From Fimbriimonadaceae bacterium (GTDB taxonomy: Bacteria > Armatimonadota > UBA10988): DNA of 59,178 nt. The notes under the pieces were generated by a model that worked only from the letters and a program-made list of their open reading frames with translations, was not told where the DNA came from and did not search any database. The DNA lies in assembly GCA_020850355.1 (NCBI GenBank), contig JADZEX010000097.1, forward strand, positions 1 through 59,178. Direction: 5' to 3'. The translations under genes were made by a program, and so were the position numbers. The first letter of the stretch is position 1; each line of letters opens with the position of its first letter. Below are positions 1 to 59,178 of the stretch, in pieces.

Positions 1-99
1 GGGCTTGCTTGAGTCGCCCCTTCGGGGCTTCTGGAGGGCGCAGCCCGCCCGCCACCGCCGGTCCGGGCTGGCTGTACGTGGTGGCACCGAAAACGGGTC
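1..99. repeat. Composite repeat, units B and C (partial copy at window edge)
   Basis: This stretch aligns without gaps over 99 bases to 20311-20409, with scattered substitutions. Both start with the same GGGCTTGCTTGAG block, run through a tight hairpin (GCCCCTTCGGGGC, a potential cUUCGg tetraloop in RNA) and end in GAAAACGGGTC. The copy is cut by the window start. No coding role is apparent, although the repeat is open in several frames and could be mistaken for protein. Confidence 0.75.
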
Positions 100-141
100 G
101 GCGGCGTCGGCCACCGCAACGGTTGCCGCTACATCGCCATT

Positions 142-185
142 CGGGTCAGGACCATTTATGGAGTACCATAAATGGTCCTGACCCG
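142..185. repeat. Perfect 20-bp inverted repeat with AGTA loop (unit C hairpin)
   Basis: Arms 142-161 and 166-185 are exact reverse complements of 20 bp around the loop AGTA. A diverged counterpart with the same AGTA loop lies at about 20404-20442, at the equivalent place in the other repeat copy. It may be a REP-like hairpin, a terminator or a protein-binding site. It sits 66 bp before the DUF2071 start and has no T tract. Confidence 0.75.
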
Positions 186-251
186 TTTAAGTGGCCGCTG
201 GTTGGGAGGTTCGCGCAGCGTGGTGGCCAAGGGGTGGGGTGGGAGCGGCGG

Positions 252-983
252 ATGGCGGGAGTGGCGGGGCGACCGTTCTTGACGGCGGCGTGGCGGCATT
301 TGGCGATGCTCAACTACGCGGTGGACCCGGCGGTGGTGCGGCCGCTGGTGCCGGCGGGGACGGCGCTCGACAGCTTTGGCGGGGTGACCTACGTCAGCCT
401 GGTCGGGTTCCTGTTCCGCGACACGCGGGTTGCCGGGTGGGCGGTGCCGGGGCATGTCCACTTCGAGGAGCTGAACCTGCGCTGCTACGTGCGGCGCGAG
501 GCCGCGGGCGAGGTACGGCGGGGGGTGGTGTTCGTCAAAGAGCTGGTCCCCCGCCACGCGATCACGGCGGTCGCGCGGTGGTGTTACGGGGAGAACTACC
601 AGACCGTCGCAATGCGCCACGCGTTGACCCGCGACGCGGGCGGGACGGTGACCGGCGCGGCCTACGAGTGGTGGCACGGCGGCTGGTGGAACCGCCTGGC
701 GGCCACCGCGACGGGGCCGGCCGGGCCGTTGCAGGCGGGCAGCGTGGCGGAGTTCATCACCGAGCACTACTGGGGCTACGCCCGCCGCCGCGATGGTAGC
801 ACCACGGAGTACCGCGTCGCGCACCCCCGCTGGACGGTCGCCCCGGCGACGGCCCAGTATGCCGGCGACGTGGCCGCGCTGTACGGTCCGCAGTGGGTGC
901 CCTACCTGCTCGGCGAGCCCCGCAGCGCCTTTCTGGTGGACGGCTCCCCGGTGGAGGTCTGGCCGGGCGAGCGGGTGGGGTAG
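252..983 (+). CDS. DUF2071 (YqjF-like) family protein
   Basis: The 243-residue product resembles the DUF2071/YqjF family of conserved cytoplasmic proteins, whose biochemical role is not established. Supporting features are the N-terminal block in which W-R-H-L is followed by an acidic P-A-x-V-R-P-L-V-P-x-G-T segment, a central F-E-E-L-N-L-R-x-Y-V strand, and the later W-W-H/E-H-Y-W-G-Y aromatic motifs. The start is the ATG at 252, preceded by GGGAG at 241-245. An upstream in-frame extension to position 9 runs through the non-coding repeat and is rejected. It ends with TAG and stands alone on the plus strand, with non-coding debris downstream. Confidence 0.75.
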   Translation: MAGVAGRPFLTAAWRHLAMLNYAVDPAVVRPLVPAGTALDSFGGVTYVSLVGFLFRDTRVAGWAVPGHVHFEELNLRCYVRREAAGEVRRGVVFVKELVPRHAITAVARWCYGENYQTVAMRHALTRDAGGTVTGAAYEWWHGGWWNRLAATATGPAGPLQAGSVAEFITEHYWGYARRRDGSTTEYRVAHPRWTVAPATAQYAGDVAALYGPQWVPYLLGEPRSAFLVDGSPVEVWPGERVG

Positions 984-1374
984 GCGGTCGACGTTGTTGC
1001 GGAGCAACGCCACGGCTTCACCGAGGACCGTCCCGAAATGGCGGCGCGGCAACAACGCAGCGGCGCGGCCCAGGAAGATCAGGTGCCCGCAGACTGCGTG
1101 CGGTTCTTGAGGCTCTTGCGGACGTCGAAGAGCAGGCCCTTCGTGCCAGCGCTCAGCAACAAGCCGTGCTTCTCATCAACCAGGTAGCTGTCCACGCCCT
1201 TGGTGCCATAGCCGCCCATGGACTGCTTGTCGCGACCGGGCGGTGCCCTTGGCCCCCGCCAGCCCGGCCGCCTGCAGGTGGGCCGTCACGACGGCCGTGA
1301 AGGCGAGGCTGACGCGCGCGGTGTAGTTCGCTGGTCGGCACTCCCCCGACCGACCGTCAACCCGCCCGGTCTGC
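984..1374. other. Non-coding gap with possible gene remnant
   Basis: I see no intact gene over about 390 bp. On the minus strand, a stop at 1079-1081 ends a reading frame whose last 45 or so residues look protein-like (M-G-G-Y-G-T-K-G-V-D-S-Y and then F-D-V-R-K-S-L-K-N-R). Upstream of about 1225 the protein-like signal moves to another frame (V-S-L-A-F-T-A-V-V-T-A-H-L-Q). This would fit a frameshifted 3' end of a lost gene. I cannot assign a family. Confidence 0.3.
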
Positions 1375-1380
1375 TATCCT
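1372..1380 (+). promoter_or_regulatory. Extended -10 promoter element (TGCTATCCT)
   Basis: TG-C-TATCCT places a predicted transcription start near 1387, immediately before the AGGAG ribosome site (1388-1392) and the ATG at 1400. No good -35 hexamer is seen. Similar TGNTATNNT elements precede several other genes here. Confidence 0.4.
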
Positions 1381-1399
1381 CAGCCCCAGGAGCCCCGCG

Positions 1400-2425
1400 A
1401 TGCGTCCTTTCCAGCCCCGTCTGCTGCCGGCGCCAGTCGGCGGCGGGTTCGCGATGGAGGACTTCTGGGTCTGGTGCGGCTCAGCCGCCCGCGGCGACGA
1501 TGGGCGGTACCACCTGTTCGCCTCCCGCTGGCCGCGGCGGGTGCCGTTCTTCATGGGCTACATCACCCGCAGCGAGGTGGTCCGCGCGGTCAGTGCCACG
1601 CCGGAGGGGCCCTACACCTTCCAGGAGGTGGTCTTGCCGGCCCGCGGGCCCGCCTACTGGGACGGCATCATGACCCACAACCCCAGCCTGCTGCGGGCGG
1701 GGGCCACCTGGCTGCTCTACTACATCGGCGCCACCACCGGCGAGCCGCTGCCGTCGGACGAGGCGCTCTGGCGGGGCGAGCTGGGGTGTACCCACCGCTG
1801 CTACCAGACGATCCGGATCGGACTCGCCACGGCGCCGAGCCTGGCCGGGCCGTGGACGCGCCGCGACCAGCCGGTGCTGCAGACGCGGCCGGGGCAGTGG
1901 GACGGCTCGGTAGTCACCAACCCGGCGCCCTGTCTGCTGCCCGACGGGCGGCTGCTGCTGCTCTACCGCTCCAACACCCCGCAGGGCCTGCGCCTGGGCG
2001 CCGCGCGGGCCGAGCACTGGTCGGCGCCGTTGGAGCGGATCCGCGACGAGCCGGTGCTGGCGGCGACTGCCGACCGCTTCGTCGAGGACCCCTACGTCTG
2101 GTGGGAAGACGGCTGCCTGCAACTGCTGGCCAAAGACATGACCGGCCAGATCACCGGCGAGCGCCACGGCGGGGTCCACGCCAGCTCGAGCGATGGCGGC
2201 GAGTGGACGGTTCACGGCGCGGCCTACAGCCGGCGAGTCCGCTGGAGCGACGGCCGTGAGACGGTCCAGGGCTGCCTGGAGCGGCCCAACCTGCTGCTGC
2301 AGGACGGTCGCCCGACGCATCTCTTCGCGGCCACCAGCGACGCGGCGGAGTCGTTCACGGCGCGGGCCAGCGACTTCGACACCCGCGGCCGCACCTGGAC
2401 GCTGGTCCTGCCGCTGCGCGACTGA
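1400..2425 (+). CDS. Glycoside hydrolase-like protein, five-bladed beta-propeller (GH43/GH130-like)
   Basis: The 341-residue protein has the repeating strand pattern of five-bladed propeller glycosidases (GH43/GH32/GH117/GH130 type). Each blade shows a W-D-G or E-D-P block followed by hydrophobic Y/W-Y strands. Likely active-site acids are in F-V-E-D-P-Y-V-W-W (centre) and the C-L-E-R-P-N block near residue 295. No signal peptide is visible, so it is probably cytoplasmic or an unconventional export substrate. The start at 1400 is supported by AGGAG nine bases upstream. It is transcribed alone; the stop is followed by a strong hairpin. The exact family and substrate cannot be fixed by eye. Confidence 0.65.
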   Translation: MRPFQPRLLPAPVGGGFAMEDFWVWCGSAARGDDGRYHLFASRWPRRVPFFMGYITRSEVVRAVSATPEGPYTFQEVVLPARGPAYWDGIMTHNPSLLRAGATWLLYYIGATTGEPLPSDEALWRGELGCTHRCYQTIRIGLATAPSLAGPWTRRDQPVLQTRPGQWDGSVVTNPAPCLLPDGRLLLLYRSNTPQGLRLGAARAEHWSAPLERIRDEPVLAATADRFVEDPYVWWEDGCLQLLAKDMTGQITGERHGGVHASSSDGGEWTVHGAAYSRRVRWSDGRETVQGCLERPNLLLQDGRPTHLFAATSDAAESFTARASDFDTRGRTWTLVLPLRD

Positions 2426-2441
2426 AGCGGCAACCCCAATG

Positions 2442-2487
2442 GGAACGGCGGCAGGTCAGTCCGAAGACTGAACACTGCCGCCGTTCC
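2442..2487. terminator. 12-bp stem-loop after the glycosidase gene
   Basis: GGAACGGCGGCA (2442-2453) pairs perfectly with TGCCGCCGTTCC (2476-2487), with a smaller inner CAGT/ACTG pairing. It begins 16 bp after the stop codon. There is no T tract, as with the other putative terminators in this GC-rich window. Confidence 0.5.
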
Positions 2488-2674
2488 GGTCGCGCAGGGG
2501 GGTTGGGTTGTACGGGTATCATCCCACGGTCGGTTGTCGCGAAAGTGAAGGCGATTTGACGGCCCGGCAACTGGCCTGTTTTTTCGCAGCATCCCAAATG
2601 TGGCGGCGGCGACGATCCGTCTTGGGGTTGGTTCGTCGCCGCCGCCAGGTCGCGCAGGGGGGTTGGGTTGTACG
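2488..2674. repeat. 27-bp direct repeat, two copies 160 bp apart
   Basis: An identical 27-base sequence, beginning GGTCGCGCAGGGG and ending GTTGTACG, occurs at 2488-2514 and 2648-2674. The bases between include no convincing gene. The rest of the 2426-2744 gap holds nothing else I can support. Confidence 0.7.
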
Positions 2675-2744
2675 AAAGAGTGTACCGCGTCCAGTTGAGA
2701 CGAAGTTGAACGATCACAAAGTGCGCGGGGATTGCTGAGAAGAG

Positions 2745-3251
2745 TCAGGCCGCTGGGGTCGGCAGCGGGGTGCTCCGGGCGGGAATGCCGCGGGCGAGGT
2801 GGCCGGGGGGCACGTCGCGGGTGACCACGGCGCCGGCGGCGACGATGCTGCCGTCGCCGATCGTCACGCCGCCCAGGACGATCGCGCCGGTGGCGATCCA
2901 GACGCGATCGCCGATCACGATCGGTGCCGCGGTATGGTCATCGACCGCCCTGGCACCCGGTGGTTGCACGAACTGGGCGAGATCGATCCGGCCGGTTTCG
3001 ACGATCGCATAGGGTGAGAGGCGGACGTCGTCGCCGAACATCAAGCCGCCCCGGCCGCCCAGGATCACGCCGTGGTTGAGGGTGCAGCGTTGGCCGATCT
3101 GGATCCGGTGCGGGTCGTAGAGCACGGGGTGCCCGTAGACCTGGGTCCCGTCGCCGACGCTCGCGGTTTCGGCGCGGAGCCAGCGCCGGCGGCTCCAACG
3201 GAAGAGCAGGTTGATCAGGTGGACTGCGCCGCGGTAGGCCTTGCCGAGCAT
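2745..3251 (-). CDS. Left-handed beta-helix acyltransferase (acetyltransferase)
   Basis: The 168-residue protein carries hexapeptide repeats of the LbH fold (I-G-Q-R-C-T, F-G-D-D-V-R, I-G-D-R-V-W-I, I-G-D-G-S-I) and the late V-W-I-A-T-G-A-I-V-L block and D-V-P-P-G segment typical of maltose/colanic-acid/NodL-type O-acetyltransferases that use acetyl-CoA. It is probably cytoplasmic and modifies a sugar of an exported polysaccharide. It lies 46 bp downstream of a methyltransferase on the same strand, opposite a divergent glycosyltransferase, which supports a polysaccharide-assembly role. The acceptor is unknown. Confidence 0.8.
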   Translation of the reverse strand: MLGKAYRGAVHLINLLFRWSRRRWLRAETASVGDGTQVYGHPVLYDPHRIQIGQRCTLNHGVILGGRGGLMFGDDVRLSPYAIVETGRIDLAQFVQPPGARAVDDHTAAPIVIGDRVWIATGAIVLGGVTIGDGSIVAAGAVVTRDVPPGHLARGIPARSTPLPTPAA

Positions 3252-3297
3252 CTTGAGTCCTGGGCCGCTGCGATGGTAGAGCGGAGGCCGCGGCAGG

Positions 3298-4098
3298 TCA
3301 AGCGGGCAGTCGCTCGTAGATCTGCAGCACGCTATGGCCGCAGGCGCGGACCGTGAGGCGGTTCAGCAACGCCGCCGCCGCCCGCCGTGCCAGGCGGGGT
3401 GGCGGGGCCACCAGGGCGCCGATCCGGCGCCCGGCCGCCGGCCACTCCTCGCGCAGGCCCAGGTCGCCGAACAGGTTGCGCTGGTGCAAGAGCCGAAAGC
3501 CGCTCGCCTCGACATCGTGCTGGACCAGACGCGGGCTGAGCGCGAACTGGTAGAAGCCGGGCGGCGCGGCGGGCGCGTCCCAGATCGGGTAGGCGCCGCG
3601 GGCCGCTCGCCGACGGCGCAGCCAGGTCAGCGCGGGGAAGCACAGGAAGTGGTAGCCGCCGGGCCGCAGGACCCGCGCCGCCTCGTCCAGGATCGGCTGA
3701 TAGCCGTTCCAGAAGTGCTCAATCACACCGAGCGACCAAAGACCGTCGACCGCTTGCGAAGCGACCGGCAACCGGAACACATCGCCGACCACCAGCGGCA
3801 GTTCCCCGACCTGCCGCCGCACGACGCGCAAGGTCTGGCGCGCGAAGTCCAGGCCGCTGGCGCGGTAGCCCTGGCGGTGTAGCGCGTAGACATAGCGCGC
3901 CGTGCCGCAGCCGGCTTCGAGCACCCGGCTGCCCGGTGCCAGGCGCCGTCGGGTTTCGGGCACCACCAGCGAGTCGTCGCCCCGCAGCGCCGCCTGGGCC
4001 GCGTCGTCGCTCAGCCAGTGGGCATCCCAGTACGCGGCAGTGGCTTCCTGACCCACGTAGATCAGCCGTTGCCGGGCGGCGTCGTAGTAGCGCGTCAA
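3298..4098 (-). CDS. Class I SAM-dependent methyltransferase
   Basis: SAM-binding motif I is V-L-E-A-G-C-G-T-A, followed by the acidic post-I turn (G-L-D-F-A), motif II around G-D-V-F-R-L-P and a W-S-L-G-V-I-E-H-F block as in UbiE/COQ5-like enzymes. I choose the TTG at 4098 because GGAGG lies five bases upstream. Earlier in-frame starts (ATG at 4140, TTG at 4167) have no ribosome site and would add a low-complexity tail. With this start it is 266 residues. It is probably co-transcribed with the acyltransferase and may methylate a glycan or lipid carrier. Confidence 0.8.
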   Translation of the reverse strand: MTRYYDAARQRLIYVGQEATAAYWDAHWLSDDAAQAALRGDDSLVVPETRRRLAPGSRVLEAGCGTARYVYALHRQGYRASGLDFARQTLRVVRRQVGELPLVVGDVFRLPVASQAVDGLWSLGVIEHFWNGYQPILDEAARVLRPGGYHFLCFPALTWLRRRRAARGAYPIWDAPAAPPGFYQFALSPRLVQHDVEASGFRLLHQRNLFGDLGLREEWPAAGRRIGALVAPPPRLARRAAAALLNRLTVRACGHSVLQIYERLPA

Positions 4099-4208
4099 CC
4101 GTACCTCCAGGCAGCCTCCGCACGGCCGGCCCCGCGGCATGGTAGCGCAGCCGGCCAACGCCGACAAGGCACCGGGCGCCGCCGCGCGACGGCCACCGGC
4201 GGCCGGTA

Positions 4209-4217
4209 TGGTATGAT
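4209..4217 (+). promoter_or_regulatory. Extended -10 promoter element (TGGTATGAT)
   Basis: TG-G-TATGAT lies 24 bp before the ATG of the double glycosyltransferase, giving a predicted start near 4224. A poor -35 (around 4189) is consistent with an extended -10 promoter. Confidence 0.45.
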
Positions 4218-4241
4218 GCCATCCTGCGAGAGAACGCCGGG

Positions 4242-6518
4242 ATGCACATCCTCCGCCTGGCCTTCCGCCTGCCGCCCTGCCCGGGTGGTGAGGAGCGGCA
4301 TGTCTGGGAACTGAGTCGCGAACAGGGCGCGGCGGGACACCAGGTCACGCTGCTGCACGTCCACGGCGAGGATCCCGGGTTGCCGGGCGTCACCGCGGTC
4401 CGCTTGGATCCGCGCCCGGCGCGCTCCGATGCGCTGGCCGACTGGTTCTTCGGCCAGGCCGCCCAGCGCTGGCTGCGGGCGCAACCGCGGGCCGCCTGGC
4501 CGCAGCTCGTCCACGCCCACGGCGACTGGCCCCTGGCCTGGCACGCCGCAGCGCTCGGCGGGCGGTTTGGAGCACCCACCATGGTGACCCTCCACGGCGG
4601 GCTGGGCGCCGATCATTGGCTGCGTCACGGGCTGCGCCGAGTGGCCTTCAACCGCGTCGATCAGGTCTTCTCGGTCTCGGCCCACAACGCCGACCGCTTG
4701 CGCCGGCTGGGGGTCGTGACGCCGATCCAAAACCAGCACAGCGGCACGCTGGTCGAGCGGCTACGGGCACTGCCCTACCAGCCCGCCGCCCGGCCCCGGC
4801 TGTTGGCGGTCGGGCGGCTCGACCCGGTCAAGGGCTTCGACGTGCTGATCGCTGCGGCGCGGCGGCTGGTGGCCGAGTTCGGCGACCTGGAAGTGCTGAT
4901 CGCCGGCGATGGCCCCGAGCGCGACCGTTTGTCGGTCCTGGCGGCTGACCTGCCGCAGGTGCGGCTGCTGGGCGAGCAGACCCGGCAGCAGGTCTACGAG
5001 CTGCTGCGCAGCAGTTGGCTGTTTTGCTCGACGTCGGTCGACCTGCCGTGGATCTCGGAGGGCCTGCCGACCACCATCATCGAGGCGTTGGGCGCCGAGC
5101 TGCCGGTGGTCGCCAGCGCCGTAGGCGGCTGCGGCGAGGTCGTCCGCGACGGCCTCAACGGTCGGCTGGTCCCCCCGGGCGACGCCGCGGCGTTGGCCAC
5201 AGCGGTCGCCGAGTTGCTGCGCGATGCCGCGCTGCGGGCCGACTTGCGCGCCGGCGCCAGCGCCAGCGGGGCGCGCTGCGACTGGTCGCAGGTGGCGGCC
5301 GTCTTCAGCGGTGTCGGGCAGCAACTGCTGGCGGCCCGCGGCCCGGCGGCGCCGCCGCGGCTGGTCACCGTGGGCAAGGCCCGCTCCGAGCTGGACCTCA
5401 CCGCCGACCCGCTCAACGGGCCGACCTGGCTGGCGCTGGCAGCGCGCGGGGTGGCGGTCGAGCTGGTGACGGTCTCGGCGGCGGCGGCGGGCCATTGTCA
5501 GGCGCTGCCGGCGATCCGCGTCCACGGCCTGCCGCCGACTCCCGGCTGGCGCGGCCACGTCGACTTCCTGCGCCGCGGACGCCGGCTCTGCGCGACGCTC
5601 GCCCGCGCCTGGCGGCCGACAGCCTTTTGGGCCAGCGACCCGCTCGACGGCGGCCTGGTCGCCTGGCTGGCCGCCCGCGCGGCCCGGCGGCCGTTCGTGC
5701 TGCACCTCCAGGGCGACTTCTTCCGGCTCAGCCCAACCCGCTGGAACGGCCCGATCCGCTGGGGCATGGGCCGCCTGGCCGCCTTCCTGGCCCGCCGTGC
5801 GGCGCGGGTGCGGGTGCTGACCCAGGCCCAAGTCGCTGACCTGACGTCGCGCGGCGTGCCCGCCGAGCGGGTCGTGGTGATCCCGCCGCGGACCGACATG
5901 AGCCTCTACGAACCGGCCCGCTGGGCGGCCGAGCGCCAACCGCGGCGCGCCGCGTGGGGCTGGACCGAGCAGCGCGTGCTGCTGTTCGTGGGCGCCCTCA
6001 ACCCCAGCAAAGGGCTCGACCTGCTGCTCACCGCGGCCGCCGAGTTGCGGCCCGACGCGCCAGACCTGCGCTACGTGCTGGTCGGCGGCGGCCCCCTGGA
6101 GCCGTGGCTGCGCGCCGAGGTGGCGCGGCTCGGGCTGGACGACTGCGTCCTCCTGGCCGGGCCGGTGCCCTACGACGAACTCCCCGGCTGGCTGGCCGCG
6201 GCTGACGGCCTGATCGCCCCCAGCCGCGACGAGGGTCTGGCCCGCAGCGCGGTGCAGGCGGCGGCGATGGAACGGCCGGTGATCGTCACCACCGTCGGCG
6301 GCAACGCCGATCTGGTGAACCCGGGCGAGACCGGCTGGCTGGTCGCCCCCACCGTCCCGGCGATCCGCGCCGCCCTGGCCGAATACGCCGCCCTCGACGC
6401 TGCGACACTGGCCGCGATGGGCCGCGCCGGGCGGCCGCTGGTGGTCGGTCGCTTCGGCTTCGAGGCCAACATCGCCCTGCTCGACGAGTTGCTGGTGCAG
6501 CCGTTCGTCGTTCGCTGA
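4242..6518 (+). CDS. Double-headed GT4-type glycosyltransferase (two fused GT-B domains)
   Basis: Two complete GT4-like units are fused in 758 residues. Unit 1 is about residues 1-365: H-G-G-L-G in the N-lobe, L-L-A-V-G-R-L-D-P-V-K-G in the C-lobe, and the E-x7-E motif EGLPTTIIE near residue 273. Unit 2 is about 370-758: L-L-F-V-G-A-L-N-P-S-K-G, and EGLARSAVQ near 664. GT4 enzymes transfer sugars from nucleotide-sugars to glycan or lipid acceptors at the cytoplasmic membrane face. In unit 2 the second Glu of E-x7-E is Gln, so its activity may be altered. The gene is transcribed divergently from the methyltransferase/acyltransferase pair, and together they look like a polysaccharide gene group. 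Confidence 0.85.
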   Translation: MHILRLAFRLPPCPGGEERHVWELSREQGAAGHQVTLLHVHGEDPGLPGVTAVRLDPRPARSDALADWFFGQAAQRWLRAQPRAAWPQLVHAHGDWPLAWHAAALGGRFGAPTMVTLHGGLGADHWLRHGLRRVAFNRVDQVFSVSAHNADRLRRLGVVTPIQNQHSGTLVERLRALPYQPAARPRLLAVGRLDPVKGFDVLIAAARRLVAEFGDLEVLIAGDGPERDRLSVLAADLPQVRLLGEQTRQQVYELLRSSWLFCSTSVDLPWISEGLPTTIIEALGAELPVVASAVGGCGEVVRDGLNGRLVPPGDAAALATAVAELLRDAALRADLRAGASASGARCDWSQVAAVFSGVGQQLLAARGPAAPPRLVTVGKARSELDLTADPLNGPTWLALAARGVAVELVTVSAAAAGHCQALPAIRVHGLPPTPGWRGHVDFLRRGRRLCATLARAWRPTAFWASDPLDGGLVAWLAARAARRPFVLHLQGDFFRLSPTRWNGPIRWGMGRLAAFLARRAARVRVLTQAQVADLTSRGVPAERVVVIPPRTDMSLYEPARWAAERQPRRAAWGWTEQRVLLFVGALNPSKGLDLLLTAAAELRPDAPDLRYVLVGGGPLEPWLRAEVARLGLDDCVLLAGPVPYDELPGWLAAADGLIAPSRDEGLARSAVQAAAMERPVIVTTVGGNADLVNPGETGWLVAPTVPAIRAALAEYAALDAATLAAMGRAGRPLVVGRFGFEANIALLDELLVQPFVVR

Positions 6519-6654
6519 CCGGCGGCGCCGGGGCGCAGGGCAGGCGGCCGCCCGGCGGATTCCGTGGAACAGTCCACCACGCTGACGAGGTTACATCACC
6601 AGGTTGAGTGGCTAGGCCACCGGGGCCGAGGCCGGCAACCTGGGAGTTGTTTCG

Positions 6655-9261
6655 ATGCAAGCCACGCCCGCCGCGCCCGCTGCTGGGCAGGCCTTGGAGG
6701 AGCTGGTCCGCCAGGTCAAGGTCGCCCAAGCCGCCTATGCGACGTTCACGCAGGAGCAGGTTGACCAGGTCTTCCGGGCCGCGGCGCTCGCCGCCAATGC
6801 CGACCGGATTCGGCTGGCCAAGCTGGCGGTCGCCGAAACTGGCATGGGGATCGTCGAAGACAAGGTCATCAAGAACCACTTCGCGGCGGAGTTCATCTAC
6901 CACAAGTACAAGGACGAGCGGACCTGCGGCGAGCTGAGCTACGACGCGTCGTTTGGTCTGCGCCGGATCGCCGAGCCGATTGGCCTGATCGCCGGCATCG
7001 TGCCGACCACCAACCCGACCTCGACGGCGATCTTCAAGAGCCTGATCACGCTCAAGACCCGCAACGGGATCATCTTCTCGCCGCACCCGCGGGCCAAGCG
7101 CAGCACCGCCGAAGCGGCCCGCGTGGTGGCGGCCGCGGCGGTCGCGGCCGGGGCCCCGGAGGGGCTGATCGCCTGTCTAACCGATCCGACCGTGGCGATG
7201 TCCAATGCCCTGAGGCGCCACCCGGACATCAGCCTGGTGCTGGCGACGGGCGGCCCGGGAATGGTCCGGGCCGCCTACAGCTCGGGCAAGCCGGCGCTGG
7301 GCGTCGGTGCCGGCAACACGCCCGCGGTGATCGATGAGACCGCCGACATCGCCATGGCGGTCAGCTCGATTCTGATGTCGAAGACCTTCGACAACGGCGT
7401 GATCTGTGCTTCCGAGCAGTCGGTCGTGGTGGTCGATGCGGTCTACGAGGCGGTCCGCACCGAGTTTGCACTCCGCGGCGCGCATCTGCTGACGCCGGAG
7501 GAGAAGGAGCGGGTCGGCGCGGTGATTCTGCGCGACGGCAAGCTAAACGCCGAGATGGTCGGCCAGGCGGCTGGCAAGATCGCGGCGATGGCCGGCCTCG
7601 ATCCGCTCGGTGACGTCAAGGTGCTGATTGGCGAGGCGGAGCGGATCGGCCCGGACGAGCCGTTCGCGTTTGAGAAGCTGGCGCCGGTGCTGGCCCTCTA
7701 CCGCGCCAGCGACTTCGCCGAGGCGGTCGCCAAGGCCAAGGCGCTGGTCGAGTTCGGCGGCATCGGCCACACCTCGGCGCTCTACACCGACCCCCGCAAC
7801 ACGGCCCGCGTGATGACCTTCGGCAGCGCCATGAAGACCGGCCGCGTGCTGGTCAACATGCCCAGCTCGCAGGGCGCCATCGGCGACATCTACAACTTCA
7901 AGCTGGAGCCGTCGCTGACGCTCGGCTGCGGCAGTTGGGGCGGCAACTCGATCAGCGAGAACGTGGGAGTGCGGCACTTGCTGAACATCAAGAACATCGC
8001 CGAGCGGCGCGAGAACATGCTCTGGTTCAAGGTGCCGCCGAAGATCTACCTCAAGTACGGCTGCCTGGCCGTCGCCCTGCGCGAACTCAGCGACCGCCGG
8101 CGGGCCGTGATCGTCACCGACAAGCCGCTCTACGACCTCGGTCTGACCGAGAAAGTGACCCGCGTGCTCGACGAGCTGCGCATGGAGTACGAGGTCTTCT
8201 TCGAGGTCAAGCCCGACCCCGACCTGACCACCATCCGCAAGGGCCTGGCGCTCTGCCAGGTCTTCAAGCCCGACGTCGTGATCGCCTTCGGCGGCGGCTC
8301 CCCGATGGACGCGGCGAAGATGATGTGGCTGATGTACGAGAACCCCGACGCCAAGTTCGAGGAAATGGCGATGCGGTTCATGGACATCGAGAAGCGCATC
8401 TGCGCCTTCCCGGTGCTCGGCAAGAAGGCCCAGTTCGTGGCGATCCCGACGACCTCGGGGACTGGCTCCGAGGTGACCCCCTTTGCCGTGGTGACCGATG
8501 ACCAGACCGGCAGCAAGTACCCCGTGGCCGACTACGCGCTGACCCCGGACATGGCAATCGTCGATCCCGAGCTGGTGCTCAACCTGCCGCCCCGGCTGGT
8601 TGCCTACGGTGGCATCGACGCGCTGACCCACGCCCTCGAAGCGATGGTCTCGGTGCTCTCGACCGACTTCACCAACAGCATGGCGCTGGAGGCGATCCGC
8701 ATCCTGTTCAAGTACCTCCCGCTGAGCTACGCCCACGGCGCCGCCGACCTGCGGGCCAAGGAAAAGGTCCACTTCGCCGCGACGATGGCCGGCCTGGCCT
8801 TCGCCAACGCGTTCCTCGGGATCTGCCACTCGATGGCCCACAAGCTCGGCGCGCGCTTCAACCTGCCGCACGGCCTGGCCAACGCCTTGCTGATTGTCGA
8901 CGTGATCCGCTACAACGCGACGGACACGCCGCTGAAGCAGACGGCCTTTCCGCAGTACACCCACCCGACCGCCAAGAGCCGCTACGCCCGCATCGCCGAC
9001 TATCTGCAGTTGGGCGGCACCACCGAGGACGAGAAGGTCGAGCGGCTGGTCGCGGCGATCGAGGAGCTGAAGCGGAAGCTCGAGATCCCGGCCTCGATCC
9101 ACGACGCGGGGGTCCCCGAGGCGGCGTTCGAGGGAGCGCTCGACACGCTGTCGGAAGACGCCTTCGACGACCAGTGCACCGGCGCCAACCCGCGCTTCCC
9201 GCTGATCCGGGAGATCCGCGAGCTCTACCGGCGGGCCTACCACGGCAGCGCCCGGTCGTAA
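6655..9261 (+). CDS. adhE: Bifunctional acetaldehyde-CoA / alcohol dehydrogenase AdhE
   Basis: The 868-residue length matches AdhE. The N-terminal aldehyde dehydrogenase half (about 1-440) reduces acetyl-CoA to acetaldehyde; it has G-A-G-N-T-P for NAD and the catalytic Cys in N-G-V-I-C-A-S-E-Q. The C-terminal iron alcohol dehydrogenase half (about 450-868) makes ethanol; it has G-G-G-S-P-M-D-A-A-K and metal-binding His residues in G-I-C-H-S-M-A-H-K and N-L-P-H-G. This indicates fermentative ethanol formation or ethanol use. GGGAG lies upstream of the ATG. The gene is monocistronic and followed by a perfect 16-bp hairpin. Confidence 0.95.
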   Translation: MQATPAAPAAGQALEELVRQVKVAQAAYATFTQEQVDQVFRAAALAANADRIRLAKLAVAETGMGIVEDKVIKNHFAAEFIYHKYKDERTCGELSYDASFGLRRIAEPIGLIAGIVPTTNPTSTAIFKSLITLKTRNGIIFSPHPRAKRSTAEAARVVAAAAVAAGAPEGLIACLTDPTVAMSNALRRHPDISLVLATGGPGMVRAAYSSGKPALGVGAGNTPAVIDETADIAMAVSSILMSKTFDNGVICASEQSVVVVDAVYEAVRTEFALRGAHLLTPEEKERVGAVILRDGKLNAEMVGQAAGKIAAMAGLDPLGDVKVLIGEAERIGPDEPFAFEKLAPVLALYRASDFAEAVAKAKALVEFGGIGHTSALYTDPRNTARVMTFGSAMKTGRVLVNMPSSQGAIGDIYNFKLEPSLTLGCGSWGGNSISENVGVRHLLNIKNIAERRENMLWFKVPPKIYLKYGCLAVALRELSDRRRAVIVTDKPLYDLGLTEKVTRVLDELRMEYEVFFEVKPDPDLTTIRKGLALCQVFKPDVVIAFGGGSPMDAAKMMWLMYENPDAKFEEMAMRFMDIEKRICAFPVLGKKAQFVAIPTTSGTGSEVTPFAVVTDDQTGSKYPVADYALTPDMAIVDPELVLNLPPRLVAYGGIDALTHALEAMVSVLSTDFTNSMALEAIRILFKYLPLSYAHGAADLRAKEKVHFAATMAGLAFANAFLGICHSMAHKLGARFNLPHGLANALLIVDVIRYNATDTPLKQTAFPQYTHPTAKSRYARIADYLQLGGTTEDEKVERLVAAIEELKRKLEIPASIHDAGVPEAAFEGALDTLSEDAFDDQCTGANPRFPLIREIRELYRRAYHGSARS

Positions 9262-9293
9262 CAGCCGGCAGGAGCTGTCAGCGCAACGCGTAA

Positions 9294-9331
9294 CCAAGGC
9301 CCGGCGGCCGGCGCTGGCCGCCGGGCCTTGG
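9294..9331. terminator. Perfect 16-bp stem-loop between adhE and the GH28-like gene
   Basis: Arms 9294-9309 and 9316-9331 are exact reverse complements around GGCGCT. It begins 33 bp after the adhE stop and probably ends that transcript. The right arm also touches the first bases of the GGAGAG ribosome site of the next gene (9330-9335), so it could affect translation if read through. Confidence 0.65.
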
Positions 9332-9339
9332 AGAGACCG

Positions 9340-10743
9340 ATGGCGGTGATCGCAACGGCGCCCGCGCCGGCGGCGGAGGTGGTGTCGGAGTTCTACCGCG
9401 TGCAGGTCGACGGGCAGGAGGTCCCCGTCTACAGTTGTCGCGTCTCGGCGGTGCCCTTCAACCAGGTCTGGCCGGGCTATCAGCGGCCGCTCGACCAGAC
9501 CGAGCTGGCCGGTTTCGCGACCTGGGACGCCGCCGGCGCGGTGACCGTGACGATCCAGTCCACGCGTGACATCCAGCAGGTCGTGGTGCGCCCGCGGCGG
9601 CTCGGCATGGTGCCGCAGGTGACCGGCCGGCAGATCACCTTCACCCTGTCACAGCCCGAGGCGGTGGTCGTCGAGGTCAACGGCCCGGCCCACGCGCTGC
9701 ACCTGTTCGGCTGTCCGCCGGCCACCGCCGTGCCCGCCCCGGACGCGCCGAACGTGCTCTACTTCGGCCCGGGGGTGCACCGCCCGGGCGTGATTCAGCT
9801 CCGCGACCACCAGACCGTCTACCTCGCGCCGGGCGCGGTGGTCTACGGCAGTCTGCACGGCCAGGGCGTCCGCGATGTGCGGATCGCCGGCCGCGGCATT
9901 CTCGACCAGAGCCCCTTCGCCCGCGGTGAAGGCGGCGGGGCGATCCGGCTCAGCGACTGCTCCGAGGTGACCATCGAGGGGCTGATTCTGCGGGATCCCG
10001 ACGTCTGGTGCTGCAGCCTCTTCGGCTGCCGCAACGTCCGCCTCAGCGGGCTCAAGCTGATCGGTCTGTGGCGCTACAACGCCGACGGGATTGACGTCTG
10101 CAACAGCAGCGCCGTGGTCGTCGAGGACTGCTTCGTGCGCGCCTTCGACGACGCGCTGGTGGTCAAGGGCCTCCCCGGCCCGTTCGTCGAGCGGCCCGTG
10201 GCCAACGTCACCTTCCGGCGCTGCACCGTCTGGTGCGACTGGGGCCGCGCCCTCGAAATCGGCGCCGAGACCTGCGCCCCGGAAATCGGCCCGGTCACCT
10301 TCGAGGACTGCGACATCGTGCGCACGACGCATATCGCGCTGGACATTCAGCACGGCGACCAGGCCCGGATTCACGACATTCGCTTCCAGCGACTGCGCCT
10401 GGAGCTGGACGATCGGAACCCCCGGCCGCGGCTGCAGACCGCCCGCGACGAGGTCTATGCCGACCAGCCGGGCCACCTGCCGGCGCTGGCCGTGATCATC
10501 ATCCGGGGCACGATGTGGACCAAGACCCCCACCCGCGGCACGGTCCGCGACGTGCTGATCGACGACCTCGCCATCTGGGCGCCCCGGATGCCCGGCTCGT
10601 CGTTCGACGGCCACGATGCCACGTTCGATGTCTCCGGCGTGACCTGCACCCGCTGGCGCCTGAACGGCGCCCCGCTGACCAGCCCCGAGGCCTACGCCGT
10701 CCGCCGTGGCCCGCACGTCGACGTACTTCGCCTGGGCGACTGA
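9340..10743 (+). CDS. GH28-like right-handed beta-helix protein (polygalacturonase-like)
   Basis: The 467-residue protein has a pectin-lyase-fold core of repeated V-x-I-x-G/N rungs between about residues 150 and 370. It keeps the GH28 hallmarks N-A-D-G-I-D and F-D-D-A-L-V-V-K near residues 247-275, which would carry the catalytic aspartates. The usual G-H-G is replaced by D-W-G-R-A-L-E-I-G. The start at ATG 9340 is supported by GGAGAG; an upstream TTG lies inside the terminator hairpin. No classical signal peptide is visible. It may cleave a uronic-acid-rich glycan, but the substrate is unknown. The N-terminal 140 residues form a separate beta-rich domain. Confidence 0.7.
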   Translation: MAVIATAPAPAAEVVSEFYRVQVDGQEVPVYSCRVSAVPFNQVWPGYQRPLDQTELAGFATWDAAGAVTVTIQSTRDIQQVVVRPRRLGMVPQVTGRQITFTLSQPEAVVVEVNGPAHALHLFGCPPATAVPAPDAPNVLYFGPGVHRPGVIQLRDHQTVYLAPGAVVYGSLHGQGVRDVRIAGRGILDQSPFARGEGGGAIRLSDCSEVTIEGLILRDPDVWCCSLFGCRNVRLSGLKLIGLWRYNADGIDVCNSSAVVVEDCFVRAFDDALVVKGLPGPFVERPVANVTFRRCTVWCDWGRALEIGAETCAPEIGPVTFEDCDIVRTTHIALDIQHGDQARIHDIRFQRLRLELDDRNPRPRLQTARDEVYADQPGHLPALAVIIIRGTMWTKTPTRGTVRDVLIDDLAIWAPRMPGSSFDGHDATFDVSGVTCTRWRLNGAPLTSPEAYAVRRGPHVDVLRLGD

Positions 10744-10755
10744 CCCCCGGCGGCC

Positions 10756-10771
10756 TGTTTCACGTGAAACA
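10756..10771. other. parS: parS centromere site (perfect 16-bp ParB-binding palindrome)
   Basis: TGTTTCACGTGAAACA is identical to the 16-bp consensus bound by chromosomal ParB/Spo0J proteins. It sits in the 53-bp gap between the GH28-like and VOC genes. A second identical copy occurs at 57555-57570. Confidence 0.9.
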
Positions 10772-10796
10772 CCGGCCGGCCACAGGAGCAACCCCG

Positions 10797-11186
10797 ATGA
10801 CGATGGTCCACCACCTGGCCCTCAACTGCCGCGACCGCGCGGCGGTCGAGGCGTTCTACAGCCACTTCTTCGGCTTCCGCCGGGCGCGGGTGTTTCATGC
10901 CGGACAGCCCAACGAGTTCGTCATGCTCCGCTGCGGCGGCACCTGCCTGGAGCTGTTCGACGGCCCCCCCGAGGGCAGCGGCGGCGAGCAGCCGGTCGGC
11001 TTCAAGCACCTCGCCTTCGAGATCGACGACCTCGACGCCCGCCACGCCGCCCTCACCGCCGCCGGCCACCAGCCCGGCGCGCTGATCGACTGCGGTGCCC
11101 TCGTCCCTGGCCTGCGCATCTGCTTCCTGCGCGACCCCGATGGCAACATCGTGGAGCTGCTGGAGGGGTGGTCGGATGAGGGGTAG
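10797..11186 (+). CDS. VOC superfamily (glyoxalase-like) metalloprotein
   Basis: This 129-residue protein has two beta-alpha-beta-beta-beta modules of the vicinal-oxygen-chelate fold. Likely metal ligands are the early His in M-V-H-H-L-A-L, the His in F-K-H-L-A-F-E at the start of module two, and the Glu in N-I-V-E-L-L-E near the C-terminus. The D-P-D-G-N block is characteristic of glyoxalase I-like and methylmalonyl-CoA-epimerase-like members. The reaction cannot be assigned. AGGAG lies ten bases before the ATG. Confidence 0.85.
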   Translation: MTMVHHLALNCRDRAAVEAFYSHFFGFRRARVFHAGQPNEFVMLRCGGTCLELFDGPPEGSGGEQPVGFKHLAFEIDDLDARHAALTAAGHQPGALIDCGALVPGLRICFLRDPDGNIVELLEGWSDEG

Positions 11187-11242
11187 GGGCGAGGAGAGCC
11201 AGAAGCGTCCGGTTGCGGCGCCAGACAGCGCGGAGCAGGGGA

Positions 11243-13588
11243 TTATCCGCTCAGCAGACTGCTGATCCGCACCCTCATGTCCTCAGGGAGGTCGGGGAGG
11301 ACCAGTAGGCGCTCCGCAAGATCCCGTATCTGACTCGCCAGCTTCGGACTAAGGACTCCGCTTGAGGCGTGAACACGCAAGGCAGCAACGAGCCCATGCG
11401 CCCCTGCCTGCCACTCGCTCACCGACTCCCCGGCCGACAGCCCCTTTAGAGTCAACGCCCTAGCGAGACGGGCGACTTGTACTGCCTCCGCAATCACCGG
11501 GTGGTGCTTACGTTCAAAGCCCAGCGCACCTGATAGCACCGACTCCAGATCCGCCAGCGTTTCAAGGACATACGTGCCTGTCCGCATAGACGCCTGACTG
11601 GTAGTGGAGGGCGCCACACCGGCGGCAGCGCCTAGCGGGTCGGCACCCGAAGTCGCCTGCGCCGGGCTTCCACCTGGTTTGAGGCCCTCGCGCCTTCGCA
11701 ACGCTTCACGATGCCACTTCAAGAACTCGGCCCGCTGCTGCTCCTTCCGGCTCGTCGCCCGGTGGTACTCTTCGTTGTACAGCCTGTCGATGACCGACTG
11801 CAACGACTGAACAGTGCCGGTGCCGGTTGGTGCGACTGTGTTCCGGAAGAGCTCCCCCACCAATGGATGAGTTAGCATCCTATGCTCCGGGTGGTCCCGA
11901 ACCTCGCACACCAGGCCGAGATCGCCCAGCAGTTCCCACGTGTCAGTTGCTGCCTCTGGAAACGCCGCGGTCGGCCAGGGAGCCCAGGCCATACGGCTTG
12001 CGCCATGCATGACGCCCTGGGCCAAATGCCGATCGGCGAGCAGGCCATCTGACGCACCGGCCGCGGCATCCGGCGACCGTAATGAATGCGAGTCAAGGCC
12101 ACGCCGCGCCATGGACAGGTAGAACGGCAAGCCGCCGCAGGTCTCCAAGACGGGAGCGCCCAGCCTCTTGCCGGCAAGCTTGCGGGCCGCCTTTTTCTTG
12201 AGTATTGATAGAACGAGCTTCCCATCGCCACTGGAAGAGCATTCCTCGTCTCGCAGCACCAGGAAGCGCGCGTTCAGTGGTAACGCAACCTTCATCTCTG
12301 GCAGTGATAGCCTATTGCCAAGCCCAGTCGCGAGCTCTCCTCCGAGCACCACGAGCAGTCGCCGGCGCGGCTCCGCCGCGCGCTGCCCGTCCTGGCCTGC
12401 CGGCAAGCCATCACAGGCGTGGATTGCGCGGTCCTTGGCCGCCATCCCCCCACGATAGCCCCAGCCGCCAAGAGCGTTCGCAACTGAACTGTAGAAATGC
12501 TCTGCATCACCGTCGAAGGCCCGCAGATCGACGGTCACCACTCCACCCGGGTATCCGGCCTTCGCGAAGCTGAGGCTGCCTTGACCGGCACCCGGGACAG
12601 CGGCGGCAAGGACCTCGGCGCCAAGGACCTCGGCGACAAGGGCAGTCTTGCCCACGCCGGAAGGACCGACCACCTCCACATACCGGTGGTCCTTCAGGAG
12701 CTGTGTAAGCACAACGCGCTCCTTCTGCCGATTCACAAACCGCGATGCGCGCGGCGGTAGGTCGTATGGTGGCTGTAGAGCCTCCTTGATCTGGTCTTGG
12801 GCATAGGCGTATACCAACGCCTCGCGGTCCTGCGGCTTGCTTATAGTGTGATGCGACCCCTCCAGTTGGTGAATGCTACCACACCCAGCCTTGGCAGAGT
12901 CTGCAGGGACCACCAGGAAGCCTTCATAGTGCGATTCCAGGCAGGACATGGTTGCGATCGTCCTCGGGCATTGGCGGACGTACGCCTCGCTAAGTACGCA
13001 GAGATGCGTCGCTTTATATGAGAGATCGCCAACCAGCTCGTGCACCGCCCAGCGCCAGCGCGGGGCACCGACCCAAGCAGCAAGGCGAGCTCCAAGATGG
13101 GGTGTCCCAAGGAACATGATGCCGCGAGACACCGCTCTCAGGTCCGCACCTGGACCAGCTGGCTGTACAAGCACGCTCTTGGCGACCAAGCCGCCAAGGC
13201 TATGCGCGATCCAGACCAAGGCCCGCTCTGTACGCAGTTCCTCCCCTAGGACTCCGCTTACCTCCTGTGCTCGTGTAGCCAGATTCATTGTACGGCTCGA
13301 CGCCCATTTCCTGGACCGGATCCACCTCCACATGGCAAACAGACCATGCAACGCAGCGGCATCGTAGTCTAGGCTCACGATGCGCGCGAACGGAAAGTCC
13401 TCACCTAGCCAGTTCATCCAGCAACCATCACCTGATTGCCAGGTCGCTTTGGCGTCTCCAGTCAGCCCATGCACGAAGACGACCGCGACCTCAGGCTGGC
13501 CACCACCGTTGCTCACTTTGACGAGCTTGCTCAAACCGCCACTCTCGCTGCTGGCTGCCGCCTCGTGCCGGTGGCGCCGTGGTGCCAC
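11243..13588 (-). CDS. Alpha/beta-hydrolase fused to STAND (NB-ARC-like) NTPase; NLR-like candidate immune protein
   Basis: Residues 1-270 form a lipase/esterase of SERAC1/PGAP1-like type: oxyanion motif F-V-H-G (H40), nucleophile elbow I-A-H-S-L-G-G (S130), and probable Asp230 and His246/247. Residues 280-500 form a STAND module with a clear P-loop GPSGVGKT (308-315) and the NB-ARC C-G-G-L-P motif (about 484-488). The Walker B strand L-L-V-V-L is followed by G-G instead of D-D. The C-terminal 280 residues are helical without obvious repeats. This architecture matches NLR-like sensors in which nucleotide-driven oligomerisation activates a fused effector. It is the last gene of the operon, 19 bp after the cyclase-HSP90 gene. 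Base composition is visibly less GC-rich than its neighbours. The GTG start at 13588 has no clear ribosome site; a GTG at 13516 is possible. Confidence 0.8.
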   Translation of the reverse strand: MAPRRHRHEAAASSESGGLSKLVKVSNGGGQPEVAVVFVHGLTGDAKATWQSGDGCWMNWLGEDFPFARIVSLDYDAAALHGLFAMWRWIRSRKWASSRTMNLATRAQEVSGVLGEELRTERALVWIAHSLGGLVAKSVLVQPAGPGADLRAVSRGIMFLGTPHLGARLAAWVGAPRWRWAVHELVGDLSYKATHLCVLSEAYVRQCPRTIATMSCLESHYEGFLVVPADSAKAGCGSIHQLEGSHHTISKPQDREALVYAYAQDQIKEALQPPYDLPPRASRFVNRQKERVVLTQLLKDHRYVEVVGPSGVGKTALVAEVLGAEVLAAAVPGAGQGSLSFAKAGYPGGVVTVDLRAFDGDAEHFYSSVANALGGWGYRGGMAAKDRAIHACDGLPAGQDGQRAAEPRRRLLVVLGGELATGLGNRLSLPEMKVALPLNARFLVLRDEECSSSGDGKLVLSILKKKAARKLAGKRLGAPVLETCGGLPFYLSMARRGLDSHSLRSPDAAAGASDGLLADRHLAQGVMHGASRMAWAPWPTAAFPEAATDTWELLGDLGLVCEVRDHPEHRMLTHPLVGELFRNTVAPTGTGTVQSLQSVIDRLYNEEYHRATSRKEQQRAEFLKWHREALRRREGLKPGGSPAQATSGADPLGAAAGVAPSTTSQASMRTGTYVLETLADLESVLSGALGFERKHHPVIAEAVQVARLARALTLKGLSAGESVSEWQAGAHGLVAALRVHASSGVLSPKLASQIRDLAERLLVLPDLPEDMRVRISSLLSG

Positions 13589-13607
13589 CGGCCGACCGTT
13601 GGGCCTG

Positions 13608-16385
13608 TCAGTTTAGCGGCTTGTAGACGTTGAGGGGCGCGGGCAGGCCGTGACCGGTGACTTGGCCAGCGACGACCAGGTCAGGTGCGTTCCAGAATCC
13701 CCAGGCGGCACCATGGGTATAGGCCTGCTGGGACGCTAGCAGTGTGGTGCCCTGTGCTTGGTAGTGGTCTTTGGCGGCGATGATCCGGGCCGCTTCGACG
13801 ATGCCCAGCCCGATCGCGTTGCGGCCGGGCCCGACCGGCCCGACGAAGACCTGCCCGCTGCTAAGTCCCAGCCGCAGGTTGGGCAGGGCGACGCCCATTG
13901 CGGCGAGGTCACGATGGGTCTTCTCGTCCCGGCCAGCCGCCGCGGCCAGATGCGGCCCCAGGCCGCACAGGGCCGGCCACACCGCTTGGGGCTTGGCCGC
14001 GGCCCTGGTCAGCAGGAACAGCAGGCCGTCGCCGGTGAAGGAGATCACCTGGCCGCCGCAGGCCTCGATCTGCGTGGCGAGTTGGCCTGCCAGCCACTGC
14101 AGCAGGCGGTCACGATCGCCGGGGGCCACGTGGGGATTGGCCATCAAGTTGGCGGTGGAGCCGTCCATGTCGATGAAGCAGCAGATCGCCTCCACCGTCT
14201 GACTGGCCTCAGCGGTCTCGCGCTCCTGCCGGCGACTATCCGCCAACTCTTGGGCCTTGGTCACCGCAGCGTCGCGTTGGCTCCGCAGGTCGTCCAACGA
14301 GGCGCGGTTGGTGTCGCTTTCAGTGCGCAGGCGGACCGCTTCCGAGCGCGACTCCAGCAAGTTGCGAATAATGCTGTGCGTGTACTCGCGGTCACGGGCG
14401 ATCATGTCACGGGTGCTGGTCCAGCCGAAGTAGTCAATCACGGCCCGCCAGGCAATCAGCGACAGGGCGTCTTGACCGGCGGTCCGCTCGTCGGCGGAAG
14501 GCCCGGTGATGGCCTCCAGCAGCCTGATCATCAGCTCGTTGCGGGTGTTGACATGGATGATCAGCCGGCCGCCCTGGTTGGCCATCTGGTCCAGGAACGC
14601 CAGCAGTTGGGGCCCGATACCGGGCACATTTCCCATTCCGGCGAGATGGTCCCGCATCGCGGTGACCTGTTTCTCGTCGATCTTGAGGTCGGTGATCAGG
14701 ATCGGCGTGGCGACTGGCTCAAAGGCCTCGACGCGCACTTCGTGCTGCCGGCCCGAGAAGACCAGCAGCCGCTGGATATAGTCGCGCACCTCGCGCCAGC
14801 GGTGTGCCTCGCCCTCGGCGACTTCGCCAAACCGGCTGGCCTGCACCTCCACCAGCGCAACCTCGGGCATCTCGGACCCGAGCCCTTGAATGGCCTTGAA
14901 CACGAGCGCGTGGTTCTGGGACTCGCGCCCCACGTCGAACAACTCCTTGTACTGATCGATCAGCAGGTCCTTCTCGACGGGGCCCTGGCTGGCAGTGAAG
15001 AAGACGCGGATCCGACCGTGCTCGTCGACGGGTTCGGCTGTCACGTTGGAGCGACGGGCTAGTTGGTCCTCAGTCAGCTCCTGTTTGCGCTTCGTGGCGT
15101 ACTCCGCGATGGTCCGCCAGAGGGGTCGGCCCTGCGACCCACTGATCGTGTCGACCAGGTAGAACGGCAGGCGCTGCCCGGCGCGGATCAGAAACGACTT
15201 GGCGGCCGCCTGCAGCGGCTCGTCGGCCTCGCCATGGTAGGCGTCCATCAGGTGGACGATGAAGCTGTTGTCGATCCGCGGCCAGAGCCCTTGGAACTCC
15301 TCGAAGCGCCGATCGCTCATCTGCAGGAAGGCCTGCTCGAACTGCGTCAGCATCTGTTGGCGTAGCCATTTGTAGGCCGGATCGAACGGGGCTACCTGAC
15401 GTCGGGCGAGGTCGACTTCGAGCTGGGGACACTCCACCAATCCGGAGACCATCACACCGTAGGGCGGGATCAGTTGACGGTCTTCGGCATTGACCAGCAT
15501 GCGCTTGACGTAGAGCTGCACCGACGGCGTGCGGTTGAGCTGCTCGCAGAAGTAGAGCACGCCGGCCGCGCTGTAACCACGGGCCGGGTCCTTGGCTTCG
15601 AAGCGCCAGGTGAAGAACGGCGGGTTCTTCCCAAACAGTGCCTTGAACGCCTCGCCAGCGAGGTCCTCGCTCTGCCACGGGTCACGCACCAGGTTGGCGA
15701 CGCGGCCTCGATCGCCGCCCAGGGCGACGTAGATTGGGAACGGCAGCAGGTAACAGTAGAGGCGGACGATCTTCTCCAGCCCGTCCACCGTCTTCAGATC
15801 GTTGACGCGGTCGGCGTTGAGGGCGTAGCTCGGTCGGAAGTAGAGCCGTACCCGCGTGCCGTGGTTGAGAGGGTCGCCGGCGGTCCAGGCAGTGGCTTCG
15901 GCCGGCTTGAGTTGGGTGAGCTGCCAGGCCCGCTGGTCCTCGGTCTTCCACAGCCAGTAGCCGCCGTCTGCCGGGTCGTGGCTGCCGTCTTGTGTTTTGG
16001 TCAGCACCTCCACATGGTCGGCAACGATGAAGGCGGAGAGGAAGCCGATGCCGAACTTGCCGATCAGTTCTGGATGGTCCACGGCCCGCTTGAGCTTCTC
16101 AGAATCGCCGATCCGGCCAAAGCGATCGGCCATTTCGGGGCCGGTCAGGCCGACGCCGGTGTCCTGAATCTCGAGGTAGGGCTGGCGGTCGAGCGCGGCT
16201 ACCCGAACAGTGATCGACTTCTGGGCCGGCGGCAGGTTGCCGCCGGCCTCGGCCAGTGCATCGTGGGCGTTCTGGATCATCTCGCGGACCGTCAGGTGTG
16301 GGTCATGGCCGTAGAGACTGCCGACCAGCAGGTCCATCACGTGCTTGACGTCCTTGATCGTGATCTCGCCCGAATGCCCCGTCAT
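13608..16385 (-). CDS. HSP90-like GHKL ATPase fused to coiled coil and class III nucleotidyl-cyclase domain
   Basis: 925 residues. The N-terminal GHKL ATPase has Glu35/Asn39 (R-E-M-I-Q-N-A-H-D-A), D-T-G-V-G-L (75-80) and G-K-F-G-I-G-F (109-115), as in HtpG/HSP90. An HSP90-like middle domain contains D-L-A-R-R-Q, the place of the ATP-sensing Arg. A charged coiled coil (about 685-732) leads to a class III cyclase domain (735-925) with metal Asp candidates D739/D741 (F-I-D-M-D-G-S-T) and D786 (F-T-G-D-G-L) and Arg867. The usual purine-specifying Lys is Ser782, and the transition-state Asn is Glu864. ATG 16385 has GGAAA upstream. It sits between the other two operon genes with 37- and 19-bp gaps. 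Confidence 0.85.
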   Translation of the reverse strand: MTGHSGEITIKDVKHVMDLLVGSLYGHDPHLTVREMIQNAHDALAEAGGNLPPAQKSITVRVAALDRQPYLEIQDTGVGLTGPEMADRFGRIGDSEKLKRAVDHPELIGKFGIGFLSAFIVADHVEVLTKTQDGSHDPADGGYWLWKTEDQRAWQLTQLKPAEATAWTAGDPLNHGTRVRLYFRPSYALNADRVNDLKTVDGLEKIVRLYCYLLPFPIYVALGGDRGRVANLVRDPWQSEDLAGEAFKALFGKNPPFFTWRFEAKDPARGYSAAGVLYFCEQLNRTPSVQLYVKRMLVNAEDRQLIPPYGVMVSGLVECPQLEVDLARRQVAPFDPAYKWLRQQMLTQFEQAFLQMSDRRFEEFQGLWPRIDNSFIVHLMDAYHGEADEPLQAAAKSFLIRAGQRLPFYLVDTISGSQGRPLWRTIAEYATKRKQELTEDQLARRSNVTAEPVDEHGRIRVFFTASQGPVEKDLLIDQYKELFDVGRESQNHALVFKAIQGLGSEMPEVALVEVQASRFGEVAEGEAHRWREVRDYIQRLLVFSGRQHEVRVEAFEPVATPILITDLKIDEKQVTAMRDHLAGMGNVPGIGPQLLAFLDQMANQGGRLIIHVNTRNELMIRLLEAITGPSADERTAGQDALSLIAWRAVIDYFGWTSTRDMIARDREYTHSIIRNLLESRSEAVRLRTESDTNRASLDDLRSQRDAAVTKAQELADSRRQERETAEASQTVEAICCFIDMDGSTANLMANPHVAPGDRDRLLQWLAGQLATQIEACGGQVISFTGDGLLFLLTRAAAKPQAVWPALCGLGPHLAAAAGRDEKTHRDLAAMGVALPNLRLGLSSGQVFVGPVGPGRNAIGLGIVEAARIIAAKDHYQAQGTTLLASQQAYTHGAAWGFWNAPDLVVAGQVTGHGLPAPLNVYKPLN

Positions 16386-16422
16386 CGTTTCCAGCCCTTT
16401 CCGGGAAAACCCGTACCCACCA

Positions 16423-18138
16423 TCAATGCAGATGATCCAACAGCAGTTGATACACGTCGCTCGCCTCGTCGACGGCGATCGGCACGCCACAAGCCAGGCG
16501 AGCCACGAAGAACACCGTCTTGGCCAGCCGCAACTCGCGCTTTGTGGGAGGACCCTGCCCGGCCTCCAGCTCGGTGACCAGCGGGTGGTCGGCGTGGATC
16601 ACCGCAAACGACTTGCTGCCGGCCTCGCGCATCATTAGGTAGAGCAGTTGCAGGAAGCGGTCCTCTTGCGGCCGCGGCAGGTCCTGCGGTCGGAGATTCA
16701 CGACCTTCAGCGGGAAGCGGCCGTCCTGGTCCTGGCAGGTCAGCAGATCGCAGTCGTCTGGCAGCACCTGGCGGAACACCCGCTCCGCGCGTGGGGCGCT
16801 GGCCTGGCGACGTCGCATCTCGTTAAGGTAGGCCTTGGCGGCGTCGACCAGTTGGATGCCGTGGTCGGCACAGATCGCCGCCACGAGGGTCTGCTCACGC
16901 TCATCCGACAGGACGACCGGGGCCTGGCCCAGGTGGTAGGCGCGGTCGGCCAAGACCTGCTGGCGGCGACCGTCCGCGACCCACACGATCCGCTGGCTGC
17001 GGTCCGCCAGCTCGTCGATTGTCTGGCGCTCTTCCTCGGCGCCACCCGGTCGATAGAGCTGCACGGCGTACGATGGTCCGACGGCCTGGCGCAACTCGCG
17101 GTGTTGGCCCATCGCCTCAACCAGGAAGGGACGGTGAGCCTGCAGCAACTCCTCGAAGACGGCGGGCTGACTGCGCCGTAGCGCGGCCACCGCCTTGACG
17201 CTCTGGCTGGCCAGCGCTGTCTTCAGATCAGCCAAGGCCGTGTCATCAACCAGCGACTCCCGGTCCGGCCGCAAAGCGAGGTCGTGCGCATCGACCAGGG
17301 CAGTCAGAAAGTAGTTGAGGGGCGGCGGGATGAGCTCCTGCTTGGTGGCCGCGATGCCGCGTCGGTAGACCTCCACGCCTGGCGCGACCTGGCCGGCCGG
17401 CGTTACCACCAACCACCCGCGCAGCGGCTCCTCCAGCCGGACCACCGTCAGCGGCAGGCTGGACCAGCCGTAGCGCTCCTGAAACCACGCGGGCGTCCCG
17501 AGCGAGCCGTGCTTACCTTCGAGCGACGCTTGCCAATGGCGACGGTCCGGGATGCCCACCGCCCGGCCGTTGACGGTGACCTGGTAGGGTGTATGCAGGA
17601 AGGTCGCCTGCAGGCTGCTGGCGACCAGCTCCGGGGCGGCGCGAGCAGCCAGGTCCGGTCGGAGCGGCACGCGCACCGTGGTCCCAAGAGGGGTCCCGGC
17701 GGGGTCCACCTTGGCGAGGTCCAGATGACCGTCGAGGTCAAGGACCAGGCGGTGGGCCCGGTTCGGATCCCGCCGCGACCGGGAGGTGACGGTGACCTTG
17801 TCGCACGCCAGGAACACGGAGTAGAAGCCGAAGCCGAACTGGCCAATCCCCAACGTCGCTTGTTGCTCGCGCGCCCAGCCGGTTTGGAAGCGCACCGTCA
17901 GCTTGGTCCGAAGTTCGTCGGCAGTCATGCCGATGCCGTTGTCGTAGACCTCCAGGACTGCCGGTCCACTGTGTGTTCGGACGTCGATCTGCGCCTCAAC
18001 GGTCCTTTCACCGAAGGCCTGGTGCACAGCCTCGAGCGAGTTCTGGACCAGTTCTCGCAGACAGACCAGATCATCGCGGAACATCCCTCGGACGGTCCGC
18101 AGGAACCCTGCGACGTCAAGCTGCTGCGCTCCTGGCAT
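16423..18138 (-). CDS. HSP90-like (HtpG-related) ATPase
   Basis: The 571-residue protein begins with a GHKL ATPase: R-E-L-V-Q-N-S-L-E-A (Glu29, Asn33), D-N-G-I-G-M (66-71) and I-G-Q-F-G-F-G-F-Y-S, almost identical to the HtpG lid motif. The middle domain keeps the Arg-containing L-R-P-D-R-E-S segment near residue 287. The C-terminal part, from about 350, does not resemble the HtpG dimerisation domain; it has I/V-rich blocks (I-V-W-V-A-D, F-A-V-I-H-A-D-H-P). It is the first gene of the operon, with a GAGGGG ribosome site and a strong promoter about 90 bp upstream. The separate C-terminus and operon context argue against housekeeping htpG. Confidence 0.85.
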   Translation of the reverse strand: MPGAQQLDVAGFLRTVRGMFRDDLVCLRELVQNSLEAVHQAFGERTVEAQIDVRTHSGPAVLEVYDNGIGMTADELRTKLTVRFQTGWAREQQATLGIGQFGFGFYSVFLACDKVTVTSRSRRDPNRAHRLVLDLDGHLDLAKVDPAGTPLGTTVRVPLRPDLAARAAPELVASSLQATFLHTPYQVTVNGRAVGIPDRRHWQASLEGKHGSLGTPAWFQERYGWSSLPLTVVRLEEPLRGWLVVTPAGQVAPGVEVYRRGIAATKQELIPPPLNYFLTALVDAHDLALRPDRESLVDDTALADLKTALASQSVKAVAALRRSQPAVFEELLQAHRPFLVEAMGQHRELRQAVGPSYAVQLYRPGGAEEERQTIDELADRSQRIVWVADGRRQQVLADRAYHLGQAPVVLSDEREQTLVAAICADHGIQLVDAAKAYLNEMRRRQASAPRAERVFRQVLPDDCDLLTCQDQDGRFPLKVVNLRPQDLPRPQEDRFLQLLYLMMREAGSKSFAVIHADHPLVTELEAGQGPPTKRELRLAKTVFFVARLACGVPIAVDEASDVYQLLLDHLH

Positions 18139-18208
18139 CGCAATCCCCTCACTGCAACAGACAGGATCCGGTCCTCATCCCCCACACGATGGATACCTGA
18201 CGTGCGTG

Positions 18209-18218
18209 GTGGTACCAC
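18209..18218. promoter_or_regulatory. Palindromic operator candidate (GTGGTACCAC)
   Basis: A perfect 10-bp palindrome lies just downstream of the predicted transcription start (about 18224, minus strand) of the HSP90/cyclase/STAND operon, where a repressor could block the promoter. No regulator gene is adjacent. Confidence 0.4.
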
Positions 18219-18230
18219 GACGCCGGACGT

Positions 18231-18259
18231 AACGTAGCGGACTCCCGAGGCGTTGTCAA
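18231..18259 (-). promoter_or_regulatory. Sigma70-type promoter of the HSP90/cyclase/STAND operon
   Basis: Read on the minus strand, TTGACA (18259-18254) is followed after exactly 17 bp by TACGTT (18236-18231). This is one of the two best promoters in the window and drives the three-gene operon starting at 18138. Confidence 0.65.
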
Positions 18260-18310
18260 GCGGGGAGTCGCTTCTTGCTGCGTCGTGCCCTCGCACCCGC
18301 CCCAAGAAGT

Positions 18311-18319
18311 TGCTATGCT
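18311..18319 (+). promoter_or_regulatory. Extended -10 promoter element (TGCTATGCT)
   Basis: TG-C-TATGCT lies 17 bp before the ATG of the GH39-like gene, leaving a leader of about 10 nt after the predicted start near 18326. AGGAGG overlaps this short leader. Confidence 0.4.
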
Positions 18320-18336
18320 CCCGCCAGGAGGGCGCC

Positions 18337-19986
18337 ATGCGCTGGTCCGTCTGGGCGCTGCTGCTCGCCGCCGGGGTGGGGCGGGGGCAGGGCGAGCTGT
18401 TGCAGAATCCGGGGCTGGAGGGCGCCCACACCGCGATTGCGGCGGGCTGGACGGACAATGTCTGGGGACAGCCGCGGCCGGTGGTGAGCTATGCCGCCGA
18501 TCCGCACGACCCGCGCGAGGGCCGGCTGGCGCAGACCGTCAACGTCAGCGCGCTGCCGCCGGGGAGTGGGGTGATCCTGCGGCAGATGGTCACCTTCCGG
18601 GCCGGCCACACTTACCAGGCGCGGGTCTGGCTGCGGGGCGATCCGGGACTCCAGGTAACCGTCCAACTGCGCCGCTCCGGCCAGTGGTACGACTCCGCGG
18701 CGATCCGCATCGTGACGCTCACCGCGGCGTGGCAGCAGGTCGTGATCCGCGGCGGCTGGGGCGAGGAGGTGCCCGGCTTCCTGGGCCTCGCGGCGCGCGG
18801 CGTCGGGCGGTTCAGTGTCGATGCCGCCAGCCTGGTGGAGGTGTCAGACGAGACCACCGCGGCGGCCCCGCCGGGGCGGGCGATCCCGCCGGAGTTCTGG
18901 GGGATTCACCTCAACAAGCTGGGTTCGCACAACGTCTGGCCCGACCTCGGCGCGGGGCTGCTGCGGCTGTGGGACAGCGGCACCACCTGGGCCCACCTGC
19001 AACCTGAGCCGACCCGCTGGAACTGGACGCGGCTCGACTACTACCTGCGGCACGTCGCGACCCACGCCCCCGGCACGGCCGTGATGCTCACGCTTGGCAT
19101 CACCCCCGCCTGGGCCGCGCCGCCGGGTGGGCGCGCGATGTATGGCGGCACAACCCTCCCGCCGCGCGATCTGGCGACCTGGCGGACCTACGTCCGAACG
19201 GTCTCCGAGCGTTTCCGGGGGCGGATCCGGTACTGGGAGATCTGGAACGAGTGCGACGTCAACGTGTTCTACGGCGGCACGCCGGCGCAGCTGCTGGAGC
19301 TGGCTCGCGCCGCCGGTGAGGAGCTGCGCGCGGTGGACCCGGCGAACACCGTGCTGACCCCGAACGTCACCCGGACCGGGCTGGCCTGGCTGGCGGAGTA
19401 CCTCGCGCTGGGCGGCGGCGAGCTGGCCGACGTCATCTCGTTTCACCGTTACCCCTCGCCGCGGCCGGAGGACGACCTGCCCGAGTACGTCGGCCTGCAA
19501 GATCTGCTGGCGGCCCACGGCCTGGGGGGCAAGCCGCTCTGGAACACCGAAGGCGCGGTCAGCGCCGCGCTGCCTGGCGGTGACACCAGCGCCCCGGGCG
19601 CCGTGGCGCGGGCCTGGCTGACGCAATGGTGTCAGGGCATCGGGCAGTTCTCGTGGTACTGCTGGGACATCCACTGGCCCGGCGGCGCCAACCTCAGCCA
19701 GACGCTGACCGGCCCCGCGGTAACCCCCGCCGGCGCGGCGCTGCGCGAGCTGATCACCTGGCTACGCGCCGTCAAAGTCACCGCTCGCGAGGTCCGCGGC
19801 CCGCTCTGGACCCTCACCCTCGACCGCCCGACCGGCCCGGCGCACCTCCTCTGGACCATCGGCGACCCCCTCGATCACCCGCTGCCCGCCGCCTGGCAGC
19901 CGACCCGCTGGCGCCGCCTCGACGGCCGCAGCGGCACCCTGACCAGCCCGCTGCGCCTCGACGGTGAGCCGCTGCTGGTGGAGTAG
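18337..19986 (+). CDS. Secreted GH39/clan GH-A-like glycoside hydrolase with N-terminal CBM-like domain
   Basis: 549 residues starting at ATG 18337 with CAGGAGGG upstream. An N-terminal signal peptide (M-R-W-S-V-W-A-L-L-L-A-A-G-V-G) is followed by a beta-sandwich carbohydrate-binding-like domain (N-P-G-L-E-G start, about residues 23-180). A TIM barrel follows (about 195-540). The acid/base Glu is in Y-W-E-I-W-N-E, and the likely nucleophile Glu is in L-W-N-T-E-G. This resembles beta-xylosidase-like GH39 enzymes acting on plant or microbial polysaccharides outside the cytoplasm. The upstream in-frame extension is rejected because it removes the signal peptide from the N-terminus. It is divergent from the HSP90/STAND operon. 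Confidence 0.8.
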   Translation: MRWSVWALLLAAGVGRGQGELLQNPGLEGAHTAIAAGWTDNVWGQPRPVVSYAADPHDPREGRLAQTVNVSALPPGSGVILRQMVTFRAGHTYQARVWLRGDPGLQVTVQLRRSGQWYDSAAIRIVTLTAAWQQVVIRGGWGEEVPGFLGLAARGVGRFSVDAASLVEVSDETTAAAPPGRAIPPEFWGIHLNKLGSHNVWPDLGAGLLRLWDSGTTWAHLQPEPTRWNWTRLDYYLRHVATHAPGTAVMLTLGITPAWAAPPGGRAMYGGTTLPPRDLATWRTYVRTVSERFRGRIRYWEIWNECDVNVFYGGTPAQLLELARAAGEELRAVDPANTVLTPNVTRTGLAWLAEYLALGGGELADVISFHRYPSPRPEDDLPEYVGLQDLLAAHGLGGKPLWNTEGAVSAALPGGDTSAPGAVARAWLTQWCQGIGQFSWYCWDIHWPGGANLSQTLTGPAVTPAGAALRELITWLRAVKVTAREVRGPLWTLTLDRPTGPAHLLWTIGDPLDHPLPAAWQPTRWRRLDGRSGTLTSPLRLDGEPLLVE

Positions 19987-20052
19987 GGCGTCGGCAATCG
20001 CGAGGGTTGCCGCTACAGGAGCGCCGCCGGTCTGCGCTTGCCAACCCACCAC

Positions 20053-20142
20053 CCCCAGCCTGCTCGTCCTGAGGAGGCCGCAGGCCGTCTCGAAGGGCGA
20101 GGTTGGCGACGGTGGGCGGATCGGATGGGATCGGGTGCCTGG
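20053..20142. repeat. Composite repeat unit A, copy 1
   Basis: This copy shares the block CTGAGGAGGCCGCAGGCCG, then TCTCGAAGGGCGAGGTTGG and GGATCGGATGGGATC, with copies at 20186 and 20504. It is the most diverged at its 5' end. No B unit follows it. Confidence 0.8.
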
Positions 20143-20185
20143 CCGACATGGCGAGGTCGAGCCCAGGGCTTCCTCAACCCATCTA

Positions 20186-20275
20186 CCCCAACCCGCTTGT
20201 CCTGAGGAGGCCGCAGGCCGTCTCGAAGGGCGAGGTTGGCGACGGTGGACGGATCGGATGGGATCAGGCGCCTGG
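20186..20275. repeat. Composite repeat unit A, copy 2
   Basis: Near-identical to copies 1 and 3 and directly followed by unit B (20275) and unit C (20378), giving the complete A-B-C arrangement of this repeat. Confidence 0.85.
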
Positions 20276-20360
20276 CTGCCACCGCACCGTCGTGCCCAGG
20301 GCGTTGCCCTGGGCTTGCTTGAGTCGCCCCTTCGGGGCTTCCGGAGGGCGCAGCGCGATC
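20275..20360. repeat. Composite repeat unit B, copy 1 (double hairpin)
   Basis: It contains the 9-bp palindrome GCCCAGGGC-GTT-GCCCTGGGC (20294-20314) and the tight GCCCCTTCGGGGC hairpin. Similar copies are at 20595-20664 and at the window start. Confidence 0.85.
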
Positions 20361-20377
20361 TCCACCGCTGCTGCGGT

Positions 20378-20447
20378 CTGGCTGGACGTGGTGGCAACGA
20401 AAACGGGTCAGGACCGGCGGAGTACCGTCAGTCCAGACCCGTGTTTC
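20378..20447. repeat. Composite repeat unit C with imperfect hairpin
   Basis: The GGCTGGACGTGGTGGC block and GAAAACGGGTC are shared with positions 67-99. The following imperfect inverted repeat has the same AGTA loop as the perfect hairpin at 142-185. Confidence 0.75.
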
Positions 20448-20503
20448 GCCGCCGGTCCGTGGGGGGCTGAGCGGCGTGGCCGCTCTGCTCCTCCGCCCAC
20501 AAA

Positions 20504-20664
20504 CCCCAACCCGCTTGTCCTGAGGAGGCCGCAGGCCGTCTCGAAGGGCGAGGTCGGCGACGGTGGACAAACCGGGCTGGGGTCGGGTGCCTCGCTGCCA
20601 CCGCACCGTCGTGCCCAGGGCGATGCCCTGGGCTTGCTTGAGTCGCCCCTTCGGGGCTTCCGGA
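20504..20664. repeat. Composite repeat units A (copy 3) and B (copy 2), interrupted by the IS
   Basis: Unit A (20504-20593) is followed by unit B (20595-20664) with the palindrome GCCCAGGGC-GAT-GCCCTGGGC at 20613-20633. The repeat stops six bases before the left end of the insertion sequence, so the expected C unit is absent on this side. The 19987-20670 gap consists essentially of this repeat array. Confidence 0.85.
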
Positions 20665-20691
20665 ATGGTGTGAACCCCTCCGTTTGTACAC

Positions 20692-21540
20692 CTAAGGCCC
20701 CACGGACCGAACGGCCAGGGCCTCTTCGAACTCGCAGGGCGGGACGTAGCCCAGCGACGAGTGTAAGCGCTTCTGATTGTACACATCGTCGATGAACCGC
20801 GCCAAGTCGGCTTCGGCCTCGTCGATGTCCTGGTACTCCTGCAGATACACCTCCTCCACTTTGAGCGTCCGGAAGAACGACTCCGCTCGCGCGTTGTCCC
20901 GCGGCCGACCCTTGCCTGACATGCTGATCTGCGCGCCGGCCGCCAGCAGCCGCTCGACGTAGTCGCCGCAGGCGTACTGCACCCCGCGGTCGCTGTGGTG
21001 GATGAACCCCGCCGCCGGCCGCCGGGCCAGCAGCGCCCGTTCGAGGGCTGCCAACGGCAGCCGGGCGTCGGTGTTGCGGGACAGCTCCCAGCCGATCACC
21101 CGCCGCGAGTAAGCGTCCAACACCGCGGCCAGGTAGCAGAACTCGCGCGGCAGGCGGATGTAGGTGATGTCCGCCACCCAGACCTGGTTCAGCGCCCGCG
21201 GCGGGTTGGCCGGCAGCAGGTTCGGCCACACGTGCAGCCCGTGCGCGCTGTTCGTGGTCCGCACCCAGCGCCGCCGCGGCCGGCATTGCAGGCCGCTTTG
21301 CCGCATGATCCGCTGCACCCGTTTGTGGTTGATGCCCCAGCCCTGGCGGCGCAGTTGCGCGGTTACCCGCCGGTAGCCGTAGCCCGGGAAGTCGAGCAGG
21401 AGACGCTCGATCTCCTCGCGCAACAGGCTGTCGCCCAGCTCGCGGCCGGCCAACTCGCCACCCTGATAGTAGTAGCTGCCGCGGCTCACCCCGAGCAGCC
21501 AGCAGCACCGCTCGACGGCCAGTTCGGGATGGGCGGTCAC
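20692..21540 (-). CDS. IS3-family transposase OrfB (DDE integrase domain)
   Basis: The 282-residue rve integrase domain has the DD(35)E triad: Asp in V-W-V-A-D-I-T-Y, Asp in H-H-S-D-R-G-V-Q-Y and, 35 residues later, Glu in N-A-R-A-E-S-F-F. An HTH_21-like segment precedes it. The GTG start at 21540 overlaps the OrfA stop (GTGA). The OrfB frame is also open upstream of the GTG back to about 21588, as needed for an OrfAB fusion. Confidence 0.9.
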   Translation of the reverse strand: MTAHPELAVERCCWLLGVSRGSYYYQGGELAGRELGDSLLREEIERLLLDFPGYGYRRVTAQLRRQGWGINHKRVQRIMRQSGLQCRPRRRWVRTTNSAHGLHVWPNLLPANPPRALNQVWVADITYIRLPREFCYLAAVLDAYSRRVIGWELSRNTDARLPLAALERALLARRPAAGFIHHSDRGVQYACGDYVERLLAAGAQISMSGKGRPRDNARAESFFRTLKVEEVYLQEYQDIDEAEADLARFIDDVYNQKRLHSSLGYVPPCEFEEALAVRSVGP

Positions 21541-21890
21541 CGCGTCGCGGATCCACTCGCACCGCTCCGCGGGCGGGAGCCCCCCTTTTCCACGGCTCGC
21601 CGCAGCAGGTCCAACTCCAGCGCGGCGTGGCCCAGCGCGGCCTCCAAGGAGGCAATCCGGGCCTCGGCGGCACGCAGGCTGCGTTCGGCCTGGTGTTCGC
21701 CGGCCTGGTCACCGTCGGCGAAGGCGTCCTCGCCCTGCACCGCGTAGACTTCCCGCCAGCGCTCGACCACGCTGCGGCACAGGCCGTGCTCGCGGACGAC
21801 GTGCACGATGCGGGTTTCGCCGCGCGCGATCCGCCGGCAAATGTCGAGCTTGAACTCACGGCTGAACGTCCGACGCAGCTTGGCAGACAT
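21537..21890 (-). CDS. IS3-family transposase OrfA (helix-turn-helix)
   Basis: The 117-residue HTH_Tnp_1 protein (S-R-E-F-K-L-D-I-C-R-R-I near the N-terminus) has a leucine-rich coiled coil at 65-100. At 21580-21589 the coding strand reads AAAAGGGGGG. A -1 slip on AAG-GGG continues into the OrfB frame (G-L-P-P-A-E-R-C-E-W), giving a fusion transposase of about 385 residues as in other IS3 elements. Confidence 0.85.
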   Translation of the reverse strand: MSAKLRRTFSREFKLDICRRIARGETRIVHVVREHGLCRSVVERWREVYAVQGEDAFADGDQAGEHQAERSLRAAEARIASLEAALGHAALELDLLRRAVEKGGSRPRSGASGSATR

Positions 21891-22030
21891 GCCAGCATCC
21901 TTCGTGGCGGCCCGGCGCCGTCCTGCGCCGACCGCCTGTCAACGGCCGCTGGTGAGGAACCCAAGGTGTACAGCGGTAGGGGGTCAGCCCATGTGGGCGC
22001 CGATGCCTGCAATGCTCTTGCCGCCCCCGC

Positions 22031-23644
22031 TCAGCGCGCGCCGGCGGCGCGGAGGCGGGTGGCGATGGGGGCGTGGCCGTTGGTCTCGGCCCAGACCAGG
22101 GGGCGGGCCCAGGCGGCGGCCGCGGCGGTGGGGTCGGCGCCGCGGGCCAGAAGCAGTTCGGCGGCGGCCAACTGGCCCTCGCGGGCGGCCCAGCCGAGGG
22201 GGGTCGAGGCGTACTCGTCATCGGTCGCGGTGAGGTCGGCGCCGTGGTCGAGGAAGACGGTCAACTGCGGCAGGTTGCCCTGTCCGGCCAGGCGGTGCGC
22301 CGCGGTGACGCCCAGCCAGCCCGCGCGGCTGGGGTCCAGGCCGGCGGCCAGCAGCTCGGTGGTGGCCTCGACGGTGGGGCCCCAGAACGCCTCGCTGTGC
22401 TGCCAGATGTCGGGTCGGCAACGCGGGAACTGCTCCCAGAGCGCCCGCTCGCCAGTCTCGGCAGCGGCCAGGAAGGTCATCACGTCGCGCCCAACGGCCG
22501 GCTGCTCGGCGATCCGCGCGGCCAACTCAGGCGCCAGCCGGCGGTCGATCAGGTACCACTCCGGCCACTGCGCGCCCTGCGTCAGGAGCCACTCGACCAG
22601 CTCGTGGTGCCCGAAGTGCGCCGCCATCGAGACCACGTTCCCCGACGACTCGACGTCTTGGTTGGGGTCGGCGCCGTGCGCCAGGAGCAGCTCACAGATC
22701 GCCCGGCGGCCCTTGCCGGCGGCCGCGTTGAGCGCACCGCCGCGCGGCGCGATGCCGGGCTCGGGCCGGTTCGGATCGGCGCCGTGAGCCAGCAGCAGCT
22801 CGACCAGTGCGCGATGCCCGGCCTCGGCAGCGACGCGTAGCGGGTAGCCGGAGTAGTAGGTGACGTAGGCCGGCAGCGCCCGGGCCTGGCTCGGATCAGC
22901 GCGCAGCAGTTCCTCGGCGTGCTCGACGTCGCCGAGGTGCGCCGCGACGACCAGGTCGTACTCCGCCCCGCGGGCCAGCAGGTAGCCCACCACGGCGTGC
23001 CAGGAGGCCATCGCCTGGCCGCGCTCGCGGTACCAGGTGCGGTAGTGGTAGTCGCCAAAGGCGACCTCGATCGGCCGCGCGCCGTCGGGCCGCCGCGCGT
23101 CGATCGGCGCGCCGCGCTGCAAGAGTAGGTCGATCAGCCGCAGGTTGCGCGTCAACGCGGCCCAGTGCAGCGGGGAGTTGCCGTTGGCGTCGGCGGCGGT
23201 GACCAGACTGGGATCGGCCGCCAGCAGCGCCGTCACCGCGGCCAGGTCGCGCTCGCGGATGGCGGCGGCGATGGTCTCGCCCGCGGGCCGCACACCGAAC
23301 CGCTCGCGCAGGTACGTCGCCAGCAGCTCCTGCACCGCGGCGTAGCGCGGGTCGTAGGCCGCCCGCTGCGGCGTGCGCGGCAGGCTGAACCCGGCGCTGG
23401 TGACATCGAGCCCCTGCTCCAGCAGCCAGGCGACCATCTCGACATGGCCGCGTTGAATCGCCAAGGTGACCGGCTGGCGGTACCCCTCTTGGCACGTCAG
23501 CAACTCGGGATGCGCCGCCAGCAGGCGTTGCAGCGCCGGCAGGTCACCGTCCCAGGCAGTCTGCAGCACCGTCCAGACCAGGTTCCCCGGCCCGCCGTTC
23601 CAGATCCGCCAGGCGTCGGTCCGCATCCAATCGGGTTGCCGCAT
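22031..23644 (-). CDS. Ankyrin-repeat protein
   Basis: 537 residues, almost entirely ankyrin repeats. Typical units include N-G-N-S-P-L-H-W-A-A, L-L-L-A-H-G-A-D-P-N (twice), L-L-L-A-R-G-A-D-P-T and T-P-L-G-W-A-A-R-E-G. These are protein-interaction scaffolds, and no catalytic domain or signal peptide is visible. ATG 23644 has GGAGGG upstream; a further in-frame start to 23704 adds only basic sequence. The 3' end lies 45 bp from the right end of the IS. It is divergent from the secreted hypothetical protein at 23781. Confidence 0.85.
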   Translation of the reverse strand: MRQPDWMRTDAWRIWNGGPGNLVWTVLQTAWDGDLPALQRLLAAHPELLTCQEGYRQPVTLAIQRGHVEMVAWLLEQGLDVTSAGFSLPRTPQRAAYDPRYAAVQELLATYLRERFGVRPAGETIAAAIRERDLAAVTALLAADPSLVTAADANGNSPLHWAALTRNLRLIDLLLQRGAPIDARRPDGARPIEVAFGDYHYRTWYRERGQAMASWHAVVGYLLARGAEYDLVVAAHLGDVEHAEELLRADPSQARALPAYVTYYSGYPLRVAAEAGHRALVELLLAHGADPNRPEPGIAPRGGALNAAAGKGRRAICELLLAHGADPNQDVESSGNVVSMAAHFGHHELVEWLLTQGAQWPEWYLIDRRLAPELAARIAEQPAVGRDVMTFLAAAETGERALWEQFPRCRPDIWQHSEAFWGPTVEATTELLAAGLDPSRAGWLGVTAAHRLAGQGNLPQLTVFLDHGADLTATDDEYASTPLGWAAREGQLAAAELLLARGADPTAAAAAWARPLVWAETNGHAPIATRLRAAGAR

Positions 23645-23780
23645 GGAGCCCTCCGCGGGCACTGTGCGGCCACCGCCGCGAGTCCGGCGGACCGTGGTTG
23701 ACACGGCGCTGAACGGCGGCTACATGCTGTCAAGGCCTGCTCCACCGGGTCAGCCGGTGGGGCGCTCGAAGGGGATTGCG

Positions 23781-24368
23781 ATGACTCGTTGGCTGTTCGT
23801 GGGATTCCTGGCAGGCTGCCTGACGACGGGTACGCCACCAGCACGGGCCGCTGGTGAGAAGAGCCCGGCGGTGGCTGGGGTGCTGGGCCTGGTGCCGGGC
23901 TTCGGGGCTGGCTACTGGTACGCCGGCAACCAGCGCAAAGGCACGGCCTTCGCGATCACCGACGCGGCGCTGACCATCGGCCTGGTGGCTGGCATGGACG
24001 GCACCTTCGACAACCTCTTCGAACCGGAGAGCGACTCCTGGGCGACGGTCGCGGCGGTCTGCTTCTACGCCCGGCTGGGCTCGGCGCTCTACCAGTGCAT
24101 CGACGGCGCGACCGAGACGTCGCGCGCCAACCGGCGCGGCACGGCGGGCTGGACCGGCGCCAGCCGGCCCACCTTCGGCTGGCAACTGGGCAGCGAGCTG
24201 TTCGCACAGTCACCGCAATGGACGGTCGACCCTCGCACCTGGGACAGCCGCGACGGCCGCGAGCTGGCCGCTGCCTGGAGCCGGGCGCAGGCCGCCGCGC
24301 CGGTCTGGCAGTTGTCGGCCACACTGCCCGATGCCGGGCTGGCGCTGAGCTTCAACGGGCGGTTCTGA
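23781..24368 (+). CDS. Hypothetical secreted or lipid-anchored protein with glycine-rich hydrophobic segment
   Basis: 195 residues from ATG 23781 with AAGGGG upstream. The N-terminal export signal contains L-A-G-C (residues 10-13), which could be a lipobox, and an A-R-A-A site further on, so lipoprotein or signal peptidase I processing is unclear. The segment G-L-V-P-G-F-G-A-G-Y-W-Y-A-G-N resembles the V-P-G-x-G-x-x-Y-x-G motif of TM2/DUF5683-type envelope proteins and is followed by a possible membrane helix. The function is unknown. Confidence 0.6.
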   Translation: MTRWLFVGFLAGCLTTGTPPARAAGEKSPAVAGVLGLVPGFGAGYWYAGNQRKGTAFAITDAALTIGLVAGMDGTFDNLFEPESDSWATVAAVCFYARLGSALYQCIDGATETSRANRRGTAGWTGASRPTFGWQLGSELFAQSPQWTVDPRTWDSRDGRELAAAWSRAQAAAPVWQLSATLPDAGLALSFNGRF

Positions 24369-24539
24369 GGCGGGTGGGCCGGGGGGCTCCGAGTCGGGCC
24401 CTGGCGTCTCTCCAGGCCATCGACTTCCTCCGGCAAGCTGCACCGGGGCAGTGGCCCAACGGGCATCCTGGCCTGGCTGGCACCAACGCGGGGCACCCAC
24501 CGGCGCTACAATATGGTGAGACTGCCTGGGGAGAGGCCG

Positions 24540-24773
24540 GTGTCTGACCAGACCACCATTGTACTCGACGCCGCGCTGGCCCTGCCGCCCGCGGAGCGCG
24601 CCGTGCTGGCGGATGCGCTCTACGCCAGTCTGGCCACTGCCGAGGACTCGTTCCTCGACTCGGCCTGGGCCGCCGAAGCCGCGGATCGGCTGGCAGCCTA
24701 CGACCGCGGCGAGCTGCGAGCCGCGCCAGCCGCCGCGGCTCTGGCGCGCCTGCGCGAGCGTGCCGCCCCTTGA
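24540..24773 (+). CDS. Addiction-module antitoxin-like protein (Unstab_antitox/TIGR02574 family)
   Basis: 77 residues beginning at GTG 24540, with GGGGAGAGG just upstream. The L-A-L-P-P-A-E-R-A-V-L-A-D-A-L-Y-A-S-L segment is the hallmark of this short antitoxin family. The D-S-A-W-A-A-E-A-A-D-R-L-A-A-Y block followed by G-E-L-R-A is also typical. These antitoxins pair with ParE/RelE toxins, and a damaged one overlaps here (TTGA). Confidence 0.75.
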   Translation: MSDQTTIVLDAALALPPAERAVLADALYASLATAEDSFLDSAWAAEAADRLAAYDRGELRAAPAAAALARLRERAAP

Positions 24774-24976
24774 CAGTCGAACTGCTGGCAGTCGCCGAGG
24801 CGGAACTGGCCGGCGCGATGGCCTGGTACGACGACCAGCAGGCCGGACTCGGAGCCGTCCTGGCCCTTACCGGTAGCACCCGACGACCGCCCGCTCGTCC
24901 TGGAACCAGCACCAGCCGCCCTGGACCCCGAACTCCAGCAGTTGCGGCGGTTCGGCGGCGAGCGTCGAAAGGCTGA
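24770..24976 (+). pseudogene. Truncated ParE/RelE-type toxin
   Basis: The TTG at 24770 overlaps the antitoxin stop. The first 30 or so residues are toxin-like (V-E-L-L-A-V-A-E-A-E-L, then A-W-Y-D-D-Q-Q-A-G-L-G). From about 24868 the frame loses similarity and becomes low-complexity, with an early stop. The C-terminal catalytic strands are missing, so this is a broken toxin fused to foreign sequence. Confidence 0.65.
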
Positions 24977-25061
24977 GCACGGTCGGCCACAGGTACGCCA
25001 CCAGACTCTCCAACAGCTTGGCTGACAGTCTGACGCCGCCACCGCCAGGCAGCCCCGCCAA
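24867..25061 (-). pseudogene. Fragment of a BNR_4-type (sialidase-like propeller) protein N-terminus
   Basis: On the minus strand the last 30 residues read like the start of BNR_4-repeat propeller proteins: after a hydrophobic leader comes G-G-W-C-W-F-Q-D-E-R-A-V-V. The frame then hits a stop at the junction with the toxin fragment. It looks like a 5' gene remnant left by a deletion or rearrangement. Confidence 0.4.
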
Positions 25062-25458
25062 CCACGCTTACGGGCCGGCCGCCGGAAGGCCGTGTGGTCG
25101 TCACGTCGGAATCCCGCCGCCCCGCTCCCGGCGCAGCCGGAGCAGCCGCGCCACCGGGAACACCGTCAGCGCCAGCAAGACCCAGGCCAGCCGGTCGCTG
25201 CGCGCCAGGATTGCGGTGCGTGGCGATTGGCTGCCGATGATCGCTGGCCGGGCCTGGCCGGGTCGTAGCGTTGCCCGACCGGTGTCACCGCTCGGGGGCG
25301 TCAGGGCGCGACGAAGCCTGGCTGCCGCGCCGGCCATTCGAAGGTCTGGTCCATCGTCGCGCACTCCGCCGTCAACCGCCGATCCTGAGCGCTGCGCGGG
25401 CTAGCAGAGTTCCCGAGCAGCGGGTGCCCGCCGGCGGGGGCGGGGGCGGCGGGGGGTG
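25062..25458. other. Degraded intergenic stretch
   Basis: No intact gene. A minus-strand frame ending at 25101 has one membrane-like segment (W-V-L-L-A-L-T-V-F-P-V-A) with a basic C-terminus, possibly the tail of a lost membrane protein, but it has no recognisable start or family. The region joins the toxin/BNR debris to the AAA-PIN pair. Confidence 0.3.
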
Positions 25459-25467
25459 TGCTATGCT
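25459..25467 (+). promoter_or_regulatory. Extended -10 promoter element (TGCTATGCT)
   Basis: TG-C-TATGCT, identical to the element at 18311, lies 30 bp before the AAA ATPase start codon. The predicted transcription start is about 25474. Confidence 0.45.
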
Positions 25468-25497
25468 GGTGACGCAGTCCTGGTGCGAGGGAACCCG

Positions 25498-26874
25498 ATG
25501 CTGACGAGTCTGCGCGTCCAGAACTTCAAAGCCTGGGAAGACCTCCGGCCGGGCCGCCTGGCGCCGATCACGGGCTTCTTTGGGGCGAACAGCGCCGGCA
25601 AGACGAGCCTGCTGCAGTTTCTGCTGTTGCTGAAGCAGACCGCCGAATCGGCCGACCGCTCCGAAGTGCTGCACTTTGGGACCGACCGCGATGCCGTGCG
25701 GCTAGGGTCGCTGCGGGAGTTGCTGCATCGCCATGAGCTGACCCGCCAACTCCAGTTCGAGCTCGCCTGGCAACAGCCCGAGCCGCTGCGTCTGACCGAC
25801 CCGCAGCACCCCTCGGAGCGGCTGGCCGACAGCGACCAGTTGATATTCCAGGCGGCGATCGCCGCCTTGCCGAGCGGAGCGCCGGCGGTTGAGCGGTTCC
25901 GCTACGGCGTCGGGCCCTTCGCCGTCGGGATGCTTCGCCAGCAGGCCAGTCCGGACTCGCCGCAGTACGACCTGGAGGTGTCGCCGGCCCTCTCGCAGCC
26001 CCGTCGTCGGCCGGGCCGACCAACGCATCTCCCAGCGCCGAACCGCTTCTATGGGTTCCCGGACCAGGTGCTGGCGTCTTACCAGAACGTCGCCTTCCTG
26101 GCCGACCTGGAGCTGGCCCTCCAGGCACTGCTCCAGCGCATTCACTACCTCGGCCCGCTGCGCGAGCAGCCGCAGCGCGAGTACCGCTGGAGCGGGTCGA
26201 CGCCGCGCGACGTCGGGCCTCGCGGCGAGCGCGCCATCGAGGCGCTGCTCTCAGCGCAGGAGCGGGGACTGCAGGTGCAGCCCGGCCGGCGCAGACACTA
26301 CGTCCCCCTGCTGCACTACGTGGCCAGGAAGCTTGTCGAGCTGCAGGTCGTCGCGACCTGTGAGGTGACGCCGATCGCGCCTGGCAGTGATCTTTACCGG
26401 GTCTGGGTGCAGGTCACCAGGCACTCGCCGCGGGTGCTGCTGACTGACGTGGGCTTCGGGGTCTCGCAGGTGCTGCCGGTCGTGACCTTGCTGTACTACG
26501 CGCCGGTCGGGTCGATCATCTTGCTCGAGCAGCCGGAGATCCACCTGCACCCGCGGGTGCAGGCGGGACTGGCCGACATCCTGATCGACGCCGTCCAGGC
26601 CCGCGGCGTGCAGGTCATCGTCGAGAGCCACAGCGAGCACCTGCTGCGTCGGCTGCAGCGCCGCCTCGCCGAGGAGCACCGCGGGCTGCGGCCGGCCGAC
26701 TGTGCGCTCTACTTCTGTCGTCACCAGCGCACCGCTGCCGAGCTGGTGCCGTTGCAGATCGACCGCTACGGCAGCATCACGAACTGGCCAGACGGCTTCT
26801 TCGGCGACGACTTCGGGGAGGTCCTGGCGATGCAGCAGGCGATCACCAGGCGTCAGATGGCGGCGGCCGAGTGA
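25498..26874 (+). CDS. AAA ATPase, DUF3696/AAA_15 (OLD/SMC-like) family
   Basis: 458 residues from ATG 25498 with GAGGGAA upstream. Walker A is F-G-A-N-S-A-G-K-T-S, after the L-R-V-Q-N-F-K-A-W strand typical of SMC/RecF-like ATPases. The late ABC-type blocks are G-F-G-V-S-Q-V-L-P and Walker B I-I-L-L-E-Q-P-E-I-H-L-H-P. V-E-S-H-S-E-H-L-L follows, and the C-terminus resembles DUF3696. It overlaps the PIN-like gene (GTGA), so the two are translationally coupled. Such ATPase-nuclease pairs are frequent in mobile and defence loci; the role here is inferred. Confidence 0.8.
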   Translation: MLTSLRVQNFKAWEDLRPGRLAPITGFFGANSAGKTSLLQFLLLLKQTAESADRSEVLHFGTDRDAVRLGSLRELLHRHELTRQLQFELAWQQPEPLRLTDPQHPSERLADSDQLIFQAAIAALPSGAPAVERFRYGVGPFAVGMLRQQASPDSPQYDLEVSPALSQPRRRPGRPTHLPAPNRFYGFPDQVLASYQNVAFLADLELALQALLQRIHYLGPLREQPQREYRWSGSTPRDVGPRGERAIEALLSAQERGLQVQPGRRRHYVPLLHYVARKLVELQVVATCEVTPIAPGSDLYRVWVQVTRHSPRVLLTDVGFGVSQVLPVVTLLYYAPVGSIILLEQPEIHLHPRVQAGLADILIDAVQARGVQVIVESHSEHLLRRLQRRLAEEHRGLRPADCALYFCRHQRTAAELVPLQIDRYGSITNWPDGFFGDDFGEVLAMQQAITRRQMAAAE

Positions 26875-27350
26875 GCGCCGTGGTGGTTGACACCAATGTC
26901 GCCGTGGTGGCAAACGGCGCCCACGCGGGCGCCGCCGCGGAGTGTCGGTTGGCCTGCCTGGACGCGCTGATTGCCAGCCCGGCACAAGTGGTTGTCGTCG
27001 ACAGCCAGGGCCTGATCTTTCGGGAGTACTTTCGCCACGTCAGCCGCGGCGGGCGACCGGGCGCTGGCGACTACTTCGCGAAGTGGCTCTGGGACCGCCA
27101 GGCTGACCCGCGGCACTGCCGCCAGGTCGCCATCCACGCCGATGGCGAGAGCTTCGTGGAGTTTCCAGACGACGCCGCCCTGGCCACCTTCGACCCGAGC
27201 GACCGCAAGTTCGTCGCCGTCGCCCTGGCCAGCGGCTTGCAGCCCGAGGTACTCAACGCGGTCGACCGCGATTGGTGGGAGCACCGCGCCGCCCTCAAGG
27301 AGGCCGGAGTCCGGGTGCGCTTCGTCTGTGGGCCGCCCGCCGCTCGGTGA
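26871..27350 (+). CDS. PIN-like nuclease domain protein
   Basis: The 159-residue protein has the acidic residues expected of a PIN ribonuclease: Asp7 (V-V-D-T-N), Asp44 (V-V-V-D-S), Asp111 (P-S-D-R-K-F-V-A-V-A) and Asp132/134 (A-V-D-R-D-W-W). With all four acidic positions intact it is likely active. The coupled upstream AAA ATPase probably controls or targets it. No antitoxin is adjacent, so the ATPase may fill that role. Confidence 0.75.
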   Translation: MSAVVVDTNVAVVANGAHAGAAAECRLACLDALIASPAQVVVVDSQGLIFREYFRHVSRGGRPGAGDYFAKWLWDRQADPRHCRQVAIHADGESFVEFPDDAALATFDPSDRKFVAVALASGLQPEVLNAVDRDWWEHRAALKEAGVRVRFVCGPPAAR

Positions 27351-27362
27351 GCCGTACGCCCC

Positions 27363-28394
27363 CTACAGCACCTCGCCGCCTTGGGCCACGTTCTCCTTCG
27401 TAAAGACCTTCGTGCCAAGGGTGATGCGCTTCTCGACGGTCTCACCAGCGAGGATCTTGAGGGCCGTGGCGATCGCCTCGGCGCCGCCGGTGGGGTACAG
27501 GAAGGTGGCGTCGAGGAGGCCGTCCTGGACGTACTTAACGCCCTCGTGCGGCAGGCCGTCGATGCCGATGAACTTGATCGCCTTTTCACGCTTGGCGGCC
27601 TGGGCGGCGAGGTAGGCGCCGTGGGCCGAGGGGTCGTTGTGGCCGTAAACGGCGTCGATTTCGGGGAAGCGGGTCAGCGCCGACTGCATCTCTTTGCGGG
27701 CGTTCGGCTCCAGCCACTTGCAGTCGGCGTCGAAGACGACCTCGATCTGGCTGCCCTTGATCCCCTCCATGAAGCCGTTGTGGCGGTCCTGGCCGGGGAC
27801 GCTGGTCTGCAGGCCCTGCAGCTCGACGATCTTGCCCTTGCCGGCCAGGATCTTCTTCAGATGCTCCCCCGCGGCGCGGCCGATCTTGACGTTGTCGGCG
27901 CCGATGAAGCAAGTGTAGTTGCCGCCATCGATGTCGCGGTCGAGGACAATCACCGGGATCCCCTTGGCCATCGCCTCGGCGACCGGCTGGGCCAGCGGCT
28001 TCGCCTCTTTCGGGCTGATCACCAACAGGTCGATGCCGCGGCTGATGAACTCGCGAACCTGCGCCTGCTGCTTCGTGACGTCGTTCTGGGCGTCGTTGAA
28101 GACCACCTCAAGCTGCGCGGCGTGCTCCTTGGCGGCGGTGTCGAGGTCTTTGTCCATCTGCACCCGCCAGGGCTCACCACGGTTGCACTGCGACATGCCG
28201 ATCACGTACTTGCGACCGGGCTCCAGCCCTTGGGCCGTGGACTTGGCGTCCTGGGCCGCGCCGGCCGGCGGCGGTTCCTGCGCGGCGTCGGCCGCGGTCG
28301 GCAGCCCGGGCGGCGGCGCGGCGGCCTGATCGGTGGTCGGTTTGGAGCAGGCGGCCAGCAGCAACGGCAGCAACAGGAACCAGCGGCTTCGCAT
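27363..28394 (-). CDS. Sugar ABC transporter substrate-binding lipoprotein (RbsB/periplasmic-binding type 1)
   Basis: 343 residues from ATG 28394, with GAGGAGG upstream. The signal peptide ends in lipobox L-L-A-A-C, followed by a flexible A/P-rich linker and a type 1 binding fold starting K-Y-V-I-G-M-S-Q-C-N. P-V-I-V-L-D-R-D-I and Y-G-H-N-D-P-S-A are typical of ribose/xylose/galactose-binding proteins. It captures a sugar at the outer face of the cytoplasmic membrane. It lies 10 bp downstream of the permease gene and is probably co-transcribed with it. Confidence 0.9.
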   Translation of the reverse strand: MRSRWFLLLPLLLAACSKPTTDQAAAPPPGLPTAADAAQEPPPAGAAQDAKSTAQGLEPGRKYVIGMSQCNRGEPWRVQMDKDLDTAAKEHAAQLEVVFNDAQNDVTKQQAQVREFISRGIDLLVISPKEAKPLAQPVAEAMAKGIPVIVLDRDIDGGNYTCFIGADNVKIGRAAGEHLKKILAGKGKIVELQGLQTSVPGQDRHNGFMEGIKGSQIEVVFDADCKWLEPNARKEMQSALTRFPEIDAVYGHNDPSAHGAYLAAQAAKREKAIKFIGIDGLPHEGVKYVQDGLLDATFLYPTGGAEAIATALKILAGETVEKRITLGTKVFTKENVAQGGEVL

Positions 28395-28404
28395 CGGTGC
28401 CTCC

Positions 28405-29418
28405 TCAGTCATGGCGGCGGTCGGTCTGAATCACCACCGCGACGATGATGATCACGCCCTTCAGCAGCAGTCTGACATGCTCTGGCGCGCCGTTCAAGCT
28501 CAGGATCTTGGCGATGTACGTCATGATCAGGGCGCCCAACAGCGTCAGCAGTACGCCGCCGCGGCCACCGGCCAGCGAAGTGCCGCCGATCACCACGGCC
28601 GCGATGGCATCCAGTTCGTAGGTCGCCCCGGCCTCGGGGTCGCCCAGGGTCAGTTGCGCGGCATCGCAGATCCCGGCCAGACCGGCACACAGGCCGCACA
28701 GCAGGTAGGCCCAGACCTTGGCGCGCGCAGCGCTGATGCCCGACAGGCGGGTGGCCTCTTCGTTGCCGCCGATGGCGTAGAGCGTGCGCCCGAAGCGGGT
28801 GCGGCCCAGCAAGACCGCCAGCGCGGCGATGGTCAGCAAGAACAGCAGCGTCATCGGCTGCGGGCCCCAGCCGCCGAGGGCGGTGGTCAGCCAGCGCATG
28901 AAGGGCACTTCAGCCGACTGCTGCCAGACGTACCAGTCCTGCGCGCCGGGCGCGACCTTGACGCCCAGACTGAGCCACTTCGCGGCGCCGCGCGCGGCGA
29001 CCATCATCGCCAGGGTCGCCACGAACGGCTGCAGCCGCAGCCTGGCGATCACCAGCCCGTTGAGCAGCCCGCAGCCGGCGCCGACCAGCAGGGCCACCAG
29101 GACGGCGGTCAGCGGGCTGGCGCCGTAACCGTAGATCGCCAGGGCGAAGGCGGTGGCGCTGAGGCCGAGCACCGAGCCGACGGCCAAGTCGATGCCGCCG
29201 GTCAGAATCACGAGGGTCATGCCGGCCGCCAGGATGCCGGTCTCGGCGATCTCGAAGAAGACGGTGCGCTGGTTCTCGACGGTCAGAAAGAGCCGCTGGC
29301 CGGTCTTGAGGTGCGTCGGCGAGAACAGGCAGCCCAGCCCGAAGACCAGCGCCAGGGCCAGCAGGCCGCGGTACGGGGCAAGCTTCTGACGCCAGTCGCG
29401 CGACGAGTTCGGCGGCAC
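28405..29418 (-). CDS. Sugar ABC transporter permease (RbsC/BPD_transp_2 family)
   Basis: 337 residues with about nine hydrophobic segments and the family motifs V-I-L-T-G-G-I-D-L-A-V-G-S, G-L-L-N-G-L-V-I-A and I-G-G-N-E-E-A-T-R-L-S-G-I. G-G-T-S-L-A-G-G-R-G at about 280 is also typical. It forms the membrane channel for the adjacent binding protein. The GTG start at 29418 is likely but its ribosome site is weak. The expected RbsA-type ATPase is not adjacent or elsewhere in the window, so it must be encoded elsewhere or shared. Confidence 0.9.
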   Translation of the reverse strand: MPPNSSRDWRQKLAPYRGLLALALVFGLGCLFSPTHLKTGQRLFLTVENQRTVFFEIAETGILAAGMTLVILTGGIDLAVGSVLGLSATAFALAIYGYGASPLTAVLVALLVGAGCGLLNGLVIARLRLQPFVATLAMMVAARGAAKWLSLGVKVAPGAQDWYVWQQSAEVPFMRWLTTALGGWGPQPMTLLFLLTIAALAVLLGRTRFGRTLYAIGGNEEATRLSGISAARAKVWAYLLCGLCAGLAGICDAAQLTLGDPEAGATYELDAIAAVVIGGTSLAGGRGGVLLTLLGALIMTYIAKILSLNGAPEHVRLLLKGVIIIVAVVIQTDRRHD

Positions 29419-29475
29419 GAGGTGATCCCGCGGCGGGGCTTGGCCGCCGGGCTCACGATTCCTTTGCCGGCGGCC

Positions 29476-30471
29476 TCAGCTCTGGACCAGGATCGCCGGC
29501 TTGCCGACCCGCCCGGCGGCGAAGTCGGCGTAAGCCTCGCCGATCCGCGCCAGCGGATAGCGGTGAGTCACCAGCTTGCCGACGGCCAGGCCGCGGCGGT
29601 AGAGGTCGAGCATCTCGGGGAACTCGCGGAAGTGGAAGAACCAACTGCCGAAGACCGTGATGTCGCGCCGGATCAGGTCGTTGCCGACATTCAGGGTGAC
29701 GTCGCGGTTCTCGCCGCAGCAGGCCACGGTGCCGGCCTTGCCGACCAGCTTCAGCGCCAGGGCGAAACCCGCCGGGACGCCGGTCGCCTCGACCACGCCC
29801 TCGGCCAACCGCCCGGCGGTCAGCTCCTGGATCGCCTCCAGGGGATCGACGGCGCTGGCGTCGACGGTCTCGGCGGCGCCGACTTCGCGGGCCATCGCCA
29901 GGCGGTCGGCGACGCGGTCGATGGCGATCACGCGGGCGCCGCGGAAGGACTGCACCAGGATGTTGCCCAGCCCGATCGGCCCGCAGCCGACCACCACCAC
30001 CGTGTCGCCGCCGCGGCAGCGCAGGCGCTGGCTGGTGTGGTAGGGCACGCCCAGCCCATCGCCGGCCAGCAGCGCGCCGACCTCGAAGTCGACGTCGTCG
30101 GGTAAGGGCAGCAGCACATGGTCGGGACAGGCCATCAACCCGGCGTGCGCCCCGGGGCAACCGCGGAAGCTGCTGCAGAAGGTGTAGATTCCGCGAGCGC
30201 ACCACTCGCACTGGCCACAGCCCCAGACGGCATGGATGCCGACCCGGTCGCCCATGCGCCAGCGCCGGCTGCCGCTGGCGTCGACGACCACGCCGGCTGG
30301 CTCGTGTCCGCCGTTAGTGGCCTGCGCTTTGTCGCCACGGTAGCCGTGCATCTCGCTGCCGCAGAGCAGGGAGACCTCCAGGCGCACCAGCACCTGACCC
30401 GCGGCCGGGACCGGGTCCGGCACTTCGATCACCTGCACCCGCTCGCCCCCCAGCACTTGCGCTGCCAACAT
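29476..30471 (-). CDS. Zinc-dependent medium-chain dehydrogenase (sorbitol/threonine dehydrogenase-like)
   Basis: 331 residues from ATG 30471 (GAGAG six bases upstream; a GTG precedes it). Catalytic zinc ligands are the Cys in L-L-C-G-S-E-M-H and His/Glu in G-G-H-E-P. The structural-zinc region C-G-Q-C-E-W-C is followed by a later Cys. The NAD(P) fold is [11 protein letters not shown]. Members oxidise polyols or sugar alcohols. Its place 57 bp upstream of the sugar permease suggests it acts on the imported sugar or polyol, an inference from context. Confidence 0.85.
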
Positions 30472-30655
30472 CACCAGCTCTCCCGTCGTCCCGACCTTCG
30501 CCCGACGCGGCCCGGCTCCTGCCAGCCAGGTGGCCGGACTCGGCTTGTTACACGCCGCATACAGATCCGTGGCTGACCAGAATCGGGCGGCGCTTCAAGA
30601 TGATGGGACGAGATTGACCGGCGCCGGCGCGGCCGCTGCTGGAAAGGTGATTCGC

Positions 30656-31267
30656 ATGGCTCACGTTCTGCCCGAACTGCCGTACGCCCACAACGCGTTG
30701 GAGCCTCACATCGACACCAAGACGATGGAGATCCACCACGGCAAGCACCACAACACGTACATCACGAACCTCAACGCTGCGCTCGAAGCCCACGCCGACC
30801 TGGCCGGCAAGTCGGTCGAGGCGCTGATCGCCGACCTCAGCGCGGTGCCTGAGGCGATCCGCACGGCCGTCCGCAACAACGGCGGCGGGCATGCCAACCA
30901 CAGCCTCTTCTGGCAGCTCCTGGCCCCCAACGCCGGTGGCGCGCCGAGCGGGGCCATCGCCGCGGCGATCGACGCCAAGTTCGGCAGCTTCGACGCCTTC
31001 AAGGCCGAGTTCGCGAAGGCCGCGACGACTCGCTTCGGCAGCGGCTGGGCCTGGCTGGTGCTGAGCGGTGGCGAGCTGAAGGTCTACAGCACCGCCAACC
31101 AGGACAGCCCGCTGATGGACGGCGATGCCCCGCTGCTGGGCCTCGATGTCTGGGAGCACGCTTACTACTTGAACTACCAGAACCGCCGCCCCGACTACAT
31201 CGCGGCCTTCTGGAACGTCGTCAACTGGGCCAAGGTGAACGAGCTGTACGCCGCCGCCAAGGGCTAG
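30656..31267 (+). CDS. sodA: Superoxide dismutase (Fe/Mn family, probably Mn)
   Basis: 203 residues. Metal ligands are His27 (I-H-H-G-K-H-H), His82 (A-N-H-S-L-F-W), Asp164 and His168 (D-V-W-E-H-A-Y-Y). Gln149 in T-A-N-Q-D and the G-G-G-H-A-N-H block point to manganese. It converts superoxide to peroxide and oxygen in the cytoplasm. AAAGGTGA precedes the ATG at 30656. A GC-rich hairpin follows the stop, so it is probably monocistronic. Confidence 0.95.
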
Positions 31268-31282
31268 TAGCGAGGTCCCTGC

Positions 31283-31317
31283 CGCGCCGGTCGTTCCCCT
31301 GCGGAGCGGCCGGCGCG
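31283..31317. terminator. 8-bp GC-rich stem-loop after sod
   Basis: CGCGCCGG (31283-31290) and CCGGCGCG (31310-31317) are exact reverse complements, 16 bp after the sod stop. There is no T run. Confidence 0.4.
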
Positions 31318-31343
31318 TTGCGTTGGGGAGGTCGCGGAGCGCC

Positions 31344-31568
31344 ATGCCGAAGCGTCTCGGAAGCAACGCCCGGCTGCTGCTGGCGGCCCTGCACCGCGAG
31401 CTGGTGCTGCTGACCGACCTCGACGACCCGCCCGATCGGTGGCCACCGCTGGCCAGCCTGCGGGCCCTGGAACGCCGGGGCCTGGTGCGCTGCGAGCCGT
31501 TCCACGGCAGCACCGTGCGCTGGCTGCTGACCCCCGCCGGCGAAGCCGTCGCCAGCAGCCTGGCCTGA
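31344..31568 (+). CDS. Small winged-helix-like protein
   Basis: 74 residues from ATG 31344. The pattern L-A-S-L-R-A-L-E-R-R-G-L-V, then V-R-W-L-L-T-P-A-G-E-A-V-A, matches the recognition helix and wing of MarR/PadR-like winged-helix folds, where the T-P-A-G block is common. It may be a small DNA-binding regulator. No partner is known, and it lies 50 bp before the hypothetical gene at 31619. Confidence 0.55.
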   Translation: MPKRLGSNARLLLAALHRELVLLTDLDDPPDRWPPLASLRALERRGLVRCEPFHGSTVRWLLTPAGEAVASSLA

Positions 31569-31618
31569 CTCGTCGAACCCCCGCCGCTGCTGGGCGTCGA
31601 AGTACGTGGAGGCGGTTG

Positions 31619-32356
31619 ATGGCCGACGAACCGCTCTGGCCGGAGTTCGCCGCGGCCGCGCTGGCCCAGGTGCGGCCGCCCGCCACGCCGTTTGACCCGC
31701 AGCGCTACGAGCTGCGCTACCGGCTCTGGCCGACCAAGGCCCGCAACGCACAGCAGGCCGCCCGGCGGGCCAGCGCGGGCTACCTGCTGCTACGCCGCGA
31801 GCCGCTGGCCGACGGCGCCCGCCTGCAGGTGCGTCAGGCCGCCGTGCAGTTCAGTCGCGAAACGTGCCATGTCGCGGCCAGCCTCGAACTGGCCAACGAC
31901 GCGCTGGCCACGCCGCGGCGCTGGGAAGTCGAGTCCTGGATGACCGCCGCCGACGGCCGCGAGACGCCGCTGACGCGGGCCAGCGAGAGCGGCGAGCTGA
32001 CCGCCGACGCCTGGATCCGGCGCGCTGCCGGCGAGCGGCGACAGCCGCGAGCGGCCCAGGTCACCTGCGGCTGGAGCCTCTTCGACGCGCTGCCGCGGCT
32101 GACTGCCGCCGAGCTGCGCTTCGATCTGCTCGATGAGCTGGCGCTGCTGAAGCCGGGCCACCGCCTTTCGCCGCGGGGCGCTGCCACTTTCAAGCTGGCC
32201 AGCGGGCCCGGCGCGCTGACCTGGTGGGAGCAGCTCGGCCCGGGCCTGCTGCCCTACTCCTGGTGGCGCGCCGCCGAGGGACCCGTGCTGGCGGCGTTCA
32301 GCCTGGCGCGCGGCTTCTTGCTCGACCCGCGGGCGGGCGAGGGGGTGACCTGGTGA
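31619..32356 (+). CDS. Hypothetical protein upstream of a sulfatase
   Basis: 245 residues from ATG 31619, with GTGGAGG upstream. I do not recognise the family. It has no signal peptide; a Y-E-L-R-Y-R-L-W block near the N-terminus and W-W-E-Q-L-G-P-G-L-L-P-Y-S-W-W near the C-terminus stand out. Its stop overlaps the sulfatase start (GTGA), so the two are co-transcribed and translationally coupled, suggesting a linked function. Confidence 0.6.
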   Translation: MADEPLWPEFAAAALAQVRPPATPFDPQRYELRYRLWPTKARNAQQAARRASAGYLLLRREPLADGARLQVRQAAVQFSRETCHVAASLELANDALATPRRWEVESWMTAADGRETPLTRASESGELTADAWIRRAAGERRQPRAAQVTCGWSLFDALPRLTAAELRFDLLDELALLKPGHRLSPRGAATFKLASGPGALTWWEQLGPGLLPYSWWRAAEGPVLAAFSLARGFLLDPRAGEGVTW

Positions 32357-33708
32357 AGCGACGGACCTTCCTGGCGACCACCGCGGCGGCCTCCTGCCTG
32401 CGCCGCAGCACGGCCCAGCCGCAGGTGCGGCGGCCCAACCTGCTGTTCATCCACGCCGACCAGCTCCACGTCGACGCCATCGCGGCGCATGGCGATCGCC
32501 TCGTGCGGACGCCCAACCTCGACCGCCTGGTCGCCGCTGGGACCAGCTTCCAGCGCTCCTACTCGGCCAACCCGGTCTGCTGCCCGGCCCGCAGCGCCTG
32601 GTACACCGGGCGCTGCTCCAGCGAGACCGGCGTGGTGCAGAACGGCCTGCCGCTGCGCCGCGACGTGCCTGATCTGGGCCAATGGCTCGGCGCCCGCGGC
32701 TACCGCGGCTACTACGCCGGCAAGTGGCACCTCCCGGCGCGGCCCCTGAAGGACAGCTTCACGGTGCTGCAGGAGGGCACCGGGCTCGGCGAGCAGTGCG
32801 ACCCGGCCACCTCGCGCTGCGCCGCGGCCTTCCTGCGCAGTTACCGCGAGCCGGAGCCCTGGTTCCTGAACCTCGGCTTCGTGCAGCCGCACGACATCTG
32901 CCACTGGAACAGCAGCCACGCCGAACCGGTGCCGCTGCCCTACCCCAGCCTGGCCGGCGAGCTGCCGCCGCTGCCGGCCAACTTCGAGTACGACCGGCGC
33001 GAGCCCGAGACCTTCATCCGCTCGAAGCGCCGCCGGTCGCACAGTCTGCTGTGGCAGGAGCCGCACTGGCGCTACTACCTTTGGAGCTACCGTCGCCAGG
33101 TCGAGATGGTCGACGCCGAGCTTGGCCGGGTGCTCGACGCGGTGGAGGACCACGGCGACGCCGCGAACACGGTGATTGTCTTCTCCGCCGACCACGGCGA
33201 GGGCCTGGCGCACCACCAGACCATTCTGAAGAGCTTCCTCTACGACGAAGCGGTGCGCGTGCCGCTGGTGGTCTGCTGGCCCGACGAGCTGCCCGCCGGG
33301 GTCCAGGATCGGGAGCATCTGGTCAGTGGCCTGGACCTGGTACCGACCTTCTGCGCCCTGGCCGGCGTGCCTGCCCCACCGAACGCCCGGGGCCGCAACC
33401 TGCTGCCGCTGCTGCGCGGTCAGGCCCGCGAGTGGCGCGAGTTCGTGGTCAGTGAGTCGGCGGTCACCGGGCGGATGGTGCGGACGCCCGAGTACAAGCT
33501 GATCCAGTACGAGGGCGACGCCACGGCGCAGCTCTTCGACCTGCGCAGCGACCCGGGCGAGACCCGCAACCTGGCGGCCGAGGCGGCCCAGGCCAGCGTC
33601 CTGCGCGATCTGCGCGGCCGGCTGGCCGAGTGGACCGGGACGCTGGAGATCGCCCCGGTGGGGGAGCGGGTCCGCCGCCGCGACGATCCGGACGCGGCCG
33701 ACGAGTAG
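32353..33708 (+). CDS. Sulfatase (formylglycine-dependent, Tat-exported)
   Basis: 451 residues from GTG 32353. The N-terminus M-K-R-R-T-F-L-A-T-T-A-A-A is a twin-arginine-type signal. The active-site motif C76-C-P78-A-R80 fits C-x-P-x-R, so Cys76 is the expected formylglycine. H-A-D-Q-L-H and S-A-D-H-G-E supply metal ligands, and G-K-W-H-L is the conserved central block. It probably removes sulfate from a polysaccharide in the periplasm. The maturation enzyme is not in the window. Confidence 0.9.
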   Translation: MKRRTFLATTAAASCLRRSTAQPQVRRPNLLFIHADQLHVDAIAAHGDRLVRTPNLDRLVAAGTSFQRSYSANPVCCPARSAWYTGRCSSETGVVQNGLPLRRDVPDLGQWLGARGYRGYYAGKWHLPARPLKDSFTVLQEGTGLGEQCDPATSRCAAAFLRSYREPEPWFLNLGFVQPHDICHWNSSHAEPVPLPYPSLAGELPPLPANFEYDRREPETFIRSKRRRSHSLLWQEPHWRYYLWSYRRQVEMVDAELGRVLDAVEDHGDAANTVIVFSADHGEGLAHHQTILKSFLYDEAVRVPLVVCWPDELPAGVQDREHLVSGLDLVPTFCALAGVPAPPNARGRNLLPLLRGQAREWREFVVSESAVTGRMVRTPEYKLIQYEGDATAQLFDLRSDPGETRNLAAEAAQASVLRDLRGRLAEWTGTLEIAPVGERVRRRDDPDAADE

Positions 33709-33720
33709 CGGCCGCCGCGC

Positions 33721-34248
33721 TCAGCCGGCCCCGCCCTCACCGCTCAGCTCGTCCGCCAGTTCGTCAACCACCAGCCCCTCGTGGCGCAGCGGCTCGAGCG
33801 CGCCCCAGAGCTCGGCCATGGCGTGCCCGACGCCCAGTAGCATCGCCGCGATGCCGGCTGCGAAGGCCGCGAAAGCGGCCGGGCGCAGCGCGGTGGCGAG
33901 CTTGCCGCCGGCCAGCAGCAGGCTGCACACCAGCAACGCGCAGACGGCCGACAGCAGGCACAGCAGCGCCCGCTGCAGGAGCCGCGCCCGGCGGGTCACC
34001 GCGAGCAGTTGCTCGTCGAGATTGGCGAGCACCTTCTGGTGTCGCAGCCGGACCTCCGGCGGCCCGTCGGCCGGGTGCCGCGCCAGAGCCACCAGCGTGT
34101 CGATGCGTTCCCGCTCGAAGCCCCGCAAGCGGTTGACGACGGCCGCCAGGCGGTTGTAGAGCGCCAGGCAGAGCAGCCCACAGGCTGACACGACGACCAC
34201 CGGCACGACCGCCGCGGCCACCACCTCGGACCAGTTGAGGTCACCCAT
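33721..34248 (-). CDS. DUF2721 membrane protein
   Basis: 175 residues. An N-terminal hydrophobic helix (V-V-P-V-V-V-V-S-A-C-G-L-L) is followed by the N-R-L-A-A-V-V-N-R-L-R charged segment characteristic of DUF2721. Two more membrane helices follow (A-L-L-C-L-L-S-A-V-C-A-L-L and F-A-A-F-A-A-G-I-A-A-M-L-L) before an acidic tail. The function is unknown. It is convergent with the sulfatase and divergent from the pyruvate dehydrogenase operon. Confidence 0.75.
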   Translation of the reverse strand: MGDLNWSEVVAAAVVPVVVVSACGLLCLALYNRLAAVVNRLRGFERERIDTLVALARHPADGPPEVRLRHQKVLANLDEQLLAVTRRARLLQRALLCLLSAVCALLVCSLLLAGGKLATALRPAAFAAFAAGIAAMLLGVGHAMAELWGALEPLRHEGLVVDELADELSGEGGAG

Positions 34249-34322
34249 CGCGATTCTCTACCTGGAGGTCCATGATAATCCCAGCGCGGCTCGGGCGGCA
34301 CGCCCCGGTGACTTGGCAACGC

Positions 34323-34350
34323 TTGCCAGGAGCCGGATAGTTGCTATTGT
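34323..34350 (+). promoter_or_regulatory. Putative promoter of the pyruvate dehydrogenase operon
   Basis: TTGCCA (34323-34328) is followed after 16 bp by TATTGT (34345-34350), which is preceded by TG-C as in the other extended -10 elements. The predicted start is about 40 bp before the aceE ATG. Confidence 0.45.
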
Positions 34351-34395
34351 AGGGGTTGGCGTCACGCTTGCTGGGGACGGCAAAAAGGCGGCGGT

Positions 34396-37071
34396 ATGGC
34401 GGATCAGGTGATGGGCCAGGGCGACGATCTGGAACTCCTGGAGACACGTGACTGGGTCGACGCCCTGCACGACGTGCTGTTGAGCAGCGGCCCGGAGCGG
34501 GTCACGCGGCTGCTGGAGGCGCTGCAGATCCACGCCCAGAACCACGGCGCGGTGCTGCCGGTGACCAGCCAGACGCCGTACGTCAACACGATTCCCGCCG
34601 AACGGCAGCCGGCCTATCCCGGCAACCGCGAGATCGAGCGGCGGATCAAGAGCATCGTCCGCTGGAATGCGATGGCGATGGTGGTCCGCGCCAACCGCGC
34701 CGAGACCGGCATCGGCGGCCATATCTCGACCTACGCCTCGGCGGCGACGCTGTACGAGGTTGGCTTCAACCACTTCTTCCGCGGCCCCGACCACCCCTGC
34801 GGCGGCGACCTGATCTACTTCCAGGGCCACGCCACCCCCGGGATCTACGCCCGCGCCTTTCTGGAAGGTCGCCTGAACCGCGACCAGGTGCTCAACTTCC
34901 GGCGCGAACTGCAGCCCGGCGGCGGGCTGTCGAGTTATCCGCACCCCTGGCTGATGCCGAAGTTCTGGCAGTTCCCGACGGTCAGCATGGGCCTCGGGCC
35001 GATCATGAGCATCTACCAGGCGCGCTACATGCGCTACCTGCAGGACCGCGGGCTGATCGACCGCAGCGACGCCAAGGTCTGGGCCTTCCTGGGCGACGGT
35101 GAGACCGACGAGCCGGAGTCGCTGGGCGCGATCACCCTGGCCAGCCGTGAAGGGCTCGACAACCTGGTCTGGGTGATCAACTGCAACCTGCAGCGCCTCG
35201 ACGGCCCGGTCCGCGGCAACGGCAACATCGTGCAGGAGCTCGAAGCCATCTTGCGCGGTGCGGGCTGGAACGTGATCAAGGTGCTCTGGGGCACCGACTG
35301 GGATCCGCTGCTGGCCGCCGACAGCGACGGCCTGCTGGCCAAGCGCTTCGGCGAAATCGTCGATGGCGAGTACCAGAAGTACCGCGTCGAGGGCGGCGCG
35401 TACATCCGGGAGCGCTTCTTCGGCGTCGACCCGCGGCTGCTGAAGCTGGTCGAGCACCTCAGCGACAAGGAGCTCTGGCGGCTGCGCCTGGGCGGCCACG
35501 ACGCCGACAAGGTCTACGCTGCCTACCACGCGGCGACCCACCACGTCGGTGCGCCGACGGTGATTCTGGCGCAGACCATCAAGGGCTACGGCCTCGGCGA
35601 AGCGGGTGAGGGGAAGAACATCACCCACCAGCAGAAGAAGCTCAACGAGGACGAGCTGCTGCACTTCCGCGACCGCTTCCAGATCCCCATCTCCGACGCC
35701 GACGTCGGCGACCTGCCGCTCTATGTGCCACCGGCCGGCAGCATCGAGCTGGAATACCTCCGGGATCGCCGCCGTGCGCTGGGCGGCGCCGTGCCCCAAC
35801 GGCGGCCCGTGGCGGTCAACCTCCAACCGGGCGACGCCACGCTCTACGACGAGTTCGCCGGCGGCACCGGCGACCGCGACGCGTCGACCACGATGGTCTT
35901 CGTGCGGCTGCTGACGAAGTTGCTCAAAGACCCCCAGGTCGGCCAGCACGTCGTGCCCATCGTGCCCGACGAGGCGCGCACCTTCGGGATGGAGTCCCTG
36001 TTCCGCCAGGTCGGCATCTACGCCAGCGGCGGCCAGCTCTACGAGCCGGTCGACCGCGAGAGCCTGATGTACTACAAGGAAGCCCAGAACGGCCAAATCC
36101 TGGAAGAGGGGATCACCGAAGCCGGGGCCATGAGCAGCTTCATCGCCGCCGGCACGGCGCACGCCAACCACCATGTGCCGACCATCCCGTTCTTCATCTA
36201 CTACTCGATGTTCGGCTTCCAACGCGTCGGCGACCTGATCTGGCTGGCCGGCGACATCCGCTGCCGCGGCTTCCTGCTGGGCGGCACCGCCGGCCGCACC
36301 ACGCTGGCGGGCGAGGGCCTGCAGCACCAGGACGGCCACAGCCACCTGCTGGCCAGCACGATCCCCAATGTGCAGGCTTACGACCCCGCCTACGCCTATG
36401 AGATCGCCGTGATCATCGAGGACGGCATCCGGCGGATGTACCAGCAGGAGGAGGATGTCTTCTACTACCTCACGCTGAGCAACGAAAACTACGCCCATCC
36501 GGCGATTCCCAGCGGCGCCCGCGAGGGCATTCTGCGGGGCCTTTATCAGCTCCGGCCGACGCTCGACGGCACGCCGGCGCAGGTCGTGCTGCTCGGCAGC
36601 GGGTCGATTCTCAACGAGGTGGTCGCCGCTCAGGAGCGCCTGGCCGCCGAGTTTGGGGTCGCCGCCGAGGTCTGGTCGGCGACCTCCTACAAACGGCTCC
36701 GCGAGGACGCCCTGGAGGTCGAGCGCTGGAATCTGCTGCACCCGGCCGAGCCGCCGCGGGTGCCCTACGTGACGCAGTGCCTGGCCGGGCGCGGGCAGGT
36801 CGTGGTGGCCGCCTCGGACTACATGAAAGTGCTCAGCGATGGCCTCACCCCGTGGGTGCCGCAACCGCTGCTGAGTCTGGGCACCGACGGTTTCGGCCGC
36901 AGTGAGTCGCGGGCCGACCTGCGCGACTTCTTCGAGGTCGACGCCCGCTACGTCGCCGCCGCCGCGTTGTCCGGCCTGGCCCGCACCGGCGGCCTGCCGG
37001 CCGAGCGGGCCGCGGCGGGGCTGACCGCCTTAGGCATCGACCCCGAGCGGCCGAACCCCTGGACCCGATAG
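34396..37071 (+). CDS. aceE: Pyruvate dehydrogenase E1 component (homodimeric AceE)
   Basis: The 891-residue length and sequence are those of the single-chain E1. I-G-G-H-I-S-T-Y is the conserved ThDP-region block, and G-D-G-E-T-D-E followed later by N-C-N-L-Q is the ThDP-Mg motif. The transketolase-like central domain contains G-I-T-E-A-G-A-M-S-S-F. It decarboxylates pyruvate and passes the acetyl group to E2 lipoate. It starts the aceE-aceF-lpd operon, with a 16-bp gap to aceF. Confidence 0.95.
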   Translation: MADQVMGQGDDLELLETRDWVDALHDVLLSSGPERVTRLLEALQIHAQNHGAVLPVTSQTPYVNTIPAERQPAYPGNREIERRIKSIVRWNAMAMVVRANRAETGIGGHISTYASAATLYEVGFNHFFRGPDHPCGGDLIYFQGHATPGIYARAFLEGRLNRDQVLNFRRELQPGGGLSSYPHPWLMPKFWQFPTVSMGLGPIMSIYQARYMRYLQDRGLIDRSDAKVWAFLGDGETDEPESLGAITLASREGLDNLVWVINCNLQRLDGPVRGNGNIVQELEAILRGAGWNVIKVLWGTDWDPLLAADSDGLLAKRFGEIVDGEYQKYRVEGGAYIRERFFGVDPRLLKLVEHLSDKELWRLRLGGHDADKVYAAYHAATHHVGAPTVILAQTIKGYGLGEAGEGKNITHQQKKLNEDELLHFRDRFQIPISDADVGDLPLYVPPAGSIELEYLRDRRRALGGAVPQRRPVAVNLQPGDATLYDEFAGGTGDRDASTTMVFVRLLTKLLKDPQVGQHVVPIVPDEARTFGMESLFRQVGIYASGGQLYEPVDRESLMYYKEAQNGQILEEGITEAGAMSSFIAAGTAHANHHVPTIPFFIYYSMFGFQRVGDLIWLAGDIRCRGFLLGGTAGRTTLAGEGLQHQDGHSHLLASTIPNVQAYDPAYAYEIAVIIEDGIRRMYQQEEDVFYYLTLSNENYAHPAIPSGAREGILRGLYQLRPTLDGTPAQVVLLGSGSILNEVVAAQERLAAEFGVAAEVWSATSYKRLREDALEVERWNLLHPAEPPRVPYVTQCLAGRGQVVVAASDYMKVLSDGLTPWVPQPLLSLGTDGFGRSESRADLRDFFEVDARYVAAAALSGLARTGGLPAERAAAGLTALGIDPERPNPWTR

Positions 37072-37087
37072 GAAAGGAGCCGCCGCG

Positions 37088-38356
37088 ATGGCGACCGAGT
37101 TCAAGCTGCCGGACCTGGGTGAGGGCGTCAAGGCCGCCGAGGTCTCGAAGGTCTTGGTGAAGCCGGGCGAGGTCGTCGTGGTCGACCAGAATCTGCTCGA
37201 GGTCGAGACCGACAAGGCCGCCACCGATGTACCGTCGTCCGTCGCTGGCACGGTTGTCGAAGTGCGCGTCAAGCCGGGCGACAGCGTGCCGGTCGGCGGC
37301 GTGCTGCTGCTGATCGACGAAAGCACCGCGGGGGCCGCGTCGGCCAGCGGCAGCGCCGCAGCACCGCCGGTGGCAGCCACCGCCGCGGCGGCGCCGGAGC
37401 CGCTGGCGCCGGTCGCCACGCCGGCCGCCCGCCCCGCGCCGGGCGCCGCCGGGGACCCGGTCTTCGCGGCGCCGTCGGTGCGCAAGTTTGCGCGTGAGAT
37501 TGGCGTCGACATCAAGCAGGTCGTCGGCAGCGGGCCGGGCGGGCGGATCTCCAGCGACGACGTGAAGGCCTTCGCGCGCAGCCACCCAGCCACCGCGGCT
37601 GCTGGCGAGCATCGCGCGGCGCCCGCCGGGGAGCTGCCCGACTTCACCCGCTGGGGCGCGGTCGAGCGACAGCGGCTGAGCAACGTGCGGCGCGTCACGG
37701 CGCAGGCGATGGCGCGCAGTTGGGCGACCGTACCGCACGTCACGATCTTCGACCGCGCCGACATCACCGACCTCGAAGCACTCCGCAACAAGGTCAAGGG
37801 CAAGGCCGAGAAGCTGGGCGCCAAGCTGACCATCACTGCGATGATGCTGAAGCTGGCGGCCGGTGCGCTGAAGGTCCACCCGACGCTCAACGCCAGCCTG
37901 GACCTGGCGCACAACGAGGTCGTGCTGAAGCGCTACGTCCACGTCGGCGTCGCGGCCGACACCGACCGCGGGCTGGTGGTGCCGGTGGTCCGCGATGTCG
38001 ATCAGAAGAGCATGCTGCAGATCGCCGTCGAGCTGGGCGAGCTGGCCGCCAAGGCGCGCGCCGGCAAGCTGACGCCCGATGAGATGCAAGGCGGGTCGTT
38101 CACGGTCACCAACCTCGGCGGCCTCGGCGTCGGTCACTTCACGCCAATCGTCAACTCACCGGAGGTGGCGATCCTGGGGCTGGGTCGGGCGACGCAGGAG
38201 CCGGTCTGGGTGGCCGGCGGCTGGCAGCCCCGACTGCTCCTGCCGCTGTCGCTGTCGTTCGACCACCGGCTGGTCGACGGGGCCGACGGGGCGCGCTTCC
38301 TGCGGTGGATCGTCGAGGCGATTGAAGAGCCTCTGATGCTGGTCTTGGAAGGGTAG
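37088..38356 (+). CDS. aceF: Dihydrolipoamide acetyltransferase E2
   Basis: 422 residues with one lipoyl domain (Lys43 in E-T-D-K-A) and an Ala/Pro-rich linker (95-125). A peripheral-subunit-binding domain (A-P-S-V-R-K-F-A-R-E through G-G-R-I-S-S-D-D-V) and the catalytic chloramphenicol-acetyltransferase-like domain follow. The active site is F-D-H-R-L-V-D-G-A-D-G near the C-terminus. A single lipoyl domain is fewer than in Escherichia coli AceF. AGGAAAGGAG precedes the ATG. Confidence 0.95.
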   Translation: MATEFKLPDLGEGVKAAEVSKVLVKPGEVVVVDQNLLEVETDKAATDVPSSVAGTVVEVRVKPGDSVPVGGVLLLIDESTAGAASASGSAAAPPVAATAAAAPEPLAPVATPAARPAPGAAGDPVFAAPSVRKFAREIGVDIKQVVGSGPGGRISSDDVKAFARSHPATAAAGEHRAAPAGELPDFTRWGAVERQRLSNVRRVTAQAMARSWATVPHVTIFDRADITDLEALRNKVKGKAEKLGAKLTITAMMLKLAAGALKVHPTLNASLDLAHNEVVLKRYVHVGVAADTDRGLVVPVVRDVDQKSMLQIAVELGELAAKARAGKLTPDEMQGGSFTVTNLGGLGVGHFTPIVNSPEVAILGLGRATQEPVWVAGGWQPRLLLPLSLSFDHRLVDGADGARFLRWIVEAIEEPLMLVLEG

Positions 38357-38361
38357 TTCAA

Positions 38362-39774
38362 GTGGCAGACAGCAAGCGCCTGGTGGTGCTGGGCTCCGGC
38401 CCGGGCGGCTATGCCGCGGCCTTCGCCGCGGCCGATCATGGCCTGCAGGTGACGCTCATCAGCGACGATGAGCACCCTGGCGGGGTCTGCCTCTACCGCG
38501 GCTGCATCCCCTCGAAGGCGCTGCTGCACGTCGCCAAGCTGCTGCACGAAGCCAAGATGGCCCGCGCCTGGGGGATCGACTTCGGCACCCCGCGAATCGA
38601 CCTCGACGGGCTGCGGGCCTGGAAGGACAGCGTCGTCGCCAAACTCACCGGGGGCCTCGGTCAACTGGCCAAAGCCCGCCGGGTGACTTACGTGCGCGGC
38701 CGCGGCAAGCTGCTCGACGCGCAGCACGTCCAGGTCGAGCTGACGGCTGGCGGCCAAGAGGTGCTGGAGTTCGACGTCGCGATTCTGGCGACCGGCTCGC
38801 AGCCGCTGCTGCCGGGCGCCTTTCCGCAGCATCCTCGGGTGATGGACAGCACCGCCGCGCTGACGCTGCCCGACATTCCGGAACGGCTGCTGGTGGTCGG
38901 TGGCGGCTACATCGGCCTCGAACTGAGCACCGCCTACGCCGCCCTGGGCAGCCACGTCACGGTGGTCGAGGCGGGCCAAGAGATCGCCCGCGGGGCCGAC
39001 CGCGATCTGGTCGACGTGCTGGCCAAGCGGCTCTACGCAATCTGCGACGAGATCCTGCTGGACACCAAGGTGCTGGCGATGCAGGCCGACGAGCGTGGCG
39101 TCACCGTGCAGTTGGCGGGGCTCGACCTGGCCGAGCCGGAGCGGCGTTTCGACAAGGCGCTGGTGGCGATCGGCCGCCGGCCGAACTCGCAGGGCCTCGG
39201 GTTGGAGCAGACCGCCGTCGAACTCGACCCGCAGGGCTTCGTGGTGGTCGACGCGCAGCGCCGCACCGCCGAACCCAGCCTGTACGCCATTGGCGACCTC
39301 GCGGGGCAGCCGATGCTGGCCCACAAGGCCCGCTTCGAAGCCCGCGTTGCGGTGGCGGCCATCTTGGGCGAACCGTCCGAGTACGACCCGGCGGCCATCC
39401 CGGCGGTGGTCTTCACCGACCCGGAGTTGGCCTGGTGCGGCCTCACCGAAACCGAAGCCGCCACCCGGGGGCGCGACATCAAGGTGACCCGCTTCCCGTG
39501 GGCCGCCTCCGGCCGCGCGGCGACCATCGGCCGCGAAGATGGTCTGACCAAGATCATCGTCGACACCCACAACGAACGGGTCCTGGGCGTCGGTATCGCC
39601 GGCCCCGGCGCCGGGGAGCTGATCGCCGAGGCGGTCCTGGCAGTCGAAATGGGCGCCCGCGCCGACGACCTGACGATGAGCATCCACGCCCACCCGACGC
39701 TCTCGGAGACCGTCATGGAGTCGGCCGAGATGTTCGCCGGCCAGTCAGCGCACTTCCTCCAGCGGCAGCGCTGA
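38362..39774 (+). CDS. lpd: Dihydrolipoyl dehydrogenase E3
   Basis: 470 residues. FAD binding is by V-L-G-S-G-P-G-G-Y-A-A-A near the N-terminus and the redox disulfide is Cys43/Cys48 (G-G-V-C-L-Y-R-G-C-I-P). The NAD site is V-V-G-G-G-Y-I-G-L-E, and the C-terminal catalytic His/Glu lie in H-A-H-P-T-L-S-E. It re-oxidises E2 dihydrolipoamide. The GTG start is six bases after the aceF stop. A 12-bp terminator hairpin follows. Confidence 0.95.
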   Translation: MADSKRLVVLGSGPGGYAAAFAAADHGLQVTLISDDEHPGGVCLYRGCIPSKALLHVAKLLHEAKMARAWGIDFGTPRIDLDGLRAWKDSVVAKLTGGLGQLAKARRVTYVRGRGKLLDAQHVQVELTAGGQEVLEFDVAILATGSQPLLPGAFPQHPRVMDSTAALTLPDIPERLLVVGGGYIGLELSTAYAALGSHVTVVEAGQEIARGADRDLVDVLAKRLYAICDEILLDTKVLAMQADERGVTVQLAGLDLAEPERRFDKALVAIGRRPNSQGLGLEQTAVELDPQGFVVVDAQRRTAEPSLYAIGDLAGQPMLAHKARFEARVAVAAILGEPSEYDPAAIPAVVFTDPELAWCGLTETEAATRGRDIKVTRFPWAASGRAATIGREDGLTKIIVDTHNERVLGVGIAGPGAGELIAEAVLAVEMGARADDLTMSIHAHPTLSETVMESAEMFAGQSAHFLQRQR

Positions 39775-39800
39775 GGCCAGTTCGTGGCCGGTACAAGAAG

Positions 39801-39827
39801 CGGCCCGGGCGGATCCCGCCCGGGCCG
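39801..39827. terminator. 12-bp hairpin ending the pyruvate dehydrogenase operon
   Basis: CGGCCCGGGCGG and CCGCCCGGGCCG pair perfectly around ATC, 26 bp after the lpd stop and before the convergent DUF1559 gene, so it may serve both. Confidence 0.65.
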
Positions 39828-39854
39828 AGTGGTTTGGTCCTGCCGTAGTCGAAC

Positions 39855-40784
39855 CTACCCCACCGGTGTGGTGGTCCCAGGGCGGTAGATCGGCGCATTG
39901 CCGGCGCTGTAGACGCGCTTGCCCCAGAGGAACTGACTGGCGTTGAGGGTGGTCCCCAGCTTCATCCACTTGACATGCCCGTCGCTGAAGGCGTAGTTGC
40001 TGCCGCCGTTGTGGCGGTCGGGCTGCAGGTACTGGATGTGATGCCCGGCAGCGGTCGGAGTGGCGATCGCGCCGAGTGCAGCCGCCTCGCTGAGGGCCTC
40101 GCAGGCCGTCCCGGAGACGTGGGTCTCGCCGTCGAACGTCCCGCCGCCGGCCGTGGCGATGCCGTTGACCGGACGATGCGACTTGATGGCGGCGCCCGAG
40201 GCCGCCGATGCGCCGTTCCAGCGCGCGACGTCGTCGGTGGCGTCGACGAACAGGATCACCTCAGCCGGGGCCTCGACCATCGCCAGCGGCACGACATTGG
40301 CGGGGTCGGCGGTGCGGCGCTTGCGCGGCATCACGATCTCGTTGCCGACGTAGCTCAGCCGCGGGGCCTGGTTGTCGATGTCGGCGTCGGTCTGTGGCAC
40401 CTGGCCACCGGGCACGCCGTAGCCGCGGTTGTTGGTCGCCGTGCTGTAGTTGGTCGGCCCGGCACCCTTGCTGGGGTCGCTGGGGCAGACGAAGATCTGC
40501 ACGTTCTTGACGTACGGCGACGCGGTGCCGGTCCAGTGCGCGTAGCCGCCGGCGCTGCTCGTGTTGTTCGGGTAGTAGTAGTGCTGCGGGAACGTCTCGT
40601 CGTAGTCGCTGACGTACTGCAGCACCGCCAGCCCGGCCTGCTTCTCGTTGGACAGACAACTGCTCTGCCGGGCCTTCTCACGGGCCTTGGCGAAGACCGG
40701 GAACAGAATCGCCGCCAGGATCGCGATGATTGCGATCACCACCAGCAACTCGATCAGCGTGAAACCGCGCGGTCGCCTCAACAT
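39855..40784 (-). CDS. DUF1559 prepilin-like protein (type IV pilin N-terminus, H-X9-DG C-terminus)
   Basis: 309 residues. The N-terminus [15 protein letters not shown] is a textbook prepilin cleavage/methylation motif, cut after Gly by prepilin peptidase. The segment [12 protein letters not shown] follows. The C-terminus has [17 protein letters not shown], the H-X9-D-G signature. Such proteins are expanded in Planctomycetes, Verrucomicrobia/Lentisphaerae and Armatimonadota, and the F-A-K-A-R-E-K-A-R block is common in Armatimonadota. They are exported pseudopilins of uncertain role. AAGGAG precedes the ATG. Confidence 0.9.
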
Positions 40785-40959
40785 CCCAAGCTCCTTGTCG
40801 CGTTTCCCAGCCTCTCTCCAGGCCGCACCCTAACGGTCGCTTGTTAACAGTGGTCCGCCATTCAGTCAGAGTTCTGTGGCTTCGGGCTGGGCCCCGGACA
40901 GCAACGCGGCGCCGTGCCACACTACAGTAGGTGGCCGCGACTGCGGTTGTAGGAACCCC

Positions 40960-42003
40960 ATGCGCATCGTCGCGATCGACGCCCGGCCCCTGGCCGATCC
41001 GGGGAGCGAGGCGTTCTGCTTCACGCTGAACCTGGTCCACTCCCTGGCCTTCGTGGACCAGTCCACCGAGTTTCATCTGTTTCTGGACCGCGAGCCGCCG
41101 GCCGACCTGGTGCCGGCGCGCGACAACGTCAAGCTGACCCGGCTGGACGCCCCGAGCCGGCTCTGGAAGGCCTCGGCCCTGCCAGCGGCCGCACGCGCCG
41201 TGCGGGCCGACGTGCTGCATGTCCAGGGCCTGCTGCCGGCCAAGCCGGCCATGCCCGTGGTCACCACGCTGCGGCACCTCGACCCGATCCACCATCCCCG
41301 GCGCTATCCCGGGGTGGTCGGCTGGTCGTGGCGCAACCTGTTGCCCCGCCAGATCGGCGACGCCGCGGCGGTGCTGGTGCCGTGGCAAGCCGTGCGGGAC
41401 GATGTCGTCGCCACGCTCGGGCTGCCGGCGCAGCGGATCAGCGTGATCCCCTACGGCGTCGAGCCGTCCTTCCGGCCGCAATGCGAGTCGGTCGTGAAGT
41501 ACGCCACCGACCGGCTGGCCTTGCCGCCGAAGTACGTCCTCGGACGCCTTGGCAGCGGGGCCGCCGCCGAAGTGCAAGCGGTCTACGCCGCGGCCGGTGA
41601 GCTGGGACTGCCGCTGGTGCTGGACCGCGCGGCGGGCACCGACCTGCCAGGCTGCGACGGCACCGACCCGAAGGCCTGGCCAGCACTGCAGAGCGGGGCG
41701 GTGGTCACGATTCTGGGCTGCGGCGGCGAGGTCGGGGCGTTGGCCCTGCTCGAGGCGATGGCCTGCGGCTCGCCGGCGGTGGGCCCGAGCTGCCCGATTC
41801 TGCGCGAGCTTGCCGGTCAGGCCGCGACCCTCGGCAGCCCGGCTGAGCAGGCCGCCGCCCTGGCCAGACTGGTGGCCGACGGCGACCTCCGCGCAGCCTA
41901 CCTGCGCGGCAGCCTGGAGCGGGCGCAGCGCCACAGTTGGCCCGACTTCGCGGAGCAGACCCTGGCGGTCTACCGCCGCGTGATCGACGCCGCCAACGGC
42001 TGA
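40960..42003 (+). CDS. GT4-family glycosyltransferase
   Basis: 347 residues from ATG 40960 with AGGAA upstream. GT-B fold: the N-lobe has V-L-H-V-Q-G-L-L-P, and the linker V-I-P-Y-G-V-E-P-S-F is typical of GT4. The C-lobe region E-V-G-A-L-A-L-L-E-A-M-A-C-G-S-P is the E-x7-E motif. The middle of the C-lobe is shorter than usual and lacks a clear V-G-x-x-x-x-K-G block. The acceptor is unknown. It is divergent from the DUF1559 gene. Confidence 0.8.
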   Translation: MRIVAIDARPLADPGSEAFCFTLNLVHSLAFVDQSTEFHLFLDREPPADLVPARDNVKLTRLDAPSRLWKASALPAAARAVRADVLHVQGLLPAKPAMPVVTTLRHLDPIHHPRRYPGVVGWSWRNLLPRQIGDAAAVLVPWQAVRDDVVATLGLPAQRISVIPYGVEPSFRPQCESVVKYATDRLALPPKYVLGRLGSGAAAEVQAVYAAAGELGLPLVLDRAAGTDLPGCDGTDPKAWPALQSGAVVTILGCGGEVGALALLEAMACGSPAVGPSCPILRELAGQAATLGSPAEQAAALARLVADGDLRAAYLRGSLERAQRHSWPDFAEQTLAVYRRVIDAANG

Positions 42004-42035
42004 AACCAGGGACGCCACGCCTGGCGGTCATCGCA

Positions 42036-42064
42036 TTGACCGGGCCGCGGCCCACCGCTATACT
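42036..42064 (+). promoter_or_regulatory. Sigma70-type promoter of glyA
   Basis: TTGACC (42036-42041), a 17-bp spacer, and TATACT (42059-42064). The predicted transcription start, near 42071, coincides with the first base of the riboswitch aptamer. Confidence 0.75.
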
Positions 42065-42070
42065 GCCATC

Positions 42071-42179
42071 GACGGGTGCGACTGGCGAGCGAACGTGGAA
42101 GCGACCACGAGGGAGCACCCGTGGAACCGGGTCCCCCTGCGGTCGAGCGCCTGGGCCGCCGTTCCCCCGGGCCCAGGAG
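42071..42179 (+). promoter_or_regulatory. ZTP (pfl-motif) riboswitch controlling glyA
   Basis: The aptamer has the pfl signatures: GACTGGCG, a GTGG/CCAC stem, GAGGGAGCACCC closing on GGGTGCG, and, after a linker, CGCCTGGGC (42148-42156). GGCG (42084-42087) can form the known pseudoknot with CGCC (42148-42151). CCTGGGCC (42150-42157) can instead pair with GGCCCAGG (42170-42177), which covers the AGGAG ribosome site (42175-42179). This suggests ligand-activated translation: ZTP/ZMP, made when 10-formyl-THF is scarce, would expose the site. glyA (one-carbon folate supply) is a known ZTP-riboswitch target. Confidence 0.85.
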
Positions 42180-42186
42180 TCCCTCT

Positions 42187-43449
42187 ATGTCGGCCTTGAT
42201 GAAGGCGCTGTTCGAGACCGATCCGGCGTCCGCCGCGATCCTGGCGGCCGAGACCCAGCGGCAGCGTGAGACGCTCGTCCTGATTGCCTCCGAGAACTAC
42301 GCCAGCCCGGCGATTCTGGCGGCGCAGGGCAGCCTGTTCTGCAACAAGTACGCCGAAGGTTACCCCAGCCGGCGATACTACAACGGCTGCCAGCAGGAAG
42401 ACGCCATCGAGCAACTGGCCATCGACCGCGCCAAGGAGCTGTTTGGCTGCGAGCACGTCAATGCTCAGCCGCATGCTGGCGCGCAGGCCAACACCGCGGT
42501 CTACCAGGCGGTCTTGCAGCCGGGCGACACCATCCTCAGCCTGGAGCTGGCCCACGGTGGCCATCTCTCGCACGGCATGAAGCTGAACATCAGCGGACAG
42601 CTTTACCAGATCGTGCATTACGGGGTCGACCGCGCCAGCGGCCGGATTGTGATGGACCAGGTGGCCGAGCTGGCCGCCGCGCACCGGCCGAAGCTGATCG
42701 TCTTCGGCGCCAGCGCCTACCCGCGCCACTTCGAGGTCGAGCGCTTCCGGGCGATCGCCGACTCCGTCGGCGCGCTGCTGATGGCCGACATGGCCCATGT
42801 GATGGGCCTGATCGCCGGCCGGGCGCATCCTGACCCGGTGCCCTTCTGCGACCTTGTCACCTTCACCACCCACAAGACGATGCGTGGCCCGCGGGGCGGC
42901 ATGATCCTCTGCCGTGAGGCGCTCGCCAAGGACATCGACCGGGCGGTCTTTCCCGGCCAGCAGGGCGGGCCGTTCATGCACAACATCATGGCCAAGGCCG
43001 TGATGCTGGCCGAAGCCGCCAGCCCGGCGTTTCGGCAGTACGCCGCCGATGTCGTGACCAACGCCGCGGCGATGGCTGCGACGCTGCAGGCGCGCGGGTA
43101 CGCGCTCTGTTCGGGCGGCACCGACAACCATCTGCTGCTGGTCGATCTGCGGCCCCAGGAGATCACCGGCCGCGATGCCGCCAACGCGCTCGAAGCGGCC
43201 GGCATTTGCGTCAACAAGAACGGCGTGCCGTTCGACGAGCGCAGCCCGATGGTGACCTCCGGCATCCGCCTCGGCAGCCCGGCCATCACCACCCGCGGCT
43301 TCAACGTCGACGCCGCCACGCTGGTCGCCAACCTGGTGGCCGACGTGCTCGACAACTTGGACAGCCCCACGGTCCGCGACCGGGTCCGCGGGACCGTCGC
43401 CGAGTTGTGCGCGGCGCATCCGCTCTACGACGGTTACCTGCCGGCCTGA
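42187..43449 (+). CDS. glyA: Serine hydroxymethyltransferase
   Basis: 420 residues. The PLP lysine is Lys230 in T-F-T-T-H-K-T-M-R-G-P-R-G-G. L-I-A-S-E-N-Y, Y-A-E-G-Y-P-S-R-R-Y-Y-N-G-C and H-A-G-A-Q-A-N are family landmarks. It interconverts serine and glycine, loading one-carbon units on tetrahydrofolate. The ATG at 42187 follows AGGAG in the riboswitch expression platform; the upstream in-frame extension lies in the riboswitch and is rejected. Confidence 0.95.
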   Translation: MSALMKALFETDPASAAILAAETQRQRETLVLIASENYASPAILAAQGSLFCNKYAEGYPSRRYYNGCQQEDAIEQLAIDRAKELFGCEHVNAQPHAGAQANTAVYQAVLQPGDTILSLELAHGGHLSHGMKLNISGQLYQIVHYGVDRASGRIVMDQVAELAAAHRPKLIVFGASAYPRHFEVERFRAIADSVGALLMADMAHVMGLIAGRAHPDPVPFCDLVTFTTHKTMRGPRGGMILCREALAKDIDRAVFPGQQGGPFMHNIMAKAVMLAEAASPAFRQYAADVVTNAAAMAATLQARGYALCSGGTDNHLLLVDLRPQEITGRDAANALEAAGICVNKNGVPFDERSPMVTSGIRLGSPAITTRGFNVDAATLVANLVADVLDNLDSPTVRDRVRGTVAELCAAHPLYDGYLPA

Positions 43450-43473
43450 GGCCAGTGGCCGCAGCTTCTGGTC

Positions 43474-43499
43474 GCGCCCACGGCTGGTGCCGTGGGCGC
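43474..43499. terminator. 11-bp hairpin after glyA
   Basis: GCGCCCACGGC and GCCGTGGGCGC are perfect complements around TGGT, 24 bp after the glyA stop. Confidence 0.6.
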
Positions 43500-43613
43500 T
43501 GCACGTTGGGGCAGCCCGCCGGCGTTCTGCGAGACGCTCTCATTCTCAGGTCACTGATTTCGCCGGCGGTCGAGTCGGCGCCACCGATCTGCGGCAGGAT
43601 CGGAGGCAGTGAG

Positions 43614-45539
43614 GTGACCGCCGCCGTGGCGACCCAAGCGCGACAGCACGACCGGCACGATGACGACCTGCGCTGGGAGGCCGGCCTGGCCACAGCCTGC
43701 GCGGTGCTGCTGGTCAGCGGGGCCGGGCTGCACCGGCTGCCCGGCTGGTCGGCGCTGGCGCACGGCCTGCAGATCGGCGCGCTGGTCTGCGGCGCGGTGG
43801 CGCCGTTGCGGGCGACTGTGCCGACGTTGCTGCGCGGCCGGGTCGAGGTCGAGTTCCTGATGCTGGTCGGCGCGTTCGGCGCCGCGGCGCTGCACGATTT
43901 CGCCGAGGGCGCGGTGCTGATGTTCCTGTTCTCGGCCGCCGGCGCGCTGCAGACCTGGACCAGCCGGCGCACCTCCCGCAGCATCGCGGCGTTGCAGCAG
44001 CAGGTCGCCACCACCGCGGTGCGGCTGTCAGACGCTGGCGAAGAGGAAGTGCCGGTGGCGCTCCTGGCCGTCGGCGACCACGTCCTGGTCCGGCCCGGCG
44101 CGCGGATCCCCGCCGATGGCCGGGTGCTCAGCGGCCGCAGCGAAGTTGACCAGGCGGTGCTCACCGGCGAGAGCCGTCCGGTGGTCAAAGAGCCCGGCGA
44201 CGAGGTGCTGGCCGCCAGCCTGAACCTCACCAGCGGCGCGCTGACCATCGCGGTCAGCCGGCCGAGTGCCGACAGCACGGTGGCGCGGATGATCCGGCTG
44301 GTCCACGAGGCGCAGCAGAACCGCGCCCGGACGCAGGTCTTCACCGACTGGTTTGGCGAGCGCTACACGGTCGGCGTGCTGCTGGCCGCCAGCGCGGCGC
44401 TCTGCTGGTTCCGCTTCGGCTGGGGTCACGAGTGGCACGGCGCCATCTACCACGCGATGGCCCTGCTGGTGGTCGCCTCGCCCTGCGCGCTGGTGCTGGC
44501 CACGCCGGCGGCGATCCTGGCCGCCATCGCCAACGCCGCACGGTACGGCATTCTGGTGAAGGGCGGCGCCATCTTCGAAGAGACCGCGCGGCTGCGGGCC
44601 GTCGTATTCGACAAGACCGGCACGCTCACCACGGGCCGGCCGCACCTGGCCGAGGTGATCCGCCTGAACTGCCGCAGCGCCGACGAGGTGCTGGCCCTGG
44701 CCGCCGCCGTCGAGCGCGAGTCGGAGCATCCGGTGGCCCAGGCCGTGGTCGCGGCGGCGCAGGCGCGCGGGCTGCCGCTGCCGGTGGCGGCGGGTTTCGA
44801 GGCCTTCACTGGTCGCGGCGTGCGGGCCGACGTCGCCGGTACCGCTGTCTGGGTCGGCAGCCGGCGCTGGTTCACCGAACGTGGCTACGAGGTTCCAGGC
44901 TGCCCGCACGGCGCCTGCCCGGCCGCCAGCGACACCGCCGGCTGCGGCGCGCTGGTGGTCGGCACGCCCCAGCCGGTTGGGCTGCTGGACGTCACCGACA
45001 CCCTCCGACCCGACGCCCCGGCCTCGCTGGCGGCGCTGCGCTCCCGGCGCCTGCACCTCACGATGCTGACTGGAGACGCCGCCGCCGCGGCGCAGTCGAT
45101 CGCCGCCGAGGCAGGACTGGACGACTACCACGCCGACCTGCTGCCGGCCGACAAGCTCGCCCGCCTGGCCACGCTACAGCAACGCGGCGGCGTGATGATG
45201 GTCGGCGACGGTGTCAACGACGCGCCGGCCCTGGCCGCGGCGCAGGTCGGCGTCGCGATGGGCGGGATCGGCAGCGATGTCGCGATGGAGACCGCCGACG
45301 TGGTGCTCACCCAGGACGACCTGACACGGCTGCCCTACCTGGTCGACCTGTCGCGCCGCACGGTCCGCGTGGTCCACCAGAACCTGGCGGTGGCCCTCAC
45401 GGTGATCGCCGTCCTGGCGACCGGGGTGCTGCTGACCGACGGCATCCGCATGCCCTTGGCGGTGGTCGCCCACGAAGGCAGCACGGTGCTGGTGATCCTC
45501 AACGGGCTGCGCCTGCTGCGGGGCGGGCCGGCCGCGTAG
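43614..45539 (+). CDS. P1B-4-type heavy-metal ATPase (Co/Fe/Zn exporter-like)
   Basis: 641 residues from GTG 43614, with GGAGG eight bases upstream. P-type landmarks are T-G-E-S (actuator), D333-K-T-G-T-L (phosphorylation), S-E-H-P (P1B nucleotide site) and G-D-G-V-N-D-A-P. The membrane metal site is S-P-C (289-291), not C-P-C. Its partner helix carries H-E-G-S-T (about 620). This SPC plus HEGxT pair and the lack of a CxxC metal-binding domain define subgroup P1B-4 (CoaT/CtpD/PfeT). It probably exports Co2+, Fe2+ or Zn2+. A His/Asp-rich N-terminus (Q-H-D-R-H-D-D-D) may bind metal. Confidence 0.9.
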   Translation: MTAAVATQARQHDRHDDDLRWEAGLATACAVLLVSGAGLHRLPGWSALAHGLQIGALVCGAVAPLRATVPTLLRGRVEVEFLMLVGAFGAAALHDFAEGAVLMFLFSAAGALQTWTSRRTSRSIAALQQQVATTAVRLSDAGEEEVPVALLAVGDHVLVRPGARIPADGRVLSGRSEVDQAVLTGESRPVVKEPGDEVLAASLNLTSGALTIAVSRPSADSTVARMIRLVHEAQQNRARTQVFTDWFGERYTVGVLLAASAALCWFRFGWGHEWHGAIYHAMALLVVASPCALVLATPAAILAAIANAARYGILVKGGAIFEETARLRAVVFDKTGTLTTGRPHLAEVIRLNCRSADEVLALAAAVERESEHPVAQAVVAAAQARGLPLPVAAGFEAFTGRGVRADVAGTAVWVGSRRWFTERGYEVPGCPHGACPAASDTAGCGALVVGTPQPVGLLDVTDTLRPDAPASLAALRSRRLHLTMLTGDAAAAAQSIAAEAGLDDYHADLLPADKLARLATLQQRGGVMMVGDGVNDAPALAAAQVGVAMGGIGSDVAMETADVVLTQDDLTRLPYLVDLSRRTVRVVHQNLAVALTVIAVLATGVLLTDGIRMPLAVVAHEGSTVLVILNGLRLLRGGPAA

Positions 45540-45549
45540 TAGGGCGGGT

Positions 45550-46143
45550 TCAGCACCCCGCGTCGGTGGCCGCGAGACCCTCCAGCGCGAGGAGCGCCCG
45601 ATCACAGGCCGGCGCCTTGGGGCGTACCGTCGCTGGGTTGAGCAGCGCGAGGATCGCTGCGCCGTCACGGATCTTGTGGTAGTCTCCGCCGCCAATCGCG
45701 CGCAGAGATTGTAGCACCGCGGGCTTGGCAAGCGTCTCCAGGTCGGTGCGGCGGAGGGCGGAGTGGTCTTGAAAGCGAGCCCGCCAATGCGTTCTGAGCG
45801 CGGCCTCGTCGGCGAGCAGCCAGGTCTCCATGCAGACGACCATCTACTGCGCCGCTCCGACCGGCGCACCCCGCGGCCGGCGGAAGCCGTCCTGGCGGCG
45901 CAGATGATCCCATGGTGCGGTGACGGGCAGCTCCTCGGCATCAACCAGCAGCACCGCCGGGCTCGCCTGGTGGGCGACGTGGAGCCGGAACCGCCGGTAC
46001 GCCTCGGCGCGGCCGCCGCAGGGGATCACGCGGATCGGCGGCTGGCCGGGCAACGCTCGATCGAGGAACTGGCGGAAGGCGATGCGCAACTGAGCGCTGG
46101 CCTGGCCAGTCGATCCGCCCTCGACGTAGACCGTGATGCTCAA
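45550..46143 (-). pseudogene. DUF4276 family protein interrupted by one in-frame TAG
   Basis: The TTG at 46143 overlaps the AAA ATPase stop. The frame reads V-Y-V-E-G-G (Toprim-like first strand), V-L-L-V-D-A-E-E, and then meets TAG at 45846-45844. It continues without a shift into M-V-V-C-M-E-T-W-L-L-A-D, which is the conserved second half of DUF4276, down to the TGA at 45550. The two halves together make one protein of about 197 residues. TAG is a normal stop for other genes here (for example at 983, 19986 and 37071). So this is most simply a point nonsense mutation or a base-call error. Translation could restart at the ATG directly after the TAG. Confidence 0.8.
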
Positions 46144-47393
46144 TACCGGTTGCCCCCGATCACCCCCATCTGCCAGAGGTCGCCGAGCGTGTACTGGTCG
46201 AGCCACTCCCGCAACGCCTCGGCCGTCAGCCGCTTGACCTGCGTGCCGTGGTCGGCACGCTCGCAAACCATCACATGCTCCGGCCGCAGCGCCGCCAGCA
46301 CGCCAGGCGAGTGGGTCGTGACAATCAACTGCATCTGCTCGGAAGCCTCCACCAGCAGTTCGCCGATCCGGCCGTGCAGATCGGGATGCAGGCCCAGCTC
46401 GGGCTCCTCCAAGACCACCAGCGGAGGCGGCGTCGGATGCAGCAGAATCGCCAACAGGCAGAGGTAGCGCAACATGCCGTCGGACAGCCGCAGCGCCGAG
46501 ACGGCCTTCGAGAGCCCTGCCTCCTGCAGGTAGAGCATCAACTGCCCGTGGATTCCCACCACGCTGTACCGGTCGACCGTCGGGCTGAGCCGCCGCAGCT
46601 CGGTGGTGATGCGGTTGGCCAGCCCCGAGTGCAGCTCGAAGTCGCGCAGCAGCAGCGCCAGGTTGGCGCCGTCTGGCTCCAGGTAGTCGGCCTGTCCCGA
46701 GGCATCCTGCGCCCGCCGCGCCGGCGCCTCGCGGCCCATCGTCCAGGTGCGGTAGAGGCGGATGGCGCGGAGGTAGTCGGCCAGCAGCGACAGGTGGCGG
46801 TGGCGGTAGCGGATCTCCTGGACCGCCAGCACGGACCGGTCAGGCGGCGGCTGTGGCACCGGGGCATCCTCAGTAAACGGGTTCAGGTCGGCTGGGTTTG
46901 GCAGGGTCGCGCCACGTCCGCTGCGCAGACTGATCTCTGCCACCGTCAGCAGTTCGGACCGCCGCGTTACCACCCGTTTGCCGTCCTCTGTCGCGATGTA
47001 CTCCTCATCGCGGAAGCGCGGGCCGTCGATCGAGAGGCCCAACTTCGCCCAGCACTGCCAGGCCGCCTCGCCGCGAGAGTCGCCCCGCCATGCCGGGCTC
47101 CACCGGTCACCGGAGCACTCCGCGAATGTGAGATTCAGGCCAAGGCGGACCTCGCGACCAGCTCGCTCGCCCCGCCACAGCCAGGCCTCAACCCCGTCGC
47201 CAACCGCCAGTGCCTTCCGGAGGTCGCCCGGGAGCTGCGTCAGGATGTGCACTGCCTCGACGAGGTTAGACTTGCCAGAGTTGTTCGGCCCGATCACGAC
47301 GTTCAGCGGCCCGAGGCCGATAGGCTCGGACTCGGGACCGAACGAGAGGAAGTTCCGGACCACCAGTTGGGTTGTCAGCAGCCCCATGCCCAT
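46140..47393 (-). CDS. AAA family ATPase (SMC/RecF-like) paired with DUF4276
   Basis: 417 residues from the ATG at 47393 (alternatives at 47402 and 47387). Walker A is V-I-G-P-N-N-S-G-K-S-N-L, and an ABC signature-like A-L-R-L-S-D-G-M-L lies ahead of Walker B L-V-V-L-E-E-P-E-L-G-L-H-P. T-T-H-S-P follows. It is coupled by overlap to DUF4276, a widespread predicted ATPase plus Toprim-like pair in mobile or defence contexts. Whether the ATPase still works without an intact partner is unknown. Confidence 0.8.
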   Translation of the reverse strand: MGMGLLTTQLVVRNFLSFGPESEPIGLGPLNVVIGPNNSGKSNLVEAVHILTQLPGDLRKALAVGDGVEAWLWRGERAGREVRLGLNLTFAECSGDRWSPAWRGDSRGEAAWQCWAKLGLSIDGPRFRDEEYIATEDGKRVVTRRSELLTVAEISLRSGRGATLPNPADLNPFTEDAPVPQPPPDRSVLAVQEIRYRHRHLSLLADYLRAIRLYRTWTMGREAPARRAQDASGQADYLEPDGANLALLLRDFELHSGLANRITTELRRLSPTVDRYSVVGIHGQLMLYLQEAGLSKAVSALRLSDGMLRYLCLLAILLHPTPPPLVVLEEPELGLHPDLHGRIGELLVEASEQMQLIVTTHSPGVLAALRPEHVMVCERADHGTQVKRLTAEALREWLDQYTLGDLWQMGVIGGNRY

Positions 47394-47410
47394 CGACGCC
47401 ATCCCAAAGG

Positions 47411-47430
47411 GCCCGCTCGGTGGAGCGGGC
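47411..47430. terminator. 8-bp hairpin between the URO-D-family and AAA genes
   Basis: GCCCGCTC pairs with GAGCGGGC around GGTG, about 90 bp after the URO-D-family stop and just before the AAA start. On the minus strand it is followed by CCTTT. Confidence 0.45.
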
Positions 47431-47519
47431 GGGCCGTCCGGATTGTGGCACAGCCGTGGCGGTCGGCGCAACACCGCCGAGGTCAGACGCCCGGCATCGG
47501 CGTGACCTCCCGCGGCAGG

Positions 47520-48608
47520 TCAGTAGTCACCGCACTCGCGCATCACGTCGACCGCCAGTTGGTAGCTGGCGTAATCGACGTCGGGTGGCACGCTGTGGTC
47601 GCTATGGAAGCAGTAGCCGGCCCGGCGCTGGACCATCCCGCGGACCTTGCCCTCCACCTCGACCCGGATCTTGGCGGGGTCGTTGGTGTTCAGGACAGTG
47701 ACGTCGATGTTGCCCATGAAGCCGATCCGACGACCGCCGGCGGTGATCTGGTCGGCGAAGGCGCGACAGTCGTTGCCGGCCTTCGCTTCCATCGGCTGCA
47801 GGCAGTCCCAGCCGGTCTCGAGGATCTGCCCGAAGAGCTGCCGGACATCGCCACAGGAGTGCAAGATCACCGGTAGGTCGTAGCTGTGGAAGAAGTCCAC
47901 CAGCTCGGTGTGGTACGGCTGAATCACCTCGCGGTAGGTCGCCGGCGAGCAGAACGGGCCGTTGGTGAAGCCCAGGTCCTCGTAGATGAACATCCCGTCG
48001 GGCTTGCCAATCGCGGCGAAGATCCAGTCGTAGTGGCGTTTGTAGAAGTCGGTGTAGACGCGACAGAAGTCATGGACCCAGGCAGGCTCCAGCAAGAAGC
48101 TCTGCAGCATCACCAGGTCGCCGAGGATACCGCGGAGCAGCTCGAAAACGAAGAGGTTGCCGTAGACGAGGAACTTGTCACCCTCCCGCCCGGCGCGCAG
48201 CCGTTCCGGGAGGTTCTGGGTGTCGATCCGCTCCAAGTCGAGCCCCAGCAGCGGCTCGCGGTACTTCGCCGCCCAGATCTCCGGCGTGGTGCAGTCAAAG
48301 GCGACATGCTCCGGCGTGCCCGACTTGTGCTTCCAGTAGCGCAACGTGGCGCCGCGGCCGTCGCGGGTCAGGCGGTGGGTGTCGTCTTCTTCGAGCACTT
48401 CGCTGGTGCCCCGGAGCGGGGTCGTGTCGAGACTCCAGCCGAGGTTGCGCAGATCGTAGTCGAACACCGCGTCGGGCGAGCGGCCCTCGGGGAAACCCTG
48501 CGGGATCCAGGTCTGGCGGAGGGTCTCGGGCCAGAAGTGCTCGAAGATCGCGACGCGGTCGGGGGCTTCACCCGCCAGAATCGCCTGCATCCGTTGGCGC
48601 GAGGTCAT
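47520..48608 (-). CDS. Uroporphyrinogen decarboxylase (URO-D/MtaA)-family protein
   Basis: 362 residues from ATG 48608 (GGAGAGGA upstream). The URO-D-family TIM barrel is recognisable from the M-Q-A-I-L-A-G-E-A-P-D-R-V-A N-terminus, the E-D-L-G-F-T-N-G strand and the L-P-V-I-L-H-S-C-G-D-V-R block. These outlying members act as methyltransferases or have unknown roles and are common next to carbohydrate genes; true heme HemE is less likely. H-S-C-G supplies possible zinc ligands. It overlaps the small upstream gene by 41 bp. Confidence 0.8.
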   Translation of the reverse strand: MTSRQRMQAILAGEAPDRVAIFEHFWPETLRQTWIPQGFPEGRSPDAVFDYDLRNLGWSLDTTPLRGTSEVLEEDDTHRLTRDGRGATLRYWKHKSGTPEHVAFDCTTPEIWAAKYREPLLGLDLERIDTQNLPERLRAGREGDKFLVYGNLFVFELLRGILGDLVMLQSFLLEPAWVHDFCRVYTDFYKRHYDWIFAAIGKPDGMFIYEDLGFTNGPFCSPATYREVIQPYHTELVDFFHSYDLPVILHSCGDVRQLFGQILETGWDCLQPMEAKAGNDCRAFADQITAGGRRIGFMGNIDVTVLNTNDPAKIRVEVEGKVRGMVQRRAGYCFHSDHSVPPDVDYASYQLAVDVMRECGDY

Positions 48609-48816
48609 CGCTAGAGTCCTCTCCGAGGGCGAGCCGCACGTCGAGGCCGGCCGGCCCGAGGGTGACCTGCTGCACGATGATTGCCAGCCCCTTGGTGCGC
48701 ACCTGCAGGCAGCCGTCGACGAAGCTCGCATGGACGTCGGGCCGGCCGCCGAGGAGCAGCTTGAGGCCGGCGTTGATGGCGTCGGGGTTGAGGGTGATCC
48801 GGCTGGGTTCGCTCAC
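48568..48816 (-). CDS. Small hypothetical protein (82 residues)
   Basis: The GTG at 48816 overlaps the stop of the upstream gene (GTGA). The sequence is beta-rich (A-S-F-V-D-G-C-L-Q-V-R-T-K-G-L-A-I-I-V-Q) with an acidic tail. I recognise no family. Tight coupling to 48813-49352 suggests they work together. Confidence 0.5.
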   Translation of the reverse strand: MSEPSRITLNPDAINAGLKLLLGGRPDVHASFVDGCLQVRTKGLAIIVQQVTLGPAGLDVRLALGEDSSDDLAPTDAGDSGG

Positions 48817-49352
48817 GTGGCATTCTCCAGCGCGCCGAACGGCGGCACGGGCGCGGCGCGGTCGACCAGCGTCAGGGCCAGCGCGAGGCCCGCGGCGTCG
48901 GCCGTCAGGCCCACCAGGCGAGGCACCAGTGGCGCGTCGCCCGGGCGGCTGCGCAGCCACTCGTTGAGGGTTCGCGGCGAGAGGTTGACGACCCCCAGGC
49001 GCCCGCGCTGGGGATCGTCGGCGGCGGTCACCCAGACCATGTCCCAGGGCAGCCCGGCGGCGCTCAGCCTGGTGCCGATCAGCTTCTCGAGGCGCGGCTC
49101 CAGCCACTTCGGCCAGAACCGGCTGGCGAGCTTGCCGAGCAGGCCGCCGGTGCCGGCGAGGCGCAGCTCGTTGAAGGGCACCGCCAGCCGCAGGTGGCCG
49201 TCGACCGTTTCGAGGTGGGCGGTGGCGACCACCCGCAGCCGCGCCACCGCGGTGGTCAGCCGAAAGACGCCGCCGACGTACTCGATGCGGGGGTCCGACA
49301 GGTCGGCCAACAGGCGGTTCAGATCAGCGGCTGCCAGGCGCAAGGTGATCAT
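48813..49352 (-). CDS. Hypothetical protein (179 residues)
   Basis: No family recognised. It is beta-rich with alternating hydrophobic strands (F-R-L-T-T-A-V-A-R-L-R-V-V-A-T-A) and a conserved-looking W-P-K-W-L-E-P-R-L centre, vaguely like lipid-binding YceB/DUF2993-type sandwiches but without a signal peptide. It is first of a tightly overlapped set (this gene, 48568-48816, URO-D). No ribosome site is obvious. Confidence 0.5.
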   Translation of the reverse strand: MITLRLAAADLNRLLADLSDPRIEYVGGVFRLTTAVARLRVVATAHLETVDGHLRLAVPFNELRLAGTGGLLGKLASRFWPKWLEPRLEKLIGTRLSAAGLPWDMVWVTAADDPQRGRLGVVNLSPRTLNEWLRSRPGDAPLVPRLVGLTADAAGLALALTLVDRAAPVPPFGALENAT

Positions 49353-49422
49353 CGGCCAGCGGGTTCACCGCCCGCCGGCAGGGACCTTCGCGGCGACCTC
49401 GAATCGGCGCTCGGAGCACGGC

Positions 49423-50904
49423 ATGGCACGCCCGAACATCCTCTTCATCTTCACCGACCAACAGCGCTGGGACACCATCGGGGCGCTCGGCAACCCGATC
49501 ATCCGGACTCCCACGCTCGACCGGCTGTGCGCCGAGGGGACCGCCTTCACGAGCTGCTACACCCCCTCGCCGGTCTGCGTCTCGGCGCGCTGCAGTCTGG
49601 TCACCGGCCAGCCGCCGCACCGCACCGGCTGCGACGACAACCTGCCGATGCCGGCCGACCTGCCCAGCTTCATGGACTCCCTGTCGGCCGCCGGGTACCA
49701 GTGCCACGGGCTCGGCAAGATGCACTTCACGCCGCACCGCGACCGGCTGTGGGGCTTCGAGAGCCGGATCATCAGCGAGGAGGGGTACGGCGAGGGTGAC
49801 CAGTTCGTCGAGCATCTCAAGGCCAACGGCTACCAGCACGTCTACGACCCGCACGGCGTGCGCAGCGAGATGTACTATGTGCCGCAGCCGTCGCAGCTCC
49901 CGGCGCGGCTGCACCACACCGCCTGGTGCGCCGACCGCAGCCTCGAGTTCTTGGACCGCCGCGACCCCAGCCGGCCGTTCTTCCTGTGGACCAGCATCAT
50001 CAAGCCGCACCCGCCCTTCGAGAACCCGACGCCCTGGAACAAGCTTTACCGCGCCTCGGAGATGCCGCCACCGCGGCGTCCGCCCGGGTACCAGGGGCTG
50101 TGGACCTGGCAGAACCGCCACCAGAACCGCTACAAGTGGCGCGACCAGGGGATCGACGAGAACCTGGTGCGCTGCATCCGGGCGGCCTACTACGGCGCGA
50201 TCTCGTTCATCGACTACCAGGTCGGTCGGATCATCGCACAGTTGGAGGCCGGCGGCGAGCTGGACAACACGCTGATCGCTTTCAGCAGCGACCATGGCGA
50301 GCACCTCGGCGACTACGACTGCTTCGGCAAGCGCAGCTTCCTGGACACCGCCGCCCGCGTGCCGCTGCTGCTGCGCTGGCCCGGCCAGTTGGCGGCTGGC
50401 GGACGCTGCGACGCGCCAGCGACCTTGCTCGACCTGGCCCCAACCTTCTGCGCCGCGGCCGCGGCGGGTCCGCCAGCGGCCAACTTGCCCGGCGTCGATC
50501 TGCGCGACCTGGCGGCCGGCCGCTGCGAGCGCGACATGGTTGTCGGCCAACACCAGCACGCCGGACTGGCGACCTATGCCGCGGTGACCGCCCGGTGGAA
50601 GTACTTCCACAGCGTGCCCGACCGCCAGGACTACCTGTTCGACCGGCAGGCCGACCCCCACGAGCTGCACAACCTGGCCTACAGCCCAACCGGCCGCGCG
50701 GCCGCGCGGGCGATGCGGCAGCGCCTGACCGGCTACTTCCGCGACGAAGGTTACACCGCACCGCTCGACGGCGAGGGCTGGCGCGAGTTCCCGCCGCCGC
50801 GCGAGCTGCACGATCCCGACCAGGAACTGCTGTTCCAGGACTGGGGCGGCTCGGTCGACTTCAGCGCCCTGCCCGCCGGCTACCAGCGACCACCCGCAGT
50901 CTGA
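49423..50904 (+). CDS. Sulfatase-family hydrolase with atypical CxSxR active-site motif
   Basis: 493 residues from ATG 49423 (GGAG upstream), lacking a signal peptide. The alkaline-phosphatase-fold sulfatase layout is clear: F-T-D-Q-Q-R-W-D-T at the start, G-K-M-H-F-T-P-H-R, I-K-P-H-P-P-F, and F-S-S-D-H-G-E-H-L-G. The active-site motif is C52-V-S54-A-R56, with Ser where formylglycine enzymes normally need Pro or Ala. It may still be matured, or may belong to the phosphonate-monoesterase-like branch. It is divergent from the URO-D group. Confidence 0.85.
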   Translation: MARPNILFIFTDQQRWDTIGALGNPIIRTPTLDRLCAEGTAFTSCYTPSPVCVSARCSLVTGQPPHRTGCDDNLPMPADLPSFMDSLSAAGYQCHGLGKMHFTPHRDRLWGFESRIISEEGYGEGDQFVEHLKANGYQHVYDPHGVRSEMYYVPQPSQLPARLHHTAWCADRSLEFLDRRDPSRPFFLWTSIIKPHPPFENPTPWNKLYRASEMPPPRRPPGYQGLWTWQNRHQNRYKWRDQGIDENLVRCIRAAYYGAISFIDYQVGRIIAQLEAGGELDNTLIAFSSDHGEHLGDYDCFGKRSFLDTAARVPLLLRWPGQLAAGGRCDAPATLLDLAPTFCAAAAAGPPAANLPGVDLRDLAAGRCERDMVVGQHQHAGLATYAAVTARWKYFHSVPDRQDYLFDRQADPHELHNLAYSPTGRAAARAMRQRLTGYFRDEGYTAPLDGEGWREFPPPRELHDPDQELLFQDWGGSVDFSALPAGYQRPPAV

Positions 50905-51085
50905 CGACGGTGGTACGCGCCCGGATTGCCTCCAGCAGGCCAGCGCCCCATACTGACATCAGGCGGACGCGCCAGGCGCGCGGCCACGACATGCGGTTTT
51001 CGGCACGGTGGGAACACCGCCGGCCTCGAGTTGGTTCAGGTGCCTCCGACGGGCAGCCGCTGGCAAGCGGCCGGGAGATGTGGCA

Positions 51086-51601
51086 GTGACGAAGCGACTG
51101 TTTGGAACCGTAGCGGTGGCGCTAGCGCTGGTTGGCGTGGCGCTCGCGGCGGAGACCTCGGGCCTGCCGAAGGGCAGCGAGGTGCCGACGATTCACATCG
51201 ACGCCTTCAACGACAACCGCGGCGAGTTCTGCGTGACCTGCGAAGCGGGCCGCAAGCCGGCGGTGGTGGCTTTCGTGAGCAAGGCCGACGACGCCACCAA
51301 GAAGCTGATGGCCGCGCTCAACAAGTCGTTTGTCGACAACAAGTCGAAGCGGCTCTACGCCGGGATCATCATCCTCGGCAACGGCGACGCGGCGAAGACG
51401 CTGAAGGCCTATGCCCAGAACGCCAAGCTGACCATCCCGACCGCCCACGTGACGGCGGCGACCGATGAGATCAAGCAGTGGAAGCTGAACAGCAAGGTGG
51501 CCAGCACCACCTTCCTGATCGACGACCACAAGGTGCAGCGCAACGCCGCCAACCTGCCGGCGGCGCAAGTGGCGGCGGCGGTCAAGGCCATCATGGAGTA
51601 G
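51086..51601 (+). CDS. Secreted thioredoxin-like protein with CVTC motif, copy 1
   Basis: 171 residues from GTG 51086 (GGGAGATG upstream). The signal peptide is M-T-K-R-L-F-G-T-V-A-V-A-L-A. The conserved block F-N-D-N-R-G-E-F-C-V-T-C-E-A-G has a C-x-x-C and is followed by thioredoxin-like strands (P-A-V-V-A-F-V; I-I-I-L-G-N-G-D). It is probably a periplasmic redox or thiol protein. It lies just upstream of a close paralogue. Confidence 0.7.
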   Translation: MTKRLFGTVAVALALVGVALAAETSGLPKGSEVPTIHIDAFNDNRGEFCVTCEAGRKPAVVAFVSKADDATKKLMAALNKSFVDNKSKRLYAGIIILGNGDAAKTLKAYAQNAKLTIPTAHVTAATDEIKQWKLNSKVASTTFLIDDHKVQRNAANLPAAQVAAAVKAIME

Positions 51602-51675
51602 TCGACCGCGCCGAGTCTTCGGAAGCGGGAACGCATAGCCCGGCGGGCGGAGTCCGCCAAGTGGAGGAGAGGAAC

Positions 51676-52188
51676 GTGATCAAGCGACTGTTCGGGGCGG
51701 CTGCGGCGGCCCTGCTGGTGGTGGGTGTGGCGTACGCGGTGGAGTCCGGCCTGAGCCAGGGCTCCGAGGTCCCGACCATCCACATCGACGCCTTCAACGA
51801 CAACCGCGGCCAGTTCTGCGTGACCTGCGAAGCGGGCCGCAAGCCGGCGGTGGTGGCCTTCGTGACGCAGTGCAACGACGAGACCAAGGCGCTGCTCAGC
51901 GCGCTCGACAAGGCCTACACCGACAACCGCGAGAAGAAGCTCTTCGCGGGGGTCGTGATCCTTGGCAATGGCGACTGCGCCACGGCGCTCAAGTCGTACG
52001 TCGAGACCAACAAGCTGGCCGTGCCGACGGCACACGTCGCCGCGACCACCGATGAGATCAAGAAGTGGAAGCTGAACGACGAAGCCGCCAGCACGACCTT
52101 CTTCATCACCGGCCACAAGGTCCAGGCGAATGCCGCCAACCTCGCCGCCGGCAAGGTCGCGGAGCACGTCGGGCAGATCCTCGGCTGA
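51676..52188 (+). CDS. Secreted thioredoxin-like protein with CVTC motif, copy 2
   Basis: 170 residues from GTG 51676 with GGAGGAGAGGA upstream. It is a tandem duplicate of the preceding gene: the segment from S-E-V-P-T-I-H-I-D-A-F to C-V-T-C-E-A-G-R-K-P is identical except for E/Q. It gains Cys residues in F-V-T-Q-C-N-D and G-N-G-D-C-A that copy 1 lacks (there A/D), hinting at an extra disulfide or metal site. Confidence 0.75.
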   Translation: MIKRLFGAAAAALLVVGVAYAVESGLSQGSEVPTIHIDAFNDNRGQFCVTCEAGRKPAVVAFVTQCNDETKALLSALDKAYTDNREKKLFAGVVILGNGDCATALKSYVETNKLAVPTAHVAATTDEIKKWKLNDEAASTTFFITGHKVQANAANLAAGKVAEHVGQILG

Positions 52189-52211
52189 TCCAGCCGGTCG
52201 TCTGACCTGTT

Positions 52212-52246
52212 CCCGAGCCCTCCGGCCAGCGGCCGGGGGGCTCGGG
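52212..52246. terminator. 16-bp bidirectional terminator hairpin
   Basis: Arms 52212-52227 and 52231-52246 pair at all positions if one U-G wobble is allowed, around AGC. It lies between convergent genes (thioredoxin-like copy 2 and the GT39 gene). Confidence 0.65.
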
Positions 52247-52262
52247 CCGTTGGGGCGCCGCC

Positions 52263-53771
52263 TCAGCGCCGGTAGACCGCGATGTCCGGCAGGATGTAGT
52301 TCCAGTCGTGCCGCCGCGATCCCGGCCCGCCGACCACCCAGCCCGGCAGCAGCACGGCCTGGTTGCAGAACTCGGCCACCAGCGTGAACCCGGGCGGCGG
52401 TGCGAACCCGCCGCTCTCCGCGAGGTGCGTGCGGTTGACCACCAGCCAGCCCGCCTCTGCGGCCCGCGCCAGGTCGGGCTGCAACGGCCAGCGCCCGCTG
52501 GCCTGCGCCGCCATCGTCCGGGCGCCGCCGTTGTTGGGGTGCAGCGGCACCGACCAGAACCACGGCCCACCGTCGATGGCGACCGTCTCGCCGACGGGGA
52601 TTTGCTGGCGGCACCAGGTCGCCGCCTGGTCGCGCGCGTCCGGACGCGCCAACAGCGCGGCGTAAGCCCGCGCTGCCAGGGCGCTCTCAGCAGCCGCCAG
52701 CAGCAGCAGCGCCAGCACCACCCGCTGCCGCCGCGGGGGCGCCACAGCCGCGGGCAGCAGCGCCACGGTGACGCAGAGCGCTGGCAGCAGCGGCAGCCAG
52801 TAGCGCAGGAACAGCTCGCGCGTGCCCAGCAGACTGCCGCCGGCGAGCGCCAGCCAAAGCAGCAGCGGCCAGGCTGCCCGCTGGCGCGCCACGGCCGGGA
52901 CGGCCAGCAGGCTCAGCGCCGTGAACAGCCAGCCGGTCCCAGTCGGCAGGTTCTCTTTGAGGTGGAACCACCAACCGGGACCGACGCCCTGGTAGAGATT
53001 GGTCTCCCTGGGGTGGACCAGCAACTCGAAACGGATCTGCCCTGCCGCCAGCGGGTCAATCCACACAAAGGGGGAGGTCGCCACGAAGGTCAGGAGGGTG
53101 ACCGCACTCGCGGCGAGGGACGGCGCGGCGAGCCGCGCGGCGCGCCAGCCGGTCTGTTGGGACAGCGCCAACAGCAGGGGCAGCAGCACCAGCAGCCCAT
53201 TGTACTTGGTTCCCGCCGCCAGGCCGGCGGTCACCGCGCCGGCCAGCAACGGCCGCCAGGGCTGTTGGTCGGGCGGCGCTTGCGCCACCACCACCGCCGC
53301 CCAGAGGGTCAGGGCGACCCAACAGGCCAGCGCCGCATCGACCGTCGCGAAGTGCGCGTTGACCACCGCCAACGGCAGCACCGCCAAGAGCGCCGCGGCG
53401 CCCAGCCCAACCGCCGGACCGCCCAGACGCCGGCCCAACCGCCAGGTCGCGACGACCGCCAGCAGGCTCAGCGCCACGGTCAGCAGCCGGGCCGTGAGGT
53501 AGGCCGAGCCGAGGCTCCCGCCCGCCGCACCCGTCAGCGCCAAGACCAGGGCGGTGAGGTAGATCTGCGCCGACGGGTAGTTGAAGAAGTGCGGGTTGGC
53601 GTCGCCGGTCAGCACAATGCGCAGCGCCGTCTCGACGACCTGCCACTCGTCCGGGTGGTAGCTGTAACGATGCAGCTCCCCCGGCAGGGCCCAGTCGATG
53701 CCCAGCAGCCGCCCCACGGCGGCCAGCGCCAGCACCACCAGCGCGCCCTGCAGCTCGCGACGCGGGCTCAC
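52263..53771 (-). CDS. GT39/ArnT-like integral membrane glycosyltransferase
   Basis: 502 residues, mostly hydrophobic with ten or more predicted membrane helices. The first loop holds H-P-D-E-W-Q-V-V-E (an Asp-Glu pair as in PMT/GT39 family active sites) and the N-Y-P-S-A-Q-I-Y block. G-T-K-Y-N-G-L-L-V-L-L-P is another family marker. It would move sugars from a polyprenyl-phosphate donor outside the cytoplasm. The GTG at 53771 overlaps the stop of the upstream ceramidase-like gene. Confidence 0.8.
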   Translation of the reverse strand: MSPRRELQGALVVLALAAVGRLLGIDWALPGELHRYSYHPDEWQVVETALRIVLTGDANPHFFNYPSAQIYLTALVLALTGAAGGSLGSAYLTARLLTVALSLLAVVATWRLGRRLGGPAVGLGAAALLAVLPLAVVNAHFATVDAALACWVALTLWAAVVVAQAPPDQQPWRPLLAGAVTAGLAAGTKYNGLLVLLPLLLALSQQTGWRAARLAAPSLAASAVTLLTFVATSPFVWIDPLAAGQIRFELLVHPRETNLYQGVGPGWWFHLKENLPTGTGWLFTALSLLAVPAVARQRAAWPLLLWLALAGGSLLGTRELFLRYWLPLLPALCVTVALLPAAVAPPRRQRVVLALLLLAAAESALAARAYAALLARPDARDQAATWCRQQIPVGETVAIDGGPWFWSVPLHPNNGGARTMAAQASGRWPLQPDLARAAEAGWLVVNRTHLAESGGFAPPPGFTLVAEFCNQAVLLPGWVVGGPGSRRHDWNYILPDIAVYRR

Positions 53772-54985
53772 ACCGTCGCCTCCGTCCCCGCCTCGGCGGC
53801 CTGCTGCTGCAACGCGGCGGTCAACTGCCCGACCGCCGCCGCCCAGCGCTGCGCCGCGTCGACGGCAAACGGCAGCGGGGCGTGCCAGGCCGCCAACTCG
53901 GACAGCGGTTGCTGCGGCGTCGCCAGCAGGCCCAGCAGCCCGTTGACTCCGCTGGCGACGGCGGTCCGCGGACCATAGGCCGACGCCGCCCGCGCCAGTT
54001 CGGCCGCTCCGCCGCTGAGCAACCAGGGCGCCGCCACCAGACAGCCGTCGCCGATGCCGACGCCGGTCAGCGTGAACTCCCGCTCGTAGGCCTGCCCACG
54101 GAGCGCCGCGGCCCAGGCCTGACGCGCCAGCTCCAGTTCGCGATCGGCGCTCTGTCGGGCGCCCGTCGGCAGATCCTGCTCGACCTGATCCTCGGCGGCA
54201 GCCAGCCGCTCGGCAGCCTGCTCCTCGGCGGGCAAGTCGTAGGCCAGCGTCACCGTGGTCTGCTCCCAGGCCAGCCGCAGGTCACCCGCCGGCACCACCG
54301 CCTGCGCCGCGAGGTAGGTCTCGCCGGCCAGGCGGCGACCCTCTTGCAGCAGACCTGCTGGCTCGCGCGCGGCCGGTCGGTCGGCAGCGCCGCCCAACAC
54401 GCCGACGACGGCGCTACCGGGGTCGAGCCGCGCCAGCTCGCTCTCGACCACGCCGGCATAGCCAGCGCTCTGCTCGCGCACGGCTTCCACCGGCAGCCAG
54501 GGCAACTCACTCAAATGCAGCGCCGGGGCCCCACTCTCGGGCTCCAACCGCAGCACCGCGCCACCGCTCGGCAAGGGGCTCCACCCCGCACTGACGGGCT
54601 CGCGGTTGCGCGCAGCGTAGATCATCGCCGCGGCAATCTGCTCGATCAGGTATTCGACATACCCGGCCGGCCGCGCCGGCCAGCCCTGCCAGGTCGCCGC
54701 CAATGGTGCGGTCTGCACGCCACTGGGCACCACCAGCACCCGGCCCGGGGTCAGGCGGACCGCTTCCCAGGCCAACCGCCCGGCGGCCCGGACGAGATCC
54801 AGGTCGACGGCGTGCAGATCGACCTGCACCAGGGCGACCTGGCGGTACGTGTCGTCGAGGTAGAGCGCGCGGGCCCAGAGCGGGTCGCGTAACAGGCTGC
54901 ACCCGGGGTCGCGCGGCACGCGCCCGCCCCACGGCAGGTCCAGCCCGCCGGTCAGCGCAGTGGCGGCAGCTCCGGCCAGCAGCAT
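53768..54985 (-). CDS. Neutral ceramidase-like protein (divergent)
   Basis: 405 residues. The start (L-L-A-G-A-A-A-T-A-L-T), the early strand V-A-L-V-Q-V-D-L-H-A-V-D and the V-V-P-S-G-V-Q-T-A-P-L turn follow the layout of the neutral/alkaline ceramidase N-terminal domain family. In that family the turn usually reads H-T-H-S-G-P. Here those zinc-ligand histidines are absent, so catalytic activity is doubtful. AAGGTGA precedes the ATG. It is coupled to the membrane glycosyltransferase downstream. Confidence 0.5.
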   Translation of the reverse strand: MLLAGAAATALTGGLDLPWGGRVPRDPGCSLLRDPLWARALYLDDTYRQVALVQVDLHAVDLDLVRAAGRLAWEAVRLTPGRVLVVPSGVQTAPLAATWQGWPARPAGYVEYLIEQIAAAMIYAARNREPVSAGWSPLPSGGAVLRLEPESGAPALHLSELPWLPVEAVREQSAGYAGVVESELARLDPGSAVVGVLGGAADRPAAREPAGLLQEGRRLAGETYLAAQAVVPAGDLRLAWEQTTVTLAYDLPAEEQAAERLAAAEDQVEQDLPTGARQSADRELELARQAWAAALRGQAYEREFTLTGVGIGDGCLVAAPWLLSGGAAELARAASAYGPRTAVASGVNGLLGLLATPQQPLSELAAWHAPLPFAVDAAQRWAAAVGQLTAALQQQAAEAGTEATV

Positions 54986-55092
54986 CGCGTCACCTTGTCA
55001 CCGGCGACGCCGGCCGAGCCGCTACTACACCGCGCCGCCACCTGCTCCTGCCGGCCACCCCGACCCTGACCGGCGGCCAGCGGGCCAGCCGT

Positions 55093-55377
55093 TCAGAGCG
55101 CTGCCGCCGCCGGTGGCGCGGTCGGCGGCGGGCCAGCCGTCGGCAGCATCCGTGGCGGCGCGGGGCTGGCCAGCGCGGCGGCCGGCCGCCAGAGCGCCGC
55201 CACCGGCGGCCGCAACTGCAACAGCGACGCCGCCAGGCCCAACGACATCGCCAGCACCAAGCGCATCCAGATCCGCCGCGCGCGCTGCTGCCGCACTCGC
55301 CGCAGTTGCCCAATCGGCTGCGGCGGGTGCCAACTGGTCAAGCGGTACGCCCCGGCCGGCCCGAACGAAGCGCCCAT
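55093..55377 (-). CDS. Small single-pass membrane protein (hypothetical)
   Basis: 94 residues from ATG 55377 (GGAG upstream). A basic stretch (R-R-V-R-Q-Q-R-A-R-R-I-W) precedes one membrane helix (M-R-L-V-L-A-M-S-L-G-L-A-A) and a Pro/Ala-rich tail. No family is recognised. It lies 107 bp upstream of the ceramidase-like gene on the same strand. It may be real, but codon use alone cannot confirm it. Confidence 0.4.
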   Translation of the reverse strand: MGASFGPAGAYRLTSWHPPQPIGQLRRVRQQRARRIWMRLVLAMSLGLAASLLQLRPPVAALWRPAAALASPAPPRMLPTAGPPPTAPPAAAAL

Positions 55378-55424
55378 AGCCACCCGCTCCATCGTTTGGA
55401 GTCGCCAGCCCCAGAATCAGTTTG

Positions 55425-55444
55425 GCCGACCCCTGGGGGTCGGC
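55425..55444. terminator. Hairpin after the LOG-family gene
   Basis: GCCGACCCC pairs with GGGGTCGGC with only TG between (eight bp if a four-base loop is allowed), directly after the minus-strand LOG gene stop. Confidence 0.45.
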
Positions 55445-55445
55445 T

Positions 55446-56168
55446 TCACGATTCGGCGAGACCTTTCAGCCCCTCTGCTACCCGCCGCACCACGTCCTGC
55501 GGCGTGTCCACCAAGTGTAGCAGATCGACATCCTCGGGTGCAATAGTGCCCTGTTCGACCAACACCTCGCGCAGCCACTGCAGCAGACCCGACCAGAACC
55601 CGCTGCCAAACAGCACCACCGGGAAGTTCGAGATGGTCCGCGTCTGGACCAGCGTGAGGCTCTCGAACAGCTCGTCCAGCGTCCCGAAGCCGCCCGGGAA
55701 GATCACAAACGCCGACGAGTACTTCACAAACATGGTTTTGCGCACAAAGAAGTAGTGGTGGTCCAGGCTGAGATCCTGGTAGGGGTTTGCGGTCTGCTCG
55801 AAGGGGAGGTCGATGTTGAGCCCGACCGACAGCCCGCCGCCCTCGCTGGCGCCGCGGTTGCCCGCCTCCATGATCCCCGGTCCACCCCCAGTGATCACGG
55901 TGAAGCCGGCCTTGGCGAGCAGCCGGGCGGTCTCCTGCGCAGCGCTGTAGTAGGGATGCTCCGGCGCCAGCCGGGCCGACCCGAAGACGCTGACAGCCGG
56001 CCGGACGCGCGCCAGGCGTTCAAACCCCTCCACAAACTCGCCCATAATCCTGAAGACCCGCCAGGTGTCACTGTTGACAAACTCGGCGGACTGCGCGGAG
56101 GTGTCCAGCAGGCTCTGGTCGCCGCTGCCGCGGCGGCTGGGGCGGTAGCCGGTCAAGAGGCGGTTCAT
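55446..56168 (-). CDS. LOG-family nucleotide 5'-monophosphate phosphoribohydrolase (TIGR00730)
   Basis: 240 residues with the LOG/lysine-decarboxylase-like Rossmann signatures G-G-G-P-G-I-M-E-A-G-N-R-G-A and P-G-G-F-G-T-L-D-E-L-F-E. The second carries the catalytic Arg/Glu region (P-G-G-x-G-T-x-x-E). Members release free bases from nucleoside monophosphates (cytokinin activation in plants, nucleotide salvage in bacteria). The ATG overlaps the phosphoesterase stop (ATGA). Confidence 0.9.
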   Translation of the reverse strand: MNRLLTGYRPSRRGSGDQSLLDTSAQSAEFVNSDTWRVFRIMGEFVEGFERLARVRPAVSVFGSARLAPEHPYYSAAQETARLLAKAGFTVITGGGPGIMEAGNRGASEGGGLSVGLNIDLPFEQTANPYQDLSLDHHYFFVRKTMFVKYSSAFVIFPGGFGTLDELFESLTLVQTRTISNFPVVLFGSGFWSGLLQWLREVLVEQGTIAPEDVDLLHLVDTPQDVVRRVAEGLKGLAES

Positions 56169-56920
56169 CGACGTCGACTCTCCAAGGTCCAGGCCGCGCT
56201 GGGCGGCAGGCGGCGCAGCTCGCCGTCGACTCGCCGCAGCCGGCCGTCGGCGAACTCCAGGCGGACGACACTCACACTAACGCCGTGCGGGTGATTCTGG
56301 AAGATCCAGGTGCCGCCGACCTGGCGCGGTGGTTCCAGCCCGGTGTGGCTGTGACCGCCCAGGATGATCGCCGGCGCGGCGGCGGCGGCCAGTGCCTCGT
56401 CGCGCCGCAGGCCGAGGTGGCTGAGCACCACCGTCGGCAGCGCCGGGTCGCTGGCGGCCTGCAGCGCCGCGGCTGGTTCGGCGAACCAGGACGGCGAGAT
56501 CCAGCGCGCCCAGTGCCGCTCGCGGATCATCGGCACCAGCAGCCCGACCAGTCGCAGCCGGGCGCCCGGCGCCGGTTCGAGGTCCAGCCAGGCCTGCGTG
56601 CCGCCGTAGCCGGCCGGGCGCAGGTTGGCACACAGCACGGGGCACCGCGCGCGGCGCAGCTTGCAGCGCTGTGGCCAGGGTCGGAAGTGGTACTCGCGGT
56701 TGCCGAGGGTCAGGGCATCGTAGCCGGCGGCGGCCAGCAGGTCGTGCATCGCCTCGCCACCGAGCCGCCAGCCGACGTTGCCACAGACGACGGCGTCGCC
56801 GCTGTCGACCAGCACGGCCGGCGCGCACGCGGCCTTCAGCTCCCGCAGCCACGCCGCGCCGGCTGGGGTCAAATAGCCGTGCAGGTCGTTGGTCTGCAGC
56901 AGCGTGACCGTCACGGTCAA
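56165..56920 (-). CDS. 5'-nucleotidase-like metallophosphoesterase
   Basis: 251 residues. Metallophosphatase motifs in order are T-N-D-L-H-G (D, H), D-S-G-D, G-N-R-E (the usual G-N-H-E with His replaced by Arg), S-H-L-G and G-G-H-S-H-T-G. It resembles the UshA/YfkN N-terminal domain without the C-terminal substrate domain or a signal peptide, so it is a short cytoplasmic version. The TTG at 56920 overlaps the KdsC stop; a GTG at 56914 is an alternative. Confidence 0.8.
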   Translation of the reverse strand: MTVTVTLLQTNDLHGYLTPAGAAWLRELKAACAPAVLVDSGDAVVCGNVGWRLGGEAMHDLLAAAGYDALTLGNREYHFRPWPQRCKLRRARCPVLCANLRPAGYGGTQAWLDLEPAPGARLRLVGLLVPMIRERHWARWISPSWFAEPAAALQAASDPALPTVVLSHLGLRRDEALAAAAAPAIILGGHSHTGLEPPRQVGGTWIFQNHPHGVSVSVVRLEFADGRLRRVDGELRRLPPSAAWTLESRRR

Positions 56921-57528
56921 CTGCGGAAGCCGATCTTCGGGCTGCAGCTCTCTGCCGCGGTCGGCACCAGGCTGCCGTGCTCGGTCACGCCGCGCCGGGC
57001 GTAGTAGGCGTGCAGCACCTCGACCGTGCGTCCCTGCACTTCCAGGACGCGGTCGATCAGCTCGCGCACGGCGCCGCGGCCGCCCGGCAGGCTGAGGACC
57101 AGGTCGACTTTCTGGCGCACCAGCACCAGCGCGTCGGCCGGCGCCGCGCGCAGCCCGCAGAGGTCCATCGACGGCAGGTCCAGCAGGTCGTCGCCGACGT
57201 AGGCGCAGTCCGCCAGCGCGAGCCCCAGCCGCGCGGTGACCTCCCGCAGCTTGCTGCGCTTGTCGTTGATGTCCATGTGCAGCTCGGTGATGTCCCGCTC
57301 GGCCGCCCAGGCGGCCAGCGGGCGACCGGCCATCGCGGTGATCACCACGACCTGCCAACCCGCGGCCTGCGCCAGCCGCAGCCCGACGTCGTCGCGGGTG
57401 TGAAACTGCTTGTGCTCCTCGCCGCTGGCGCCGTAGCGCAGCCCGCCGTCGGTCAGCACCCCGTCGACATCAAGGACCAGCGCCCGGATCGACTGCATCC
57501 GGGCGGCCACTTCCTGCTGCTCCCGCAT
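56917..57528 (-). CDS. kdsC: 3-deoxy-D-manno-octulosonate 8-phosphate phosphatase-like HAD (KdsC)
   Basis: 203 residues. HAD motif I is L-D-V-D-G-V-L-T-D-G (nucleophile Asp20, acid Asp22). V-V-I-T-A is motif II-like, and Y-V-G-D-D-L-L-D-L is motif IV. Early G-E-E-H-K-Q-F-H-T-R-D and short length fit KdsC, which makes KDO for LPS, implying an outer membrane. A related phosphatase of the YrbI-like group cannot be excluded. GAGGA precedes the ATG. It starts an overlapping three-gene operon. Confidence 0.85.
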   Translation of the reverse strand: MREQQEVAARMQSIRALVLDVDGVLTDGGLRYGASGEEHKQFHTRDDVGLRLAQAAGWQVVVITAMAGRPLAAWAAERDITELHMDINDKRSKLREVTARLGLALADCAYVGDDLLDLPSMDLCGLRAAPADALVLVRQKVDLVLSLPGGRGAVRELIDRVLEVQGRTVEVLHAYYARRGVTEHGSLVPTAAESCSPKIGFRS

Positions 57529-57554
57529 CCTGCTTCCTCTCGCGCGGGCCGGGC

Positions 57555-57570
57555 TGTTTCACGTGAAACA
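57555..57570. other. parS: parS centromere site (second perfect copy)
   Basis: TGTTTCACGTGAAACA, identical to the site at 10756-10771 and to the ParB consensus. It lies in the divergent gap between kdsC and the Fur-family gene. Confidence 0.9.
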
Positions 57571-57628
57571 CGGCCGACCGGCCGAGAGTTTGTTCGGGCG
57601 GTCCGCGGCGATCCCTCTCGGCGCGTGG

Positions 57629-57637
57629 TGGTATACT
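57629..57637 (+). promoter_or_regulatory. Extended -10 promoter element (TGGTATACT) of the Fur-family gene
   Basis: TG-G-TATACT ends seven bases before the ATG at 57644, so transcription would begin at or next to the A of the start codon and give a leaderless mRNA. No ribosome site is present. Confidence 0.5.
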
Positions 57638-57643
57638 GCCGCC

Positions 57644-58027
57644 ATGGAACGCAAGACCCGCCAGCGTGAGGCGATCTGCGCAGCCTTCCAACGGGCCGAC
57701 CGCCCGCTCGGACCGCATGAAGTGCTGGCCGAAGCCCAGCAGGTGATCGGCGGCCTGGGCCTGGCGACGGTCTACCGCGCCGTCCGCGACCTGCTCGAGG
57801 CGGGCTGGCTGCAACCGGTTGAGCTGCCCGGCGAACCGCCACGCTACGAAGTCGCCGGGAAACACCACCACCACCACTTCCGCTGCCTGCAGTGCGCCAA
57901 GGTCTACGAGCTGGAAGGCTGCCCCAGCACCCTGGACCGGCTCCTCCCACCCGGCTTCCGGATGACCGACCACCAGATCGTCCTGTACGGCCAATGCGCG
58001 TCCTGCACGTCGCTCACCTCCAGCTAA
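57644..58027 (+). CDS. Fur-family metalloregulator (Fur/Zur/PerR type)
   Basis: 127 residues. The N-terminal winged helix has the R-Q-R-E-A-I-C start, P-L-G-P-H-E-V, and the recognition helix G-L-A-T-V-Y-R-A-V-R-D-L. The metal-binding H-H-H-H-H-F-R-C-L-Q-C block carries the first C-x-x-C. The C-terminal C-A-S-C supplies the second structural zinc pair. Which metal it senses (Fe, Zn, peroxide/Mn) cannot be decided by eye. The gene is preceded by parS and a possible leaderless promoter. Confidence 0.9.
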   Translation: MERKTRQREAICAAFQRADRPLGPHEVLAEAQQVIGGLGLATVYRAVRDLLEAGWLQPVELPGEPPRYEVAGKHHHHHFRCLQCAKVYELEGCPSTLDRLLPPGFRMTDHQIVLYGQCASCTSLTSS

Positions 58028-58083
58028 CACGCCGCTCACGATTGTCGGGCACGCTACTCACGGGGATGCTTGGAGGTGAAGCG

Positions 58084-58770
58084 ATGGCCAGGCACCGTGT
58101 GCTGTTGGTGGAAGACGAAGAGGACATCCAGGAGCTGGTGCGCTACAACCTCGGGCGCGACGGCTACGCCGTGGAGGCCGTCACGTCGGGTGAGGCCGCC
58201 CTCGCCAGCGCCCGCCAGGCCCCGCCCGACCTGATTCTGCTGGACATCATGCTGCCCGGGATCGACGGCCTCGAGGTCTGCCGGCTGCTGAAGGCCAACC
58301 CGAAGACCAACCCCGTGCCGATCCTGATGCTCACCGCGCGGGGCGAGGAGGTTGACATCGTCACCGGCCTGGAGGTCGGCGCCGACGATTACCTGCCGAA
58401 GCCGTTCAGCCCGAAGGTGCTCACCGCCCGGGTGCGCGCCGTCTTGCGGCGGGCCACCGCGGCGGTGGCCGACGCGCAGACCACCATCCGGCTGCACGAT
58501 CTGGTGATCGACCCGGGCCGGCACGAGGTCACCGTGGGCGGTGCGGCAGTCGACCTGACCTTCACCGAGTTCCGGATCCTGCACCTCCTGGCGCGGCGGC
58601 CGGGTTGGGTCTTCACGCGGGCCCAGGTGATTGAGGAAGTCCGCGGCGAGGAGTACCCTGTCACCGACCGTAGCGTCGATGTGCACATGGTCGCCCTGCG
58701 CCGCAAGCTGGGCGAGAACGGCAAGTACGTCGAGACCGTGCGCGGCGTCGGCTACCGCTTCCGAGATTGA
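58084..58770 (+). CDS. PhoB/OmpR-family response regulator
   Basis: 228 residues. The receiver domain has acidic pocket E10-D11, phospho-acceptor Asp54 (I-L-L-D-I-M-L-P), Thr in M-L-T-A-R and Lys in L-P-K-P-F. The C-terminal winged helix ends R-S-V-D-V-H-M-V-A-L-R-R-K-L and V-R-G-V-G-Y-R-F. It is transcribed three bases upstream of a sensor kinase. The arrangement resembles PhoB-PhoR, so phosphate control is possible but unproven. GGAGGTGA precedes the ATG. Confidence 0.95.
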   Translation: MARHRVLLVEDEEDIQELVRYNLGRDGYAVEAVTSGEAALASARQAPPDLILLDIMLPGIDGLEVCRLLKANPKTNPVPILMLTARGEEVDIVTGLEVGADDYLPKPFSPKVLTARVRAVLRRATAAVADAQTTIRLHDLVIDPGRHEVTVGGAAVDLTFTEFRILHLLARRPGWVFTRAQVIEEVRGEEYPVTDRSVDVHMVALRRKLGENGKYVETVRGVGYRFRD

Positions 58771-58773
58771 GCC

Positions 58774-59178
58774 ATGCCCCGGACGCGCCTGCTGTACCAG
58801 TTGCTGCTGGCCTTCGCCCTGGTCACGCTGCTGCCGTTGGCGCTGGCCACGGCGTTGGCGACCCGGGAGGTGCGGCGCGTCTACCTCGACCAGGCGGCCG
58901 CCGTGTTGGAGGTCCGGGCCCGGCAGTTACAGACCGAGCTGACCGCGGCCTGGCCGGTGGGCAGCACGCCGTCGCCGGCCGCGCTGCAGCAGCTTTGCGA
59001 CAGCGCCGCCCAGCGCGCCGGGATGCGGCTGACGCTGATCGACGCGGCCGGCGCGGTGCTCGCCGACACGGCCACCGAGCCGACCCACCTCGCCAACCAC
59101 AACGACCGCCCGGAGGTCCGCGCCGCCCGCCTGCGGGGCAGCGGCCACGCCTGGCGCCGCAGTGACTCCACCGGCCAC
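58774..59178 (+). CDS. Sensor histidine kinase, N-terminal part (cut by window end)
   Basis: 135 residues are visible from ATG 58774. A first membrane helix (L-L-Y-Q-L-L-L-A-F-A-L-V-T-L-L-P-L-A) leads into an extracytoplasmic sensor region with V-L-A-D-T-A-T-E-P, typical of PhoR/PnpS-like kinases. The second helix, HAMP, HisKA and ATPase domains lie beyond the window. It is the partner of the preceding response regulator. Confidence 0.85.
   Translation, partial: MPRTRLLYQLLLAFALVTLLPLALATALATREVRRVYLDQAAAVLEVRARQLQTELTAAWPVGSTPSPAALQQLCDSAAQRAGMRLTLIDAAGAVLADTATEPTHLANHNDRPEVRAARLRGSGHAWRRSDSTGH

Follow-up and report, generated by a model that had tools for sequence, protein, structure and literature searches.

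Acido-Lenti-1 repeats in a mosaic hairpin array of a Fimbriimonadaceae genome and their probable link to a clade of IS200-like transposases

Positions 1 to 59,178 of contig JADZEX010000097.1 from the Fimbriimonadaceae bacterium assembly GCA_020850355.1 (Armatimonadota), a stretch of 59,178 nucleotides referred to here as the window (contig C104), were found to carry a block of short repeats on the forward strand (20042-20664), in which three units follow one another in the order A-A-B-C-A-B. At the start of the window, the 3' half of unit B is followed by the 5' part of unit C. This locus raises the question of whether the units form one composite family, as proposed in a preliminary description made from the sequence alone, or separate elements that came to lie side by side, and of which enzymes may have moved them. 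The unit counts given in that description (three A, two B and one C in the block, with a further B and C at the window start) agreed with the alignments. The gapless match reported between 1-99 and 20311-20409 was likewise recovered, at 89% identity, and over 1-110 and 20311-20420 the alignment is gapless at 85%.

All units lie on the forward strand. Unit A copy 2 (20175-20280) served as the reference for A comparisons, and copy 1 (20042-20143), the REP half of an A-type REPIN, and copy 3 (20503-20599) are 91% and 90% identical to it. The two B copies (20281-20345 and 20600-20664) share 98% identity, and unit C occupies 20346-20492. Sequence alignment placed the partial B at 1-35, where it is cut by the contig end, and the partial C at 36-104 (84% identity over 36-99). 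The hairpin with an AGTA loop ascribed to unit C is present in the block (20403-20442, fold z -4.4), but the copy at the window start breaks off after about AAAACGGGTC. A perfect 20-bp hairpin of C type with an AGTA loop, GGGTCAGGACC...GGTCCTGACCC (142-185, forward strand, fold z -10.5), is separate from this partial copy and sits behind another repeat, designated D (GCGTCGGC..CGC.A.GGTTGCCGCTACA, 104-133, forward strand), which has nine matches in the regions read. A second copy of D lies just before the block (19988-20017, forward strand), and D also adjoins clusters L063, L066, L068, L076, L081 and L082.

Four open reading frames across the block had no Pfam match at E≤0.1, and coding or degraded genes were rejected as an explanation, in line with the preliminary description. 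Directly after B copy 2 the array is interrupted by an IS3-family element (about 20668-21991), with end sequences (20673-20690 and 21967-21984) that resemble each other. Its OrfB-like transposase (20692-21540, reverse strand; NF033516, 291.6 bits, cut-off 160) is not part of the repeat, and because the element follows B immediately, the C unit usually found after B is missing here. Beside it lies a 557-aa reading frame with many ankyrin repeats (22031-23704, reverse strand), and further along the window a ZMP/ZTP riboswitch was detected at 42068-42163 on the forward strand (RF01750, 58.4 bits).

The repeats are dispersed through the genome, a 6.67-Mb draft of 117 contigs that is 95% complete and may therefore lack some genes. 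BLAST gave 54 matches to the A probe and 62 to a joint B and C probe, many more than chance would produce; since many of these fall at contig ends, the true copy numbers are probably higher. Mapping of 34 genome regions and the window gave 42 clusters with 61 matches to A, 33 to B and 42 to C; these clusters are composed of A and C (13), B alone (8), all three units (6), A alone (5), C alone (4), B and C (4) and A and B (2). Where units meet, their order and orientation are mostly constant, and B-C junctions from different clusters can be aligned across more than 100 nt. Two clusters, L063 and L065, contain B copies without the C hairpin that follows B elsewhere, though the junction is too untidy to be taken as an empty site. 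Because A, B and C also occur apart, they are separable modules, and the block combines several independent element families in a mosaic. The proposal of a single composite A-B-C family was thus not upheld, while the more general suggestion of a mobile or regulatory structured repeat gained support from repeats that are genome-wide, structured and, at the block, intergenic.

Unit B was identified as Acido-Lenti-1 (Rfam RF01687). The two complete copies in the window exceed the gathering score of 37, with 38.4 bits for the first (core 20295-20339) and 37.9 bits for the second (core 20614-20658), and further copies in the genome also reach it. Folded as single-stranded DNA, they form the 9-bp palindrome (arms GCCCAGGGC/GCCCTGGGC) and the TTCG hairpin expected from the preliminary description, with z values of -4.0 and -4.1; no T-run follows these hairpins in the window sequence. 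The unit is a two-hairpin, REP-like structure in which a palindromic hairpin of 7-9 bp is joined through a linker of roughly 12-14 nt to a second hairpin of 5 bp. Since GT[AG]G does not occur at the hairpin foot in CCCnGGGCGnTGCCCTGGGCTAnnATATnnCGCCCCTTCGGGGCT, the consensus derived from 55 copies, unit B is described as REP-like and not filed as a GTAG REP.

Pairing in unit B is conserved. In an alignment of 55 distinct copies, one of them from the window, 92.5% of the cells are paired and 12 of 13 pairs show compensatory changes, with a covariation of 0.496 against 0.171 for shuffled alignments and at most 0.112 when the partners were slid. Five of the 59 copies listed at the TnpA loci, those with a long first loop (L114, L167, L174, L186 and L203), were omitted from this alignment. 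The search that picked the copies took structure into account and is thus biased towards paired columns. This bias is sidestepped at loci that RF01687 missed, where hairpin enrichment does not depend on a structure-aware search: stems of at least 7 bp occur in 38 of 48 and 36 of 48 flanks, compared with 10 in each of two sets of at most 48 far windows. The doubt that the block might hold the only copies in the genome, with no conserved base-pairing, is thus removed for unit B on both counts. Hairpins at L097, L177, L214, L239, L241 and L246 matched Rfam models of eukaryotic microRNAs with E values well below 1 and scores below gathering, and these matches were set aside.

A search for a transposase of the TnpA_REP type, also suggested in the preliminary description, disclosed only two Y1_Tnp genes in the genome, on contigs C85 and C42, and in each case one of the units flanks the gene. 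The C85 protein (156 aa) is an IS200-like TnpA (NF033573 and PF01797), and the PDB profile matches in the transposase analysis include the ISHp608 transposase. The motif YIANQQHHH of the C85 protein corresponds to Y---Q--HH; in the protein alignment Q125, H128 and H129 are invariant and Y121 nearly so. Proteins of 107 distinct loci carry Y---Q--HH in 102 cases, WQ in 105 and [DN]H[VIT]H in 99, the C85 protein itself reading DHTH and so departing from DH[IV]H. Unit B copies lie on both sides of the C85 gene and are dispersed elsewhere, which is the arrangement of a REPtron, and the genome holds one such tnpA, not the many near-identical full-length elements typical of IS200/IS605 (subclass 1.1).

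The same association was found at 110 TnpA loci chosen by protein alone, namely 30 relatives of the C85 TnpA from its phylum and 80 named loci. The latter come from a genome scan with the protein alignment, which gave at least 578 matches, of which the 80 best were used. RF01687 (cmscan, E≤1) was detected at 20 of the 30 and 42 of the 80, thus at 62 of 110, or at 60 of 107 distinct loci once three duplicates were removed. The four batches of 20 named loci gave similar counts (11, 10, 12 and 9), with the gathering score reached in only 10 of the 80. The motif lies within 200 nt of tnpA at 58 of the 110 loci and on both sides at 32; copies occur on either strand, and the nearest one points outward from the gene in 32 of 51 cases on the 5' side and 35 of 43 on the 3' side. 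According to the record titles, the carriers of RF01687 beside a Y1 gene include Armatimonadota, Verrucomicrobiota, Planctomycetota, Bacteroidota and others. Arcicella rosea (L227) and Dyadobacter (L190) are among the organisms whose loci have the motif. Stems of at least 8 bp are present within 150 nt of tnpA in 65 of 106 upstream and 64 of 103 downstream flanks. In windows farther than 600 nt away the shares are 3-8% and 4-12%, respectively, and shuffling of the flanks gives 30 of 1060.

A covariance model, R1, was built from 55 copies (54 from TnpA loci and one from the window). Of the 47 distinct loci without an RF01687 match, it recovered the motif at 42 (E≤0.01), the remaining five of these held-out loci giving no match. 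At the same threshold it was found at 4 of 47 control loci, which comprised 20 loci from weaker TnpA matches and 27 of 30 RAYT loci. RF01687 itself was found at one of 20 RAYT loci searched out of the 30, where it lies over 1 kb away from the gene. At least 18 of the 20 weaker matches carry Y---Q--HH (L304 lacks the first H of the HH pair and L307 was unread), which makes them a sister clade, with HLVWxTxxR, and a less independent control than planned. Only two of them, L302 and L309, have an R1 match (E≤0.01), in both cases beside the gene. As the sister clade mostly lacks the motif, the association with unit B belongs to the sub-clade ending in ...DERYxWD and not to all Y---Q--HH proteins. 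Many of the 17 sister loci examined show other flanking hairpins or inverted repeats, and for this reason REPs may be present in subclass 1.2 beyond the sub-clade linked to unit B. Such hairpins at L293-L312 include CCCCCGATTAAAATCGGGGG and GAGCACCCGATATGAAATCGGGTGCTC, in several cases with copies in inverted orientation on the two sides.

Gene and motif also co-occur at the level of whole genomes. In Armatimonadota (251 genomes), RF01687 is present in 28 of 35 genomes with a TnpA at E≤1e-28 against 22 of 216 others; at E≤1e-10 the counts are 38 of 75 against 12 of 176. In Verrucomicrobiota (194 genomes, the phylum of the Verrucomicrobiaceae genome that contributed locus L163), it is present in 32 of 37 genomes with a strong TnpA match against 11 of 157 without TnpA at E≤1e-25, and in 30 of 35 against 11 of 157 when two genomes whose tnpA was known beforehand are left out. 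The 12 Armatimonadota and 11 Verrucomicrobiota genomes that have the motif without a TnpA at these thresholds count against the proposed link. Fisher tests, which ignore shared ancestry, gave p values of 3e-17 (Armatimonadota) and 4e-22 (Verrucomicrobiota). Up to about 20-30 copies of RF01687 occur per genome, some in tandem and some far from tnpA, and none was detected in 14 control genomes.

Unit C is connected with the second Y1 gene. The C42 protein contains YVERNP and is RAYT-like (PF01797; NF047646 at 69 bits, below the cut-off of 80), and its gene is flanked by 19-nt inverted repeats, the core of which is that of unit C, and has AAAGGGGTCAGGACCCTTT / AAAGGGTCCTGACCCGTTT around it; the end AAACGGGTCAGGACC is common to the unit and the gene flank. 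The 14-mer AACGGGTCAGGACC has 21 sites in the genome, one of them being the C42 gene flank; among the 250 other genomes sampled from the phylum, six have a single site. TIRYT transposases have been described with GGGGWSAS terminal inverted repeats (PMC3733652). The C42 locus resembles them in having inverted repeats of this type around a Y1 gene, AAAGGGGTCAGGACCCTTT at one end, and dispersed copies that match the gene's own repeat; it differs in that most unit C copies have CGGGTCAG, which departs by a single base from the GGGGWSAS consensus. Unit C shows this end type in dimeric form together with a hairpin, and its best interpretation is a TIRYT-type dimer of the terminal inverted repeat that belongs to the C42 gene. 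Inverted repeats of their own, 10-24 nt long and often with GGGGTCAG or GGGGACAG cores, are present at many of the 30 RAYT loci.

Unit A alone folds no better than its shuffles (z 0.03 and -0.57). Its layout is GTCCTGAG, a stem and TCGAAGGGC, then the same inverted; A with an inverted A behind it is seen in several clusters, and six stem sequences occur between unchanged feet. From this organisation unit A is taken to be a REPIN (REP plus inverted REP), its palindromy being that of the REPIN. The core GTCCTGAG...TCGAAGGGC, at 20199-20231 on the forward strand in copy 2, has 44 exact sites in the genome, none for the reversed control and one in the other 250 Armatimonadota genomes. No cognate RAYT was seen for it, neither Y1 gene of the draft genome being flanked by A. 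The core was absent from all 49 genomes of named loci, and a looser pattern was found in 5 of 201 genomes from the phylum of the genome carrying L158 (titled Chloroflexi), with one or two sites each and no partner. Repeats like GTCCTGAGC...TCGAAGGAC are probably common in other bacteria.

It is very probable that the block was built as a mosaic from at least three independent, non-autonomous hairpin elements linked to single-strand (Y1/HUH) transposases, unit B belonging to the IS200-like TnpA, unit C to a RAYT/TIRYT-type enzyme, and unit A being a REPIN of a third type. In the IS200/IS605 and TnpA_REP groups, hairpins and nearby guide sequences determine where the HUH enzymes cut single-stranded DNA (PMC8266576). 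By analogy with these enzymes, the C85 TnpA most likely binds the unit B hairpins in single-stranded DNA at replication forks; it would cut beside them and rejoin B elsewhere, giving rise to solitary B copies. Unit C would be mobilised by the C42 transposase, and unit A by a transposase outside those found in the genome. The A-B-C order probably arose when elements inserted beside one another and were duplicated in tandem. Unit B hairpins may also have a secondary role in the host.

The other readings of these data were weighed against this mosaic of transposase-linked elements. That A-B-C is a single MITE-like composite mobile element would fit the mostly constant order and orientation at unit contacts and the long B-C junction alignments, yet with all three units together in so few clusters, each unit found alone in others, and B and C matching the flanks of two different transposase genes, it is disfavoured by the cluster composition and seems very improbable. 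No better placed is the view that the units are ordinary terminators or BIME-like regulatory sites for protein binding, without mobility: intergenic hairpins near gene ends are common, and BIMEs and REPs are described as binding several proteins (PMC2817692), but the unit B hairpins lack a T-run and the position of the motif tracks one transposase clade across phyla.

An RNA role for Acido-Lenti-1 deserves somewhat more weight, although it too appears unlikely. The motif would in that case be a genuine small RNA, or an RNA structure travelling with or regulating the transposase, such as a UTR hairpin or an antisense of tnpA. Rfam files RF01687 as 'Gene; sRNA' with role unknown, and Weinberg et al. 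(2010; PMC2864571) listed it as probably RNA and not cis-regulatory, from Acidobacteria and Lentisphaerae; stem-loops with UUCG-type loops would suit such a role, as would a position only tens of nucleotides from tnpA. The copies, however, lie on both sides of the gene, on either strand, in tandem and dispersed, a layout of REPs and not of an RNA gene. A reading considered likely is that Acido-Lenti-1 is the single-stranded DNA substrate of a widespread domesticated clade of IS200-like HUH enzymes. The two would make up a new REPtron type with double hairpins that occurs in many phyla, and whose elements are stacked in this genome with those of other Y1 systems in mosaic arrays.

Relative to known systems, the C85 clade shares Y---Q--HH, WQ, a length of about 150 aa and the HUH core with TnpA_Y1 subclass 1.2, an assignment made by motif only. 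Quentin et al. (2018; PMC6006769) defined this subclass by Y---Q--HH, gave 'no' for its REPs in their Table 1, described it as generally without IS200 end structures and associated known REPs with the Y---NP class; the clade described here differs in its conserved flanking double hairpins. Like the REPs, REPINs and REPtrons of TnpA_REP (RAYT), unit B is a short palindromic intergenic repeat with many copies, found on both sides of a low-copy Y1 gene, but differs in its double hairpin, in lacking a GT[AG]G foot and in its transposase, which is Y---Q--HH and not Y---NP. Unit B passes the gathering score of Acido-Lenti-1, and the difference from that family as filed, an RNA of Acidobacteria and Lentisphaerae, is that here it behaves as a DNA repeat scattered through the genome and placed beside a Y1 transposase gene. 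No paper linking Acido-Lenti-1 to a transposase was found in the open-access literature searched, and a 2026 article (PMC13298647) states that little is known of its function.

If the proposed link is correct, an orphan Rfam 'sRNA' would gain a partner protein and a testable role at the DNA level, and a transposase subclass described as repeat-less would gain its missing substrates. Annotations of Acido-Lenti-1 as a non-coding RNA would then need rethinking, as would proposals that rest on them, such as a part in protease regulation in Tannerella (PMC13298647).
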